A program made the translations under genes and the position numbers. Below are positions 1 to 64,000 of a stretch of DNA of 64,000 bases, in pieces (positions within the stretch are counted from its first letter, which is position 1; each line of letters starts with the position of its first letter). The stretch spans positions 1,302,001 through 1,366,000 of the forward strand of contig JAPNXP010000009.1 of NCBI GenBank assembly GCA_028753945.1. Direction: 5' to 3'. A model generated the notes under the pieces. That model was given only the letters and a program-made list of their open reading frames with translations, was not told the origin of the DNA and did no database searches. Origin of the DNA: Hexactinellida sp. DTS-2022. Taxonomy: Eukaryota; Porifera; Hexactinellida.

Positions 1-332
1 CAGCGACACTCCATTTCTACAAGCATGTTGTAGCATTCTAATTTGGCTTTTGTTTCCTCTAGTTCTTCTACTTCTTTTCTTAGAGAGTGATACTCGTGCA
101 TTAATTGATTTTTCTGATCAACTAAATAGTACATGGATTCTTTGACTTTTCTTCTACTGTCTTTGCCATATTGTTGTCGTTTCATTTTCCGCCTCATTGA
201 CTTTAACTCTTTTACGTAACTTGAAGACATGTTCGAGGTTTCGATTCTCTTGTTCAGCTCTTTAATATCCAAATTCTTTATTTCTTCGTCCGTGAACATA
301 TAATCGTACTCATAATCGTATTTGTGTGCCAT
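1..332 (-). CDS. Divergent Maf-type bZIP transcription factor, 5' part (runs off the window edge)
   Basis: Reading the minus strand from an ATG at 332 gives an open frame of 110 codons that leaves the window. The order of blocks is that of small Maf proteins: a short acidic, tyrosine-rich N-terminus, an extended homology region (FTDEEIKNLDIKELNKRI, compare Maf DDELVSMSVRELN), a basic region (LKSMRRKMKRQQYGKDSRRK), then a heptad-like leucine zipper rich in E, K and L. Known for the family: Mafs dimerise through the zipper and bind MARE/ARE DNA in the nucleus, often with CNC partners. Odd: the bZIP DNA-contact signature (N-x-x-Y/A-A-x-x-C-R) is largely replaced; the Asn position is Arg, the second Ala is Lys and the Cys is Ser, with only Tyr and Arg kept. 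The family call is inference from the aligned blocks. No intron is seen in this part. Confidence 0.65.
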   Translation of the reverse strand, partial: MAHKYDYEYDYMFTDEEIKNLDIKELNKRIETSNMSSSYVKELKSMRRKMKRQQYGKDSRRKVKESMYYLVDQKNQLMHEYHSLRKEVEELEETKAKLECYNMLVEMECR

Positions 333-764
333 CTTATTTGATTTTAATTTATGTGTTTAAATTCTTTTTGGAAAGAATATACTGTTATTACCCTGAATTC
401 TAGCCTTTTATACTTGCTGAACTGCTACACATATGTTTCGATATATTTATAATTTATACAAACTGGCCTGTAGCATTTTTATTATCGCTTGATGTAATAT
501 ACGTTACAATGGTTAACAAATTTACGAGGTTTAGAGCATCATGCTTATGTGTTGTTCCTTTCTCTAAAACACCTACATTTGCTCCAATGAACCACCCTCT
601 ATTGCAGTATTGTAAGTAAGTATTCGTAAGATTATGTATGTAGCTTTCTACATACGAATACGCTTTCTAATTTGTTGTTAATTTGAGCAGAGCAATATAT
701 CCTGTTTAACGAGATGCATTACTGATTTACGTTATATCAGAGAAATAAAAGATTAAAAAACTTG

Positions 765-915
765 TATGTAGACCGTCTATCTCTTAACCCAGTTTTTTAC
801 TTAATTACTATTAACCATAGACGGCAGGGGCTTTTGGTCTACAGAATTTATAGATGGTCTACACATTTTTGCTTATTTTGTATAGGCTTTTATAGACCAT
901 CTACAAATAAGGAAG
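765..915. repeat. Dispersed ~140-bp repeat, copy 1 (AGACCGTCTA words)
   Basis: This stretch shares most of its sequence with 23503-23640, including the blocks GGCAGGGGC, TTTGGTCTACAGA and GGTCTACA. It contains several direct and inverted copies of a TAGACNGTCTA-like word, which gives it a partly self-complementary, MITE-like look. An open frame across it (to 1052) begins at a non-ATG codon and is not a gene. Confidence 0.6.
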
Positions 916-1381
916 CTCCTAATACAATTGTATGTGATTTATCTATTTTTGATGAGATATTGAGATATCTTAGCATTTATTATTGGTTCTTGATCTCAGT
1001 AATAGCGCTTTATCTTATAACTATTGTTCAGTTAGCTTCATCTCTGGGATAATAGGGGTGAAGTGCATCCTCATTTCCAAATTACTTTAATTAATTCGGA
1101 TGGGAATGATATTTGATGTTCTCAATTCACGCAAGGTATCAAATGTAAATATACTATTCCACTTATTGCAATTATTTTATGTCTTATAATCAGTTAATAC
1201 ACTTAATTAAGCTGTGAAATTAGTTGATTTGAAATTTTCAAGCAAGAAGTCAAAATATTTTGTACTGTAGTCGGTCCACTATATACCACACTCCTAATTA
1301 AATATAATTATCCAAATTAACCAAATAAAATACAAAAAAAATTTCCTGAGGAAAAAACTGTTAGTTTTTCATACAGTAGAT

Positions 1382-1789
1382 CAGGGGTGGCCAAATGCGG
1401 TCCGCGATACACCTCAGTGTGGCCCGCAGAGCCTCAAAATGAGAATGAGTAATATGTACAGTGGAACTTCAGAATTACAACCATATTGCTAATAGCATCC
1501 TATTCTTGTAGGATTTCAAATTTTGAAGAATAATAAATAATACTAATGACAAATAGTAACAATCTAGATCCAATAGTATAAATTTATACTATTGGATCTA
1601 TTTGTCATATAAGTACGTAATATTATTTGTAATTATTCAAAATTTGAAATCCTACAATGAATAGGATGTTATTAGCAATATGTTCGTAATACTGAGTATA
1701 AAACAAGGGGCACTTGGATAAGTGAGGCCCGCCGAGTTCTTCAAATACCTAAATGTGGCCCGCAGGGTGCAAAAGGTTGGCCACCCCTG
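1382..1789. mobile_element. hAT-type non-autonomous element (MITE) with near-perfect 8-bp target duplication
   Basis: The ends are CAGGGGTGGCCAA and its inverse TTGGCCACCCCTG, the classic hAT terminal repeat. The flanking octamers CAGTAGAT (1374-1381) and CATTAGAT (1790-1797) differ at one base and look like the 8-bp target duplication expected for hAT elements. Subterminal GTGGCCCGCAG occurs at both ends. There is no transposase. The centre (about 1463-1695) is a separate large palindrome, probably a second element inserted inside the first. Confidence 0.85.
1463..1695. repeat. Large foldback nested inside the hAT element
   Basis: The two halves are inverse complements over about 100 bases. 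CATATTGCTAATA with GGATTTCAAATTTTGAA on the left pairs with the inverse of TTCAAAATTTGAAATCC and TATTAGCAATATG on the right, around a central palindrome AGTATAAATTTATACT. The outer ends carry a decayed CAGTGGAACTTC word like the TA-flanked elements elsewhere in the window, so this is probably a nested Tc1/mariner/pogo-type MITE. Confidence 0.65.
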
Positions 1790-2261
1790 CATTAGATTAA
1801 TGCCTCCCAATAATAATGACAAGCAATACGTTTACTGAATAAGCAAAATCTATAATAATTAGAATCAAATTAAATTTGCATCGTGCCTAATATGAATCAC
1901 ATTCTCCAAATTCTGTATACTAACTTGTCTTTTCCAAAGCAATAAATTATGTGTTTGCATATTGTCCAGGTTGATCCCTTCATATGATTAAATTCACCAA
2001 GTATGATGCCTCTTAGTAAGCACCTTCACTTAATACGCATCAAGAAAGCTAATATTTACTGATCTTGATTAAACCTATTCACGATTTCTGAGGTTTATAA
2101 TCTAACATAAGTTACATAACTAATGAATAATTCATATCTGAATAATTATCAAATATTTATCAACAGTAGATTCCCTAAAAAGCAAGATTTACATATACAT
2201 TAAAACAATATAGTTATCCAAAATTCAAATATTCACTTTTGTTGTTGCATTGTTTAATCAT

Positions 2262-3944
2262 CTATTCTGAGTATAGTATCTGTGGTATTAGTTTTAGAGG
2301 ACGTCTCTTTTGAATATTCCTTGCTATTTCTTGAAAGAATTCGAGTTCTTCTAGTTTACTTGCTGTTGATTCAAGACTGTCTATCTCAATAACATACTCG
2401 TTACATGCAATGCCTCTGATACCTACAAAATCACTGATTGTATTTATGTAGAGGAACAATATTTCCAAATTCCATTGGTAGTTTACACTAACGGCAGATG
2501 CGCGTCTGTTAGTACTTGCGTAGGTTTCATTTGGGTTAGCGTCACATAGAGTGTAACATTGTTTGAAAATGAGTGGAATTGTAGGTCCAGTTATTTCAAA
2601 CACAATAATACCTAATTGTTCTGTAATGCCTAGATCTTTTATTGACCATTTATAGACAGGGAGTTTGCTGTAGAGTTCTTCAGTCAAAATATTGTACTTC
2701 TGTCCTATAAGGGGGAATGCTCTGTTGTTGGGATGAAGGAGATTTCTGGAGCCTGGCACATTCAAATTGAGACACATTTTTAGGTCACTACTCGGCATTA
2801 CTGAAGGAATGTATAGAAAACTATTTCCTGTTATTTTGCATAATTCCCTTAGTTTCTTATCCAACTCTTGCAACTGGGCTGACACATGCATATTTAGCTG
2901 GAATGCTTTCCTCCCTGCGAACATAATTACTAACGCTACGACTGGGCTCGTGTGCACTGTGCAGGCAACTTCTTGGGACAGCTCTATCACACAATCTAGT
3001 TTTAGCTTGTCAGTATCCACTGTCTTTTCGGATGTGAGGTGGCAGCAACTGTGGAAGAGTTTCAACTGTTTGGGTGATATGAGTGACAATTTATGACAGA
3101 TCATCCATTCTAGCTCTTTCACTAAAATTCTTCTCTTTACCCGCAGTGAGATCAGCTGACTCTCTCCATTGCGCTCTGGCCAGGCGTGCACATTTAAATC
3201 TAAATAGCCACTTGAATCGAGTGAGTGGAATAAACTGTGTGGGAGATTGAAGATGGGTATAATGTCAAGGTTTAGGAGGATTGTTTGTTCGCATAGGAAA
3301 ACAAGTGTTCGCGGTTGTTCCAGTAGATTTTCCCTTCCCTCCGCTGTATGTACGGATTGTAGTCTACTATCATAGGCGAACTCGAGACACCTGAAAACAA
3401 TAATATCATTTAAATTATCGTACTGGCATTGATAAATAAGTAAATCCGAGTACACGCTGTTAACAGTGAATATTACATAATTACCAAGGTTTCAAATCGT
3501 TAAATAGCCACCGCCCTAATTCCCTAAATTATTAGAAAACGATGTCTCATCAATTTTCTAACTATTGACTATCTATCTGCTCTACCTTAGTTTGAAATCT
3601 TTGTTGCATAATAATGGATCATAATGTTGAGGTTTGCTTTCTCCTCCCAAGTGTATTTCCATGGTGTTGTTCTTGAACACTTCAAATTGAACTTCTCTCC
3701 CTGCTAGGCTACCGAAGTACGGAATAACTGTCACACAAACATGGTCACCTGGTGGGAAATAATTTATTGCAACTTTGGCAAAAGAGCGGATATCATCAGT
3801 TGGCTCAGTTGTAGTTTGTTTCCAACTTTCACTCAGAACTTCTTGTGCCTGATCTTCAACCAGATGTGAGCGAAGCATATTTGAACACTGTGTGAATACC
3901 CTGCAGTGAACTATATCTGATGAATTAGACAAGTTATTTCCCAT
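2262..3944 (-). CDS. Unrecognised two-exon protein with N-myristoylation motif
   Basis: Exon 1 is 3944-3586, starting at ATG. It ends in a good donor (CTAAG|GTAGAG). Exon 2 is 3390-2262, preceded by a pyrimidine-rich acceptor (TTGTTTTCAG|GTGTC). The join is in frame (phase 2) and gives 495 residues. I do not recognise the protein. The N-terminus MGNNLSN fits the N-myristoylation pattern (Gly2, small residue at 6), suggesting membrane attachment. There is no signal peptide or transmembrane helix. Two stretches (ESQLISLRVKRRILVKELEW and ALVIMFAGRKAFQLNMHV, each followed by a helix-like segment) have the beta-hairpin-then-helix rhythm of ubiquitin-like folds, but this is only an impression. The C-terminus is basic (IQKRRPLKLIP). 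It is probably a real gene, because the splice sites agree and the frame is long in AT-rich surroundings. Confidence 0.7.
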
Positions 3945-4927
3945 AACCTAAATGAAGTATCGATATTAGTGGTAATCTAGTACATACCTAACAAACCAAA
4001 AAGTGATCCTAAAAGGTCGCAATACTTGTATGCTATTGAGCAACTATGATTAATATAATTTGCTATTCAAACACTCCGCCAGGTATCCAAAATTTGTCAA
4101 TTGTTAACGTTGGAGATTTACTCAGCATTATAATATTGCTCGCAAGTACATATTTAATTTATTTTCAGACTAACCTTGTATTGTATAACACTCTTTTCTA
4201 AATTTTCCTCTAGAAGAATATTAGTCAAAATTTCATTTATATGATAAATTAAATATTAAATTTCAAATTGACGTTTATTTCTTTTATATACTAGTCAGTC
4301 AATTATCTATTGAATTCCTACATATTTATTTCAAGCCATAAAGGTGAATAAGAGCAAAAAATCCCACTACGTTTATTTGTTCTCTTTGTGGCTAATTGTT
4401 TGCAGACGATGGCCTCGGTTTCCTTGCGAAAACTTAGATGGTTTATTGTAGTTCCTAAATTGGTGACAATTTTACTTTGACTGAATACTTTAAATTGCTC
4501 GAATAGACCAGGATTCTTTTACAGTTTCCACAATTTCTGTCAGTGATAGGTATTCCATTAATTTTATTTACCAAATTCCAATCTCACTACATCTTACTTA
4601 GATAACCCCTGCTAAATATCTCAGATAATTTCATTCTATGACTTGCTAATGAGATTATAACTACTAAGTCTGTTTTGCTCATCAGCTGTATGTATAGTTA
4701 CCTTCTGAATATCGCCGAATGTATTAATTATGAATATATATACCATCTGGTTTGATTGATTATCGATTAATTTAATCATAAATCATTATTAAAATAGTTT
4801 CCAATATAAAGCATTCAATGATTCATATGCGTATTCATAATTAATATGGTCATACAATTACGTAATTCATTAAATCTTATTAATTAGCTCGATTAATTGT
4901 ATTTAAAGACTTAGTCTCTCTATTGCC
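3945..4927. other. Intergenic, AT-rich; no gene seen
   Basis: About 1 kb between the divergent unrecognised gene and the lipase gene. It is AT-rich with stops in all frames. It should hold both promoters. No repeat or RNA gene was recognised. Confidence 0.6.
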
Positions 4928-6145
4928 ATGTCTCAGCTTTTAACTCTTTCCTTTCTTTCACTTGTGTGCTCTCTCTCGTATGCCTCCAATGGAGTGCTAT
5001 CTCCAATCGTGCTTATACCTGGCCTTGCTGGCTCTCAACTAGAGGCGAAGTTGAGTAAAGAGAGCTCACCTCACTACTTTTGTTATAAACACCTAAATTG
5101 GTTCACGATATGGATTAACGTTGAGGAGTTTTGGCCCTATATCGTTGACTGCTTTGCTGAGAATATGATGCTGTCTTACGATGCTTCCACTGGCCAATTT
5201 TCGAATGCATCACACATAGAGATACGAGCCCCTGGATTCGGTAATACATCAACAATTGAGTATTTAGATACAGATGAAATAATTGGTAAATACTTTTGGG
5301 AATTATTGGAAACTCTGACTAAGACAGGCTATGTGAGAGGTGTTAGCATTCGTGGCGCTCCGTATGACTGGCGCCTCGCTCCCGACTCTCTAAGTCGTCT
5401 TGGCTACTTTACAAAACTTGGGAATCTGATTGAAGAAACGTACACTACAAATGCAAACACTCCTGTAACATTAATTTGCCATAGTCTGGGGTGCCCTACA
5501 GTTCTGTACTTTCTGAACTCACACGTCTCTGACACTTGGAAGAAGCAATACATTAACCACCTGGTTACGTTAGCAGGGGCTTGGGCTGGCTCAGTGCTGA
5601 CTATAAGGTCGATGATTTCTGGCTCTAACTTCATGATTCCAACGATTGATCCTCTCAGCCTGAGAGAGTCCGAGAGGACAATGGCTTCGAATTATTTCCT
5701 CCTTCCATCGCAAGAAGTGTTTGACCAGAATGCTACAGTTGTGAGAGTAGGCGGCTACGACTATACCCTCTCTAACCTGGGCCAGCTATTCCAGCACCTG
5801 GAAATACCAAATGCACTGTCAATATGGAGCCAAGTTAAACACCTGAACAAAGGATTTTCTCACCCTGGAGTACCTGTTTACTGCATTTACGGAGACTCCG
5901 TAGCTACTGGGGAAAAGTTGGTCTATTCAGAAAGCGGTTTTCCGGACAAAGCACCCACCTTGGTCACTGGCCCAGGTGATGGGAGCGTTAACCTTGTTAG
6001 CTTAGAAGTTTGCCTCAAGTGGAGACACTCTCCAGTAGGATTCCAGCACTTAGTGATTGGTGGGAAACAAGGAGAACACGTTGCTATTATCAATTCACCG
6101 CAAGTTATAAACTCAATTTTAGCAGTCGTAAAGGTACATAAATGA
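4928..6145 (+). CDS. PLA2G15: Lysosomal phospholipase A2 / LCAT-like acyltransferase
   Basis: A single exon of 405 residues, near the human length of about 412. An N-terminal hydrophobic signal peptide (residues 1-18) directs it to the secretory or lysosomal route. The family signatures are in order: PIVLIPGLAGSQLEAKL, YDWRLAP, the nucleophile elbow ICHSLGC (Ser186), GPGDGSVN (Asp351) and GEHVAI (His384), which complete an alpha/beta-hydrolase triad. The lid-region cysteine pair and NYT/NAT-type glycosylation sites are also present. Known role: group XV phospholipase A2 removes acyl chains from phospholipids in acidic compartments and can transacylate ceramide. The elbow reads HSLGC rather than the usual HSMGN. 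PLA2G15 fits better than plasma LCAT because of the overall alignment and the ending after the His motif. Confidence 0.92.
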   Translation: MSQLLTLSFLSLVCSLSYASNGVLSPIVLIPGLAGSQLEAKLSKESSPHYFCYKHLNWFTIWINVEEFWPYIVDCFAENMMLSYDASTGQFSNASHIEIRAPGFGNTSTIEYLDTDEIIGKYFWELLETLTKTGYVRGVSIRGAPYDWRLAPDSLSRLGYFTKLGNLIEETYTTNANTPVTLICHSLGCPTVLYFLNSHVSDTWKKQYINHLVTLAGAWAGSVLTIRSMISGSNFMIPTIDPLSLRESERTMASNYFLLPSQEVFDQNATVVRVGGYDYTLSNLGQLFQHLEIPNALSIWSQVKHLNKGFSHPGVPVYCIYGDSVATGEKLVYSESGFPDKAPTLVTGPGDGSVNLVSLEVCLKWRHSPVGFQHLVIGGKQGEHVAIINSPQVINSILAVVKVHK

Positions 6146-6416
6146 TTGGTAGTCATATACGTATTCAATGTTTCAATTCAAACTCACTTACATTCATTGT
6201 ATTTAACATTATTGTTGAGTTCAAATAACATCTGTATGTCAAAGTTGTGGTATTACTAATACTAAACTGTTATCTAAGCAGTAAATAATGCAAACAGCCA
6301 AATCTTATGGCTAACAAGTAATTAATTCGAGAACTTGTTGATGGTTTAATTCTAGACTGATAATGAATTTGCTATCCTAATTTGTATACGAATCAGTAGT
6401 AGACCAATTAGTTGAG

Positions 6417-7946
6417 ATGAGTAGCAAACAGATCACTCAGTTATTCGACCATTACCAAAAGGCGCGTACGAATTTCGTTCACTCGGTGTCCGACCTAGCG
6501 TCCCGGCCTCAGAACATCGAGGTGCTACAGACCATGGGCGTGATGCAGCTGCTGCGGCCTCTCCTGCTGGACGTGGTCCCGGTCGTGCAACAAACCGCAG
6601 CGCTGGCTCTGGGCAAGATAGCTAACCACAACGAGGAGCTGGCTAAGCTCGTGGTGGACGGAGAGATCCTCCCGCAGCTGGTCTACTCGCTGGCGGAGCA
6701 GAACAGGTTCTACAAGAAGGCGGCTGCCTTTGTGCTGCGAGCAGTGGCCAAGCACTCGCCCGAGCTGTCCCAGAAAGTGGTCGAGTGCGGGGCCCTGGAC
6801 GCTCTGGTTATTTGTCTCGAGGACTTCGACCCCGGCGTGAAGGAGGCGGCTGCTTGGGCTCTCGGGTACATCGCGGGACACGACGCAGAGCTCGCTCAGT
6901 CGGTGGTGGACAGCGGGGCGGTCCCTCTCCTGGTGCTGTGTCTGCAAGAGCCGGAGATCTCTCTGAAGCGCATTTCCGCCTCCTCTCTCTCCGACGTGGC
7001 TAAGCACACTCAGGAGCTGGCACAAACGGTGGCCGACTCGGGGGCGATCGGACACCTGACTCACCTCATCTCTAACCCGGACGCGAGGCTACGGAGACAG
7101 CTGTTCTCCGCGCTCTCGCAAATAGCGAAGCACTCGATTGAGTTGGCAGAGATGGTCGTGGAGGCCGAGGTGTTCCCTATCGTGCTCAACTATCTCAAGG
7201 ACCCTGACGAGTACGTCAAGAAGAACACAGCTACACTCATTCGCGAAATCGCGAAACACACCCCGGAGCTGGCTCAGCTGATCGTGAACACGGGTGGGGT
7301 GGCGGCAGTGGTGGACTTCATCGGGGAGTCAGCTGGCAGCATCCGACTGCCCGGGATCATGATGCTGGGGTACATCGCCGCCCACTCCGAGACCCTCTCG
7401 ATGGCAGTCATCATGTCCAAGGGCGTGGTCCAACTGGGGTCCGTCCTGACCGGGGAGACGGAGGGACACATCCTGAGCGCGGCCGCGTGGGCCGTGGGGC
7501 AGATCGGGAGACACTCCTCCGAACACGCGCGACACATCGCAGTGGCGAACATATTCCCGGTTCTGCTGGAGCTGCACATTTCGCCCGACAGCTCAGAGGA
7601 CCTCAAGAAGAAGTGCAAGAAGGCCCTAAAGAACGTCCTCAGCAAGTGCGTGTACCTCCCCTCGCTGGAGCCCCTCCTCATAAACGCGCCGCCCAGCATC
7701 CTCAAGCACGTGATAGGACAGTTCTCCAAGGTCCTGCCCCACGACCCCAAGGCAAGGCGTCTCTTCGTGACGTCAGGCGGCCTCAAGAAGGTGCAGGAAA
7801 TCAAAGCTGAGCCCGGCTCCCTCCTGCAGGAGTACATGAATACAATCAACACCTGTTTTCCGGAGGAAATAGTCCGCTACTACTCGCCCGGGTACTCAGA
7901 GACCCTGCTGGACCGCGTGGAGAATTTCCAGCCCGTGGTGAACTGA
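6417..7946 (+). CDS. SPAG6: SPAG6 / PF16, axonemal central-pair armadillo protein
   Basis: A single exon of 509 residues, the same length as vertebrate SPAG6 and collinear with it throughout. Markers are QYVYQKART-type N-terminus (LFDHYQKARTNFV), RPQNIEVLQ, LAEQNRFYKKAAAFVLRAV, GGVAAVVDFIG and the C-terminal KARRLFVTSGGLKKVQEIKA and EEIVRYYSPGYSETLL. It is composed of tandem armadillo repeats (about residues 30-440). Known role: it stabilises the C1 microtubule of the central pair and is needed for ciliary and flagellar motility. Its presence shows that the organism has motile 9+2 cilia. The gene ends only 132 bp before ORC2. It is strongly GC-rich relative to its flanks. Confidence 0.97.
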   Translation: MSSKQITQLFDHYQKARTNFVHSVSDLASRPQNIEVLQTMGVMQLLRPLLLDVVPVVQQTAALALGKIANHNEELAKLVVDGEILPQLVYSLAEQNRFYKKAAAFVLRAVAKHSPELSQKVVECGALDALVICLEDFDPGVKEAAAWALGYIAGHDAELAQSVVDSGAVPLLVLCLQEPEISLKRISASSLSDVAKHTQELAQTVADSGAIGHLTHLISNPDARLRRQLFSALSQIAKHSIELAEMVVEAEVFPIVLNYLKDPDEYVKKNTATLIREIAKHTPELAQLIVNTGGVAAVVDFIGESAGSIRLPGIMMLGYIAAHSETLSMAVIMSKGVVQLGSVLTGETEGHILSAAAWAVGQIGRHSSEHARHIAVANIFPVLLELHISPDSSEDLKKKCKKALKNVLSKCVYLPSLEPLLINAPPSILKHVIGQFSKVLPHDPKARRLFVTSGGLKKVQEIKAEPGSLLQEYMNTINTCFPEEIVRYYSPGYSETLLDRVENFQPVVN

Positions 7947-8078
7947 CCACTGTACGCCTAACTACTAACTGCACTATCTCTTATCTATTCAATTGTATCA
8001 CCTATCCACATTATAGTATACTCTAACTTTGCTACATTTATTTCTATTACTTTTTTATAATTATCGATAGTATATCGG

Positions 8079-9629
8079 ATGTCACAGCCCAATCTGGAGA
8101 TGAGCAGCTGCTGTGGCCACTTCGTGTACTCAGCTGTTCCTGTGTACCGACAGGCCGCCAGACACCGGATATTGGACCAGGTACCCTTAGTGCGTAGTAA
8201 ATCGGGGAATTTAGGTAATATTTGTGATAAGATTATCAACGATCTAAACGTATCGCCCCCCTCCCGCCCCCGTGGCTCCCAGACGATACTCACATCCCCC
8301 GTCCACCCCTCTGTTTTCTCGTCGCCTCGAAGTCCGCAGTTGTTTGTGGATAAACTCGACTTTAGCGTCCCACCGGCACCCCAATCACCTAGTTACGCAC
8401 AAAGGAATGTTCCTTCTACTTCCGATCGCAGCAAGTCTCCTGTTAAGACCATGCGGCCTCCTGGAAAGCTCACCCAAAATAAGAGGATTTCTAAGCACTC
8501 ACGCCCTTCTAAAAAGCCCGCCAAAGTCCCCAAGAAGAAACCGGAAGTGAAAATGGACTCTGACTCCTCTCCGGACTCGGCTTCTGATTTCGAAACAAAA
8601 CTGGACGCCTACTTCAACTCTAGCTCCAAGCGCTGTGCTACATCCGACCACACCCTGGCGGACATGTCCCGTCCCAAGCTGACCCACCAGGAGGTGCACA
8701 GGGTCCTCTCGTCAGCCCGCTCGTCCCCGCTCCAACAGCTGAGAGAACAGCTGCTCGCCTCGCACAAGCTCAAGTTCCAGTCTTGGAGCGAAATGCTAGC
8801 TCTGGGAATGAACGTTATTGTGTACGGCCTCGGGTCTAAGCGCGAACTCATCGACACATTCCGCAGAGAGCACCTGTCGGAATCCTGTCACCTCGTCATC
8901 AACGGGTTCTTCCCGACCCTGTCCCTCAAGAGCATCCTAACGCAGATATCCAGTGACGTAATCGGATCCAAGGCGACCTGGAGGTCAATCTCAGAGCAGC
9001 AGAGCTTTATCGTTAACCAGTTCCACTCAGACAATCAGCTGCCAGACCTCTACTTGCTGGTTCACAACATTTGCGGCATCGGCCTTCAAACCAGCCAGGC
9101 GCAGCTCACTCTCAGTCAGCTGGCCACTTGTAAGCGCATCCACTTCATAGCCTCTGTTGACCTTATAAAGGGGCCGCTTCTGTGGGACCAGGGGGCCCTG
9201 TCTAGGTTCAAATGGGTGTGGCAGCATTGCCCCACTTACGCGGCCTACACGGATGAGACTTCCTACGAGAACTCATTCTATGTCCAACAAACCGGATCTG
9301 TTGCCCTGAGCGCGTTGGTGCATGTGATGGCTAGTCTGACGCCTAACGCGCGCAGCATATTCAAGCTGCTGACGCAACAGCAGAGCCCGGAGGCGGGGCA
9401 AGCTGCGAAGCGGTACGCCGCCTCTGGGGTCCCCTTCTACGACCTCTACGCCATGTGCAGGGCCAACTTCCTCGTGAGCAGCGAGCAGGCTCTGAGAGCT
9501 CAGCTGACCGAGTTCAGAGACCACAAACTGGTCAAGAGCAGGAGAGGCGGCGACGGGGTGGAGTACCTCAGGGTGGTAGTGGACCCCTCTACGCTGAAGA
9601 TATACTTTGAGGAACATTCTGAACTTTAG
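8079..9629 (+). CDS. ORC2: Origin recognition complex subunit 2
   Basis: A single exon of 516 residues. The N-terminal ~200 residues are Ser/Pro/Lys-rich and disordered-looking, with SP/TP sites and Lys-rich tracts, as usual for ORC2. From about residue 235 the conserved core follows: LALGMNVIVYGLGSKRELI, HLVINGFFPTLSLKSIL, HFIASVDLIKGPLLWD, YTDETSYENSF and SLTPNARSIFKLL, then a winged-helix end with RAQLTEFRDHKLVKSRRGGDG. The AAA-like fold lacks a Walker A lysine, as expected for ORC2. Known role: it is part of the nuclear ORC that marks replication origins and loads MCM. The start is the first ATG after an AT-rich leader. Confidence 0.96.
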   Translation: MSQPNLEMSSCCGHFVYSAVPVYRQAARHRILDQVPLVRSKSGNLGNICDKIINDLNVSPPSRPRGSQTILTSPVHPSVFSSPRSPQLFVDKLDFSVPPAPQSPSYAQRNVPSTSDRSKSPVKTMRPPGKLTQNKRISKHSRPSKKPAKVPKKKPEVKMDSDSSPDSASDFETKLDAYFNSSSKRCATSDHTLADMSRPKLTHQEVHRVLSSARSSPLQQLREQLLASHKLKFQSWSEMLALGMNVIVYGLGSKRELIDTFRREHLSESCHLVINGFFPTLSLKSILTQISSDVIGSKATWRSISEQQSFIVNQFHSDNQLPDLYLLVHNICGIGLQTSQAQLTLSQLATCKRIHFIASVDLIKGPLLWDQGALSRFKWVWQHCPTYAAYTDETSYENSFYVQQTGSVALSALVHVMASLTPNARSIFKLLTQQQSPEAGQAAKRYAASGVPFYDLYAMCRANFLVSSEQALRAQLTEFRDHKLVKSRRGGDGVEYLRVVVDPSTLKIYFEEHSEL

Positions 9630-9826
9630 GCTTGTAAATATTGCACCATAATGTGAAGAGATATTATTACTTATTATGAATATTTCATTTTTGAGTTGAA
9701 GAGACATGCATTTAATGTGTTTATTTGATTAGTTCGCTTCAAAAGATTTATTTTTAAATCTTAAGACGCTATTATTATTTAGCAATATATTGCTAATAAT
9801 CAGCGCTTATCAGCCTCAGCTAATGA

Positions 9827-12800
9827 ATGGCAGCAAAAAATTTAGAAGATTACAATTTCAAATGGTTGTCAGGGTGCGTTGAGGAATGGCTGCTCAAGTC
9901 AGGTAAGAAGAATGGGTTCTCTTTGAAGGAAAATAAAAATGATCGCGTCTACATAACTTGTCCCGGTTCTTTTGGAGAGGTGTACATTGAGCTCAATGAC
10001 CAGGGGCTCTCGCTATGGAGTGAACAATCTTCTCTACAAACGTTAATACAGAACAGTAGAATCCTTGATATGTTAGAGGGATCTCAGTCGGGGCCTCTTA
10101 ACCCTGTGCCCGCGCTAGAACTGTTTGCCACTTGCGTGGCTGAAGATCAGAAGAGCGAGCAGGGCACGGACCTGGACGAACTCAGCGATGAGGATAACCA
10201 ACCAGGTTATTTTTTTATTATAATTAAATTCAGATTGTCTCTATATAACTATCTAGTTTTTACCCGTCACATAACTTTGGCCTGTGATAATAATTAATGG
10301 TAAAATTCTCATTATCATAATTTGATTATTTCATGAAAGCATACGTACTTTAATAATATCGCTTTGCAAATATTCTAATTTATGAGTGTTATTTGATAAT
10401 ACGCAATCGTTGGGTGCTTGTAATAATTTCTGCCTTTGTTCCTAGCTAATTGCGGCTATAATATAGTGCAGTGTGTTATAATACTACAGAATTGGCCATT
10501 ATGACAATAATTTCGGTAGAAAAATCTAAAATTACAGCTGTGCCTACAGCATCTTCCTTTGAAGGCACTATCTTTTGGTGGTTGGTGGTTGGATAGTGCC
10601 TCCAAAGAACATGCTATCAGCCAAGCTGTAATTTTAGATTTTTGTCATGTCATGGTCACTATAAAGGTGTTAAACCATTTCAGAAAGGTGTTTCGGAAGG
10701 TAACGACCCTTGGAGTGTTGGAAATTTCCAGTTTACTACATTTCAGAGATATTCAAGTTTCAGTAGAATATAATAGGTGTTAGTCAGGATTTTTCTATGC
10801 ATGTTGGGTAGTCGTTGGCCAACCAACACATTCGAATTAGAAAATTTACAAAATTGTATAAATATTTATTAATATCACATTTTTGACGATGTCATCATCA
10901 CCCATTTGTAGAGGTGTTACGTGGCATAATGATCAATTAATAAATTGGAAGTTTGTTTCTATCTTGTATCATATCTGAGATTATTGATACATATTTAGCT
11001 AATTAGTCTAAATATTTATTAAAATTATTAATAATTTAACACCAATTTCAGTTATAAATAGTAATTTAAAATCAATTTGATTACAATACTTGAATTCAGC
11101 ACACTCGATAACCCCTATAAACAAATTGGAAGCATCTCTATATGTTAATTAAATAGAAATTGAATTTATAATACGTAGTTAGAATTAATTAGGGTAATTA
11201 CGCCAGTATATTAATAGTGCAATAATATTCTTGCAGAAGGAATATACTCACATATTCTGTCGTTGTCATGAATATAATCTTAGTTTTCAATTAGTGAAAT
11301 AGAAGCCTACTCGATCTCAACAAGTTGAATCAATATAATTATCACAAGTTAAAACAATATAATTAGATTGAACAGACGTGTTAGTAAACAAAGGAAATTA
11401 AGACCTCAATTGTGGCACAAACGAAGCCCAGTTTAAAAATTCGTGCACTGTGTTAGTGTATAATTAAATTCTCTATCGAATGCACATAAATTGAATATAC
11501 GGGCACTATTTATTGTTCCTGTTGTGATATTAAACAGGTGCAAAAATGTGTCCAAAAAATTTAATCAAAAATCGTGACTCCAGTTGCACATCTGCAATCA
11601 ATTAGACACCTGTCCTGAAATTTCAGTTCTTAGTAAATAAAACTCTGTTTTGTGGATGAGCTACGAATAAATAATAATAATAATATACCAAGGCAGTCAC
11701 TAAGTATACCATATAATATTATAGGAAATTAAAGCGCCATGAAATTAACGCGAATTTCTCCAAATCGCGTCAATTTCCTTCGCGATAATTTCATGGAGCG
11801 TCAGATGTGCAACTAGGTTGAAAGGATATATATACCATGTCTATCAAGTAGATTGGAAGCGTATTTGGGCACAATAAATAGTATTTAATCAGGAGATTAA
11901 TAATCCTGAATTTTTACTAAAATTTATTCGCGTTAATTTCATGTATTTGAAAATGTTCAGCTCCAATTCGCGTTAATTTCCTTCGCGTTAATTTAATGGC
12001 GCGTTGATTTCCTATAATAATAAGGTAGTCGGCATAGTAAAAATATAATGCGGGCGGTGGAGCTGAAACAAGTATGTGGCCTTATACTGGGTAATTAACT
12101 AATTTAAGTTAACATACAAAATCCTATTTAATATATAACATTATTGGTTAAATCTTTTTGCAGATAACTATGAATGCTTTTGTTTTTTAACGAAATTTAG
12201 TTGGGCTGACTGGAGCCTATTCGTATAAGTGCTTTTTCCTCAAAAGTCCTTAAAAATTAAATCTCGGAAGCAAAATCAACCATAATTTTTAATTAAACCG
12301 GTATTTGATTTTGTTGCAATCGTTTAAAAGATGAACTGGCATAACAGCTGTAGCCAATAAGCTGATACTTTCGTGACTGGTTATCTAATCCTGCATTAAT
12401 GATTTCATTCGAACATATACATATGAGTATAAATTAATAACATAATTCGAGCCCAGGCCAGTCTTAAATTTACACGGTTTACTATTATTAGATTTAGTGG
12501 TGGAGTAGATTAAACGTCTCCAGTTAATGGTATTACATAATTATATATTAGAACAATTAATTGATGGCCAAAAAAGGAATTTAAAAAATAATTTCGAGTT
12601 TAGTTTTGTCCGGTATTACTGTTTCCCCCTAAGTACGTAATACAAATATTGTATATGCAGATGACAACATTGTTTCAGATGATGATCTGGCTGACGATGA
12701 ATTAGATTACTATGGAGCTGATGATTTGATTGACGAGCAACCTGGAGAAGTTGTGAAAGAGAAACAGAAGGAACCGGACGATGGACCTACTGCGGACCAG

Positions 12801-15789
12801 TTCTTTACAGGAGACGGGAGTCCAATGGCTATACAGCGATTGCTCCTAGATCTGAAGAATATGAACAAAATCGGAACCAAGAAAGTCAGATATAATTTAT
12901 GCTAATTATGAATTTAGTATATGTATGGTTAACCTGTACAATATTGTTTGGTGTTTTTCAGAAATAACTGAGGCGAAATTATACAATCCAGATAAATAAC
13001 TAACACGTTGTGTTAATTATGTATCTGGATTGCATAATTAACACGTTGTGTTAATCATGTATCTGGATTGCATAATTAACACGTTGTGTTAATCATGTAT
13101 CTGGATTGTATAATTAACACGTTGTGTTAATCATGTATCTGGATTGTATAATTTCGCCTCAGTTATTTCTGAAAAACACCAAACAATATTGTACAGGTTA
13201 ACCATACATATACTAAATTCATAATTAGCATAAATTATATCTGACTTTCTTGGTTCCGATTTTGTTCATATTCTTCAGATCTAGGAGCAATCGCTGTATA
13301 GCCATTGGACTCCCGTCTCCTGTAAAGAACTGGTCCGCAGTAGGTCCATCGTCCGGTTCCTTCTGTTTCTCTTTCACAACTTCTCCAGGTTGCTCGTCAA
13401 TCAAATCATCAGCTCCATAGTAATCTAATTCATCGTCAGCCAGATCATCATCTGAAGCGATGTTGTCATCTGTATATACAATATTTATATTACAGTAGAA
13501 CCTCGTTAGTACGAACACATTTAATACGAATTTCCGGATAAGACGAACAAACAGATCCACAAAATCAAGTCCCTACAATGGCTATTGAATGGATATTACT
13601 CAGGTTAATACGAACTCCGGATAAAGCGAACAAAATTTTCACCGTCCGTTGGTGTTCGTATTAACGAGGTTCCACTGGATGTACTTAGGGGGAAACAGTA
13701 ATACCGGACAAAAGTAAACTCGAAATTATTTTTAAATTCCTTTTTGGCCATCAATATCAAGTGTTCAATTGTTCTAATTTATAAATATGTAATATCATAA
13801 CTGGAGACGTTTAATTAATCTACTCCACCACCAAATCTAAATATAGTAAACCGTGTAAAATTAAGACTGGCATGGGCTCGAATTATGTTATTCAATTTAT
13901 ACTCACTAGCGCGCTTCGCTTGCTAGGTCGCTTCGCGGCAGAACACAACCACCACACCAACCGCTTCACGGTTGGTGTGTGTGGTTTATACACTTCTAAC
14001 ATTGATTATAAAGCGTAAATACTAAATAGGCCTAAATAGTCAAATTTAGCAATGTGAAAATTAGTGATTACGTCATCATGCGATAATGAGTAAGCATATT
14101 GGCAATCTGGTGTGACCAACGTGTCCGCATCATTAATGTACATGTTCTATTAAATTTTCAGATTTTTATCTCTTAAGGACGGGAATTATGTGCGATTAAG
14201 TGAATTTTCATGCTTCTCGAAATGTGACAATGACGTCATAACTTGTCGAGGTGTGAGAAATTTCGAGTGGAAACCTCAACTTGTTGGCGGGGCCAAAAGT
14301 TACCCCTATATGCCAAAAATCACATTTTGATACCGTCCAGTTTCTTCAATCAACTGTTTTTCGAAACTGTGACGTCATAAACCCGTTATTTTGTTTCAAA
14401 AACCATTAGATCGTTGTCGCAGTACAAAATTACCCCTGTATACAAATTTTCAGCTTTCTAGGACTCGTAGTCTTTCCAATTAATGTGGTTATCTAATTCC
14501 TGTATTAATGATTTAATTTGAACATATACATACGAGTATAAATTGAATAGCATAATTCGAGCCCATGCCAGTCTTAAATTTACACGGTTTACTATAATTA
14601 GATTTGGTGGTGGAGTAGATTAAATGTCTCCAGTTAATGGTATTACATAATCATTATATTAGAACAATTAATTGATTGCCAAAAAAGGAATTTAAAAAAT
14701 AATTTCGAGTTTAGTTTTGTCCGGTATTACTGTTTCCTCCTAAGTACATAATACAAATATTGTATATACAGATGACAACATCGCTTCAGATGATGATCTG
14801 GCTGACGATGAATTAGATTACTATGGAGCTGATGATTTGATTGACGAGCAACCTGGAGAAGTTGTGAAAGAGAAACAGAAGGAACCGGACGATGGACCTA
14901 CTGCGGACCAGTTCTTTACAGGAGACGGGAGTCCAATGGCTATACAGCGATTGCTCCTAGATCTGAAGAATATGAACAAAATCGGTACCAAGTAAGTCAG
15001 ATATAATTTATGCTAATTATGAATTCAGGATATGTATGTGGTTAACCTATACAATATTGTTTGGTATTTTTCAGAAATAACTGAGGCGAAATTATACAAT
15101 CCATATACATAAGTAACTAACGTACTTAAATAAGCGTGAGTGAACAGGTAGTCAGGCTAGTCAAAGGTTCATGAACTGAACTGAACTGAACTGAAATATT
15201 AAACTGACCCAAACTTTAATGCTGAAAAGTACCTGAAAGTTACCTGAGCTGATTGACCTGAAATTAACAGAATTACACTGAAACGACCTGATATAATCTG
15301 AAATAATAAGAATTACTGAACAGATTGTATTATTTGCTGCCATTCTGTAGATACGGGTTTAACGGCGTGCCGAGAGGAGATAACTTGTTCCTATGGGATG
15401 TTAAGTTGATGGACTTTGAGAAAGGAACTAAACTATCCAAAGACATTCAGAGATGGGCAAAAGCAGCTAAACGCGAAGAGTGCATTTACATGGAGATGAA
15501 GTTCCCCAAGGAATACCCGATGCTCCCACCTTTCGTCCGAATCCTGAGACCCAGATTCCAGTTCCTGACTGGCCACATCACAATAGGCGGGAGTATATGC
15601 ATGCAGGTGCTAACGCGCAGCGGCTGGCAGCCCACGAATGACATTGAGTCTGTGCTGGTGCAGATCCGAGCTCAGATTTGCGCAGACCCTAACGCGAGTC
15701 TAAACGTAGGCGACAACTCGGATTACAACGAGTCAGAGGCCAGGAGCGCTTTCGAGCGAATGTGCATAAGATATGGCTGGAAGAATTGA
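9827..15789 (+). CDS. UBE2Q-family ubiquitin-conjugating enzyme (3 exons)
   Basis: Exons are 9827-10205, 14772-14991 and 15351-15789. Joins are phase 1 (CCAG|GTTATT to TATACAG|ATGAC) and phase 2 (CCAA|GTAAGT to CTGTAG|ATACG), giving 345 residues. Exon 1 encodes the RWD-like N-terminus, exon 2 an acidic linker (SDDDLADDELDYYGADD) and the first UBC helix, and exon 3 the UBC core. The catalytic cysteine is about residue 283 in GGSICMQVLTRSGW, matching UBE2Q GGAICMELLTKQGW; PMLPPFVRI and the NDIESVLVQI helix also match. Known role: a cytosolic/nuclear E2 that passes ubiquitin to substrates. Intron 1 (4.6 kb) is packed with repeats and two dead copies of exon 2; intron 2 is 359 bp with degenerate CTGAA repeats. 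Q1 versus Q2 cannot be decided. Confidence 0.9.
10520..10643. repeat. Long hairpin, copy 1 of a two-copy family
   Basis: The left arm AAAAATCTAAAATTACAGCT pairs with AGCTGTAATTTTAGATTTTT on the right. A second block, GGCACTATC with GGATAGTGCC, closes the inner stem around a loop TTTTGGTGGTTGG. The same architecture occurs at 41121-41249 with paired base changes in the stem. It lies in UBE2Q intron 1. Confidence 0.85.
11723..12013. mobile_element. MITE with 32-bp terminal inverted repeats
   Basis: The left end begins AGGAAATTAAAGCGCCATGA and the right end is its inverse (ending GCGTTGATTTCCT), with three mismatches over 32 bases. Subterminal copies of TTCGCGTTAATTTCAT are repeated inside. Flanks are runs of ATA/TAT, so the target duplication cannot be fixed. 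It is non-coding and superfamily unknown. It sits in UBE2Q intron 1. Confidence 0.8.
12661..12880 (+). pseudogene. Dead copy 1 of UBE2Q exon 2 (same strand)
   Basis: A 220-bp copy of exon 2 (14772-14991). The acceptor is intact (TATGCAG|ATGAC). The donor is broken: ACCAA|GAAAGT where the working exon has ACCAA|GTAAGT. The exon starts ACAACATTGTTTC where the working copy and copy 2 have ACAACATCGCTTC. If read through, the frame meets a stop seven codons past the lost donor. Confidence 0.9.
13000..13152. repeat. Four tandem 38-bp units at the palindrome centre
   Basis: The unit contains TAACACGTTGTGTTAAT followed by CATGTATCTGGATTG and CATAATT, repeated four times head to tail with very few changes. 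Each unit holds a small palindrome (TAACAC-GTT-GTGTTA). It occupies the loop between the inverted exon copies. Confidence 0.9.
13250..13469 (-). pseudogene. Dead copy 2 of UBE2Q exon 2 (inverted)
   Basis: The reverse complement of this 220-bp stretch is another copy of exon 2. The acceptor is intact (TATACAG|ATGAC). The donor has the same GT-to-GA loss as copy 1 (ACCAA|GAAAGT), but the exon start (ACAACATCGCTTC) matches the working exon. Lying antisense inside the intron, it could pair with the real exon 2 in the pre-mRNA. Confidence 0.9.
13493..13677. mobile_element. pogo/Tigger-like MITE in the right arm
   Basis: The ends CAGTAGAACCTCGTTAGTAC and their inverse GTATTAACGAGGTTCCACTG are about 24 bp long. 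The left flank is TA. Internal words (TACGAACTCCGGATAA) echo the ends. This style of end is typical of pogo/Tigger elements with TA target sites. It is absent from the two sister copies, so it arrived after the duplication. Confidence 0.8.
13906..14470 (-). mobile_element. Helitron-like fragment (3' end with hairpin and CTAG)
   Basis: On the minus strand the element ends in a GC-rich hairpin (AGCAAGCGAAGCGCGCTAG) followed by host T, the CTRR-type terminus of Helitrons; on the plus strand it starts CTAGCGCGC after A. Its other part (CCTAGAAAGCTGAAAATTTGTAT and GGGGTAATTTTGTACTGC) is shared with 30950-31330. No Rep/helicase is present. The 5' end is not clear. Confidence 0.5.
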
Positions 15790-16195
15790 AATATTCATTA
15801 GTTTAATTGAGTTATTTAATTAATAACAAGCTGAGGTTTTTAACATATAGATTGAATGTTGTACATACATATTCCATTGTTTGATTTGTTTCAAAATGGT
15901 GTGTTAAACTAAAATAGACTAACTGGAGACTTGTTTGGTAAAGTTAGATCTTACTCAGCCGTTCTCAGAACTAGCTTATAATTGTGTTTTGTAAAAACTA
16001 ATTGGGTATTAGTACTTATGTTCATAAACCAGAACAATAACAAATTAATTTAAATAATTGCACTTGTAAATTACTTTATTACTGTTGGGACATTTTGCAT
16101 TATTATCATCATTTTGAGAATACAAGTAGATTAACTATTGATAATATCAACCAAACAATCAAACAATTGTCCTAATCCTTGGTAGTAATAATCCA
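15790..16195. other. Convergent 3' intergenic spacer; nothing recognised
   Basis: An AT-rich spacer of about 400 bp between the UBE2Q stop and the GPR89 stop. It must hold both 3' ends. No other feature was seen. Confidence 0.6.
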
Positions 16196-17581
16196 TTAGC
16201 TGAACTGCGGTTTCTCCACGGGTGTCTTGTGTGCTAGATACAAACAACCCATGCTGATGAGTGCGCTGATTAGAAATATCAGATCAAACCATTTGTGGTA
16301 GATATCGAACTGTAGATCCCCGAATACATTTGTAATAGAATTCCTGTACTTTGAAGGAAGGTTCATGCGCATCAGTAGCACAGTGGATACGAAGTACATT
16401 CCCATTATTTCTGCCAGGAATAGAACGATAAGATTAGAAGAACGGGAGCTAGACACGTTCGTAAATAGCTTTGAAAACGTGAGTAACAATCCGCGTATCG
16501 ACGTGATAACTATAATCCCAACCATCGAGAAAGAGATGAACTGATTCCAGAATGAAACATCCACGTTTATCTTGAGGTATACCACAATGATCTGTAGAGT
16601 TCTCGAGATAGGGTCTTGCTTCCCGACACGTTGCAGCAAAATGTTGATGGTAGTCATCACCAGTTTATAGCAGCAGTAAGCAGAGAATATATAGCCAACT
16701 GCGTTGAAGTATTTTCCCTTGAGGGTTTTTGAGAATTCCATTCGCTCCCTAATAGAGTGCAGTTCAACTGTCTCTAGGAAAAGCTGTCTCGCCAGTTCCT
16801 CGAGGGATTGGATCTCAGTGTTTAGCTGTCTGGAATCTTGCGAACCCCACCCTCCAGAGAAGTAACCCAATATCCGCCCAAATACCTGACCCGTTCCAGA
16901 TCTATTATTGGAAGGCTGGTATGAGTCCTTATCTAAGAGGACTAACTTCTTTTTCTTTACCAAAATCTGTTTCTCGGTTTCAAGCAGTTTGCTCTCCATG
17001 GCCTCAATGCTCTTCTCGTCTATCGGCTTTATGAAGTATGACATGTACGTGTAGGGCGCGTTTACCGCTCCGAACCCCGACAGAGCTCCTATCAGTGTAA
17101 CGCCGAGTATGCCGATTCTGCTAATGCACTCCTCGAGAGAGAGCAGAAAGCTAGTCGCGCCCAGGATAGAAAACGGCTGTCCCAACTTCCAAAATATGTA
17201 CATGAACGTTAGCCACCCAATTAGAGAAATAACACGCTGGTGCTTTGGCTTGGTAATAAATGGAATCATAGTTGCCAGGAGATATGCAAAGTAGACCGGG
17301 AGAATTACAATAAGGACAATAGTTATTCCAGTCAAACTAACAGTCCACCAAACTCCTTTCGAAATGCTGTGAAGATAATTCAGAATGTCCAATATTATCA
17401 TCTCAAAAAGTGTACACGAAAGCGAAAAGGTTATGGAAAATAATCCTTGGACAATTGCATTATGAACTTCATAATTTGCAAACAGCTGTTTCATAAAAAA
17501 CACCCATCCAATTGCGAAAAATATCACCTGGGAAACAAGTATGCCCAAGGAATCCGTTACTAACTGACCAATATCATCCAT
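16196..17581 (-). CDS. GPR89: Golgi pH regulator (GPR89/GPHR)
   Basis: A single exon of 461 residues, close to the vertebrate 455. I take the ATG at 17581 (MDDIGQLVTDSLGILV), because upstream in-frame codons lack ATG. About nine hydrophobic segments alternate with a central hydrophilic loop (about residues 190-290) carrying a coiled-coil-like stretch. Family marks include IPFITKPKHQRVISLIGWLTF, ALSGFGAVNAPYTYMSYF, and the C-terminal SSRSSNLIVLFLAEIMGMYFVS and PSKYRNSIT. Known role: an anion channel that helps acidify the Golgi, related to plant GTG proteins. The call rests on end-to-end similarity. Confidence 0.95.
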   Translation of the reverse strand: MDDIGQLVTDSLGILVSQVIFFAIGWVFFMKQLFANYEVHNAIVQGLFSITFSLSCTLFEMIILDILNYLHSISKGVWWTVSLTGITIVLIVILPVYFAYLLATMIPFITKPKHQRVISLIGWLTFMYIFWKLGQPFSILGATSFLLSLEECISRIGILGVTLIGALSGFGAVNAPYTYMSYFIKPIDEKSIEAMESKLLETEKQILVKKKKLVLLDKDSYQPSNNRSGTGQVFGRILGYFSGGWGSQDSRQLNTEIQSLEELARQLFLETVELHSIRERMEFSKTLKGKYFNAVGYIFSAYCCYKLVMTTINILLQRVGKQDPISRTLQIIVVYLKINVDVSFWNQFISFSMVGIIVITSIRGLLLTFSKLFTNVSSSRSSNLIVLFLAEIMGMYFVSTVLLMRMNLPSKYRNSITNVFGDLQFDIYHKWFDLIFLISALISMGCLYLAHKTPVEKPQFS

Positions 17582-18466
17582 TGAACTCAATTCATTCGTT
17601 ATAGAGGATAATTCATAGTCGATAACTGCATAGTTGATCTGGCTTGTGGTTCTGCAATAACTGGATAGCTACTAGTCTACTACACGGACATACTGTGATC
17701 AAATTAATAATTAACCTACTATAACTTGTCTCTGTCTAACAAGCCCGCAGAATAATTCATATGATCCCATTGGCAATGATGGGTAATCCAGAGTAATTAC
17801 TCGAACTATGCTAACAGCTTAATTCGAGGAATCTCTTGGTTAGTTATTAGACACACTGGTTGCTTACTGATTGGATTTCATTAGCAATTCATTGAACCCA
17901 AGTGTTAATTAAATACCTATTGGTCTTTTGCTTCAATACACACATTTTTGTTATATCTCTTCGCTTTTCTGAAGGCTACCCTCTCATGCATAGTAACTAC
18001 TTTTCTTGAATAAATAAAATTTCATTCTGGTAGAATCTTACATTAAAGAAGCAATATTATTAGGGTGGGAATCATGGGATTGCACAGTTAATGATCAATA
18101 CTTTTTGGATTGACAATCCCTCTAATTCACTCAGTGATCCATTTCAATTTTGTTATTAATAAAAGTTGTGGGTGGAGACAATTTCTCGTTGATTTTAGTT
18201 ATTATTGTAAAATCTAAGTATTCAAAGGAATTGGCTACTCCTAATTGTCTGGGACAATTAAATACTTACACGTTCCAGGTTGTTCAAGAGAGGTTGTCCA
18301 TCTCAGTGCTTTTTATAAGAACATTAACTGGAGCTTGTTACAAGGTCTGATTACACAATATAGAAATACATGTGATAATACCACAATTGTAGACAGCATA
18401 ACTAGATGTAATTGATTAAAATTAAGATTAAGATGATATCGGTGATATTATTAATAAGTGAATTTA
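17582..18466. other. Intergenic, AT-rich; no gene seen
   Basis: About 0.9 kb upstream of GPR89. The frames present are short and not gene-like. The GPR89 promoter should lie at its left end. No RNA gene was recognised. Confidence 0.5.
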
Positions 18467-18602
18467 CTTATCCACCGATCATCGGCGTTGTATTAAATAA
18501 CCTGGCTAGTTTCTACCAATGGTGTTTTTTATAAACCTGAAAAAACAATCGGTAGAAAGTAGCCAGGTTTTTTAATACTAACGCCGATGAACGGTGGGTA
18601 AG
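18467..18602. repeat. Foldback element with ~55-bp arms
   Basis: The left arm (ATCCACCGATCATCGGCG then TTAAATAACCTGGCTA and TTTCTACC) is the inverse of the right arm (GGTAGAAAGTAGCCAGGTTT then AACGCCGATGAACGGTGG). The loop is about 30 bp. Its outer right end was split by the adjacent hAT element, because TGGATAAGTAA at 18770 continues the mirror of TTACTTATCCA on the left. Confidence 0.85.
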
Positions 18603-18769
18603 CAAGGACGGATCCAGGCTAGAATTAGTGGGGGGGTGCAAATTTAAACCATAGCGTAATTATTACTCTAATTTAGCTATCTGTGAAATGTGACAGTCTC
18701 TGAGTCCAATCTCATGAAGAGTCGGGGGGGTGCGCATCCCCCCGCACCCCCCCGGTGGATCCGTGCCTG
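18603..18769. mobile_element. 167-bp hAT-like MITE with 8-bp target duplication
   Basis: The ends are CAAGGACGGATCCAGG and its inverse CCGGTGGATCCGTGCCTG. Flanks TGGGTAAG (18595-18602) and TGGATAAG (18770-18777) differ by one base. Long G and C runs (GGGGGGGTGC, GCACCCCCCC) form an inner stem. It inserted into the end of the foldback element on its left. Confidence 0.85.
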
Positions 18770-18930
18770 TGGATAAGTAACCTCTTAATTAATAAGTGTA
18801 GGTACGAATAAGTATAACCCTGCTGGATAATTTGTTGTTTTGCTGATTTCTAATTCAAAATTCTTGGAAAATATCTAACTTTACAAAAGTACGTGGTACG
18901 TACTTGTTTTTATCATTAAAAATTTCCACC

Positions 18931-19197
18931 ATGGACAAAGTGCAAAAACCGACAAAAAAATCTGAACAATTAATTTTACACAACGAACATCTATTTTTCC
19001 AAGCTAGTGTTATGTTTAAGTATGTACAGGCCCGGCGGAAGGAATTAGTTAGTGATCTGGCCAACTTGAGATCTTCGAGATCTCCACCCAGATGGCCGAC
19101 CATTTGGCCGGAAAACTTTGATTGTTTAAAAGTTGGTGAGGCCGGATTGACAAAAATATACGTCCGGCCCTTATACAAATGTTACATAACAAGCTGA
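18931..19197 (+). CDS. Small hypothetical ORF (88 aa), doubtful
   Basis: The ATG sits in a strong Kozak setting (TTCCACCATGG). The product begins MDKVQKPTKKSEQLILHNEH and continues with a helical, Lys/Arg-rich segment (FKYVQARRKELVSDLANL). The second half is read from DNA with GGCCCGGCGG/CCGTCCGGCCC and palindromic GGCCGACC-type words that look repeat-derived. I do not recognise it. It could be a first exon whose donor I cannot place, or a chance frame over a decayed repeat. Confidence 0.25.
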   Translation: MDKVQKPTKKSEQLILHNEHLFFQASVMFKYVQARRKELVSDLANLRSSRSPPRWPTIWPENFDCLKVGEAGLTKIYVRPLYKCYITS

Positions 19198-19420
19198 GAA
19201 TATTGATTCCTAATTGCCTACTTGTTACTGGTGTTGCACGCAGTGGAGTCAGTCGTGCCTGCGCCTGGCACTACAATAAGCGTCCCTGCGGATCATTCTA
19301 TTTTGCATAATAGTGAAAGTACATAAAATCCACTTCGTCGGCGGCCCTAGCAGGCCCTTGGTCCCTTTACACTAGATGAGAAAGTTTTAATTTATAATCT
19401 AGTTAGCTGAGTGTCGAAAT

Positions 19421-22210
19421 ATGGCCACAAAGCACCACTCTAAGCTTTTTGGGATGGAATGGGCACGTGATGTCAATAGGTTTATCACCAATCCTAACGG
19501 CTTTGTCACGAGCACTGGAAAGTCCTTGGACGTCCTCATAGACGAGATGCTCATTATAATATCCTCTACATCCGCTATCATTTCCCTCAAGCTGGCTATT
19601 CTGCACTTGTTTCAGAACGTAGAACACTTCCAAACAAATAAAAACTATTTAGTTAAAATTGTGAGTTCTTTGGAGGACCTGACTTACCAGTTCGTGGAAC
19701 AGAGAGACAACCTATTTGTCCACCAACTCCTGGCCTCGCTCACAACATTCTCAATCGAGTTAGAGGAACGTTTCTCTCGGGACGGGACTCAGCTGACCAA
19801 GTGCGTGAATCTGCTGCTCGCCCAGGCTAACCAGGTGGCTGACGGGAGTCGCAGCGACCGGGTGCTCCTGAGAGCGGCTGCTTGCAACTGTCTGTTCGAG
19901 TTAGAGGAGATATTCCCCGGACTGCTGCACTCCAAGCTGAGCTATTTCTTCCAGTACTGCCAGCTGGAGAAGACATTCGTTCGGCAGCACTACCTCGCTC
20001 TCTTCTGCGCCGTGCTGCGAAACTCGCTACTCAAGTTTAAAGCCATTGATTTCGAGGAGCACGCCAAATATTTGCAGTTTTTCTTCAGTCCAACCACGGA
20101 GCTTATTCCATTTATCCTACCTGAAAATTTCCGCGATGAGAGCGAATGTCTGATCCGTTCCCCGATGGAGTGTGCCATGAACCCCTCCACCGATAAGGTG
20201 GACCTCAAGAAGACCTTCTCCACCCTCCTAGACGCCTCCACGAACATGACCCCCACTGTCCTCGCTCACACCATGGACAAGCTGTCTGACTGCGTTCTCC
20301 TGGCCGGCACCCCGCCCGCTCTGCTGAAGACGCTCTACCACCGCTACCTGCACTCCTCCAGCCTCGCGCTCCTCCAGCTGGTGTATTCGCTCAAGATTAA
20401 GTTCGGACGGGAGCTCTTCGACCTGTCGCAAGAGCCCAGCTTCGAGCGGAGCATTTTCTGGGCGCTCAACAACCCTCACAACCTGAACCCCCACACGCTG
20501 CTGCTCTACACCTGGGTGACGCACTTCCCGGTGCTAGACCCCGTGACTCAGCGCGAGGAGAACAGGGTGCCCGCCGGCCTGCCGCTCGCTCAGCTCTGCT
20601 TCCCGACTCCTTTCGATTCCATCGACCTGTGTGTCCGCTGCTTCCAGCTGTTCTCAGCCTCAGACCTGATCCTAGAGGACCCGCACTCTATAAGCACTCA
20701 TCTAGCAGTGCTGGTGCAGAGAGTCAAGGCGCAGCCCGCTTCCTTCGCCACTGCCGCGTTCTTCCACGTGCTATTCCTCTTCCTGCGGCGCTCGCACTCC
20801 TCTTCCATGACTAAATCCGTTCGCGTTATCCTCACAGACCTGTACCTCTCCTACCCCATGCTAGCCAACTACCTGATTAACTTCATTACCTCTATTTCCC
20901 CGATTGTGACGGCCGCTACATTTTCCGTGCCGATGCTCAGCTACATTGTGCAGCACCTGCAGTCGCTGGAGCAGGTGTGCACACCTGACCTGGTGTTCCA
21001 CCTGCAGCTGGTGGAGCACGCCGCGCTCACGCCGCAATTCAATCTGGACAGCGTGCTCGCGCTGCTGCACTCGGTGCTGGGCCCGGAGGTGCTGGGGGAG
21101 GGGGACTGGCTGCTGGGTCACGTGGTGCTGGGGGTCTGCAAGGCGCTCCTGCTAGGGATTAGCTCGGACGCTCAGTTCCAGAGAGCGTGTGCGCTCCTAT
21201 TCCGTCTCAAGGCAAAGCACGCAGACATAGATGTCTCGGACGAAGCTGGGTTCCTCTTGACGCTAATAACTTCCGTCTCGAGCCAGAAGTACCGCCTCCT
21301 GCTCTCTAAGGCGGGCGAGAAGAGCGCCGAGCCCTCCCTCAAGGACCTCGTCGTAGGAACCACATTCCAACTGGCCTCTCCCATCACCTACATTCCCGAG
21401 GTGTTCCTGCAGCTCCAGAAAGTAGCGCCTGGCACACACGACTCCGCTTCAGCCATTGACTCCCCTCAGGCAGTGGAGAGGGATACAGCAGAAATTCTGA
21501 AGCAATATTTAACTTCTGCAGATGAGTTAACAGATGCTAGCTTTGAGATGAACTACCTACTTAGCTATGCTGACCACGCGAAACCTAGCACCTCTATGCA
21601 TACGATTTACGCTATTTCCCTCCACCTCAGCGGCAGTCCGCACTACCACCCCACCTCCAGCGTAACAGTCCCTAGTCTGGCCTACCAAGCCAAGGGGGAG
21701 GGAAGAAAGGTTTCCTTCGAATTCAGACCGAAGCTCCCGCTCCCAGCCTCCTTCTCTGTTTCCGCTATTTTCTCTCTCCAGGACGGAGCCACCTACCAGA
21801 CGCCGCTGGCCCCGCTCGAGGTTTCTTTCTCGGACCTGCTCCGGCCGGTTCCTCTCCCGCGCGACTTCGACAGACGAGACCTCCCTCCCCTCTTCGAGGC
21901 CCTCTGGTCCCATTTCTCCAGCCGCAGCTTCTCCGAGCACAACATGGAGTCCAGGGTCACAGAGAGCTTCATGAAACTCAACAAACCATCAGACAGCGTG
22001 ACTCGCACCCTCCTACAAGCGCTCTCTCAGAACGTAGTGACGTCATCCAAGGACCTGATACAGCTGCTCCTATACGTGCCCCCCAGACACCACATCCTGC
22101 TGAGAGCCCGCCTCTCTGCCGCCTGCACCGACACGAGCATCCTCACGGACGAGTGGCGACTGCTCTCACACCTAAACCTGTACCTACACGCTCTCATTGA
22201 CCAGATGTAA
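19421..22210 (+). CDS. AP5B1: AP-5 adaptor complex subunit beta-1
   Basis: A single exon of 929 residues (human about 878). It is mostly alpha-helical and Leu-rich (HEAT-like solenoid, about residues 20-650), followed by a beta-rich appendage-like C-terminal region (about 740-929). Recognisable blocks are the AACNCLFELEEIFPGLLHSKL motif (human ATACECLRELESCKPGLLGG) and the end, where LLRARLSAACTDTSILTDEW aligns with human LRLEAALADGVPVALRTDDW. Known role: the large beta subunit of AP-5, which works with SPG11/SPG15 on late endosomes. The family is poorly conserved, so the call depends on these blocks and on length. GC-rich compared with its flanks. Confidence 0.8.
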   Translation: MATKHHSKLFGMEWARDVNRFITNPNGFVTSTGKSLDVLIDEMLIIISSTSAIISLKLAILHLFQNVEHFQTNKNYLVKIVSSLEDLTYQFVEQRDNLFVHQLLASLTTFSIELEERFSRDGTQLTKCVNLLLAQANQVADGSRSDRVLLRAAACNCLFELEEIFPGLLHSKLSYFFQYCQLEKTFVRQHYLALFCAVLRNSLLKFKAIDFEEHAKYLQFFFSPTTELIPFILPENFRDESECLIRSPMECAMNPSTDKVDLKKTFSTLLDASTNMTPTVLAHTMDKLSDCVLLAGTPPALLKTLYHRYLHSSSLALLQLVYSLKIKFGRELFDLSQEPSFERSIFWALNNPHNLNPHTLLLYTWVTHFPVLDPVTQREENRVPAGLPLAQLCFPTPFDSIDLCVRCFQLFSASDLILEDPHSISTHLAVLVQRVKAQPASFATAAFFHVLFLFLRRSHSSSMTKSVRVILTDLYLSYPMLANYLINFITSISPIVTAATFSVPMLSYIVQHLQSLEQVCTPDLVFHLQLVEHAALTPQFNLDSVLALLHSVLGPEVLGEGDWLLGHVVLGVCKALLLGISSDAQFQRACALLFRLKAKHADIDVSDEAGFLLTLITSVSSQKYRLLLSKAGEKSAEPSLKDLVVGTTFQLASPITYIPEVFLQLQKVAPGTHDSASAIDSPQAVERDTAEILKQYLTSADELTDASFEMNYLLSYADHAKPSTSMHTIYAISLHLSGSPHYHPTSSVTVPSLAYQAKGEGRKVSFEFRPKLPLPASFSVSAIFSLQDGATYQTPLAPLEVSFSDLLRPVPLPRDFDRRDLPPLFEALWSHFSSRSFSEHNMESRVTESFMKLNKPSDSVTRTLLQALSQNVVTSSKDLIQLLLYVPPRHHILLRARLSAACTDTSILTDEWRLLSHLNLYLHALIDQM

Positions 22211-22494
22211 TATATTAATGCTATTAATTGCTGCAATTATATTTATTTATGCGATGAATATTTTTTCTTCTTAACAAGTGTTCTACTGCGCCGTGTCCCA
22301 GTTCTAAATAACTGCCCTTGCCTTTCACATTCCTTAGTTCAGCTCTTAACACTTTTGAAGGCTTGATCCAACTTAAACTCCGTTTAATACAACTGTAATT
22401 TGTTTTCTAATTACTTTGATGTACGTTTGTATTTACAAGTATTTACAGATTTATTACCACATTATAATTTATTGTGCTAAGTGTAGGCAGCAGA

Positions 22495-23136
22495 ATGGAG
22501 TGGGAGAGCTTATCTCTGACCTGTGTCGAGTATCAGAAAGATGATTTTGTAGGAAAACTGATGGCTCTCTTCTCTCTCTCTCCGCTATTTATTTCCATAT
22601 CATTTGCTACATTCATATATTGTAAGCGCGATACCTATTCGATCTTATTCTTTGTTGGTATGGTATTGAACTTCCTCATAGTGCAAGTGGAGAAGATTAT
22701 AATTAGTGAACCACGCCCCCCTGGGGGCCCTGGCCACCGGTCTCTCTTCGAATACGGAATGCCTTCTATGCATTGCCAGTTCATTTCATTCTTCTCTCTG
22801 TTCCTATCTCTCTGCCTGGTCCTGCGCTGGAGGGTTGCTCCGATCCACAGACTCTTCTATCTGAGTGCGCTGTCCGCGCTGCTGCTGCTCACCTGTGCGA
22901 GTCGCGTGTATCTGCTGTACCACACTGTCAGACAGGCGCTTATCGGGGCGATAATGGGCGCACTCTTTGGAGCAATCTGGTACTACTTCACTAATCGGGT
23001 AAGCCCTTACGTCAATAGAGTTATATTGCATTCAAAAGTGGCTAAGTACTTCTGTGTTCGGACACTGAGTCACTTGGAGGACGCAACACAGTTTGAATAT
23101 GATATCGTCATGAGAGTACTAGCTAAGCACAAATAA
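22495..23136 (+). CDS. DOLPP1: Dolichyldiphosphatase 1
   Basis: A single exon of 213 residues starting at the ATG at 22495 (MEWESLSLTCVEYQKDD). Four hydrophobic segments are present. The PAP2 phosphatase motifs are in place: KIIISEPRP, GMPSMHCQ and SRVYLLYHTVRQALIG, with catalytic His in the last two. Known role: in the ER membrane it hydrolyses dolichyl diphosphate to dolichyl phosphate so that the lipid carrier for N-glycosylation is recycled. POMT2 about 4 kb downstream uses dolichyl-phosphate mannose, a loose functional link rather than an operon. Confidence 0.95.
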   Translation: MEWESLSLTCVEYQKDDFVGKLMALFSLSPLFISISFATFIYCKRDTYSILFFVGMVLNFLIVQVEKIIISEPRPPGGPGHRSLFEYGMPSMHCQFISFFSLFLSLCLVLRWRVAPIHRLFYLSALSALLLLTCASRVYLLYHTVRQALIGAIMGALFGAIWYYFTNRVSPYVNRVILHSKVAKYFCVRTLSHLEDATQFEYDIVMRVLAKHK

Positions 23137-24060
23137 TTGTATTTTATTAGCTTTTTAGTTTAGTTTAAATGCCATTTGATGGAAACAACAATTGAGAGCT
23201 GTGATTTTAATCCCACAGAGTGCTGTTTATCCATGGTATATGAATGCATCGTTTATAATGTTTGTTATTACGTATATTGTTTGTTATGTATCAATTCGTA
23301 GAAAATGCTGCCTTCAGTTTATTCACTAGATTCTAATTAGGTTATTTTAGTTGATTGTTATCTGTGTGGGTTATGGTTATGTATACCATCTGAGTATGCA
23401 TAGTCTTAGGCCAGCTGCCAGTCTTGCAATGATTTATTACTTGCCCTCTTAATTAACTAATTTCTATAAGAAATAACCTATATTGTATATCGTGTATAAA
23501 TAGACCACTTTTTTACTTAAATACTATTACCCATATACGGCAGGGGCATTTGGTCTACAGATTTATAGACGGTCTACAAATTTTTTGTTTATTTTGTATG
23601 GGCTTTTATTTACCGTCTATAAATAGACCGTAGGAATCTCTTTCTATAATTGTAGGTTTAAGACACTGAAGCCATTCTCTGTTATTCTTTTAAGATTGAG
23701 ATTTGGTAATGGAGATTTCTTAAAACTTCAGTCGCTCGTTGTACTACTGTGTTTGTATAAGAAGCTCCATTATAAGGAAATCTGACATTCTAAGCAATAC
23801 GATTTTACTTGATTTACTTAATTTGTTATCGAATTAAATTGGACGTTTTCTGATATGGATTAGTAAGCCTTATTGGTACGTATTTAGAAACTTTACAAAA
23901 CTGAGTTACAACTAATCTACCTTGTGTTTTAATATTTCAGCTTGAAATACGTATTTGTATGTTTTGAATTCTAATAAAATTTACTTCAGCTATTTAGTCC
24001 ATGTTACAACGTTTAATAAACTAATTATTTTTACCAAATCTGTTTATCCTGTTAGCTTGC
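23137..24060. other. Intergenic spacer with one repeat; no gene seen
   Basis: An AT-rich spacer of about 0.9 kb holding the second AGACCGTCTA-type repeat and presumably the furin promoter. Frames in it are short. Confidence 0.5.
23503..23640. repeat. Dispersed ~140-bp repeat, copy 2
   Basis: Similar along its length to 765-915: a TTTTTTACTTAA-like block, ACGGCAGGGGCATTTGGTCTACAG, then GACGGTCTACA and a TATTTTGTATGGGCTTTTAT block. It ends with CTATAAATAGACCG, the inverse of words at the left end. Confidence 0.6.
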
Positions 24061-26898
24061 ATGGATTTTATTCGTTATATGAAGTTGTATCTGTCGGCTT
24101 TGTTGCTCTTGATTGCAGTTTGGAATCTGTCTGCCGAGGAGTATAGCAACTCCTGGGCCGTGAGGATTCCCGGCGGAAGGGAGCAGGCTGTCGAGATAGC
24201 GAAGAGACACGGATTCAGGTTTGTCAGTGAGACTCCTTTTGAAGACATCTACCACTTCAAGTCTGGGCTACATCCTGAGCGCTCCACGCGAGCTGCCACG
24301 TACCACCACAACAAACTCAAATCAGACCCACAAGTGCTCCACGCGGAGCAACAGCTGATCAAGACGAGACACAAACGGGATCTGGCTTCGCTCCCTGACA
24401 GCGCTCTCTCCTCCAGCCCCGAGCTCTCCTACTCCCCTCCTGTCGATCCCTACTGGCCCTTCCAGTGGTACATGCGAGGCACGGATCGGACCATGAACGT
24501 GCAGCCGGCCTGGGTGATGGGGGTCAGTGGGAAGGGCGTGGTGGTCTCAGTGTTGGACGATGGTCTCGAGCACACGCACCCCGACCTGCAGGCCAACTAC
24601 GATCCGAACGCTAGCTTCGACTACAACAGCGAGGACACGGACCCCTCGCCCCGACTCGACTACTCGAACACCAACAAGCACGGGACCCGGTGCGCCGGCG
24701 AGATCGCGGCTGTCAAGAACAACCTGTGCATCACAGGGGTGGCCTTCAACGCGTCGATCGGCGGGATTAGGATGCTGGACGGGTCGGTGACGGACCTGGT
24801 GGAGGGGTCGAGTCTCGGGTACCGGCCGCAGCACATCGACGTGTACAGCAGCTCCTGGGGACCCGAGGACGACGGACGGACCGTGGACGGGCCCGGGAGT
24901 CTGGCCAAGAAGTCGTTTGAGGACGGGGCGAATAGGGGGCGGTCGGGTCTGGGGTCGATATTCGTGTGGGCTTCTGGGAACGGCGGGATTCATGACTCGT
25001 GTAACTGCGACGGCTACGCACTCTCCATCTACACCATCTCCGTGAGCTCGGTCTCTCAGTCGAACGACAGTCCGTGGTACTCCGAGCACTGCTCCTCCAC
25101 GCTGACCTCCACCTACTCCTCGGGGAAGGCCTCGCAGGCCAAGGTCGTCACCACAGACATCCGCAACCAGTGCACCAAGGACCACACCGGCACCAGCGCC
25201 AGCGCCCCCATGGCCGCCGGGATCCTGGCCCTGGCTCTGGAGGTGAACCCGCACCTCACGTGGCGAGACGTGCAGCACCTCGTGGTGCTCTCCTCCAAAA
25301 GCAGCGGGCTGATCGGCAGCTGGAGCAAGAACGGGATCGGGTACTCGGTATCCCCCGAGTTCGGGTTTGGTGTGTTGGACGCGTACACACTGGTCAACCG
25401 AGCCCGCAAATGGATGGCTGTCGGGGAGCAGCACTCGTGTGTCGAGCAGCCAGACAGGAACCAGCCCACCTCACTGAGGGGATACAATACTATACAAATA
25501 ACTACTACGACTGACGGCTGTCATAAAACACAGGTTAATTATCTTGAGCACGTGCAAGTGATATTGTCGCTATCAGTTAACACTGGGTCTCGCGGAAAGA
25601 TCGAGATATCACTGAAATCCCCTGCTGGGACTAAATCCACACTTCTCAAGAATAGAATATACGATTCTGTAACTCAGGGCTTCGATAATTGGCCCTTCAT
25701 GAGCACCCACTTTTGGGGAGAGAGCCCTCTCGGGGAGTGGGAACTGTCGATCTCTTCTCTCGACCACACAACCGCAACGGTTCATTCGCTTGAGTTTGTA
25801 TTCTACGGAACCGAAAAAGCGCCACCCTTCCTAGACTGTATTCCTGACAAATGTCACTCTGAGTGCGTGTCCACCTGCGCTAGCGACAAGAGCTCCGGCT
25901 GCGACACCTGCAAGCACTACCGCATCAGAGACACCTGGGACTGCGTGGCTGAGTGCCCTTCCGGTTACTACCCTGACGAGACGAACAGAGTCTGTCTCAG
26001 CTGCTCTGTCAACTGCAACATGTGCAGCTCGCCCCGCCCCTCCCTCTGCACGGACTGCAACCAGAACTACACTCTTGTTAACGGCAGCTGCAGCCCACTC
26101 TGTCCGGACGGGTCCTTCTACAGTCACGAGTCCGACTCTTACTGCCTCCCGTGCCACTCTTCTTGCTACACTTGTATCGGCAGATACAACAGGGCCTGCA
26201 CCAGCTGCGCGCCCGGCCTATTCCTTATGGACGGCGTGTGCATTAACCCAGTCACTGAGTGCGGAGACAGAATGTACAAGGACATTTACAACAGCTGCAA
26301 GCCCTGTCCGCTGGGCTGTCTCAAGTGCATATCTCACGACAACTGTCTGCAGTGCACTAAGGAGAGCCACAGCTCCGAACACATGTGCAGCATGGACTGT
26401 CCCGGAGGGTTCTTCTTCAGGAAAGCCTCCCACAAGTGCGACGAGTGCCACCCGACCTGTCTGACCTGCAATAACGGCAGCGATCCGACTCACTGCTCTA
26501 CCTGCACGGACGGATATCAGCTGAGTCTCGAGAAAGCTTGTGTGCCCTGTTGCGACTTTACGCACCTGCTGACAGCTTGCTGCAACTGTACCAGGGACCC
26601 CAAGCTTCCCGACAAGAACACCTGTTCTCTCATAAAGCTGCGAGAAGAGTCCTTACTCGGAGAGCTTCGCTACATCTTGCTGCAGACCAAGCCAAACACT
26701 CTCATCGGTGTTCTCGTCACTTTTGCAGTAATTCTTCTCATTGGAATTCTCCTTCTATCCTTATCTTCCCTCTACATATTCCCAAAGACGAACCACTGCT
26801 GCACCAAACCAAAAAGGTCTAACAAATCCCTACCCACCAACCATTTCCAGTCTTTGGAACGTTTACAAGATTTGAATTTAAACAAGTATGAATCATGA
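24061..26898 (+). CDS. Furin/PC5-like proprotein convertase, membrane-anchored
   Basis: A single exon of 945 residues. In order: signal peptide (about 1-25); prodomain ending in the self-cleavage site KTRHKR (101-106); S8B subtilisin domain with Asp166 (SVLDDG), His207 (NKHGTRCAG), oxyanion Asn307 (WASGNGG) and Ser379 (GTSASAP); P domain (about 445-595, with SPLGEWELSI); many cysteine-rich furin-type repeats (about 600-845); a transmembrane helix (about 882-905); and a short tail with CC and basic residues. Known role: it cleaves secretory precursors after paired basic residues in the trans-Golgi and at the surface. The long Cys-rich region plus a membrane anchor resembles Drosophila Fur2 or PC5B more than vertebrate furin. 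GC content is very high in the catalytic part. Confidence 0.95.
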   Translation: MDFIRYMKLYLSALLLLIAVWNLSAEEYSNSWAVRIPGGREQAVEIAKRHGFRFVSETPFEDIYHFKSGLHPERSTRAATYHHNKLKSDPQVLHAEQQLIKTRHKRDLASLPDSALSSSPELSYSPPVDPYWPFQWYMRGTDRTMNVQPAWVMGVSGKGVVVSVLDDGLEHTHPDLQANYDPNASFDYNSEDTDPSPRLDYSNTNKHGTRCAGEIAAVKNNLCITGVAFNASIGGIRMLDGSVTDLVEGSSLGYRPQHIDVYSSSWGPEDDGRTVDGPGSLAKKSFEDGANRGRSGLGSIFVWASGNGGIHDSCNCDGYALSIYTISVSSVSQSNDSPWYSEHCSSTLTSTYSSGKASQAKVVTTDIRNQCTKDHTGTSASAPMAAGILALALEVNPHLTWRDVQHLVVLSSKSSGLIGSWSKNGIGYSVSPEFGFGVLDAYTLVNRARKWMAVGEQHSCVEQPDRNQPTSLRGYNTIQITTTTDGCHKTQVNYLEHVQVILSLSVNTGSRGKIEISLKSPAGTKSTLLKNRIYDSVTQGFDNWPFMSTHFWGESPLGEWELSISSLDHTTATVHSLEFVFYGTEKAPPFLDCIPDKCHSECVSTCASDKSSGCDTCKHYRIRDTWDCVAECPSGYYPDETNRVCLSCSVNCNMCSSPRPSLCTDCNQNYTLVNGSCSPLCPDGSFYSHESDSYCLPCHSSCYTCIGRYNRACTSCAPGLFLMDGVCINPVTECGDRMYKDIYNSCKPCPLGCLKCISHDNCLQCTKESHSSEHMCSMDCPGGFFFRKASHKCDECHPTCLTCNNGSDPTHCSTCTDGYQLSLEKACVPCCDFTHLLTACCNCTRDPKLPDKNTCSLIKLREESLLGELRYILLQTKPNTLIGVLVTFAVILLIGILLLSLSSLYIFPKTNHCCTKPKRSNKSLPTNHFQSLERLQDLNLNKYES

Positions 26899-27233
26899 AC
26901 CTGTCGTAATTGGCAGAGAATTGTTTATATCGTACTCTGTAATAGTTATGGCATCATGGATCTGTATTTGCTGTGTGAAATATTTTTAGCAAATTTGCTC
27001 CTCCAATGACTGTTATTCAATACATTATTATTATTATTTACTGTATCTATTTAGTTAGAAGATTATTTTGGGGTTTTATTAATTAATTTGAATAATTTGT
27101 GATTAACAGTCATTTAATGGTAACTTTATCAAATTTAAAATCCAAAATACAAGCTGCCTGCAGAGCATATTATATTTGTATTACGGTCTCAAATGAGTAG
27201 ACAGTGATTAAGACTCTGTTAATTTAGTTATAT

Positions 27234-29357
27234 ATGAGTAGCAAAACAAAAGAGCAAGCTAAACCTCTGGTGCTTATAAGCCCTACCCTAGCTTACCTTC
27301 TCTCCCTCAGCTGTGTAACTATATGCTCCTTTGTAACCAGATTCCACACGATTGAACTCCCGTCACACGTCGCGTGGGATGAAACACATTTCGGTAAGCA
27401 TGCGAACCATTACATAAAAGGAGATTTCTTCTTTGACATACACCCGCCTCTCGGAAAAATGCTGATAGCGCTAGTGGCCTACCTGACCGGTTACCAAGGC
27501 ACTTTCTCATTCAAGGAGCCAGGCCTTGTTTACGAAAGCGACTTCTATATTCCTATCAGGATATTCTGTGCCTCTCTAGGCACTCTGTTGATACCTATGA
27601 TATTTGAGACCGTATGGACCCTGACCGCTTCGCTTCACGCCGCGCTAATAGCCAGCTTTCTTGTTATATTCGACACTGGGACTCTCACTCTATCTCAGTA
27701 CATCCTCCTGGACTCTCCTCTCCTCTTCTTTATCATGTCGTCTGTCCTGTCTGTTACGAAACTCCATTCCGTGTGCAGTTCTGCCCCCAGCCTGCGCTGG
27801 TACATGTGGATGGCAGTGACAGGTTTCTCGATCGCGTGTGCGTTTGGTGTCAAGTGGGTCGGAGCATTCACAGTTGTCTACGTGGGACTAATAACGATAA
27901 AGGAGCTCTGGGACCTCTTGGGGGACCTGAGTGTTAGTGCTATGGAAATAGTCGCGCATTTTATAATCCGGGTTCTGCTGCTGATAACTCTTCCAATTGT
28001 TGTGTATTCGAGCTTTTTCGCAGTGCACTTTATCCTCCTGGACAAGTCGGGCGAGGGAGACGGCTTCTTCAGTTCGAGGTTCCAAGCCACGCTTATAGGA
28101 AATCCGCTCTACGACCTGACTGTGACCAAGTACGTGGCTTTTGGCTCTAACATAACTCTCAAGAACCACCGCGCGGGCGGAGGGCTGCTGCACTCTCACT
28201 ACCACCTGTACCCGGAGGAGGTGGGCCCGCAGCAGCAGCAGATGACCACCTACACATTCAAAGACGACAACAATGTGTTTCGGATAAAACCGTGGGACAT
28301 AGAATGGCCCTCAGACGCAGAGCCGATGATAGTAAAGAGTGGTGACGTCATCCGTCTCGAGCATATAGCGACGCGACGGAACCTGCACAGCCATAAGGAC
28401 CCGGGCCCCATAACGAAGGCACACTACCAGGTGTCCGGGTATGGGGAGAATGGAACTGGGGACTCAAACGACATTTGGATTGTAGAGGTGGTGGGGGAGG
28501 AAGTGGGCGCGCCAGTGCAAACGCTTTCGAGCATAATTAAACTCTACCATTATAACTTAAAGTGTGCGCTGCATTCGCATAGCCGGCAGCTCCCGAAATG
28601 GGGCTGGGAACAGCTGGAGGTCACGTGTAATCCTTCTATATTCGATGCAGGTAACCTTTGGAACGTCGAGTACTGCTTTAATTATAAGATGGAGACGATA
28701 CAAGCTCACACACAACAGTCTTCTTTCTTATCAAAACTGATAGAGACTCAGTGGGTGATGGCTGAGAACAATAACAACTTGAAACCGAAGGAAGGAGAGA
28801 TCACTTCGCAACCCTTTCATTGGCCATTTAATTACATGGGACAGCACTTCTCAGCTGGGAACCACAGAGTATATTTGCTAGGAAATCCCATTGTTTTCTG
28901 GACCAACCTCTCACTCATTTTCTACTACGTACTTGCTCTGGTACTATTTCTGTGCGCAAAGCAGCGAGAAATCAAAATACGGCCCGATATACTCGGACTA
29001 TGCGAGAGCTATTTGGCGTCCGGAATGGTGCTATTGGTGGGCTGGGGACTGCACTACCTGCCCTTCTACATAATGGGGCGTGTGCTCTATTTCCACCACT
29101 ACTTCCCTGCATTCATGTTCTCCTGTATGCTATCGGCCGTTATACTTGATCTAACTTTCAAACTCGTATCGCTATCACTGTTAAGCGAGCACAATTCCAT
29201 CTTGTTCCGCAGCTTCCTAACCAGCAGCATCGTAGCGCTCCTGGGCTACAGCTTCATGCGGTTCATGCCTCTCTCGTACGGAATGGGAGAGCTGAAGAGC
29301 AATGAGCCCGGCAGTCGCCTGCACGGACTGAGATGGGTGGACTCCTGGGACATTTAG
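27234..29357 (+). CDS. POMT2: Protein O-mannosyl-transferase 2
   Basis: A single exon of 707 residues (human 750). The first luminal loop has the catalytic acidic pair in AWDETHFGKHANHY (Asp49, Glu50) and FFFDIHPPLGKMLI. LTLSQYILLDSPLLFFIM and the FFSSRFQATLIGN segment are specific to POMT2 rather than POMT1. A MIR region follows (about 320-510: YVAFGSNITLKNHR, LHSHYHLYPE, NLHSHKDPGPITKAHYQVSG). The C-terminal helices end GLRWVDSWDI, matching human GLRWLDSWDF. Known role: with POMT1 in the ER it transfers mannose from dolichyl-phosphate mannose to Ser/Thr of alpha-dystroglycan and other proteins. Confidence 0.97.
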   Translation: MSSKTKEQAKPLVLISPTLAYLLSLSCVTICSFVTRFHTIELPSHVAWDETHFGKHANHYIKGDFFFDIHPPLGKMLIALVAYLTGYQGTFSFKEPGLVYESDFYIPIRIFCASLGTLLIPMIFETVWTLTASLHAALIASFLVIFDTGTLTLSQYILLDSPLLFFIMSSVLSVTKLHSVCSSAPSLRWYMWMAVTGFSIACAFGVKWVGAFTVVYVGLITIKELWDLLGDLSVSAMEIVAHFIIRVLLLITLPIVVYSSFFAVHFILLDKSGEGDGFFSSRFQATLIGNPLYDLTVTKYVAFGSNITLKNHRAGGGLLHSHYHLYPEEVGPQQQQMTTYTFKDDNNVFRIKPWDIEWPSDAEPMIVKSGDVIRLEHIATRRNLHSHKDPGPITKAHYQVSGYGENGTGDSNDIWIVEVVGEEVGAPVQTLSSIIKLYHYNLKCALHSHSRQLPKWGWEQLEVTCNPSIFDAGNLWNVEYCFNYKMETIQAHTQQSSFLSKLIETQWVMAENNNNLKPKEGEITSQPFHWPFNYMGQHFSAGNHRVYLLGNPIVFWTNLSLIFYYVLALVLFLCAKQREIKIRPDILGLCESYLASGMVLLVGWGLHYLPFYIMGRVLYFHHYFPAFMFSCMLSAVILDLTFKLVSLSLLSEHNSILFRSFLTSSIVALLGYSFMRFMPLSYGMGELKSNEPGSRLHGLRWVDSWDI

Positions 29358-29527
29358 TTCTGTATAACTAGTGTGGGTGAGGCCGTTAGGAAATTTAATC
29401 AATGTATATACATTTTATTTTCTATACTGAATTACAGTATATTTGTTAACATTCCTTTGGAGGGTTTTTAAGCTGGAGATCAAGAAGGTAACTGTTTAAT
29501 AACAACTTACTGTATTTCCTCTCCAAC

Positions 29528-29791
29528 ATGGCGGATGTGTCAATACACTTGAGCTCAGTTGTAAGTTCCCTGAGTTGTAACATGACTCCTACATTGATAG
29601 CGTCAGTGCTTAGCTATGATGGACAGCCAAGGCAGCGCAGAGTCCAGCAGCAGGGAGGTACAGTTCAGCCAGGCGGAGGCAGAGGTGTACGACCGCCAGA
29701 TCCGCCTCTGGGGCGTGGAGGCCCAGAGGAGACTGAGGTCCTCTCGGGTGTTGGTGTCGGGGGTGTGTGGGTTGGGCGCGGAGGTGATTAA
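29528..29791 (+). promoter_or_regulatory. Upstream ATG/uORF overlapping the SAE1 start; YY1-like motif
   Basis: The sequence CCAACATGGCGGATG carries an ATG in good context that opens an 87-codon frame overlapping the SAE1 start at 29616 in another frame. The same bases resemble the YY1 site AANATGGCGG often found just downstream of transcription starts. Either transcription starts after this ATG, or the uORF would reduce SAE1 translation. The product itself looks meaningless. Confidence 0.35.
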
Positions 29792-30665
29792 GAACCTCGT
29801 GCTGGCAGGAGTCAAAAGTGTCACAATTCTGGACCATGAGTCCTATGACCCTGCGACTGTTTCCGGGGCGGGGTTCCTCCTGTACCTCGGAGAGCCCGGG
29901 GAGAACAGGGCAGCAGCCGCGGTTTCGCGATGCCAAGAGCTCAACCCGATGGTTAGTGTAGAAGCTCACCAGGAGAGGCTGGACACGAAATCAGCTGATT
30001 TCTTTTCTCAATTCGATATTGTGTGTGTTACGAACTCGCCCAAGTCTGAGCTGATTCGCGTGAATGAAATTTGCCGAAGTATAAAAGTAAAATTTCTGTG
30101 CGGAGATACGTTCGGGTTCTACGGATTTATGGCTTCAGACCTCCTGGCTCACGCGTACAACGAAGAGGTGCTGAGACTTCCAACTGAGCCTTGCGAGGGC
30201 CTAGCAATGAAGCGAAGGAAGGTAGAGAGCGAAAAGTTTGTGGAGAGTCACGAGGAATTATTCTCGCCCATCTCGAAAATATTTGATTACAGCTGGAAGG
30301 ATCTGACTAACAAACAAGCCTCTAGACTTAGCTACACTGTTTTCATCCTATTAGCTCTGATAGAGTTCAAAGAGCGGAATAGCCACGGACCCAAACAAGA
30401 GTCTATCGAAGGAGACAGCAGAGAACTGGACGATATTTCTACTCACCTAGAGAAGAAGCATAATTTAGTGAGAACAGGAAAACCTTTCATTCCTCGCGGA
30501 TTCGCCAAATACACACCAATGGATCTGAGTCCCATCTGCGCTATCCTGGGCGGGGTCATTGCTCAGGAAGTGATAAAGGGGCTGTCGGGAAAGGACCAGC
30601 CTTTGAATAACTTTTTCGTCTACAATGGTATTGACAGTCATGCCATTGTAGAGAAGATCAGTTAA
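29616..30665 (+). CDS. SAE1: SUMO-activating enzyme subunit 1 (AOS1)
   Basis: A single exon of 349 residues (human 346). It starts with EAEVYDRQIRLWGVEAQRRLRSSRVLVSG, the conserved E1 opening with the adenylation-site Arg, then GLGAEVIKNLVLAGVKSVTILDHE. FGFYGFMASDLLAH and the C-terminal PICAILGGVIAQEVIKGLSGKDQPLNNFFVY complete the ThiF/Rossmann fold. There is no catalytic Cys domain, as expected for the SAE1 half; UBA2 supplies it. Known role: the SAE1-UBA2 heterodimer activates SUMO in the nucleus. Odd: the linker region (about 205-290) differs from human and carries a basic KRRK stretch. Confidence 0.95.
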   Translation: MMDSQGSAESSSREVQFSQAEAEVYDRQIRLWGVEAQRRLRSSRVLVSGVCGLGAEVIKNLVLAGVKSVTILDHESYDPATVSGAGFLLYLGEPGENRAAAAVSRCQELNPMVSVEAHQERLDTKSADFFSQFDIVCVTNSPKSELIRVNEICRSIKVKFLCGDTFGFYGFMASDLLAHAYNEEVLRLPTEPCEGLAMKRRKVESEKFVESHEELFSPISKIFDYSWKDLTNKQASRLSYTVFILLALIEFKERNSHGPKQESIEGDSRELDDISTHLEKKHNLVRTGKPFIPRGFAKYTPMDLSPICAILGGVIAQEVIKGLSGKDQPLNNFFVYNGIDSHAIVEKIS

Positions 30666-31856
30666 TTTTAATATAACAACTTTCTGTTGTACATCAAAAT
30701 TCAATGGTCAGTGTTGGTCACCTTCCAAATTTATTTTATTCATAACAGTCTCAATTACAATTGATAGGAACTTCTAAATTATGTTATTTCGCAATATTGT
30801 GTACAGTAGTATCAATGGAATTGAACATGCAAAGATAACTCCTGAAATAAAAACCTGTTTATCTCACGCACCCTTCATCAATGGCAATAGAATACTATAA
30901 TCTATATATTAAAGCACAATTGTTGTCTGTGTGTTTGTTTGTTTGTCCAGAATTAATACGTGTCCTAGAAAGCTGAAAATTTGTATCCAGGGTAGACCTT
31001 GCGCGGGTCCAGCATCCGCCCCGCGAGACACAGTGCTATAACCAAATGAACCCGCGCCAACCCCCGCTAACCAGTATTCTCGCCAGGCCGAGTACACACT
31101 CGGCGCACAATGCGGGGGACAAAAATATTTACAGCCTTAAGGAATAAGCAAGACGGCAGTCAGTTTTTGGGCGGATATTTGAACAGCGAATTCCAAGTTT
31201 ATTATATTTGGGATTACGGGACGATTTTACTATGCAATTCTTTCGGTCGCAACATTCTGGTCCTTTGACCCGCATTTAATCACCCGCCCCGCACAGAGGT
31301 CTAATTCAGGGGTAATTTTGTACTGCGACAACGATCTATAGGTTTTTGAAGAGAAATATTCGCATTTTCATCCAAAGGTGACAAAATATGTTGTTGGTCA
31401 ATTAAATTCGAGGGTTAGTATGCATTAGCTAGACGTCATTCAATTAGTATAAATAAATGCATAATAGAAAATCTTTCTAAGGCTGCAGTTTGATTGAGTG
31501 AAAAGAATGTATCTAAGCAATCATTTGTCTATTTTATTGCATGTTTTTCTTTTAGTATTATTTGGAATCGAGCTGAAATTTATTAGGTTACTAATGGGAG
31601 AATTTGATTTTCCCAAAACAAATTAATTGTGTAACGTTCTTAGGGGACTTTATGAGGAATACATTTACTACACCACAAGATGTATAATTCTAAATGTTTA
31701 GTTGCAAGGCGTATAAGGGTGGAAGCGCTTTGCGCCGAACAATCGCAAAGCGACCGAGACCGAAGGGTTCGTTTAGTTAATATTTAAGGGAAACTTTTTG
31801 TGTTAAATGGTGACCAATAAGAAGGCTTATAATAATAATATGATATTTCCATGAGG
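30666..31856. other. Intergenic with Helitron-like repeat; no gene seen
   Basis: About 1.2 kb of non-coding DNA. From 30900 to about 31770 it contains words shared with 14380-14470 (AGAAAGCTGAAAATTTGTAT, GTAATTTTGTACTGCGACAA) and a start-like TCTATATATTAAAGC followed by GTTTGTTTGTTTGTCC. Near 31720 there is a hairpin-like GCGCTTTGCGCC/GCAAAGCGACC. This fits a decayed Helitron or related element. Confidence 0.4.
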
Positions 31857-32204
31857 TATTAAAAAGTCCCTGGCGCATGCGCTACTCTCCCCTGGCGCAT
31901 GCGCTACTCTCCCTCTGGCGCATGCGCTACTCTCCCTCTGGCGCATGCGCTACTCTCCCTCTGGCGCATGCGCTACTCTCCCTCTGGCGCATGCGCTACT
32001 CTCCCCTGGCGCATGCGCTACTCTCCCTCTGGCGCATGCGCTACTCTCCCCTGGCGCATGCGCTACTCTCCCTCTGGCGCATGCGCTACTCTCCCTCTGG
32101 CGCATGCGCTACTCTCCCTCTGGCGCATGCGCTACTCTCCCTCTGGCGCATGCGCTACCAAAAGTGTATATTTAGTAAGGAATTTAAACGTAATCGCCAC
32201 TTAA
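31857..32204 (+). repeat. Left terminal inverted repeat with 13 tandem GCGCATGCGC units
   Basis: From 31870 the unit CTGGCGCATGCGCTACTCTC with CC or CCT is repeated 13 times (21-23 bp period). GCGCATGCGC is a perfect palindrome equal to the core of the NRF-1 consensus. The units can be read as protein in all frames only because the period has variable length; none is a gene. Confidence 0.95.
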
Positions 32205-32548
32205 CGCTGATGACCGCTAGTGCATACTACATTTTTCGTGTACAGTTTATTTATGTGCAAAATCTTTTTTTTCAAATATATATATGAGAAACTTACAATG
32301 AACACAAAAAAACTGAGTCTTTTTGATAAATATTGTCCGAGTTATTATTGTTTTTGTTTGGGGGACCCTGTATTTACAGAGATTTTCATCACTCCTACCT
32401 AATAACAGTTATTCAATAGAATCTTCTATCTAATACGAAGTCCCTAGCCAGTAAGGAATTTAATTGCGAGCTCCATTGGATCATATTCATTTAGATATTT
32501 CAGTATAAAATCACATCTCATTGTTTCGATTGCAAATAAAGAATTCGA

Positions 32549-35516
32549 ATGGCAGAAAATATTACTTCCTCAATTGTTTCTGTTAAATCAACTCCAAAAA
32601 AACGAAAGATCTGTGACAAAGAAGACATCGGCTTTCTGACACACGACATCGAGCATGTAAACTTATCAGATGACGAATCTTGTCATCATTCTGTATCATA
32701 CATAAACATGACACCAACAGCAGGTAGATTACCGATATAATTTCAAATAACAATGTATTGAAATTTGAAAACTAAATTAAATTTATCATTTGTCGGTCTA
32801 GGTCAGGAAAATCAAGATGACAATTTCAGCGACTTTGAGTTCATCAAAGAAATAGATATCTCAACTATCGACCAATATATCAGAATCTTAATAGAGGAAT
32901 CTCAAATATTTTATTTAGAGGACAGCAGATATGTTGTTATTTCGGATTTTGAACACTTAAAAGGTAAGTACTTAATCCTTTGTGTTGATTTTATATTAAA
33001 TCAGGTTATTGTAATATAAAGAATACAAAGTCGAGTTAATTAATTAATATTTGTATCGTATCGTATCGAACTAATTGAATAATATTGGAAAGAAATTAAA
33101 TTATATAGAACTCTGTGTGTTCGAAATTTATTACAATTATTGAAATGGAGTCAAGGGAATTATATTTATGTTCTTTTTTACTAGGGAGAGTAGTGCTTAA
33201 TAACACGAATACAGTGATTGACACAGACATTCCTCTTTGCATTTCTTGTCAGAAAAATGATTGTCTTCACAGTCTAGCTTATGAGCACTGCTTACAGAAT
33301 AAGTGTTTGACAGTTTGTGAGGTCAGTATTCTAGACAATGTCCAACATTACATTATAAACTCTAAGAACATCTTTTTAATCGCAGATGAAATGCTTCATG
33401 ACTTCTGTTGGAAACGTATCGGGAGTTGGATTTGTAATTCCTGTGGGTGGAAATGTAAAGCACAATCTAAACTTGGTCATGTAATCGATAAAATTGGTCT
33501 AGACCCTTCAGGGAAGAATCCGAAAACAATTGAATACAGAGTGATATCATCGAGAGCAATACCATTAAACCTCGATGAAACACTTACGTTAGTGTACGAT
33601 AAACAGCTGTGTGAAGGTATCAACTTGCCTATAAATATAATTCCTGAAATCAAGTTTTGTGAGCATGGCTACAAGTATAACGAAGAAAAACAACTAAAAT
33701 TGGAAAATACTGGACTAATCATATACACAGAAAACGATGTAATTGAACTCAAAGATCACAAAGGTATGCCGTTAACAGTTGTGCATTTAATTAATTATAA
33801 TTAATTATAAATTAATTATTTATATAGTTTACAGTTCAACGTGTAATGGTCCTTGTAATTGCACAGCAGTTTTTGAAGGACGGAATAATTTATTACTAAA
33901 CATTAACAACAGATACTTCGTCCATTACGGCCTAATATATGACTACAGTGAGTTAATGATCATGTCAAGAAATACTCTGTATGGATATGTCAGGTTAGTT
34001 AGTTATAACTTTATTATGATACACAATATACTTTAACTATCAATGAAACCATTCATTTAGAGCTAAAAACAGCAAACTCACAAAGATGGGAAGAAAAAAA
34101 ACATACAAGTATCATATTGTACACCATGCATGGAATGCTTATTTAAGAAATGTCGACATCGATTATCCTTCTTATTATACGTGCTCACATTGTAAACATG
34201 AACTTGATGTTGTTGTTATAGATGGAATAGCCATGGGAACAATGCGCTCAATTCCTGGAGTAATCGAAGTCATCGATAACGATCAACAGTATCCCTTAGT
34301 TCCATTCTCAGACAGAGTGTATATTCCAGACTCAAATATCAGAAGAAAACTCCAACTATGTTGTTTGCAGGGCCTAGCAGCGAATACATTCAAAGAGTTA
34401 ATGGATTCTCTAAACAACACAGACTTTTCGAAATACATAATATTCAATACTACCATGATCAACAATTGGGTAACAGTTAATGAAAATGATAGAGTGAGAA
34501 AGGTGATCCAACTCCTGTGTCATATTGAGCCAATATCAGGACTGTTCCAATTCTCCATTTTGGATTCTAGCGAGAGGGGAAAGATAGCGCTTCTTTCTCA
34601 TGGAAAATCAATTAAACAAGAATGTTTAGACTCTATTTTCCAGAAAATGTGTACACTTGAATGTTTGGTAAAGTCGATACAACCAACCATAGACACTGGA
34701 CATGTCACATTGCATCCATTAGTAGCATCTTTATTAAGGAGCATACTGCTACAAATTGATAACCTTTTCAAAACATCATCCCGAAAGCTAGTCGAGTTCT
34801 TACCTGAAAGTAACGAGTTCTACAATTATTTTCCTACTTTTTCCACACATTACAAGTAAGTTAACTCAATATTTTGTCATTAATCTGTAAGTAAGTTACT
34901 CAATAATGTATATTTTTTTAGGATTCCACTCTACGAAAATGACAGTTATGAGTTGTCGGATAAATGTTCCAAAGTATTCCCAAAACATCATAAGTTTACC
35001 CCCGGTTTGGTAGCTATTATGTGCAAACATAGAGTTTGCTACGGATTTCAGATCCTCAGGGAGCGCGAATCTAGTGTTGTAATATTTAAACTCTTACTCA
35101 CTATTTTCAAAGTGCAACCCAAAGTGATTATTTACGATAACGCTTGCAACTTACATAAAACTTGTATGAAAAGGTAAGTACAAAAACTTATAATTATGTC
35201 ATAGCATAGTACGTATATCATAATTACGTATTTAAAAACATTCTGTATTTACAGGGACCCGAAATTATTCCGTAACACAACCTTTCTTGTTGATCGTTTC
35301 CATTCGACCAATCACAAATGTGGTCCATCTTATTCTTTGAGGAACATTCATACGGAGGAGATGAAGAGAATAAACTCTCAGGTTTGTGAACAACTCTTCT
35401 CTTCTCTTAGAAGAATAGCGACTCAAATTGCATATATGCGTATCGAAAATATATTCTTCACAACAAGATATTTCCTGGCTTGCTTAAACAAGGAGAACAC
35501 AGGGAAAACAGAATAA
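32549..35516 (+). CDS. KDZ-like transposase (7 exons, 796 aa)
   Basis: Exons 32549-32723, 32802-32963, 33185-33763, 33828-33993, 34061-34855, 34922-35173 and 35255-35516 join in frame at GT-AG borders with good donors (for example AAAAG|GTAAGT), giving 796 residues without a stop. The N-terminus has a nuclear signal (PKKRKI). Cysteine clusters follow (CISCQKNDC; CNSCGWKC; CNGPCNC; CSHCKHE). The C-terminal part carries the KDZ pattern: an Asp in VVVIDGIAMG, IIYDNACNLHKTCMKR, DRFHSTNHKCGPSYSL and INSQVCEQLFSSLRRIATQ, likely the DDE-type acidic residues. The intact frame and splice sites suggest recent activity. HMGXB3-related domesticated proteins are the main alternative family, but the inverted repeats argue for a transposon. 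Confidence 0.75.
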
Positions 35517-35597
35517 TTACGTTGTATCTTATATTTATTCACAATAATAAATAAAGAAAACATATGAGCTTTGAAATTGTAAAATACAACTAATCAA

Positions 35598-38017
35598 CTA
35601 TTCAGTAAATCTAGTGTTTACACTAGGTTTTACCCTACAATTAGGGCATGAGAAAGACTCTACGTCACTCGCAGTATCCTCGAATCCCACACACGGCTTG
35701 TGAAACCATTTGAGACAATAGGGGCATTCGATCATGTTATTGAATGCAAATGACGGTAAATTACACAGGCACCATAACTTGATTTTTAATTCTTCTTTAG
35801 AGTGGGTTGTTATTCTAGGTCTAAATATCTTGCTCTGTACCGACGGAAATGGCGCGATGTTATCTGTTTTGAAACAGTCGCTGAGATGTGATCTCATCCT
35901 GTTTTGTCTCCATCGAATTGTGGCTGGATCTACTCCTGTAGCTAAGGCTAGACAGACTGCTCCTGCAAATAACCCACAATCAGCACCGCCCCTTTGTTGC
36001 TGAATCGGAGAAAATGTTACTTTCAGGTCTCCGGTACCATCTCCGTAGAGGAGGGCTAGCTGAACATCAAGCTCTTCACTGGTTCTCCCGGTCATAAGCG
36101 AGTCGTAAAGGGTTACCTGCCCGTCTGCATCAATGCTAGAACAAACCCAGTGGAGAGCTCCATCATGATGTATCTGCATGCTGGGACGAGGAGCCCTCAC
36201 GAATTGCCGATTCTAAAATGAATAGAGTAGTGTCAGGGGCGTAGCCAGTGGGCTTGCAGGGCCTGCCGGCAGGCCCAAACTAAATTCCCGCAGGCCCAAC
36301 TGGGCCTGCGCATTTTCAGAATTTATTCTTCTGAAAATGCGACAACACTTAATTATCTAGAGCTGGACTAATTACAAATGGTAAGTTGTATTATATTTGG
36401 TTTGAAATATTAGTAATATGGTGGTACGTGTCAGTTGTCTTTTTATTACTCCAAACCTTTAAACGATTTCATTATCTTAAGTTCTGCTTGTAGCTTGCAT
36501 TCATTTATACTTGTGCATGTGCGGTATTTAGCTTTTCCTTTTAGATAAATCATGTTTTAAACTACGTAATAAGAAATCAGCAAGTGATAAATAAACGAGA
36601 TCGTAATATAATTTGCAGGCCCAGTCCGTAAAAACTGGCTACGCCACTGAGTAGTGTACGTATAATATACTATGTTTAGTTAATGAATACATTTCGAAGT
36701 ATTAAGTACTTACTCTTGAGAGTATTGTGTCTTGCAGTCCCTGAACATTTGGGTAATTATTCTTTAAAAGATCCTAAAATACAAGAAGATATAAAATAGG
36801 ACGTATTTAAACAAGGCGAATATAATATGCTAAAAAAGTATCTAGACTTTAGAATTTAACTTACACAAAAAGCGTTCAAGCACGTATCTGTTAGAAATGT
36901 ATTCTTTGTTGACAACTCTAGCAAGGACTGGATTCTAACCTTTTGGTCTATGATGGGTGCGAACTGCAACACAGGATCCAGTGGCTTTATATTCAAAAGG
37001 GTGGCTAAAGTGGGTGTAGGTACTGAAGAAGTAGGATGTTGCATACAAGTGCTTTCGGGTTGTTTAAATCCTGGGAAAAATGCATCATTTGTTGTATCAC
37101 TATCAGATAATACTTGTCGTAAAGTAGAGAGATCTGATTGTACGATATTCTCTGCAAAGTTAGAACTTTGGGAAGAGGAATGTGGTGTAGGTGGAGTTCT
37201 AGTAGGGCTAGCATGAGGGGAACGATCTCGAAAGACATGAATGGGTTGATCTCTAGAGATTGGAGGCAACTGTTTTAATCCCTCAAATTCAATATAAGCC
37301 TGTATGATTTTAATCAATGACTGTTTGCAAGTGTGTTTGACGTTCTTATACTCTACATCATCAGGCCAAAAAGGTGGCTTCAGTGTGGGATCCTTCCAAA
37401 AGGCCATATTTTTCCCTAGAATATGTATAAGTAATGTATTAATATTGATGTTTCCAATATAAAATTACAGTGGAGTTCGCATATTAGCAATTCGCCTAAT
37501 TGCAAGCTATTTTTCATCCCCAAGCGAGTTTTTAACTAATTTTAATTTTGTTCGAATAATAGCAAGTTCGCCTGATACGTAGCTAGAAAATTTCGTGGAA
37601 AATTTGAGTTGCTTTTTACAAACTTCACTGTAGCATGTATTATAACTACAACTAGCGCGCTACGCTTGCTCGTAGTAACAATAGAAGGTACTTACCTACT
37701 GATTGTTTAGTAACCCACGAAGCTAGTCTACGAATGGTTGGCACATTATAGCTGTTGAGATCGCCTTTTAAGAGCTCTAGGATTTCTTGGTCATGGGTAA
37801 ACCTTCCTTTGTCCAAATGAGCAGGTTTTCCTACAAGAGACTTGCATGCCTCTTCTTTTACTGTGCCCATTAGAGACTGGAAGTTTTCCGGCCCAATCGT
37901 AGCTAACTTCCCTTGCCACGTGAAGACAGCTCCGATGCTTTCTCCCGTGATTGTATGAAACTTTTTGAGAGTGTTAGTTAACATCTCACGAGCATTTGCT
38001 CTGGTCATTCGTGGCAT
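35598..38017 (-). CDS. Transposon-borne Ulp1-like cysteine protease with PHD finger (4 exons)
   Basis: Exons 38017-37696, 37415-36865, 36773-36714 and 36212-35598 join in frame (phases 1, 0, 0) at GT-AG borders, giving 515 residues. The first half is unrecognised (MPRMTRANAREML...; KNMAFWKDPTLKPPFWPDDV, then a Ser/Pro/Thr-rich linker). The second half has a C48/Ulp1 layout: His in GALHWVCSSI, Asp in LYDSLMTG, Gln in SPIQQQRGG and Cys in ADCGLFAG. It ends with a C4HC3 PHD-like finger (CLCNLPSF, CPYCLKWFHKPC, CPNC). Known: Ulp1-type genes are carried by some DNA transposons, such as plant KI-type MULEs. Inference: it helps the element by SUMO/ubiquitin-like processing or chromatin binding. The gene is convergent with the transposase, 81 bp between stops. 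Confidence 0.75.
36234..36649. mobile_element. hAT MITE with perfect 8-bp target duplication, in protease intron 3
   Basis: The ends CAGGGGCGTAGCCAGT and ACTGGCTACGCCACTG are inverted. The octamer AGTAGTGT flanks both sides exactly (36226-36233 and 36650-36657). Subterminal repeats of GCAGGCCCA are present. It lies between exons 3 and 4 of the Ulp1-like gene and leaves the splice sites intact, so it is a recent insertion in the larger transposon. Confidence 0.92.
37468..37630. mobile_element. TA-flanked 163-bp MITE in protease intron 1
   Basis: The ends CAGTGGAGTTCGC and the inverse of ACAAACTTCACTG pair over about 12 bp, with TA on both sides (37466-37467 and 37631-37632). Inside, TTCGCCTAATTGCAAG and AGCAAGTTCGCCTGAT repeat the end word. 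It is a Tc1/mariner/pogo-type MITE. A short ACTAGCGCGCTACGCTTGCT fragment at 37652 matches the Helitron-like end at 13905. Confidence 0.7.
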
Positions 38018-38171
38018 TTTAGCTAATCAGAAAATAAAACTAAATTGAAAAGTAAAAACATGAAGGGATGTGTTTTTATTTTTAATATATACATACGAGA
38101 AACGAAATGACTTCTTGGTACGTAGTTATTGAGTGACTATTGCGCATGAAATGTTTTCTATTTATAACTTA

Positions 38172-38314
38172 TTAAGTGGCGATTACGTTTAAATTCCTTA
38201 CTAAATATACACTTTTGGTGGCGCATGCGCCAGAGGGAGAGTAGCGCATGCGCCAGGGGAGAGTAGCGCATGCGCCAGAGGGAGAGTAGCGCATGCGCCA
38301 GGGACTTTTTAATA
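38172..38314 (-). repeat. Right terminal inverted repeat with 4 GCGCATGCGC units
   Basis: Inverse copy of the left end: the inner block (TTAAGTGGCGATTACG to CACTTTTGGT), four GCGCATGCGC units with GAGAGTAGC spacers, then CAGGGACTTTTTAATA. It ends 76 bp before the start codon of the next gene. Confidence 0.95.
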
Positions 38315-38389
38315 TATGATTTCCATAGGCTTCGTTGATCGGATCCTACGATTATTAAACCTAATTTGATTCCACTCCACGCTAGCTCT

Positions 38390-40942
38390 ATGTTGCACCA
38401 TCGCTCGTACCAATCCATTCTCCCCACACACAACAAGCTCCTGCAGCAGCGCTGGGACTCCACCTACTACGAGGAACACCGTCGCCGCATAATGACAGCT
38501 AGCCACATGGTGTCCACCAACGCGCCCAAGCAGCACCTTCACGTCGTGGATAAGCTGAAGAAGCAACAGAGAGAGTCTGAGAGGTCAGAAGTGGTGCAGC
38601 GAGATAACGACACGCTAATGACACACATGTCAGCCATCATGGAGAGGGGCAGCTATGTAGACCATCGTAACGACTACAAACACTGGAGCTTGAACTACGA
38701 AAAGCGAGTGAATGAAATGCAGCGAATCCAGAAAGAGAATATAAAGATGCTCGGCAGGATCCAGTCCCGCCCCGCTAACTACAAAGTGTCCGAGTGGCTG
38801 AAGGACCGCTCTGAGAAGGAGAGACTCATCAGCATGATAACTGCTCATCCCGGATCGCGCCAAACCAGGTCTGCTCGGCCTTATGCTGACAGGGAGAGAA
38901 AGGCGTACTCCCACTCGTCCCTGGTTCCTCTCCAGGTAGATAGCGGCTCTCTGGCTACGCTGGACCCCTCTGAATCGGACACTGTAGAGTCCTTGGAGCG
39001 GGAGCTGGAAGCTGCGAGGATCCAAGTCGACAAGTGTTCGATTGAGAAAAAAATTATTTCTGAGGTGAAGGCAATGAGCAATCCTCCAGCACCGTTTATA
39101 ATGGTAACCGAGGCTTGCGCGATTTTGTTCAACCGGCAACGAGACAAGAGAGACAGCTCATGGCGCGTAGGTGTTACAGCTCTGGCTGAAAACTATTTGA
39201 TAAGCGTTGACAGAAATAGCTTTCCTCTATCAGTTCTGAAGAAACTGCAATTCTACATTGAGAATCCAAAGCTAAACGAGGAAGCGTTGAAATGCGTTTC
39301 TTGGTGCATCTCATTTGTATGGAAATGGGTTGAGAGCGTTTATCATTACGGGGTTTTGGCGCACAAGTATGGGATTAGAGCGGAAGAGATGGGAATAGTA
39401 CCTATTGTACAGAAAGAATTAATGGCAGCCGAACACAGCCCTGTCGTGAAAGAGAAAAAAGTGAAATCTTTCGCGTCTCTAGAACTCTGTGAAACGGACA
39501 CTGTCGAATCTTTGAAACTAGAATTGGAAAAAGCGAGGAGTGAATACAGCAATTGTGAGTTAAAGAAAAATGACCTATCTGAATTGAAGAGTTTGTCTAA
39601 ACCGCCAGCGATGGTTAAACTGGTCCTGGAGGCATGTGGGATTATATTCAATCAGAAAGGAGATAACCTATGGCGCCTAGGATTGATATCCCTGTCACCA
39701 GCCAATGCTGCCTCTATTGACTTGGATAATATTCCATTATCCGTTTTGAAGAAACTGAGAAAATATATCGAGAATCAGGACATCACTGATTCCTCATTAA
39801 AAAAGGTGTCTTTGTGCATCGCCTCAGTATGGAAATGGGTTGAGATCGTTTATCATTACGGGGTTTTGGCGCACAAGTATGGGATTAGAGCCGAAGAGAT
39901 GGGAATAGTACCTATTGTACAGCAAGAATCAATGGCAGCTGAATACAGCCCTGTCGTGAAAGAGAAAAAAGGAAAATCTTTCGCGTCTCTAGAACTCTCT
40001 GAAACGGACACTGTCGAATCTTTGAAACTAGAATTGGAAAAAGCGAAGAGTGAATTTAGAAATTGTGGGATAAATAAGAATGACATAGTTATATTGAAGA
40101 CTATGCCTAAACCGCCAGCGATGGTTAAACTGGTCCTGGAGGCATGTGGGATTATATTCAATCAGAAAGGAGATAACTTATGGCGCCTAGGATTGCTATC
40201 CCTGTCACCAGCCAATGCTGGCGCTATTGACTTAGATAATATTTCATTATCCGTTCTGAAGAAACTGAGAAAATATATCGAGAATCAGGACATCACTGAT
40301 TCCTCATTAAAAAAGGTGTCTTTGTGCATCGCCTCAGTATGGAAATGGGTTGAGATCGTTTATCATTACGGGGTTTTGGCGCACAAGTATGGGATTAGAG
40401 CGGAAGAGATGGGAATAGTACCTATTGTACAGCAAGAATCAATGGCAGCCGAACACAGCCCTGTCATGAAAGAGAAAAAAGGAAAATCTTTCTTGTCTCT
40501 AGAACTCTCTGAAACGGACACTGTCGAATCTTTGAAACTAGAATTGGAAAAAGCGAAGAGTAAATTTAGAAATTGTGGGATAAATAAGAATGACATAGTT
40601 GCTTTGAAGAGTATGCCTAAACCGCCAGCGATGGTTAAACTGGTCCTGGAGGCATGTGGGATTATATTCAATCAGAAAGGAGATAACCTATGGCGCCTAG
40701 GATTGCTATCCCTGTCACCAGCCAATGCTGCCTCTATTGACTTGGATAATATTTCATTATCCGTTCTGAAGAAACTGAGAAAATATATCGAGAATCAGGA
40801 CATCACTCATCCCTCATTAAAAACGGTGTCGTCGAGCACCGTATCGGTATGGAAATGGGTAGAGAGCGTTTATCATTACGGGGTTTCGGTGCATAAATTG
40901 GACCAGCTGAGCACAAACAATTTCTCAAAAGACACTTCTTAA
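38390..40942 (+). CDS. CFAP97D/Hemingway-like protein with four tandem dynein microtubule-binding domains
   Basis: A single exon of 850 residues; the first in-frame ATG is at 38390. Residues 1-165 resemble CFAP97D1/D2: RWDSTYYEEHRRRIMTAS, KLKKQQRESERSE, then NYEKRVNEMQRIQKENIKML, the RI..EN..ML.RI motif of the Hemingway family. From about residue 200 four units of about 170 residues follow. Each has a short coiled coil (LKLELEKARSEYSNCELKKN), a dynein stalk-tip microtubule-binding domain and a second helix. The core SLSKPPAMVKLVLEACGIIF, NIPLSVLKKLRKYIEN and SVWKWVEIVYHYG matches dynein heavy-chain [30 protein letters not shown] and PMVKWAIAQLNYAD. No AAA motor is present. Units 2-4 repeat exactly every 510 bp. 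Inference: a multivalent axonemal microtubule binder or cross-linker. Confidence 0.85.
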   Translation: MLHHRSYQSILPTHNKLLQQRWDSTYYEEHRRRIMTASHMVSTNAPKQHLHVVDKLKKQQRESERSEVVQRDNDTLMTHMSAIMERGSYVDHRNDYKHWSLNYEKRVNEMQRIQKENIKMLGRIQSRPANYKVSEWLKDRSEKERLISMITAHPGSRQTRSARPYADRERKAYSHSSLVPLQVDSGSLATLDPSESDTVESLERELEAARIQVDKCSIEKKIISEVKAMSNPPAPFIMVTEACAILFNRQRDKRDSSWRVGVTALAENYLISVDRNSFPLSVLKKLQFYIENPKLNEEALKCVSWCISFVWKWVESVYHYGVLAHKYGIRAEEMGIVPIVQKELMAAEHSPVVKEKKVKSFASLELCETDTVESLKLELEKARSEYSNCELKKNDLSELKSLSKPPAMVKLVLEACGIIFNQKGDNLWRLGLISLSPANAASIDLDNIPLSVLKKLRKYIENQDITDSSLKKVSLCIASVWKWVEIVYHYGVLAHKYGIRAEEMGIVPIVQQESMAAEYSPVVKEKKGKSFASLELSETDTVESLKLELEKAKSEFRNCGINKNDIVILKTMPKPPAMVKLVLEACGIIFNQKGDNLWRLGLLSLSPANAGAIDLDNISLSVLKKLRKYIENQDITDSSLKKVSLCIASVWKWVEIVYHYGVLAHKYGIRAEEMGIVPIVQQESMAAEHSPVMKEKKGKSFLSLELSETDTVESLKLELEKAKSKFRNCGINKNDIVALKSMPKPPAMVKLVLEACGIIFNQKGDNLWRLGLLSLSPANAASIDLDNISLSVLKKLRKYIENQDITHPSLKTVSSSTVSVWKWVESVYHYGVSVHKLDQLSTNNFSKDTS
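39031..40890 (+). repeat. Coding tandem repeat: four dynein MTBD units, 510-bp period
   Basis: The marker ACCGCCAGCGATGG occurs at 39601, 40111 and 40621, and a diverged first unit has CCTCCAGCACCG near 39083. Units 2, 3 and 4 are nearly identical in DNA, including silent positions, whereas unit 1 is clearly older. The last unit has a shortened end. The array is AT-richer than the 5' third of the gene. Confidence 0.95.
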
Positions 40943-41120
40943 GAACAACATAAACACTTATTTATCGAACACACATTATTTATTTTTTATATCATTCAAA
41001 CTTCTTAAATAATATCCATATACCCTTGAATAACTCACCATGCTTTTATTAATCAAACCCAACAACAGTGTTACTTTTTAACAAGTTCTATATCTTACAT
41101 GATATGTAGTACATATTATT

Positions 41121-41249
41121 AAAAAAATCCAAAATTGCAGCCTGTGCCGACGCATGTTCCTTTGGTGGCACTATATTTTGGTGGTGATCTATTGATAGTG
41201 CCTCCAATAGAACATGCTGTCGACACAGGCTGCAATTTTGGATTTTTTT
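41121..41249. repeat. Long hairpin, copy 2
   Basis: The left arm AAAATCCAAAATTGCAGCCTG pairs with CAGGCTGCAATTTTGGATTTT. An inner stem pairs GGCACTAT with ATAGTGCC around TTTTGGTGGTGATC. Compared with the copy at 10520, several stem positions differ on both sides so that pairing is kept. Confidence 0.85.
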
Positions 41250-41566
41250 CTCCATGTCATGAACGTCACATGGTGTTTACACCCATTTATCAATTTGTTA
41301 CGGGACAAAGGAACGTTTGATAAATTTCATGGTTCTTTCTATCTTAAACCATCTTGATTTTAAGTTTATATTTCCATTCTAAATGCGTTTTAGACTCCCT
41401 ATCACTCTAATACAATTCGGGCACCAAACAAGCACACAAACGAATAGTCATAAAGTAGAAATTCCATCTCAATAATCCATTGTTTATATATCAGTTATCG
41501 TTTTGAAATTGAAATCAGCATGTTTACTTAGAATGACATATATATGGGATTAAGTTTATGAAATTA

Positions 41567-41731
41567 CTTATATAGAGCTGAGCTTTGTAGAGTTCAGTTT
41601 TTCACTATGTGTATTCATGCAGTGAGAAAGGTCAGTTTTTTTCCAGAGTTTGAAATTGACCTTTAGAAAGTAAGCATGGGCTTTTAGTATGGGAAAAAAT
41701 CTGAACTCTACAAAGCTCAGCTCTATATAAG
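41567..41731. mobile_element. 165-bp MITE with perfect 31-bp inverted ends
   Basis: CTTATATAGAGCTGAGCTTT and the following GTAGAGTTCAG at the left are matched exactly by the inverse at the right (CTGAACTCTACAAAGCTCAG, CTCTATATAAG). No mismatch in 31 bases indicates recent insertion or strong constraint. It is non-coding. The target duplication is unclear. Confidence 0.85.
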
Positions 41732-42584
41732 GATTCCCTAAGTTTATATTACCATTATAAATGCGTTATAAACCTTACCCCCCCTTACACTCTAATACAT
41801 TTCGGGCACCAAGCACACACATTGACAAATATTTATACAAATAGATATTCCATCTCATTAATCCATTGTTTGAATATCAGAAATCGTTCTGAAATTGAAT
41901 AACTGTTGAGTGAAATTGAATTTCATATAGGAGGAAACTTTAATACAACTATTGTATTAGAAATCGATTTATAGTATAGTAGCAGCTATTGAATCAAATT
42001 GAATTATTCATATAAATAGAATACTTTATTGTAACTATGATATCAACAATAACTTGAATCGAAATAACACTGAATCTCATTGAATTATATTCATAAATAG
42101 TAGATCTTCATTGAACCCCCACGAAATATTTGCATAATTGAATATTAATGAACTTACGATTTTAGAAAGTTAAGGGTGAATTGTGGCAACTTTGAGCCTA
42201 ATTATCAGGAAAATGAGGACGGATTAAATAAATCGTGAAGAGCTATCAGTTGCAAAATACTTTTCTGATACTAATGATTCTAAAAATTTTCTTGTTATTA
42301 TTACATTTATTTTCTTATGGACAAAAAAAGCTAAAAGTACCGTTAAAATTTTCCCAAGTCGAAATTAATAAATCGTGATCCCAGGTGCATATCTGTAACC
42401 CATGAGACACCTATCCTGAAAATTTGGGCTCTTAGTTAATTAAACTCTGTTCTGGGGAGCGGGAGAGGCTACGGACCAATATACCAAAGCACTAAGACCA
42501 ATACTGGGCCACTATACTATAGTATAGTCGGCACAGTAAAAAGGTGTTCTTATTTACAGAAGATATATCGAATATAAGCATATA

Positions 42585-42735
42585 CTCAGTCGACTCCGGT
42601 TAATAGATTTCTCCGCTTAATGGGGTCAATATTTCACAGGATTTATAGGACGGAATGACAGTTAGGCTTAAAATATTTTCGGTTAATAGATTTCCCCCGC
42701 TTTATCGGGTCAAAGCAACCTGGTCCCGAAATATG
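42585..42735. repeat. Decayed MITE with CAGTCGACTCCGGTTAATAG end
   Basis: TCAGTCGACTCCGGTTAATAG resembles the ends of the TA-flanked elements at 13493 and 43884, and GGTTAATAGATTTC recurs inside at about 42680. I could not find a clean matching right end, so it is partial or eroded. Confidence 0.4.
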
Positions 42736-43083
42736 TACATTAATTGTCATAGCTAACATATTTCCCTCGTCATGCACGAAAATCTATTACGTGCGTATTG
42801 TGATATATATATGGGAGAGAGAAATCACGTTTTATCCAACTTAGATTATTAAACTTCCTATTCACCTTATACCGATCATCTTCGGTATAAAATATAAGTT
42901 TAATAGTAACGCAGTTGACAAAGTATTTTCTAAATTAATACAATAATAATAATAATAAATTAATAATAAAATAATAATAGTAATATCGCAAATATAGCAA
43001 TAGTCCTGAACTAATATCACAACAGTATTATTCATTGTAATATAAAAACAAAATCCTTCTAGCTAGCACAAATAAATTGATAC

Positions 43084-43818
43084 CTACTCTAGTTTAGTAC
43101 CGACTTCATATTGTACCCGAATAAAGTAACTGCCCCATTTAAATCTTCTGAGCTGCACCCCCACCCAATGGAGAAAGTAAAGTATAACTGAGCAAGCGAG
43201 AGAGAAAACGGCCACCTGGATATCGCTTAGCTTGCGCATAAAAATATATGGCCACATCCCGGTTTTATAGCTCGCCCAAAATAACCATGTAGAGTAGGCA
43301 GCGATTATTAATAGCGGGACCATTTTCTCCCGTTTCAACTTCTGAGGAACTGGGAAAGGAAATAGCATTAACTCTATCAGAGATATAAAAGCGCAAAAAC
43401 TGTGCAGTGAGTGGTTCACCCACCATGGATATATCTCATCGTAAAATTTGGGGAATATGAGATCTCTGTTTATCGAGTATAAAATCCAAAAAATGGTTGT
43501 TACTATCATAGACATAGGTAGGATCAGTGAGTTGAATATGAATTTTGTTAAAGATCGTAACTGGTTGAATTTGCACAAGAACGCTATACAAGCGAGAGAG
43601 AAGTAAGCGCGTTGTAGCATGATGTTCCAGTGCGTGAGGTATTTGTAGCGACCGCCATACGTCAGGTACCCAGTCTGGTTGAGGTACCACTCCCCCTTCG
43701 GCAGCTCACTAATACTGATATACAAGTTGTCCAAGTACAGCGTGACTGCCCAATAGTAAGCTGCAACGATTGTGTAGAATACGCGCCCTCCTATCCACCC
43801 ATTTCCTCCTGCATTCAT
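43084..43818 (-). CDS. AIG1/ADTRP-family membrane hydrolase
   Basis: A single exon of 244 residues with six hydrophobic segments. The family's catalytic threonine is in YGGRYKYLTHWN (Thr62, compare AIG1 YGGSWKFLTFID). The histidine lies in PWWVNHSLHSF (compare AIG1 WLNHGMHT). FWILYSINRDLIFPKFYDEI matches [20 protein letters not shown]. Known role: AIG1 and ADTRP are ER or plasma-membrane threonine hydrolases that cleave fatty acid esters of hydroxy fatty acids. The N-terminus is about 20 residues longer than human AIG1. Confidence 0.9.
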   Translation of the reverse strand: MNAGGNGWIGGRVFYTIVAAYYWAVTLYLDNLYISISELPKGEWYLNQTGYLTYGGRYKYLTHWNIMLQRAYFSLACIAFLCKFNQLRSLTKFIFNSLILPMSMIVTTIFWILYSINRDLIFPKFYDEIYPWWVNHSLHSFCAFISLIELMLFPFPVPQKLKREKMVPLLIIAAYSTWLFWASYKTGMWPYIFMRKLSDIQVAVFSLACSVILYFLHWVGVQLRRFKWGSYFIRVQYEVGTKLE

Positions 43819-43883
43819 ATTATAAAACAGTTAATTATAACGCACTGTTTGCTAATTGGATATTGCATGAATATATGTACGTA

Positions 43884-44177
43884 CAGTCAACTCCCGTTAC
43901 AACGAAATGGATATAACGAAGTACCTGCTTATAACGAAGTCATTTAAATCCCATTATAAGCTATTAATTTTATTCCGGTTATAACGAATTCTACTTATAG
44001 CGAACTCCGGTTATAACGAAATCGTTTATAATGAACTCCGGTTACAACGAAATTAAACTTATAATGAACTCTTTTAAGATCGAACTCCGGTTATAACAAA
44101 CTCCGGTTATAACAAAGTCCGCTTATAACGAAATTAAACTACGGTCCCGAGCACTTCGTTATAACGGGAGTTGAATG
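43884..44177. mobile_element. TA-flanked MITE with internal GGTTATAACGAA repeats
   Basis: The ends CAGTCAACTCCCGTTACAAC and the inverse of GTTATAACGGGAGTTGAATG pair over about 23 bp with TA on both sides. Inside, variants of CCGGTTATAACGAA occur about eight times in tandem, so the whole element is a series of copies of its own end. A pogo/Tigger-like origin is likely. It lies 66 bp upstream of the AIG1-like start. Confidence 0.85.
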
Positions 44178-44479
44178 TATATGAAATTGATGGGGCGGTG
44201 CAAGCGCTCAGGCCATGGCCTGACCAATTTTTTCATCCTATTCGCGTATTCCGGCTATAACCTGACAACTGGAGGCAAGTGAGGCAATGGCCTGACCACT
44301 ATTGAACTGATTCCGCCGCCCCAGAATACTCGTTTTAGTACGCTAGTAGACGGATATTATATAGAAATTAATTCTCATTAAAAATAATCGTAGCTACAAA
44401 ATTAATTCAAGATAATTACCTGAGCCTATTATGAAATATTTAATTTGATGTACGTGTATAATTTATTCAAATACAGCAG

Positions 44480-45242
44480 ATGTCTCTATCCCTCCATGCT
44501 AAAATTTTGGTAACAGGAGATGCAAGCGTAGGGAAAACTTCACTAATTAGTCGATTTGTCAATAATAAATTCGAAGAGGAACATGTTTATACGATGGGCG
44601 TGGATTTCTCCCAAGCGGAGTGTAAAGTGGCAGACAGGAATGTGTTCTTAGAGCTGCGGGATACCGCCGGGCAAGAGAGGTTCCGCGCTATAACGAGCTC
44701 GGTGTACAGAGGCGCGAATGGGATGATCGTTGCGTATGACATCACAGACGAAGAGAGCTTCAACCACGTGTCCTATTGGCTTAAAATCGCCAAGGAAACT
44801 ACTGTTGATGGTTTGTGGTGTTTCATATAACTATACTAATTTATTAATTTATTAATATATTATAGACATTCCAATTATAATAATCGGCAACAAGTCAGAC
44901 CGGGTAGAGGACCGACAAGTGCCGCGAGAGCGAGGACAAGTGCTGGCCATTAACGAGGGAACTCTCTTTATGGAAGTGTCCGCTAAAGAGAACATACGTG
45001 TTCATGATTGTTTCGTGGAGCTTGTCAAAAGGATAATCGCGATGGAGCACAGCTTTTCCGCCAGGAGCGAGAGGAGTCCAACCATCAGACTGGATGCTAC
45101 ACACTCAAGGATTTACTCACAATTTTTTAATAGCGAATCTAGTACGAGCATACCAGGCTCGAGAATTTCAGCGATCTTTGAAGATGACATACAGCAACCT
45201 AATCCTAAGCAAAATTCACCGATGGCATACCTCTGTTGCTAA
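44480..45242 (+). CDS. Rab-like small GTPase (2 exons)
   Basis: Exons 44480-44810 and 44866-45242 join in phase 1 (GTTGATG|GTTTGT to ATTATAG|ACATT; intron 55 bp) to give 235 residues. The motifs are GDASVGKTS (P-loop), TMGVDFS (switch I Thr), DTAGQERF (switch II), GNKSD and SAK. The C-terminus LCC is a two-cysteine prenylation signal as in Rabs. Known role: membrane-bound switch in vesicle traffic. Odd: the invariant Trp before DTAGQE is Arg (LELRDTAGQ), a residue that in Rabs forms part of the effector-binding aromatic triad. The variable tail is long (about 60 residues). It is near the Rab1/8/13 group, but I cannot name the orthologue. Confidence 0.88.
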
Positions 45243-45539
45243 CTAAATACGAGAGTTTCTATTAATTCAATTTGTATATTTTGGTGAAGTTATCTGATAA
45301 TTTATATTTAATATTAATGTATTGAACTGATTTGAAATTATTTTGGTAAACTTCTTAATTTACCAGTTTGACAGCTTCAGGGCTCACCCTGAATAGGTTA
45401 GGGGTTCAAATAATAATTATCGTATTTTACATTGTATTCTACAGGCAATTAGGAATTCTAGTTGGTTAGTCTCACCAGATATTTCACTTGATTTGTAACA
45501 AAAGTTAATTATAAAAAACAATTGATTTCACGAGAAGAA
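45243..45539. other. Spacer between Rab and LRR genes; nothing recognised
   Basis: About 300 bp, AT-rich, between two plus-strand genes. It holds the Rab 3' end and the LRR gene's leader. Confidence 0.5.
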
Positions 45540-46535
45540 ATGGAGTATTTAACTCAACTTTCATTGGACTTTTCAAATCTCCAACTATCTCTCTCCCAGA
45601 TTGGCATTGTCAAAATAAAAGACACTGACTGCATTGAGTTCTTGAAGGCTAACTTTAATTATATCTCACTTCCTAACCTTAATTCCTTAGAGGTAGAGGC
45701 CGTAGAAGAAGCTGAAAAGAATGGAATCTACGTAGTACAAGAGATTAATGCGTTGCATCGCACTTTGACAATGTTACACATTAGAAACACACAGTATCTG
45801 AGAATGGAAGTGTTGAACCTTTTCAAGTTCACTCATCTTACACATTTGTCAATTACAAAGTGTAATATAAAGTTACTACCCGCCAGCATAGGCAAGATGG
45901 AACAGCTCAAGAGTCTCGTTCTTTCGGACAACCTACTCTCCTCTCTGCCCTACTTCATCATATATTGCAGAGAGCTCGAAGATCTAGATTTATCTTGCAA
46001 CTCATTCAAGTTCCTACCCGGGTATATCCAGCAATTACCGAAGCTTAAAAAGCTGCGGCGATTAAACAACCCTCTCTTTGAGGATGTGATAGGCTGGAAA
46101 CTGGATTCCGTTAGGATTCTGAAGACCCCCGACAAGACAGTCGAGGAGTTAAGCGCCGTCCCTCCCCTGCAGACCTTCTGTCTCCCTGTCATAATAAGAA
46201 CATTTCCCAACTACTGGGACCTGAGTATTGCCCCCGCCCTCTGCAGGATGCTGGACAACAATGCAGAGGATATTATTCACTGCGAGAACTGCTACAAACC
46301 AGGATACAAGCCGGATGTGTACATTATATTTTCAGTCATTTTTAGGTGTTATGGACTTAACATAGTACCCTTCGGCCACTACAGCTGCTCGGCCTCATGT
46401 AACAAAGCGATAACGCGGCGAGTCCTAGCCAGGTCTAGGCAAATTCAAGACGATTGGGAGAGAGAATATGTTGCAATGGTCGAGAGTCACGATCCTCAGA
46501 TTACTGTTGTGTCTAACTTTTGTGAAATTTTATAA
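45540..46535 (+). CDS. Leucine-rich repeat protein of the LRRC28/LRRC58 type
   Basis: A single exon; I use the ATG at 45540 (MEYLTQLSL), giving 331 residues. Central LRRs (about 75-180) have the short LxxLxLSxNxLxxLP pattern (LKSLVLSDNLLSSLPYFIIY, LEDLDLSCNSFKFLPGYIQQ). After them comes a C-terminal region with LPVIIRTFPNYWDLSIAPAL and two Cys pairs (CENCYKPGY; CSASC) like the cysteine block at the end of LRRC28 and LRRC58. The molecular role is not well defined. Cytosolic: no signal peptide or membrane helix. Convergent with the acyl-CoA synthetase gene, 227 bp apart. Confidence 0.75.
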   Translation: MEYLTQLSLDFSNLQLSLSQIGIVKIKDTDCIEFLKANFNYISLPNLNSLEVEAVEEAEKNGIYVVQEINALHRTLTMLHIRNTQYLRMEVLNLFKFTHLTHLSITKCNIKLLPASIGKMEQLKSLVLSDNLLSSLPYFIIYCRELEDLDLSCNSFKFLPGYIQQLPKLKKLRRLNNPLFEDVIGWKLDSVRILKTPDKTVEELSAVPPLQTFCLPVIIRTFPNYWDLSIAPALCRMLDNNAEDIIHCENCYKPGYKPDVYIIFSVIFRCYGLNIVPFGHYSCSASCNKAITRRVLARSRQIQDDWEREYVAMVESHDPQITVVSNFCEIL

Positions 46536-46762
46536 ATTATTTTTATTTAAATTTATTTTTTTAACATTTAGTAGAGTGTGGATGTAATATATCATCAATT
46601 AATTTGTTTTTGTTTTTGTTTAAATAAGAATCACTAAAAGCTTTGCAACCAATGAATTAAAATGCAAATATACAAATAAATTATACAATATAAAGTACAA
46701 ATAAAATAAATTAGAAAATATTCCTTCAATTATAAAAAGAGCAAATGTACTTTAAAACCCCA

Positions 46763-49372
46763 TCAGTTTACACGTTCTTTCATGATGTATCGCTGGTAAA
46801 TAACATCCCGTCTCAGTTTGAGAGACTGAGTGATCTCTCCTGTTTTGATGGAAAATCCTTCCTTTGCGAAAGCCCAGGTTTTAATAGAATGGTTTTGGGA
46901 TTGAGCTTCTTTGTTCATCTGCTTAATCTCTCTCGTTACGAACTCCCTCACCTGAATATGACTCATGAACCCTTTCACGTCCAATATGCAGTTTATCCCG
47001 AGATGGTATAGACACGAGTGAGCAGCAAATACATCCAGTTCCCGTGTGCGATCTCCAGCTTCGTTAAACTTGACTTTAACGGTAATCACAGCGATCAGAT
47101 CTCCGCTCTCCATAGGCAGAACCACTGCGTACTCCACGAACGGAAGTCTCTCCAGCAGCTTCTCCTCCAGCTCGATTGGGAACACCCTCTCCCCGTCTCG
47201 CATTCGGATGTGGTGGATCTTGCGCCCCGAGTAAGTGAGCTTGCAGTTGTCCAGCTGTCCCAGGTCCCCCGTTCGGTAGTAGGGCATCTCGTCGGCGCCT
47301 ATCTTTATGAACGCGCTCTCCGTCAGCTGCTCGTCTCCCACGTACCCCATGAACAGGTTGCGGCCGGAAATGCAGATCTCCCCGATCCGCGAGGGCCTGT
47401 CCTCGGGATCCACGTGGATGCGGTAGTCTATCTCGCTCATAATGGAGCCCTCCAGCTGTTTCGGGTCCTCTGTGGTCGTAGAGGCGACCGTGGCAGTCGC
47501 CTCCGTCATGCCGTAGATGTTAAGAATGAATATGTTCCGCTTAACCATGAACTCGAAGACCTCTCTGGGCAGGGGGGCGTAGGTGCTGCAGCAGATCTTG
47601 CACTCGTCCAGCCCCAGCTCCTTGGCTATCTGCTCCAGGAACAGCGTCCGCACCACCGAGAAGAAGAGCCTCTGTCGGAAGTTCTTGCTCTCCAGCGTGA
47701 CCTGCTTCTCGGTCTGGTTCTCGAACCAAGTGGTCAGCTTCTGTTTCCAGTAGCCCGACTTCTCCACCTCCAGCGACATGTGGCAGTAGAGCCGCGCCCA
47801 GAAACTCTCCCCTGCGATTATGCTCGTGGGACGCACCTCCTTGAGACACTCGATGAGGGTGTAGCTCATCCAGGGGGAGGGGCTCACTATGTACAGTGTG
47901 CCCTTCAGCATCATATTCAGATATATATCGTGCATGTGTGCGAGTGTGACAGACAGCGGGTAGTAGCTGAGGGCGCGTATGTTCTTACCGCTGCCACACC
48001 TAGTTTTCAAATCGAAGAACTTGAGAGTGTCTTTCATATGTTTGCTGATATTATCGTGTGAGAGCATCACGCCTTTCGGACTCCCTGTGGTCCCGCTGCT
48101 GAACAGAATCGTGCAGCACTTGTTCGGCTTAAGCAGTCGCATGAATCGAATGATGTCATCGTTGTTGTCCCCACAGCCGCGGCTGTTGAAGGTGGCCCAG
48201 TCGACCCCTCCGCTGTCGCCTCGCGGCACGTGGGGCGGGAACAGAACCACGTGCTCCACCTGCAGGTCGTCCAGCACGGCCTGCACGCGCGCGAAGAACT
48301 CGAGGTCTCCCACGAACAGGAACTGCATGCCCGTCTTAAGCGCGATCTGCTTAAGGCGCTCCTCGCTCGTGCTCGGGCTGATCGCTACGGACACGCCCCC
48401 CGCCATTATGATGCCCAGGTTGCTGACTATCCAGTACACCGAGTTGCCCCCGAAGAGCCCCACGCCCCGGCAGGGCCGGAGTCCGAGCCGCCGCAGCGCC
48501 TTGGCCACCTGCAGAGCCGCGTCGAACAGCTCCAGGTACGTTATTCGCTCCCACGCGCCGCGCTCCTTCCACGCGACCACCACGCGGTCGGGACACAGCT
48601 TAACGTACGACTGCACCATTCGGGGGATGGTTATGGGCAGATCGGGGTTGTCGTTGTTCTCCCGCTCGTACCTGCGGATGCGCACCTCCGCCTGCATGCT
48701 GGAGGTGTAGTAGGGCGGGCCCGCGTCCGCGTAGCACTCGCTCATTAGCACGTCGTCTGCTATGTCCATCTCTAAGAGCGCGTCCAGGGGGGACAGCTTC
48801 CTGATCAGGTCTTGGTCCTTCGAGACTCCCTTCCCCAGCTTAACCGTGTGCTGGCTGGAAGAGAAGGCTATATTGGAGGAGAGATTCCCAACGGGAATCG
48901 GGTACTGTGAGTAGTACTCGATGAGACCAGGGATGGTAGCAAAGGTGTCCCCGGTGCAGTCTAGCTTTACGGAGACGGTCTGCTTCGGGAAGGAGAGGGT
49001 TCCCTCGAGCACGTGGGGCTGTCCCAGCTGTCGGTTGGAGTAGAGGATGCAGAGAGAGACTCGGTTAATCTCGCACTTGTCCATGTACAGGAGGTAGGCC
49101 CCGTTGGGCCGGGACTGTTTGGTCAGGATCTTCTCGGCTGTCTGCTTACGAATGATCCCGTGGTAAGTCGGCTCGGCGTACAGGGTGGGTATCAGCGGGG
49201 AGGAGAGAGCCTCGGCCTCCAGAGAGCTAATTCTGAGTCTGTGGGAGCTGGCAGGTCTGATGGCGTCCGGGCTGTAGCGAGAGCTGTCGGAGGGAGAAAC
49301 GCAACGCATTGAAGTAGTTGGGTCGCTACGTGTCGAGGCTACGTATATCTCTTCACTGTCATCAGTAGCCAT
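46763..49372 (-). CDS. SH2-like domain fused to an ACSBG-type acyl-CoA synthetase
   Basis: A single exon of 869 residues. Residues about 65-170 align with an SH2 domain: EPTYHGIIRKQTAEKIL, PNGAYLLYMDK, a His in LGQPHVLEGT, and FATIPGLIEYYSQYPI. The FLVRES position reads YLLYMD, so the phosphotyrosine-binding arginine is Tyr. Residues about 230-865 are an ANL adenylating enzyme of the bubblegum (ACSBG) group: ILFSSGTTGSPKGVMLSHDN (P-loop), NIYGMTEATATV, PYYRTGDLGQL, and a C-terminal GEITQSLKLRRDVI with the conserved Lys. Known role of ACSBG: activation of long and very-long chain fatty acids to CoA esters. The A8 region GRKIHHIRMRDGERVFP is unusual. Inference: regulation or targeting through a non-canonical SH2 fold. 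The frame is continuous, so this is not an assembly join. Confidence 0.85.
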   Translation of the reverse strand: MATDDSEEIYVASTRSDPTTSMRCVSPSDSSRYSPDAIRPASSHRLRISSLEAEALSSPLIPTLYAEPTYHGIIRKQTAEKILTKQSRPNGAYLLYMDKCEINRVSLCILYSNRQLGQPHVLEGTLSFPKQTVSVKLDCTGDTFATIPGLIEYYSQYPIPVGNLSSNIAFSSSQHTVKLGKGVSKDQDLIRKLSPLDALLEMDIADDVLMSECYADAGPPYYTSSMQAEVRIRRYERENNDNPDLPITIPRMVQSYVKLCPDRVVVAWKERGAWERITYLELFDAALQVAKALRRLGLRPCRGVGLFGGNSVYWIVSNLGIIMAGGVSVAISPSTSEERLKQIALKTGMQFLFVGDLEFFARVQAVLDDLQVEHVVLFPPHVPRGDSGGVDWATFNSRGCGDNNDDIIRFMRLLKPNKCCTILFSSGTTGSPKGVMLSHDNISKHMKDTLKFFDLKTRCGSGKNIRALSYYPLSVTLAHMHDIYLNMMLKGTLYIVSPSPWMSYTLIECLKEVRPTSIIAGESFWARLYCHMSLEVEKSGYWKQKLTTWFENQTEKQVTLESKNFRQRLFFSVVRTLFLEQIAKELGLDECKICCSTYAPLPREVFEFMVKRNIFILNIYGMTEATATVASTTTEDPKQLEGSIMSEIDYRIHVDPEDRPSRIGEICISGRNLFMGYVGDEQLTESAFIKIGADEMPYYRTGDLGQLDNCKLTYSGRKIHHIRMRDGERVFPIELEEKLLERLPFVEYAVVLPMESGDLIAVITVKVKFNEAGDRTRELDVFAAHSCLYHLGINCILDVKGFMSHIQVREFVTREIKQMNKEAQSQNHSIKTWAFAKEGFSIKTGEITQSLKLRRDVIYQRYIMKERVN

Positions 49373-49574
49373 TGTACAGTATAATAACTGAATAGTTAAC
49401 TGCTCTGGTAAGAGATCTTGGCAAATAATATAATGGTTCTACATATATTTATACTATTTAGACTCCTTTGAATGCTACCACTTATCGGGAATAAATATCA
49501 TTAAATATACTCGAATACTTGTACACAGTTGATTATAGTTACGACGTAAATAGTATGTGTGAGGTCACGAGAGC

Positions 49575-51086
49575 TCAGCTGCTGTCCCTCATCTTGTGCA
49601 GGTGCGCCGAGTCCATCAGGATGGGGTCCTTGGACATGAGGACCCGGGCCCGCATGGGGCGCTGCTCTCTCAGCAGCCTGTTCGTGGTGGAGGGGAGGAT
49701 CAGCTGTTCCGTCCCCAGCGAGTGCACCTGTGTGCTCTTCGAGTATCCGTTGCGCGGCGGACACTGGGGAGCAGTGGCCACTCGTTGCACGGGAGGGGAG
49801 TTCGTCCTTCCGAAGAACTGGGCCTGGTAGTGCGTCGCGAACTGGTCCCGCTGTGGGTCCGGCCGGTCTGCCATCTCCTGATTGTTAACGAAGCCGGTGG
49901 CCTCCTTGAGTCCCACCCTGGCGCCCCTGCTCCGGGCGGGGTGCGCGTCCGTGTCCGGAACGTGATGCGGGAAGGAGTCCTTCATGACGCTCCTCTTATC
50001 CGTGGTGCGTCGCAGGTTCATGAACTCGGCGGGGTTGGACTGCTGAATGCGCGGGACCAGCTGCGGGGGCAGCTGTCCCAGCGAGGTGTAAGCTTCCGCG
50101 AGTTCGGCCTTCCGCAGGAGGAACTCGGGCAGGTCCCGGTGCCCCTTTATGAACCCGTTAGAGATCTCTGCCGACTGGCAGAGGTGCGTCCCGTAGAGGA
50201 GAGGGGCGCCCGGCCCGCGCGGCGAGCTGGCCCGGAAGTCCTCCTTCATGGCGCTGAGGCCGGTGGGGCGGGTCGTGGTGGCGCCGCGCTCCCTCCCGAT
50301 CAGAGCCTCGTCCCTCCGGAAAGTGATCGGTTCGACCTGCTTGCAGTGCGTGAAGCCGGTCTCCTCCTTCTCCCCCAGCGCGAGGCGCAGCGGGCCCTCG
50401 TGCGAGAAGCGGTTCTGCTTCTGCGTGTAGGCCGCCTGCTGCTCGGTGGAGAAGGCATAGGGCCCCAGCCCCGAGTTCTCCTCCTCCACACGGGTCTTCA
50501 CGAAGCGCCCCTTGGGCTCGAAGTGGTGCGGGAGAGTCACCCCCAGCACCTGGCCCGGCCCCCGCTCCCGGGTATCCACGTGCACGGACTGCACGTTGCT
50601 GCGATACGGCCGCGTGATCGGAATGTCCTTGGTGTACCCCATGTCGGTTTGGTGCGTGGCGGTCGGCAGCAGCAGGAAGGCCGGACAGTTCCCGTGCGCG
50701 GGCCTGGCCTGTCCGCTCAGGGCGGGGGGCTGGGAATGGATAAAGTTGGCCTTGTTGGTGGCGAGATCGAAGTCCTGTCGGTAGACCGTGGCGTCCTTGT
50801 TCCGCTCGAGGTGCTCCCCCAGGCCCGGGTTGTCCACCGCGTCCATGCGGTAGTTGTACCCGACGGAGGGCCGGAAGTTGCTCCCGTAGCCCGTGCAGTT
50901 GCTCCTCCACTCCAGACGCGGGCTGAACTCGGGCTGTCCGAAGTAGCGGTCGTACGCAGTCGAGTAGAAGTCGTAGGCGGTGCGGCGCGCGTTCCCGCGG
51001 CTGCAGAGCACCTCGTGACAGGCGGCGCCGATCTGCCGCTTCCCGGGCTCCCGCGTCTCAGGCGGGCGAACTGCTACTCGGGACAT
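49575..51086 (-). CDS. SAXO4: SAXO4 (PPP1R32), stabiliser of axonemal microtubules
   Basis: A single exon; the ATG at 51086 (MSRVAVRPPE) gives 503 residues. It matches vertebrate PPP1R32/SAXO4 in order: DFYSTAYDRYFGQPEFSPRL, TGYGSNFRPSVGYN, DAVDNPGLGEH, the VHVDTRERGP block, GEKEETGFTH, QQSNPAEFMN, GLKEATGFVNN and RDQFATHYQAQFF. The repeated TGF/TGY patches are typical of microtubule inner proteins. Known role: an inner protein of axonemal doublets in cilia. A TIR element begins 43 bp upstream of the start codon. Very GC-rich; long antisense frames across it are shadows. Confidence 0.9.
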   Translation of the reverse strand: MSRVAVRPPETREPGKRQIGAACHEVLCSRGNARRTAYDFYSTAYDRYFGQPEFSPRLEWRSNCTGYGSNFRPSVGYNYRMDAVDNPGLGEHLERNKDATVYRQDFDLATNKANFIHSQPPALSGQARPAHGNCPAFLLLPTATHQTDMGYTKDIPITRPYRSNVQSVHVDTRERGPGQVLGVTLPHHFEPKGRFVKTRVEEENSGLGPYAFSTEQQAAYTQKQNRFSHEGPLRLALGEKEETGFTHCKQVEPITFRRDEALIGRERGATTTRPTGLSAMKEDFRASSPRGPGAPLLYGTHLCQSAEISNGFIKGHRDLPEFLLRKAELAEAYTSLGQLPPQLVPRIQQSNPAEFMNLRRTTDKRSVMKDSFPHHVPDTDAHPARSRGARVGLKEATGFVNNQEMADRPDPQRDQFATHYQAQFFGRTNSPPVQRVATAPQCPPRNGYSKSTQVHSLGTEQLILPSTTNRLLREQRPMRARVLMSKDPILMDSAHLHKMRDSS

Positions 51087-51128
51087 GTCTCTAGTTCGGA
51101 GATAGCTACACACATGGAGAACAAGATG

Positions 51129-52417
51129 CCGGTGTAAGCGCGCTATGGGACCCCAGTCACCCCATCCCTAAAGCCCAACATATATGTTGAAAAGTTGCAC
51201 CCTGTATGATTGTTGCACGCAATATTGTTGCATGGAAATTGGACATGTTCAATTTTCTTGCAACATTGTTGCACGAAAATATGGAAATTCCATATGCGCT
51301 AAGGACTTTTTAATAACTCGGAAATTCAGTACATATTTTTCAAATTATTTTCGTTTGCATTTTTTCACCTACTCAAAACAATTGAAAAATTCACATGTTC
51401 TTTCTAGTGTACCTATTTAATTTACTGCTTACTTTCTCAGTACCCTTAATCAAGCCACCTATGGTGCGAACACAATTGTATATATTATAATTTTGAGTAC
51501 GGTTTTACTAACACTGAATTCGTATTGCTGCATATTATTTTCCTAGAAATTCTAAATATCTAAATTATCCACGACCCGTTAACGACGTTTTTTGATTTTT
51601 GAATTAATCGAGAAAATATAGATTAGACATTTTGGAATTGCACATGTACTAGCCATTGTGTTTCTAAGATCCGGGTAAATTCTAGTTATGGGCAGCCTCC
51701 GAGAGACAGTGCACGGAAAAGGGAGGTTTTGATGAATATATAGATATCCAGTTCTAACTAAGAATACCAAAATTGCTATACCTTATAAATTATTACTGGA
51801 CAGACGATCCATCCTTACGAAATTTCTATAACTGGATGTGTCAACTAAAAAATTTATTTCATCAATAGATGAAATGCACTTTGCGTCTCGATTTAGATCC
51901 AATCCTTGTTGCTTAACCCATGAGATCTCAATTTGCGTTGACGGGTCAAATGCAATTTCCTCCTGCGAAGTATAATAATTTGGAATGCGGAAACGACAAC
52001 GTGTGTTTTATCCACAATAATGAATTGGGAAATAACAAGTCCATTGGGATTATACGTATAGTACTGATTTAAAAGAATATTTTACCATGTGTAATAGAGT
52101 AATTTCCATGCAACAATGTTGCACGAAAATAAATGTTGCATGCAACTTGTCGCACGAAAATTGTGTTGCATGCAACATATTGCTGCAACATTGTTGCACC
52201 GTGTATGTTACCTTGTTGCATCGTCTATGGTGGGCTTAAAACGCTAGCGTTTTGGGCCCCTGGGCTTCAAGGTGATAGGAGCGTAGGTTTTCGACTCCCG
52301 ATAACCCCCAATTTTGATTGCGTTTTAAAACACTAGCGATATGGGGGACCCAAACGCTAGGCTTTAGGGCCGGGTGGGGGGGGCTAAAACGCGGGGTCCC
52401 TAAAGCGCTTACACCGG
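51129..52417. mobile_element. 1.3-kb non-coding TIR element upstream of SAXO4
   Basis: The ends are CCGGTGTAAGCGCGCTATGG with GACCCC and its inverse (GGGGTCCC, TAAAGCGCTTACACCGG), about 25 bp with four differences. Inside each end are clusters of ATTGTTGCA/TGCATGCAAC words (51190-51290 and 52105-52220) that are largely inverse to each other. A perfect palindrome AAAACGCTAGCGTTTT follows near 52238. No protein is encoded. I do not recognise the superfamily and see no clear target duplication. It fills almost all the spacer between SAXO4 and SREBP. Confidence 0.7.
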
Positions 52418-52643
52418 AACCGTTAATATTATTTCAGAGAAAAGCTTATATAAATTATTGATAGATATGGAGAGGTACTTATCGCAAACATAGAGAGCTA
52501 TGCTACGCCGAGCATCTAAGCGAAAGAATGATGCTGAATAATAATGTAACTAAAATGAGAAGACAAATGTAGTAAAACAAATCCATAAAATAGTAAAAAT
52601 GGGAGCTACGAGTTAATAACTAGTAGGTGCGATGACCACACTG

Positions 52644-55187
52644 CTATGCCAGACTAGCCTGCTGGCTGCCGGCATCCAGGTGACAGGGGTTCGCGTGAGA
52701 GAGGCTGTAGGAGAGAGCCTTGTGGTGGGACAGGAGCTCGCCTAGACAGGGGAGCGAGATGGCCAGCCGCTCGAGTATAAATAGGGCGGACAGGTAGCTC
52801 TGGAACACGCTGTGCTGCAGGTTAACGCGGCCGCTCTTGCTCCAGAGCTGAGCCAGGCCCTCCAGCAGCCACTTTACACAGAGCGTCTGCAGCAGCAGGG
52901 AGAGCTCCCCTCGCGGCTCGTCGCACCGGAGACTGCTCCAGGTGAGGTCGACAGCCTCCTGCGAGAGACGCACCAGGAGGGCGGGCCGGAGCAGAGGGGA
53001 GGTCTGGACTGACAGACGGAATTTGCTCGAGAGGACTAGAGCTTTGGGTATCACCATGGATGAGGCGATCAGAGAGGAAGGAATGTTCTTGAAGAAAGTA
53101 TTGTAGCTGTGCTGGTCGCTGGAAATTCCCTGTTTACACTCGGAAGCCATGACCCCCATGGTGGCCCACCAGTGAGCGAGCTCGTCGGAGGAGGGCAGAG
53201 GCTGCACACGGGCCAGGAACCGCTGGGTGTGTCTGGCGCTGAGCTCTTGGCTGGGGGAGAGCGAAATAGAACTCTTCAGGAGGATAGAAAGCTCTGCACA
53301 GAAGACTTTCGTTTGGATTTCTTTATCGAAATCCCACTCTTCAGTTTCCTGCGGAATATCACACCAGAGAGAGAGCTCCTGGCCCGCTGGCTCTCTCGCG
53401 GCTGTCTCTGCACAGCCGACAGACAGCCGCACTACGCGAATGATAAGTCGGTCCAACCGCGAAACCGTGTCCCGCCGCAACAGCTGATCCAGAGACTGGT
53501 GTGCGTACTGCGCCAGGTACCTGGGCAGGAGGGACCGGTGGCTCTGGGAGAGGGCGTGGGCAGAGAGGGCGGCGTGTAGCGAGGCGAGGGGACAGCCTCT
53601 GAGGGTCTGCACCCTCTGGAGCAGGAGCAGGGACAGGACGACCTCGCGGAGGAGAGCGGGGTTGAGGTGCGACTCTTTCTGCGAATACGCGAACAGCCGC
53701 AGGTAGGTGCTCCTCACGAGTCTGAGGGCGCAGAGGTAGCCGGACACCAGCAGCAGAGACGAGACCAGTTTCAGCCGAGACAGCTGGAGAGAGACTCCAA
53801 GCTCTTCGAAGGCTGTCTCGAACAGCGCGAAGCTCTGGTCCGCTCTCTTCTCGCGGAACTCCGCGCCTGCCTGTCTGGAGAGTTTCGCGAAGCGGGCGGG
53901 GTCGCGGGAGAGACACCCGCGGAAGGGGAGTCTGAGGGAGTGCAGCAGCACCGCGAGCGAGAGGGAGACCAGACAGAGCCTCACGCCCCAGGAGAGCAGC
54001 GAGAACGGATGCGTGAGAGAGGACTGCCTTATGGAGGCTCCGACGGAGAGGAGGGTGCGGCTGGGGAACATGGCGCTGTCCAGCACCCCGAAGCTGTCCC
54101 GACTCGCGAACGCGCTGGGCAGGTCCCGGAGGGAGGTAGGGTCCGGGGCGCAGAGACAGAGCAGGATCGCGCAGAGACAGAAGAGGACCCGAGCGGAGCT
54201 GGAGGGGCGGGGCTTGTGACTGGGAGGCGACAGCTTGGGCAGAACCGCTTTCTGGTGGGCAGGAGATGACGTCATGGGAGGAGACGACTCGTTCGAAACG
54301 GGGGAGGGCCCGAGCCCACTGAGTTCTGTGATCCGATCTTCCAGGAGCCGGTTCTTGCCCTCCAGCTCGCGGATGTAGATGAGCGCTTTCGCGAGGATGT
54401 TGCTCTTCGGGAGCGGCTCCTCGGGCGCCACGATGGACTTGAGTTCCTGAATCCGGGAGTTGATGCGCTTCCGGTACCTCTCCTCAATCGCGTTGTGTGA
54501 CTGTCGCTTCTTGACACCTTCCCCTGTCCCCTGTCCCCCGCTGAGGTAGGGCTGGACCCGGGAGGCTGAGCTCCGGCGGGGCGGCGCCTTGTGCATCCTG
54601 GCGGCCGGCAGGTGGGGCTCCGGGGGCGGGAAGTGAATGGGGGAGAGCGGCTCCGGGGGAGGGGCCTCTGGCGCGAACACAGGGAAGGTGCTGTCGAGCT
54701 GATCGGGAGATATCAGGTTGGGAGCGGGAGGCGCCAGCTGGGGGGGTATCAGCGAGAAGGGGTCTGGGTTTATCATCATCTGATCCGAGTTAGCCTGGTC
54801 TATCCAGGATATCTTGTTCTCTATGATCTTCTTCTCCACGTCCAGCAGCATCTTCTGGTAGCCGCGACGCATGTGCACCAGTCGGTACTGCTCCGCGTCG
54901 AACTGGTAGGGCGGGGCGGGGGCCTGGTAGCTAGCCATGGGGTCGTACTCAGTGGGGGAGTGTTGTGCGTAGGGGGCCATTGAGTAGGGCAGGGGGCAGT
55001 GATTATCCAGCTGTTTGTCGGGCTGGAGGAGATCCGAGAGGAGCTCTGAGCCGAGAGGAAACCTCCCCGGGTACTCCGCGTCTGTGTGCACCCCGCTGTC
55101 GGGATAGGGGCCCTCGGCGTGGGCCAGCCAGTCGATAGAGTCGGACCCCGAGCTGTCTGGAGAGAAGGAGAGCGTAGAGGAGTTCAT
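52644..55187 (-). CDS. SREBF: Sterol regulatory element-binding protein
   Basis: A single exon of 847 residues. It has an acidic and Pro-rich N-terminal activation region, then a bHLH-zipper at about 225-290 (QSHNAIEERYRKRINSRIQE and the LPKSNILAKALIYIRELE helix) with the SREBP-specific Tyr in the basic helix. Next come TM1 (about 333-350), a short luminal loop with an RTLL site (about 376-379) that fits the RxxL rule for Site-1 protease, TM2 (about 390-410), and a Leu-rich C-terminal regulatory domain to the end. Known role: held in the ER with SCAP; on low sterol it moves to the Golgi, is cut by S1P and S2P, and activates lipid synthesis genes. Shorter than human (about 1150) mainly in the N-terminal and C-terminal regions. 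Confidence 0.95.
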   Translation of the reverse strand: MNSSTLSFSPDSSGSDSIDWLAHAEGPYPDSGVHTDAEYPGRFPLGSELLSDLLQPDKQLDNHCPLPYSMAPYAQHSPTEYDPMASYQAPAPPYQFDAEQYRLVHMRRGYQKMLLDVEKKIIENKISWIDQANSDQMMINPDPFSLIPPQLAPPAPNLISPDQLDSTFPVFAPEAPPPEPLSPIHFPPPEPHLPAARMHKAPPRRSSASRVQPYLSGGQGTGEGVKKRQSHNAIEERYRKRINSRIQELKSIVAPEEPLPKSNILAKALIYIRELEGKNRLLEDRITELSGLGPSPVSNESSPPMTSSPAHQKAVLPKLSPPSHKPRPSSSARVLFCLCAILLCLCAPDPTSLRDLPSAFASRDSFGVLDSAMFPSRTLLSVGASIRQSSLTHPFSLLSWGVRLCLVSLSLAVLLHSLRLPFRGCLSRDPARFAKLSRQAGAEFREKRADQSFALFETAFEELGVSLQLSRLKLVSSLLLVSGYLCALRLVRSTYLRLFAYSQKESHLNPALLREVVLSLLLLQRVQTLRGCPLASLHAALSAHALSQSHRSLLPRYLAQYAHQSLDQLLRRDTVSRLDRLIIRVVRLSVGCAETAAREPAGQELSLWCDIPQETEEWDFDKEIQTKVFCAELSILLKSSISLSPSQELSARHTQRFLARVQPLPSSDELAHWWATMGVMASECKQGISSDQHSYNTFFKNIPSSLIASSMVIPKALVLSSKFRLSVQTSPLLRPALLVRLSQEAVDLTWSSLRCDEPRGELSLLLQTLCVKWLLEGLAQLWSKSGRVNLQHSVFQSYLSALFILERLAISLPCLGELLSHHKALSYSLSHANPCHLDAGSQQASLA

Positions 55188-55483
55188 TGCTGGAGAGTAT
55201 AATGCGACCGGTCTAGCATCTGTATAGGTAGAACTCTAGATTAGAGTAATATATAAGAACTGATCTACTAATGAGCCACAGCAGACTGATGTCTAGAGCA
55301 GTTTACAAGCTGTGCTACAGTCAATTACAGATCAGATACCAGATTAACCTAATAAGTAGGCCATAACGTGTGTCTTTACAATCTAATGTATAATTAAATA
55401 TATTAATAACCAGAATATAAGAATCATTACATCCCCATTGCACCTTATAACCACATCACATCACTCCACTAATGAGCAGTTGC

Positions 55484-55987
55484 TCAGAATGCTGTTGCGT
55501 AGTTGTATCCGCCCTCTGGGTAGGTGTAGCCTGATATCAACAGGATGATGTCAATCAACCACCAGATGCCCAGGCCCCCCAGCGTTAACAGCTTGCCTAT
55601 GCCTAGAACACACTGCCCTAAGCAAAACCTATCTACGCCAAATATGCCGAGGAAAAAAGAGTACAGGAATATGCGGAAGAAGTCAATATGGTAATAGGAA
55701 ATGCATGGAATTGTTTTGTTGAATATTTTAGGTCCATAGCAGTCTATGTCATCCAATGCGCCACAAGTGAGATTACCGTAGACTGTATCGGAGTAGTAAT
55801 AGACCGAAGAGAATTTGCCTTCTCGCTGACACTGGGAAAATGTATCATTTCTGATGTCAGCACAAAGGATAAAGTCCTGAGGCAGGTGTTCACACCTGGG
55901 CAAGGCAGAATTGAAGTCGTATTCCTCACAAATAACAAGGTGTAGCGTGCTGAGCGAACATAGGAGCAGTGCTGTTGTAATAAACAT
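55484..55987 (-). CDS. TM2 domain-containing protein (TM2D1/TM2D2 type)
   Basis: A single exon of 167 residues. A signal peptide (1-20) leads to a luminal part with conserved cysteines ([35 protein letters not shown]) and NxT sites. The TM2 domain follows: [21 protein letters not shown] with the DRF motif between two helices, then [20 protein letters not shown], and a short end. GVDRFCLG places it with TM2D1 or TM2D2 rather than TM2D3 (which has ADRFYLG). Known: in flies the three TM2D genes (almondex, amaretto, biscotti) act together in maternal Notch signalling. Confidence 0.9.
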
Positions 55988-56166
55988 AATTGATGCTATT
56001 TACAAATAAATAATATTGTCAAAAAATTGATAGTCTATAAGTATAACTTGTGAGATGCGAAACAAATTTTATCTGCTGATGGAGGATAGTAATATTGTTA
56101 GAAATATACATCCATATAATGAATTGTATCAAAACAATAAATAGCGAATTCGGAAATACTCACAAT

Positions 56167-58467
56167 TTAGCTAATCAAGTCAGTTGTTATCTTCAATTCT
56201 ATTTCTAATTGTTGTTTGTCAGAGAGATTGGGGAAGAAGTCTACCCCGCTGACTCTCTCTATTTCTCTAACCGTACTCATTCTCAGCTGGTAGGCTGTCT
56301 CTATTGAATCTGGATTAATTATTGTGTCTGTGTTCTCTACAATGTACCCGGAGATGCCGCGTGTTATTAGTTCGCATCTGTTTTCCCTCTTCTTGCATGG
56401 GATTACGATCTGGTAGACGTGGCTGGGTATTGCAATTGTTCTATTTCCCACCCAGTGATCCCACTCCTCAGCCGGCGCCCTCTCCCCAGAGGCGACAGAG
56501 AGGAACAGCGCGCCTGTCACTACAACGTAGCTTCTGCTGCCGGCTGCTAGGAGCCGAGAGATGGTTTGGTTCAAAAGGAATTTGGGTAGCGATTTGAGGG
56601 CTAGCGTAGCACTGGTGAGGCTCGCACGAGGCAGGATACTTGCCATAGAGTATGTGCTGTTCTTGTAGTCAGAACAGAGAGGAGAAGCTTCGTGGGGCAA
56701 ACGTGGGTCATTAAGAAGGGAACAGATCCCAGTTCCCTGAGAGGGTGTGGCATCAGGGACAGAGATCATGAATGCAGTCCACACAGGAGCTTTCAGCTCG
56801 CTGCTGTATTTGATCAATGAGTCTCCATTGGCCAGGTAGCAGTACTCATTTCCGCCGCCGCCCTTGGGGAGTCCGCCTGGAATAAATCCACTTTTGGTCT
56901 CCGCAATCTCCTCTTCGGTGAGATTGAGTTTAAGCAGATACGCAAGTGCAAGCTGAGTATCATTGCAGGAGTCGCACAGACACTCGTTACAGAACGCTCG
57001 CTCCGTTACTGCCTCCAGAGACGGGAATCTACACCGAACTTCTGAGTCTGGGCTGTAGGTGGAGGAATCGGGGGCTAAGAGGTTCCCCTTGAAGTTCTCA
57101 CTTATGACGTAATTCAGCGCCCCCGCACTGCCGTTATTGGCGCCTGGCTTTATTCTCAGCAAAGTCGAGAGCAAGTCGTATACGTGAATATTCTCGAAGG
57201 CTCCCAGTTTGTAATTTCGCTTGAAGGAGGGTCCCTGTGCTATGAAAAGCCCGCGCATGTCTCTAGCGTGGTTGTCCCATCCATGTGTGCCTGCCTGCTT
57301 AGAGTTATGCCGGCTAAATAGCATCAACCAGCCTACTGTGTTCAGCACTACAATGTCGCTGTAGCGAAGAGTAAACCCGTAATGCATCCTCGGTGGGAGA
57401 CCTGTACCCTCGTAAGCATTGAATGTGAATCCATGGTTCGGGTCGGACCTGATCGTATTGAGAACAGTGACGATCTCTGACTGGTCTATGACATTGAATG
57501 TTAAGACAGGACCCGATTGCACCGGGTAGATGAGGCTGAGGTTTAGCATGTCCTCTAGGTAGAGGGTCTTGGAGAGAGAGACATTTGCAAACCCGTGATC
57601 GGACACGAATATCTTGTCCACACAATTCCAGACGGAAGAGTTACTCAAGAACCCCTGAAGGGCTGCATCAATCTCTCTCAGAGTCTCATTCATTGCGACG
57701 GAGTAGTAGCCGTAGGAGTGACTCACATGGTCCGGCTGGTAGGAGTATAGCATTATAAGCCTCGGTCTGTCAAGTGCTGGCAGCTGCAGCCATGAGTCTA
57801 CCTGGCGTAGCTGAGAGCTCAGCGCGGTCCCGGACCTGTAAGGGAAATAATAATCCGGTAGCATAGTTGTCACCTCTGATCCTGGCCAGTAATAGGCTGC
57901 TGTCTTGAGACCTTCGTCTCTGGCTCTCTTCCATATTGGAGTCCCCAACCACCATTCTGGGTTGTACACTTCTTTTGAGGATATCTTGAAAAATTTCTTC
58001 AAACTTTTATCATAGAATGAATTGCCCACAATGCCATGCCATGCCGGATGGAGTCCAGTTGCTAAAGTGAAGTGGTTCGGGAATGTTTTGGTTGGAAACT
58101 GACTCATGAGGTAGTCCGCTCTCACGCCTGCCTCAGCCAACTTGTGCAAGATAGGAACCAAACCGGAGTCCAGGTAGTCGGGCCGAAAACCATCTAGCGA
58201 CACGACAAGCAACGGAGGTGTTTCAGTTGTATTGCATTCATAATCATCAGGTGTTATGTTATGGCTATCTAGCGTCAAGACAACAACCAAAGTAATTGTA
58301 AGTAATGTGACCGTTAGGAATATGATAGCCGTCAAAAGTATACAGATTATCGAACTCCTTGAGTTTGGTTTGAAGGTCGGGTTCCTGTTCAAAGATATTG
58401 TTTCGATGTCTATATTTTCTAATCCATCCAGTCGAGTGAATTTTACTGACGATTTTATAGACTTCAT
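56167..58467 (-). CDS. Ectonucleotide pyrophosphatase/phosphodiesterase, type II membrane protein
   Basis: A single exon of 766 residues. A short cytosolic N-terminus is followed by one membrane anchor (about 38-66). The phosphodiesterase domain has all zinc ligands and the nucleophile: LLVVSLDGFRPDYL (Asp), FPTKTFPNHF (Thr about 128), SYQPDHVSHSYG (Asp, His), VSDHGFAN (Asp, His) and GTHGWDNHARDM (His). A nuclease-like domain without its catalytic residues follows (about 500-760), as in ENPP1-3. There are no somatomedin-B domains between anchor and catalytic domain, unlike vertebrate ENPP1/3. Known role: hydrolyses extracellular nucleotides or dinucleotides. Substrate cannot be decided from this sequence. 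Confidence 0.93.
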   Translation of the reverse strand: MKSIKSSVKFTRLDGLENIDIETISLNRNPTFKPNSRSSIICILLTAIIFLTVTLLTITLVVVLTLDSHNITPDDYECNTTETPPLLVVSLDGFRPDYLDSGLVPILHKLAEAGVRADYLMSQFPTKTFPNHFTLATGLHPAWHGIVGNSFYDKSLKKFFKISSKEVYNPEWWLGTPIWKRARDEGLKTAAYYWPGSEVTTMLPDYYFPYRSGTALSSQLRQVDSWLQLPALDRPRLIMLYSYQPDHVSHSYGYYSVAMNETLREIDAALQGFLSNSSVWNCVDKIFVSDHGFANVSLSKTLYLEDMLNLSLIYPVQSGPVLTFNVIDQSEIVTVLNTIRSDPNHGFTFNAYEGTGLPPRMHYGFTLRYSDIVVLNTVGWLMLFSRHNSKQAGTHGWDNHARDMRGLFIAQGPSFKRNYKLGAFENIHVYDLLSTLLRIKPGANNGSAGALNYVISENFKGNLLAPDSSTYSPDSEVRCRFPSLEAVTERAFCNECLCDSCNDTQLALAYLLKLNLTEEEIAETKSGFIPGGLPKGGGGNEYCYLANGDSLIKYSSELKAPVWTAFMISVPDATPSQGTGICSLLNDPRLPHEASPLCSDYKNSTYSMASILPRASLTSATLALKSLPKFLLNQTISRLLAAGSRSYVVVTGALFLSVASGERAPAEEWDHWVGNRTIAIPSHVYQIVIPCKKRENRCELITRGISGYIVENTDTIINPDSIETAYQLRMSTVREIERVSGVDFFPNLSDKQQLEIELKITTDLIS

Positions 58468-59935
58468 AACACAGCTGTTGGAAACGAACTATTAGTCTCA
58501 ACATTGCATTGTCATATGAATGAGTACAGTCCAAACCCATGCTAATAGTGGGGTGGATCTCGTTCATTTAGTAAATAATTTGAAATGGTAGAAAAACCAA
58601 AATAGGTAACCAAAAGAGCGTAAAATATTCTTTTCAGCAACTACGTGTAATATTCTATTCATAAATGAATTAATAACATACTAGCAAGAAACCTACAATT
58701 CACTACACCTGGAATAATCTTGTAGTCCCTAATAGTAACACAATGAAATTGGGACATTTTCAAGATTATTTATGGTGCTAATTTGTACTTTAGGCCTCAA
58801 TTTTAGCAAAATCCGTCACAATTTTATCGTCCCACAACTCTGCATAACTTTAACAATGACGAATCAATACATGTATAACAGTTGAGGTCAGACAGTCGTA
58901 ATCAAGCGCGCGGCGCTGCCTGTTGGTATAAAAATTTGTAATTTCGTTCTATATTTAGGTGTTAGTTAATTACGTTCGATCGAGGCGACTCAGCACTAGT
59001 CAGCAGACTGCAGCATAATTAATGTGAACAACCACAAACCATTCATTAAATCTGACTCATCATTATGTAAGAGTTTGTGGTAAATATATACTATAACAAT
59101 TTGAATATTCATTTCGCTCACAATTCATAATACAAATATAGTTGCAAATGGAACTCACAACTAATATTAATTAATTAATTAATTATTTATCTAGCAAATT
59201 ATATTTGTTATGAATAAATTCCCAAATTATCTATGGCAAATTAAATATTTTTCCTTGAATTTTAGAGATTAATTGAATTTCACGCAATATATTTGTGGAT
59301 AACCATATAAAATTTAATGAACAATTTTGATTAGGTTTCCGAATCCTAACATGATAGCAAATTCAGTACGTCCTATTTCCTGGTAAATAGACTGTTGTGA
59401 ATTACAGCAAACGCAACAGTAAATATAAAATGCTTTTGATGTAATGTAACAATTTACTCACTTTCTAATATATATTTCCAAAACCCACATGCTATTTATA
59501 ATTTCATAACGTATATCATCAAGTGAGTGTGAGTCCCTAGCAACTAGGTAGGTATTTTTAGCTGAGATATTGATTACGCATAATTTATGTTTGGCTTCAG
59601 CTATTCTTTGTTTCGTTTGCTTACAAGTTGGGTTTGCATTCTCTGCTAAATTTTGGGCAATACATACTAGAACCACAAAAATGGAATAATTATACTTGGG
59701 CTCAAAATGAAGAATTTCCTATTTAGCTATTTTTGTTCCGATAATCAATAGGATTTGAACTATTAGACAAGGCTTGATAATATGATAAAATGTGCATATA
59801 ATCACTCTTGAGAATGCTCTAAACCACAAATTCATTGATTTGACGTAGTGTTGATTAAAAATTTTATGTTATCTAACCACCTGCTGCCGAATTTAGCATA
59901 CTTCTACGATTGGTACCTGGTCCAGGGAACTTGTA
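58468..59935. other. Intergenic, AT-rich; no gene seen
   Basis: About 1.4 kb between the divergent ENPP and ZMYND8-like genes, so both promoters should lie here. A TTAATTAATTAATTAATTA run sits near 59165. A TCGATCGAGGCGACTCAG patch near 58975 is the only GC-richer spot. No repeat pair or RNA gene was recognised. Confidence 0.5.
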
Positions 59936-62900
59936 ATGTCTGTCACGACTCCGACTGGTAATAAAGACAAAAGTAGGCGAAAAAGGCCTAATCCTATGAA
60001 ACTTGATGTTACAGTAAATGAGAATTCTCCTTCCTCACCATCAGTTGACATTTCTAATCCTGCCCTTACACCCACCGAATCAAACCCTAATTCCGTATTT
60101 CACGGGGAGTCCTTTGAAGACACAGCTGGAACCAGTATCCGGTCACCTTCGCCTACAGAACCATCCGCCACACCTGCCACTCCAATTTTTACACCTACAC
60201 CCTCCCAAACTCAGCCTTTTCTCGTAACTCCCACTCCGATGTCGTTAGACACAGACGACCAATCCCTAAATATCATCGACACAACGACGACAACGATCCT
60301 GTCTCTCTCTCACGTGTATCCACAGGTGGATGAACAGATTTCGTTGACTTCTGAGCAACTCAGCATAAACTCAGCACAAGACCAGAACAGAACAACTATT
60401 TCGGATAATTCAAACAAAAGCTTCAAAGCTGACCTCACGCCAGTTGGCAATCCGACGAGAGTAGTTGCCATAAACATAACTAAAGGTCCATTTTCAAAAG
60501 AGACGAGCAGCCTGGCGGTCAAGAAGAGCCTGTCGCTCCGTCCGGACGAGCCGTCCTCCCAGTCCCTGCCCGACGCTCAGAAGAACGACTCCTACTGCTG
60601 GAGCTGCCACGAGGGGGGGAACGTCGTGTGCTGCGACAGCTGTCCCAGGGTCTTCCATCTCAAGTGTGCGCACATTGAGACGGACCCGCCGGAAGACCGC
60701 GAGTGGCTGTGCGCCATTTGTAGCAGGCTGCGCTCCACCAAGCGACGGACAAGAGAGAGCCCTGCCAACCTGACTGAGCTGCTGGGGTTTGTTCTGAAGA
60801 AACTCAAGTTTGAGGGGACAGAGCAGTTCCATCAGGAGGTGAAGGAGGAGATAGCCCCCGGATATCGGGACATCGTCTTCCACCCGATTGACCTCTGCAA
60901 GATCGAGCGGAGTCTCGGCAGCTACGAGTCCACCTTGCATCTGCGATACGATGTGGAGTGGCTGCTGCACAACTGTATTATCTACAACGGGAACAAGCAC
61001 AGTCTTAGCAAGGTCGCCAGACAGATAGTGAAGCTGTGTCGCATGGAGCTGAATGAGATAGAGTGCTGTGCGAACTGCTACAAGCTCTCCTGCTTGGCCA
61101 GCCACACCTGGTTCTCCCAGGTCTGCGACCCGCCCCACTCCACCGTTATGGCAGAGAATAGGGAGGTGCGTGGGAACCCCTCTTGGCCGGGAAAGCTGAT
61201 ATACAAAGGGAGGGAGAAGTGCGACATCCGGTTCTTCGGGAAGAAACACGCTCGGGTTTCCGTGCCTGCTGTGTATGTGAGCCCCTTGAAAGACTCGGAA
61301 CAGCCAAGCCCGCCCCCGACCAGCAAGACGACCAGTCTCTGGCCCGAGGCGATGAGCGAACTCAAACTGTACCAGTCGAACCTCCGAGAGTGGCTATTGC
61401 TGCACCCCTTCCACAAAATGGTGATTCCTGAGATCACCGAGAACGTCCTATTCAGTCCCCCCTGTGAGAAGCCGAACTCCTCAGTCTCAGAAGAGCCTGT
61501 GGGGGAAGCAGGCGTACAAAGGACGAGCATTGTACCTGTCAAGCTGGAAGAGATACAGCCTAAGCCCGTGCAAGTCCACCCACCCCTAATGGACACTTTC
61601 TATCCGAACTCGGACCCTACCCCAATCGCGCTTTTTGCCAGTTCGAACCCGCCGATCCCTCGGGTGATCAAGGAGCCCGAGTCCATCTTCAGACGGGTCC
61701 AGCAGAAGGACCCCTTCCTGGGGAAGGCGGGACCGGAAGTGCAAACCAACCACCTCAAGTCTGAGACCGCCAGTGACGACGACAACGACGATCCTAGCTT
61801 TGACATGTTCCGACTCAGCCAGAAGCATCCCGGGCGCAGGAAGAGACCAGGGACGGGCGCGGACTCAAAGCAGAAGTCCAAGAAGATTATATTCTCACCC
61901 GCGGCCAATAGAGGGGGCGTCTCGAGCAGAGGCCGTGGCAAGAAGACCGAGACGACTGGGAGGAAGCTTCTCAACTACCAATTCCCTCCCGACTCTCTAA
62001 ACGACGAGCTGAAGTCTAACCTCAAGAGGGACCTGCTGCCGAGCGTGCAGGTGTCGCATCCACAGTTGGAACCAGTCAACGAGCTGATGGACCGAAACCT
62101 CAGCTTGTCACTGAAACACTTCGACATGAGATCTACAGAGGAGAACGAAGAGGAAGGGATTCAGTCTAAATTTTACAAAATGTTTGTAGAGAACTTTGAC
62201 AGTCTAATGCTAGACATTATCGCCGACCTGAACTCTGGGCAGATGGAGCAGGTTCAGAAGATCCTCAGAGACATTGTAACTCGCGAAGTTAGCAACCGCA
62301 ATCTGATCTACCAACAGGTGTATGACAATATCCGCGAGGATATGCAGCGGCTGATCGAGCAGTGCCACGAGGTGGCTAAGATCGAAGTGGAGAGACAGTC
62401 CAACCAGATACAAATGGATTGTGATAAGCGCATGGACGACCGAGTGAGGGACATAAAGAAAAAGACCTGGTGCAGTTACTGTTGGGATGAGGCTTACTAC
62501 AACTGTTGTTGGAATGTAAACTATTGCAGTGAAAAATGTCAGAAGATCCACTGGCCGGAGCACAAGCCGCACTGTATACAAATGCTGAACACGCCCACCC
62601 CGACTGAACTGATGGGACCCTCAGACTCCCGCGCGCGACCTTTTGAAACCCCCACGTCCTCCAGAAATCGGGAAGAAGACCAAAGTGTGGATATCATGTC
62701 CAAGAAGCCCCACCCCTCTCTGTCTGACCCCGAGCTGACTCCTCACAAGAGGAAGATCTCTGTTGACGTCATAAGGGAGAACACGAGCCAAGAAGACCCT
62801 TTCATTTCCCGATCTTCTATTCTCGTTGAGAGAGACAGACCTCCTGACCAGAAGCCTCTGCACCGCTTCCCCGCCCCGCCCCACGCTATCCCCTCTGCGC

Positions 62901-63706
62901 ACCAGGAGAACGCAAAGGTAGAAACATATCCCACGATAATCCCGCCCTCCCTCCCCTCTTCCCACTACTCTCAGCTGAAGAGCGCTCTCACCACCTCTGT
63001 TCCCACGGGGGACAGCTCCACCGCCACCACGCCCGTCTACGTGAAGGCCCCCAGCCTCTCCATCTCCAGCTCCTCCGGACATATGCAGATATCACACAAC
63101 AAGGAACATTTGGATCAGTTCCCTCGAGGCATCAGGTATGCGCCCCTCTCAGTCTCCACTCCGCACCAGTCCCCCCGAGGACAGCAAGCCCCCCCGCCAG
63201 TGCTCCTCTCCTCGGCTCTCTCCCAAATGGAAACTAGCGTTTCTACTGCGGTTGTTAGCAGCAGGTCACTGCCCTCTTCCAGCGGGCCGCATAAAGAGCC
63301 GCACGGGTCTCACGCGGGCCCCTCCACCCCTCACAAGCGCGTTAGAGAGACAGCTCCCTCGAGAGCGGGGGCTCAGTCTCCCCATCCAGTTGTCAACAAC
63401 CCTGTTATATTCTCCGGGCCTATTGAAGGGCATGCGGCCCAACAGGCCTCATTCATCATTCACCCCGGGGGCCCCTCGGTGCCTGGCGCACCCACCACGC
63501 CCACCTCTAACCAAGCTAAGGCGCTCCAACAAGCTTTTCATACAAACATAGGGCAACATAATTTTTACCAACTCATGAATGGAGATGTACCTCCTAACTT
63601 CATGATGAGATATCCGTACCCTCCCGCACAGGGACAGATAATTCCGAATCAAGGCACATTGCAGCCCAATCCCCACACGATGACCCCTAGACCACACGAT
63701 CTTTAA
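59936..63706 (+). CDS. ZMYND8: ZMYND8-type chromatin reader (PHD-bromodomain-PWWP-MYND)
   Basis: A single exon of 1256 residues. After a Ser/Thr/Pro-rich N-terminus comes a PHD finger (about 219-263: CWSCHEGGNVVCCDSCPRVF, HLKC, WLCAIC), a bromodomain (about 280-380; YRDIVFHPIDLCKIERSL, the acetyl-lysine Asn in CIIYNGNKHS), and a PWWP domain (about 400-450, SWPGKLIYKGREKCDIRFFG). A coiled coil follows (about 745-840), then a MYND finger (about 845-880: CSYCWDEAYYNCC, YCSEKCQKIHWPEHKPHC), and a long Pro/Ser-rich C-terminus. Known role: ZMYND8/RACK7 reads acetylated and H3K4/H3K36 methylated histones and recruits repressors through MYND. ZMYND11 is the alternative, but the coiled coil and size fit ZMYND8. 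Confidence 0.95.
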   Translation: MSVTTPTGNKDKSRRKRPNPMKLDVTVNENSPSSPSVDISNPALTPTESNPNSVFHGESFEDTAGTSIRSPSPTEPSATPATPIFTPTPSQTQPFLVTPTPMSLDTDDQSLNIIDTTTTTILSLSHVYPQVDEQISLTSEQLSINSAQDQNRTTISDNSNKSFKADLTPVGNPTRVVAINITKGPFSKETSSLAVKKSLSLRPDEPSSQSLPDAQKNDSYCWSCHEGGNVVCCDSCPRVFHLKCAHIETDPPEDREWLCAICSRLRSTKRRTRESPANLTELLGFVLKKLKFEGTEQFHQEVKEEIAPGYRDIVFHPIDLCKIERSLGSYESTLHLRYDVEWLLHNCIIYNGNKHSLSKVARQIVKLCRMELNEIECCANCYKLSCLASHTWFSQVCDPPHSTVMAENREVRGNPSWPGKLIYKGREKCDIRFFGKKHARVSVPAVYVSPLKDSEQPSPPPTSKTTSLWPEAMSELKLYQSNLREWLLLHPFHKMVIPEITENVLFSPPCEKPNSSVSEEPVGEAGVQRTSIVPVKLEEIQPKPVQVHPPLMDTFYPNSDPTPIALFASSNPPIPRVIKEPESIFRRVQQKDPFLGKAGPEVQTNHLKSETASDDDNDDPSFDMFRLSQKHPGRRKRPGTGADSKQKSKKIIFSPAANRGGVSSRGRGKKTETTGRKLLNYQFPPDSLNDELKSNLKRDLLPSVQVSHPQLEPVNELMDRNLSLSLKHFDMRSTEENEEEGIQSKFYKMFVENFDSLMLDIIADLNSGQMEQVQKILRDIVTREVSNRNLIYQQVYDNIREDMQRLIEQCHEVAKIEVERQSNQIQMDCDKRMDDRVRDIKKKTWCSYCWDEAYYNCCWNVNYCSEKCQKIHWPEHKPHCIQMLNTPTPTELMGPSDSRARPFETPTSSRNREEDQSVDIMSKKPHPSLSDPELTPHKRKISVDVIRENTSQEDPFISRSSILVERDRPPDQKPLHRFPAPPHAIPSAHQENAKVETYPTIIPPSLPSSHYSQLKSALTTSVPTGDSSTATTPVYVKAPSLSISSSSGHMQISHNKEHLDQFPRGIRYAPLSVSTPHQSPRGQQAPPPVLLSSALSQMETSVSTAVVSSRSLPSSSGPHKEPHGSHAGPSTPHKRVRETAPSRAGAQSPHPVVNNPVIFSGPIEGHAAQQASFIIHPGGPSVPGAPTTPTSNQAKALQQAFHTNIGQHNFYQLMNGDVPPNFMMRYPYPPAQGQIIPNQGTLQPNPHTMTPRPHDL

Positions 63707-64000
63707 TTCCTCGCAATTAGTACTATATTTGTCATTCACTTCCCCGTGACTGATGTTTCATAGAATTACTGTGTAGCCACTAAACTACAGAAGATTTGTA
63801 TAATTTTGAATGGGTTATGATTTTTATCTACCTTGAAATTATTAGCCAATGGGTTAAAATGTGCTTTATGATGCCTTAAATTTGAAGATTACTACTATTA
63901 ATACCATTGGATCCATGTACGTACCGCTCATTTTTATTCTCAATTATATTTTCAGGCTTATCTGCCCAAATCCAATCGCTAATCGCATTGCAGTTGTACG
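63707..64000. other. 3' flank of the ZMYND8-like gene; possible acceptor near the edge
   Basis: AT-rich sequence. At 63938-63955 a pyrimidine-rich tract ending ATATTTTCAG is followed by GC-richer GCTTATCTGCCCAAATCC, which could be the first bases of an exon continuing past the window. One frame is open, but the stretch is too short to judge. Confidence 0.25.

Follow-up and report, generated by a model that had tools for sequence, protein, structure and literature searches.

A glass-sponge protein with a CFAP97D1-type domain, four dynein microtubule-binding units and no motor

As far as we know, the dynein microtubule-binding domain (MTBD) has elsewhere been seen only at the end of a motor's stalk, and it is through the registry of that stalk that the motor ring controls the domain's affinity. 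Microtubule-associated proteins with several tubulin-binding units on flexible linkers are familiar from other sources, tau repeats and TOG arrays among them. In published accounts, as far as their available text goes, MTBDs bind the intradimer cleft of tubulin from outside. A second known part, CFAP97D1, is described in the available sections of PMC13066092 as a component of the sperm doublet that is not among its inner proteins; loss of TSSK6 removes CFAP97D1 and EFCAB3 but leaves all the inner proteins (MIPs) in place, and because they persist we infer that CFAP97D1 sits on the outer surface of the doublet. When Cfap97d1 is lost, according to the accessible part of PMC7444823, mouse sperm often lose doublet 4. 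The accessible text of the open-access literature searched held no description of a motorless protein with dynein MTBDs.

Such a protein is encoded in the window considered here, by which we mean the whole stretch of 64,000 nucleotides of glass-sponge DNA that was analysed. A single + strand frame runs from an ATG at 38390 to a stop at 40940-40942 and specifies 850 amino acids, as uninterrupted as the original prediction had it; in the source genome (G000, 112.4 Mb in 18 contigs) it is located at C18:1340390. Both its N-terminus, SYQSILPTHNKLLQ, and its C-terminus, KLDQL...SKDTS, are found again in several related gene models, and the frame therefore looks complete. It is almost certain that this one frame encodes a motorless protein in which a CFAP97D-type N-terminus is followed by four dynein-MTBD units. 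The gene, the fusion, the absence of a motor, the family, and the units' homology, their predicted fold and their separate grouping from dyneins are all computational results, and the parts are laid out as follows.

38390..40942, + strand: gene, CFAP97D1-like domain and four dynein MTBD units; 850 aa with stop, ends recurring in relatives
38390..38839, + strand: CFAP97D1/Hemingway-like domain, residues 1-150; PF13879 at residues 30-125
38840..38968, + strand: low-confidence linker, residues 151-193; AF2 pLDDT under 50 at 147-189
38969..39379, + strand: MTBD unit 1 core, residues 194-330, the diverged copy; dynein-only profile 46.9 bits at 206-324, PF12777 26.1 bits
39380..39487, + strand: linker 1-2, residues 331-366; pLDDT under 50 at 338-360
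39488..39889, + strand: MTBD unit 2 core, residues 367-500; dynein-only profile 62.0 bits at 389-494
39890..39997, + strand: linker 2-3, residues 501-536; pLDDT under 50 at 508-530
39998..40399, + strand: MTBD unit 3 core, residues 537-670; dynein-only profile 59.3 bits at 549-664
40400..40507, + strand: linker 3-4, residues 671-706; pLDDT under 50 at 677-700
40508..40939, + strand: MTBD unit 4 and short C-terminal tail, residues 707-850; dynein-only profile 59.8 bits

Measured on aligned blocks, units 1-4 follow one another at 510-base spacing, and the long linker is absent after unit 4. The DNA behind the first two units is nearly the same (39362-39487, which encodes residues 325-366, against 39872-39997; 119 of 126 bases identical), despite a protein identity of 59% between units 1 and 2, and such near-identical DNA beside differing cores suggests unequal crossing-over or gene conversion. 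Upstream of the ATG, 38218-38303 holds 45-base repeats containing the palindrome GCGCATGCGC; downstream of the gene, 41121-41249 holds an inverted repeat, possibly a small mobile element, whose 31-base arms are 97% complementary. Of the 35 window frames of at least 180 codons, 20 besides this gene were scanned with Pfam, and 15 of them had a match. Long single frames of animal families occur among these neighbours (LCAT, ORC2, GPHR, AP5B1, a P-domain subtilase, PMT and AMP-binding), so that a single-frame gene is ordinary here. The 64 kb also hold a second axonemal gene, for a SPAG6/PF16-type armadillo protein of the central apparatus (6381-7943, + strand; E 1e-256 to 9ijj, Sperm-associated antigen 6), and a third ciliary gene, of the PPP1R32 family (49578-51167, - strand; PF15691, E 5e-58), which we take to be SAXO4, a doublet inner protein. 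The frame at 35598-36200 (- strand) may encode a protease of the Ulp1 type that also has a PHD finger and might derive from a transposon.

The dynein stalk family of Pfam, PF12777 (MT), scores 47 bits on the whole protein in two stretches, against a cut-off of 24. Taken singly, unit 1 passes at 26.1 bits, units 2 and 4 reach 21.5 and 12.6 bits, and unit 3 gives no PF12777 match at E 0.1. Since the Pfam signal was thin for three of the four units, we built a dynein-only MTBD profile from 14 dynein MTBDs, 10 of them from the source genome and 4 from PDB alignments. This profile finds every unit of the window protein (46.9, 62.0, 59.3 and 59.8 bits in order) and detects one or more units in all 15 family proteins; its best score among 2000 shuffles of window residues 191-850 and 15 reversed family proteins was 7.7 bits. 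Compared profile to profile, the units and six dynein stalks from the source genome gave a probability of 98.4 and E 6e-15. When a ten-member family profile was compared with the PDB, the best 60 of 65 matches were CFAP97 proteins or chains taken as dyneins, some of which are labelled otherwise (AAA+ ATPase, MKIAA0325); two oddly labelled 9fqr chains of more than 4000 residues were counted as dyneins because they matched at the stalk position. Thus the claim of four MTBDs, made originally from the letters alone, is borne out at the level of profiles. Two further families, Imm44 (30.7 bits) and BET (26.4 bits), exceed their Pfam cut-offs on the whole protein and were set aside as repeat sums, since Imm44 falls to 14.1 bits, below its cut-off, on unit 1 alone and BET is listed for no unit.

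The structural reading is based on a full-length AF2 model with ten sequences, a single-unit model from the four window units having been poor (pLDDT 54). The predicted structure of the units likewise favours an MTBD fold, and the short coiled coils first read on either side of each unit appear in it as predicted helices of ~17 and ~29 residues; Foldseek returned nothing below E 0.001, with E no better than 6e-3. The modelled fold of the CFAP97 part was left unused because its block mean pLDDT is low, about 30-60. Unit 1 shares 46-59% identity with units 2-4, which are 73-88% identical among themselves. The best own-genome dynein match of the units is a gene on C2 at 35% identity, and their closest dynein in the PDB is DNAH6. 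Together with the missing flap, that 35% identity offers a lead towards a DNAH6-like donor, and the tree described below leaves the nearest dynein unsettled.

Pfam lists 16 families for the protein; none is an AAA/Walker family, in line with the original prediction, and none is a dynein heavy-chain tail or linker family. The full stalk coiled coil is absent as well, only profile positions ~88-213 of the 344 in PF12777 being matched. Genome searches score best candidates, so that the counts for the source genome are lower bounds: at least 20 PF12777 pieces, grouped by position into 15 loci, at least 27 pieces of AAA_8 and at least 29 of AAA_9. All 15 PF12777 loci have AAA_9, and 14 have AAA_8, within ~5 kb on the same strand, C1:6840798 being the sole one without AAA_8 among the listed matches. 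The window locus, which matches the family model too weakly, is missing from the 20 PF12777 pieces listed, and the nearest listed AAA_8 or AAA_9 match on C18 lies ~516 kb from the gene. Elsewhere in the genome, dynein heavy chains occur as single frames of 3993-4499 codons at C1:1362107, C2:5809744, C11:14941992 and C8:1641283, and other dynein loci are split into many pieces. Two frames of 5038 and 4848 codons (C4:673861-676962 and C4:548961-551396) have AAA_8 and AAA_9, with PF12777 not among the listed matches, and are possibly dynein-like proteins whose stalk tip is lost or very divergent; at C10:2235794-2240911, two frames (1585 and 1523 codons) of a divergent dynein-like gene match MT, AAA_8 and AAA_9 weakly.

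The N-terminus proves to be of the CFAP97D/Hemingway type, as first proposed. PF13879 (CFAP97/Hemingway) scores 59.9 bits at residues 30-125 of the whole protein (cut-off 25.6) and 63.9 bits on the N-terminal part alone, and residues 4-141 are colinear with 2-139 of CFAP97 in PDB 8snb (E 2e-21), a structure that we take to be from sea-urchin sperm. Over the first 165 residues, identity is 92% with P0002 and 72-75% with P0008, P0009 and P0013. For the N-terminal part it is 46-47% with P0018, P0021 (Pinctada imbricata) and P0026 (Lingula anatina), 36% with CFAP97 of 8snb and 33% with the plain CFAP97 of the source genome, a frame of 198 aa at C1:10628587. Unlike the window protein, plain CFAP97 proteins (30 from the search with P0013, plus P0015) have no MT family listed, and the best score of the dynein MTBD profile on 11 of the plain kind was 5.4 bits. 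A CFAP97 tree of 25 rows places the CFAP97 parts of the nine fusions on one side of a branch; its values of 93/94 are under the star threshold, two of the outside branches are very long, and this is no more than a hint that they might share a branch.

At least 14 further database proteins have one to five MTBD units. Nine of the 14 (P0002, P0003, P0004, P0007, P0008, P0009, P0010, P0012 and P0013) also have a precomputed PF13879 match; five of the 15 gene models (P0005, P0006, P0011, P0014 and P0017) are without Pfam CFAP97, and these may be array-only paralogues or incomplete models. P0008 is from the glass sponge Oopsacas minuta, and P0012 is a TRINITY ORF (EukProt) that runs from CFAP97 through unit 1 into the first part of unit 2. 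The pairs P0003/P0004, P0005/P0011, P0007/P0014 and P0013/P0017 are on equally long contigs, which suggests side-by-side paralogues. Two of the three homolog searches scored the 7993-7994 candidates sharing most words, so that the family may be more widespread; that with P0013 scored all 725 and found 34 proteins, 4 with MTBD and 30 plain CFAP97. A family with one to five units, partly without Pfam CFAP97, is new beyond the earlier reading. In a tree of 43 units and 12 dyneins, the units fall on one side of a branch with values of 100/98, in an alignment of 99 columns that carries a warning of few columns and of long branches meeting; this is consistent with one origin of the units followed by duplication. 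Of the 13 dynein rows L023 was excluded, the 43 units leave aside the broken second unit of P0012 and the three units of P0017, and the alignments were made without the exon pieces L018, L019, L021, L022 and L024-L028. The first units of the window protein (P0001), P0002 and P0007 cluster (99/83) and units 2-4 of P0001 cluster with each other (100/96), as would be expected if later units had been homogenised.

Whether such units could still hold tubulin may be judged from their contact residues, which we took from the available text of PMC7042235 and PMC6629372 and mapped via human DYNC1H1, mouse numbering being human minus 2. On H1, K is found at mouse K3299 in 38 of the 43 units, K or R at yeast R3124 in all 43, and E at yeast E3122 in 31, the window units having E, E, I and A; the PP pair and the H1 contacts are nearly invariant over the 43. 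Mouse 3298, 3337, 3378 and 3382 are taken as further positions, along with the equivalence used for H6. On H3, all four window units have R at mouse 3334, an uncertain position since PMC7042235 gives R3334 where the human DYNC1H1 sequence has K, and none of the four has a basic residue at the 3337 or 3342 position. On H6, units 2 and 3 have K, unit 1 has C and unit 4 has T. Scored over six basic contacts, the window units keep 3, 4, 4 and 3, the 43 units 2-5 and the 14 dyneins aligned with them 1-6, eight of them at 4. With the H1 surface mostly held and the rest weakened, the units would be weak grips, not four full-strength feet, and the eroded, unit-variable H3/H6 contacts argue against equal stapling by every unit. 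The gap between CC1 and H1 is two residues longer in most units than in dyneins (not so in P0009/P0013), and in the model the helix breaks between the two; these extra residues and the modelled break point to an H1 free of stalk registry control, without proving it. Finally, dN/dS between window units is 1.07 (2 v 3), 0.84 (2 v 4) and 0.57 (3 v 4) by NG86, and 1.49 (2 v 4) and 0.98 (3 v 4) by YN00, on pairs with 24-40 differences over 396 bases; with values near 1, no strong purifying selection is seen among recent unit copies.

Overall, we believe that the protein is a motor-free microtubule-associated protein of motile cilia that acts as a passive clamp, a reading to which we give a probability of about 0.5. 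Consider the protein on a doublet microtubule, where it would be anchored by its CFAP97D1-type domain. The four MTBDs, on flexible linkers of ~38 residues, would then provide a multivalent, ATP-independent grip on tubulin, landing further along the same doublet or on a neighbouring one; each unit would still bind, weakly by itself and with an effect summed over the units, and the protein would clamp or stiffen the axoneme. A clamp along or between doublets is the best reading because it joins an outer CFAP97 anchor to weak, outside-binding MTBDs on linkers. At the same time, the missing Pfam CFAP97 in five of 15 models, the variable H3/H6, the unit dN/dS near 1 and the Foldseek E of 6e-3 at best all count against it, and the first of these means that the anchor is not universal, unless the models are incomplete. 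A fuller account, which we hold tentatively and at slightly under even odds, is that the MTBD left the motor once in the glass-sponge lineage and became a duplicable repeat, with its registry switch disconnected and CFAP97 bolted on, giving ciliary doublets a passive, multivalent clamp or else a brake on dynein.

The alternative that survives best, though we think it unlikely, is that the units do not bind: the MTBD fold would be kept as a spacer or platform for other proteins, and only CFAP97 would touch the doublet. The eroded and unequal H3/H6 tubulin contacts, the dN/dS near 1 and the failure of every unit but the first to exceed the Pfam cut-off when tested singly would all fit such a scaffold. 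The near-invariance of the PP pair and the H1 contacts would not, and the erosion itself loses some force, since H3/H6 basics are missing from several of the dyneins aligned with the units as well. Somewhat less probable again is a decoy or brake, in which the array would block inner-arm dynein sites on the neighbouring doublet and so limit or synchronise sliding. The units resemble flap-less axonemal dynein MTBDs (the C2 gene; DNAH6 in the PDB) and would share the dynein site; nonetheless, their eroded contacts suggest binding weaker than that of dynein, and the tree singles out no dynein as the nearest. We consider it improbable that the protein bundles cytoplasmic microtubules in the giant syncytium of glass sponges and is not axonemal: glass sponges are syncytial, and the five models without Pfam CFAP97 would suit this role, but the most conserved part of the protein belongs to a ciliary family, and the available text of PMC10280926, which describes the syncytium, also describes multiciliated larval cells and flagellated chambers. 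An artefact or pseudogene, with neighbours fused or a repeat collapsed, is very nearly dismissed despite the repetitive DNA with its regular period and the unit dN/dS near 1, for the frame is open over 850 codons, the unit copies are distinct enough for assembly, and the same fusion appears in nine other database proteins, one of them the TRINITY ORF, even if not all are independent (P0003/P0004, on equally long contigs).

Among described systems, the dynein stalk tip (PF12777; DNAH6, DNAH1, DNAH2, DYNC1H1) is like the window units in sequence, predicted fold, PP pair and H1 contacts, and the flap insert is absent from these units as it is from the DNAH6 and DYNC1H1 rows. The proline of CC2, in contrast, is present in eight of the nine dynein rows that reach it and in none of the 43 units, and where a dynein heavy chain has an AAA+ ring and a tail, the window protein has neither, and four MTBDs in tandem. 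To the CFAP97D1/Hemingway family (PF13879) it is related by a colinear stretch of its N-terminal 150 residues. A subunit of radial spoke 1 (PDB 7jtk chain C, residues 446-604), which we suspect to be the RS1 adaptor FAP253/IQUB, is not among the listed sequence matches, and its likeness may be only that of a common helical bundle. The SRS-MTBD constructs (3err, 3j1t; available text of PMC6629372) are likewise a motorless MTBD on a short coiled coil, but they are man-made, single-unit fusions to seryl-tRNA synthetase. DNAH12, described in the accessible literature as a dynein without an MTBD, is the mirror image of the window protein, a dynein part being gained or lost as a module. Here, the foot of a motor seems to have been reused as a plain gripping device, and a natural, motorless string of one to five MTBDs would show the domain working as an independent module, would offer a natural case in which to test what sets the affinity once only a stub of the stalk is left, and may give glass-sponge cilia a lineage-specific part. 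The parts are known, and their combination, a tandem-domain microtubule-associated protein made from a module that we know otherwise only in motors, is undescribed in the accessible text of the open-access literature searched; in its tandem layout it matches the tau and TOG arrays, with domains that are unrelated to theirs.
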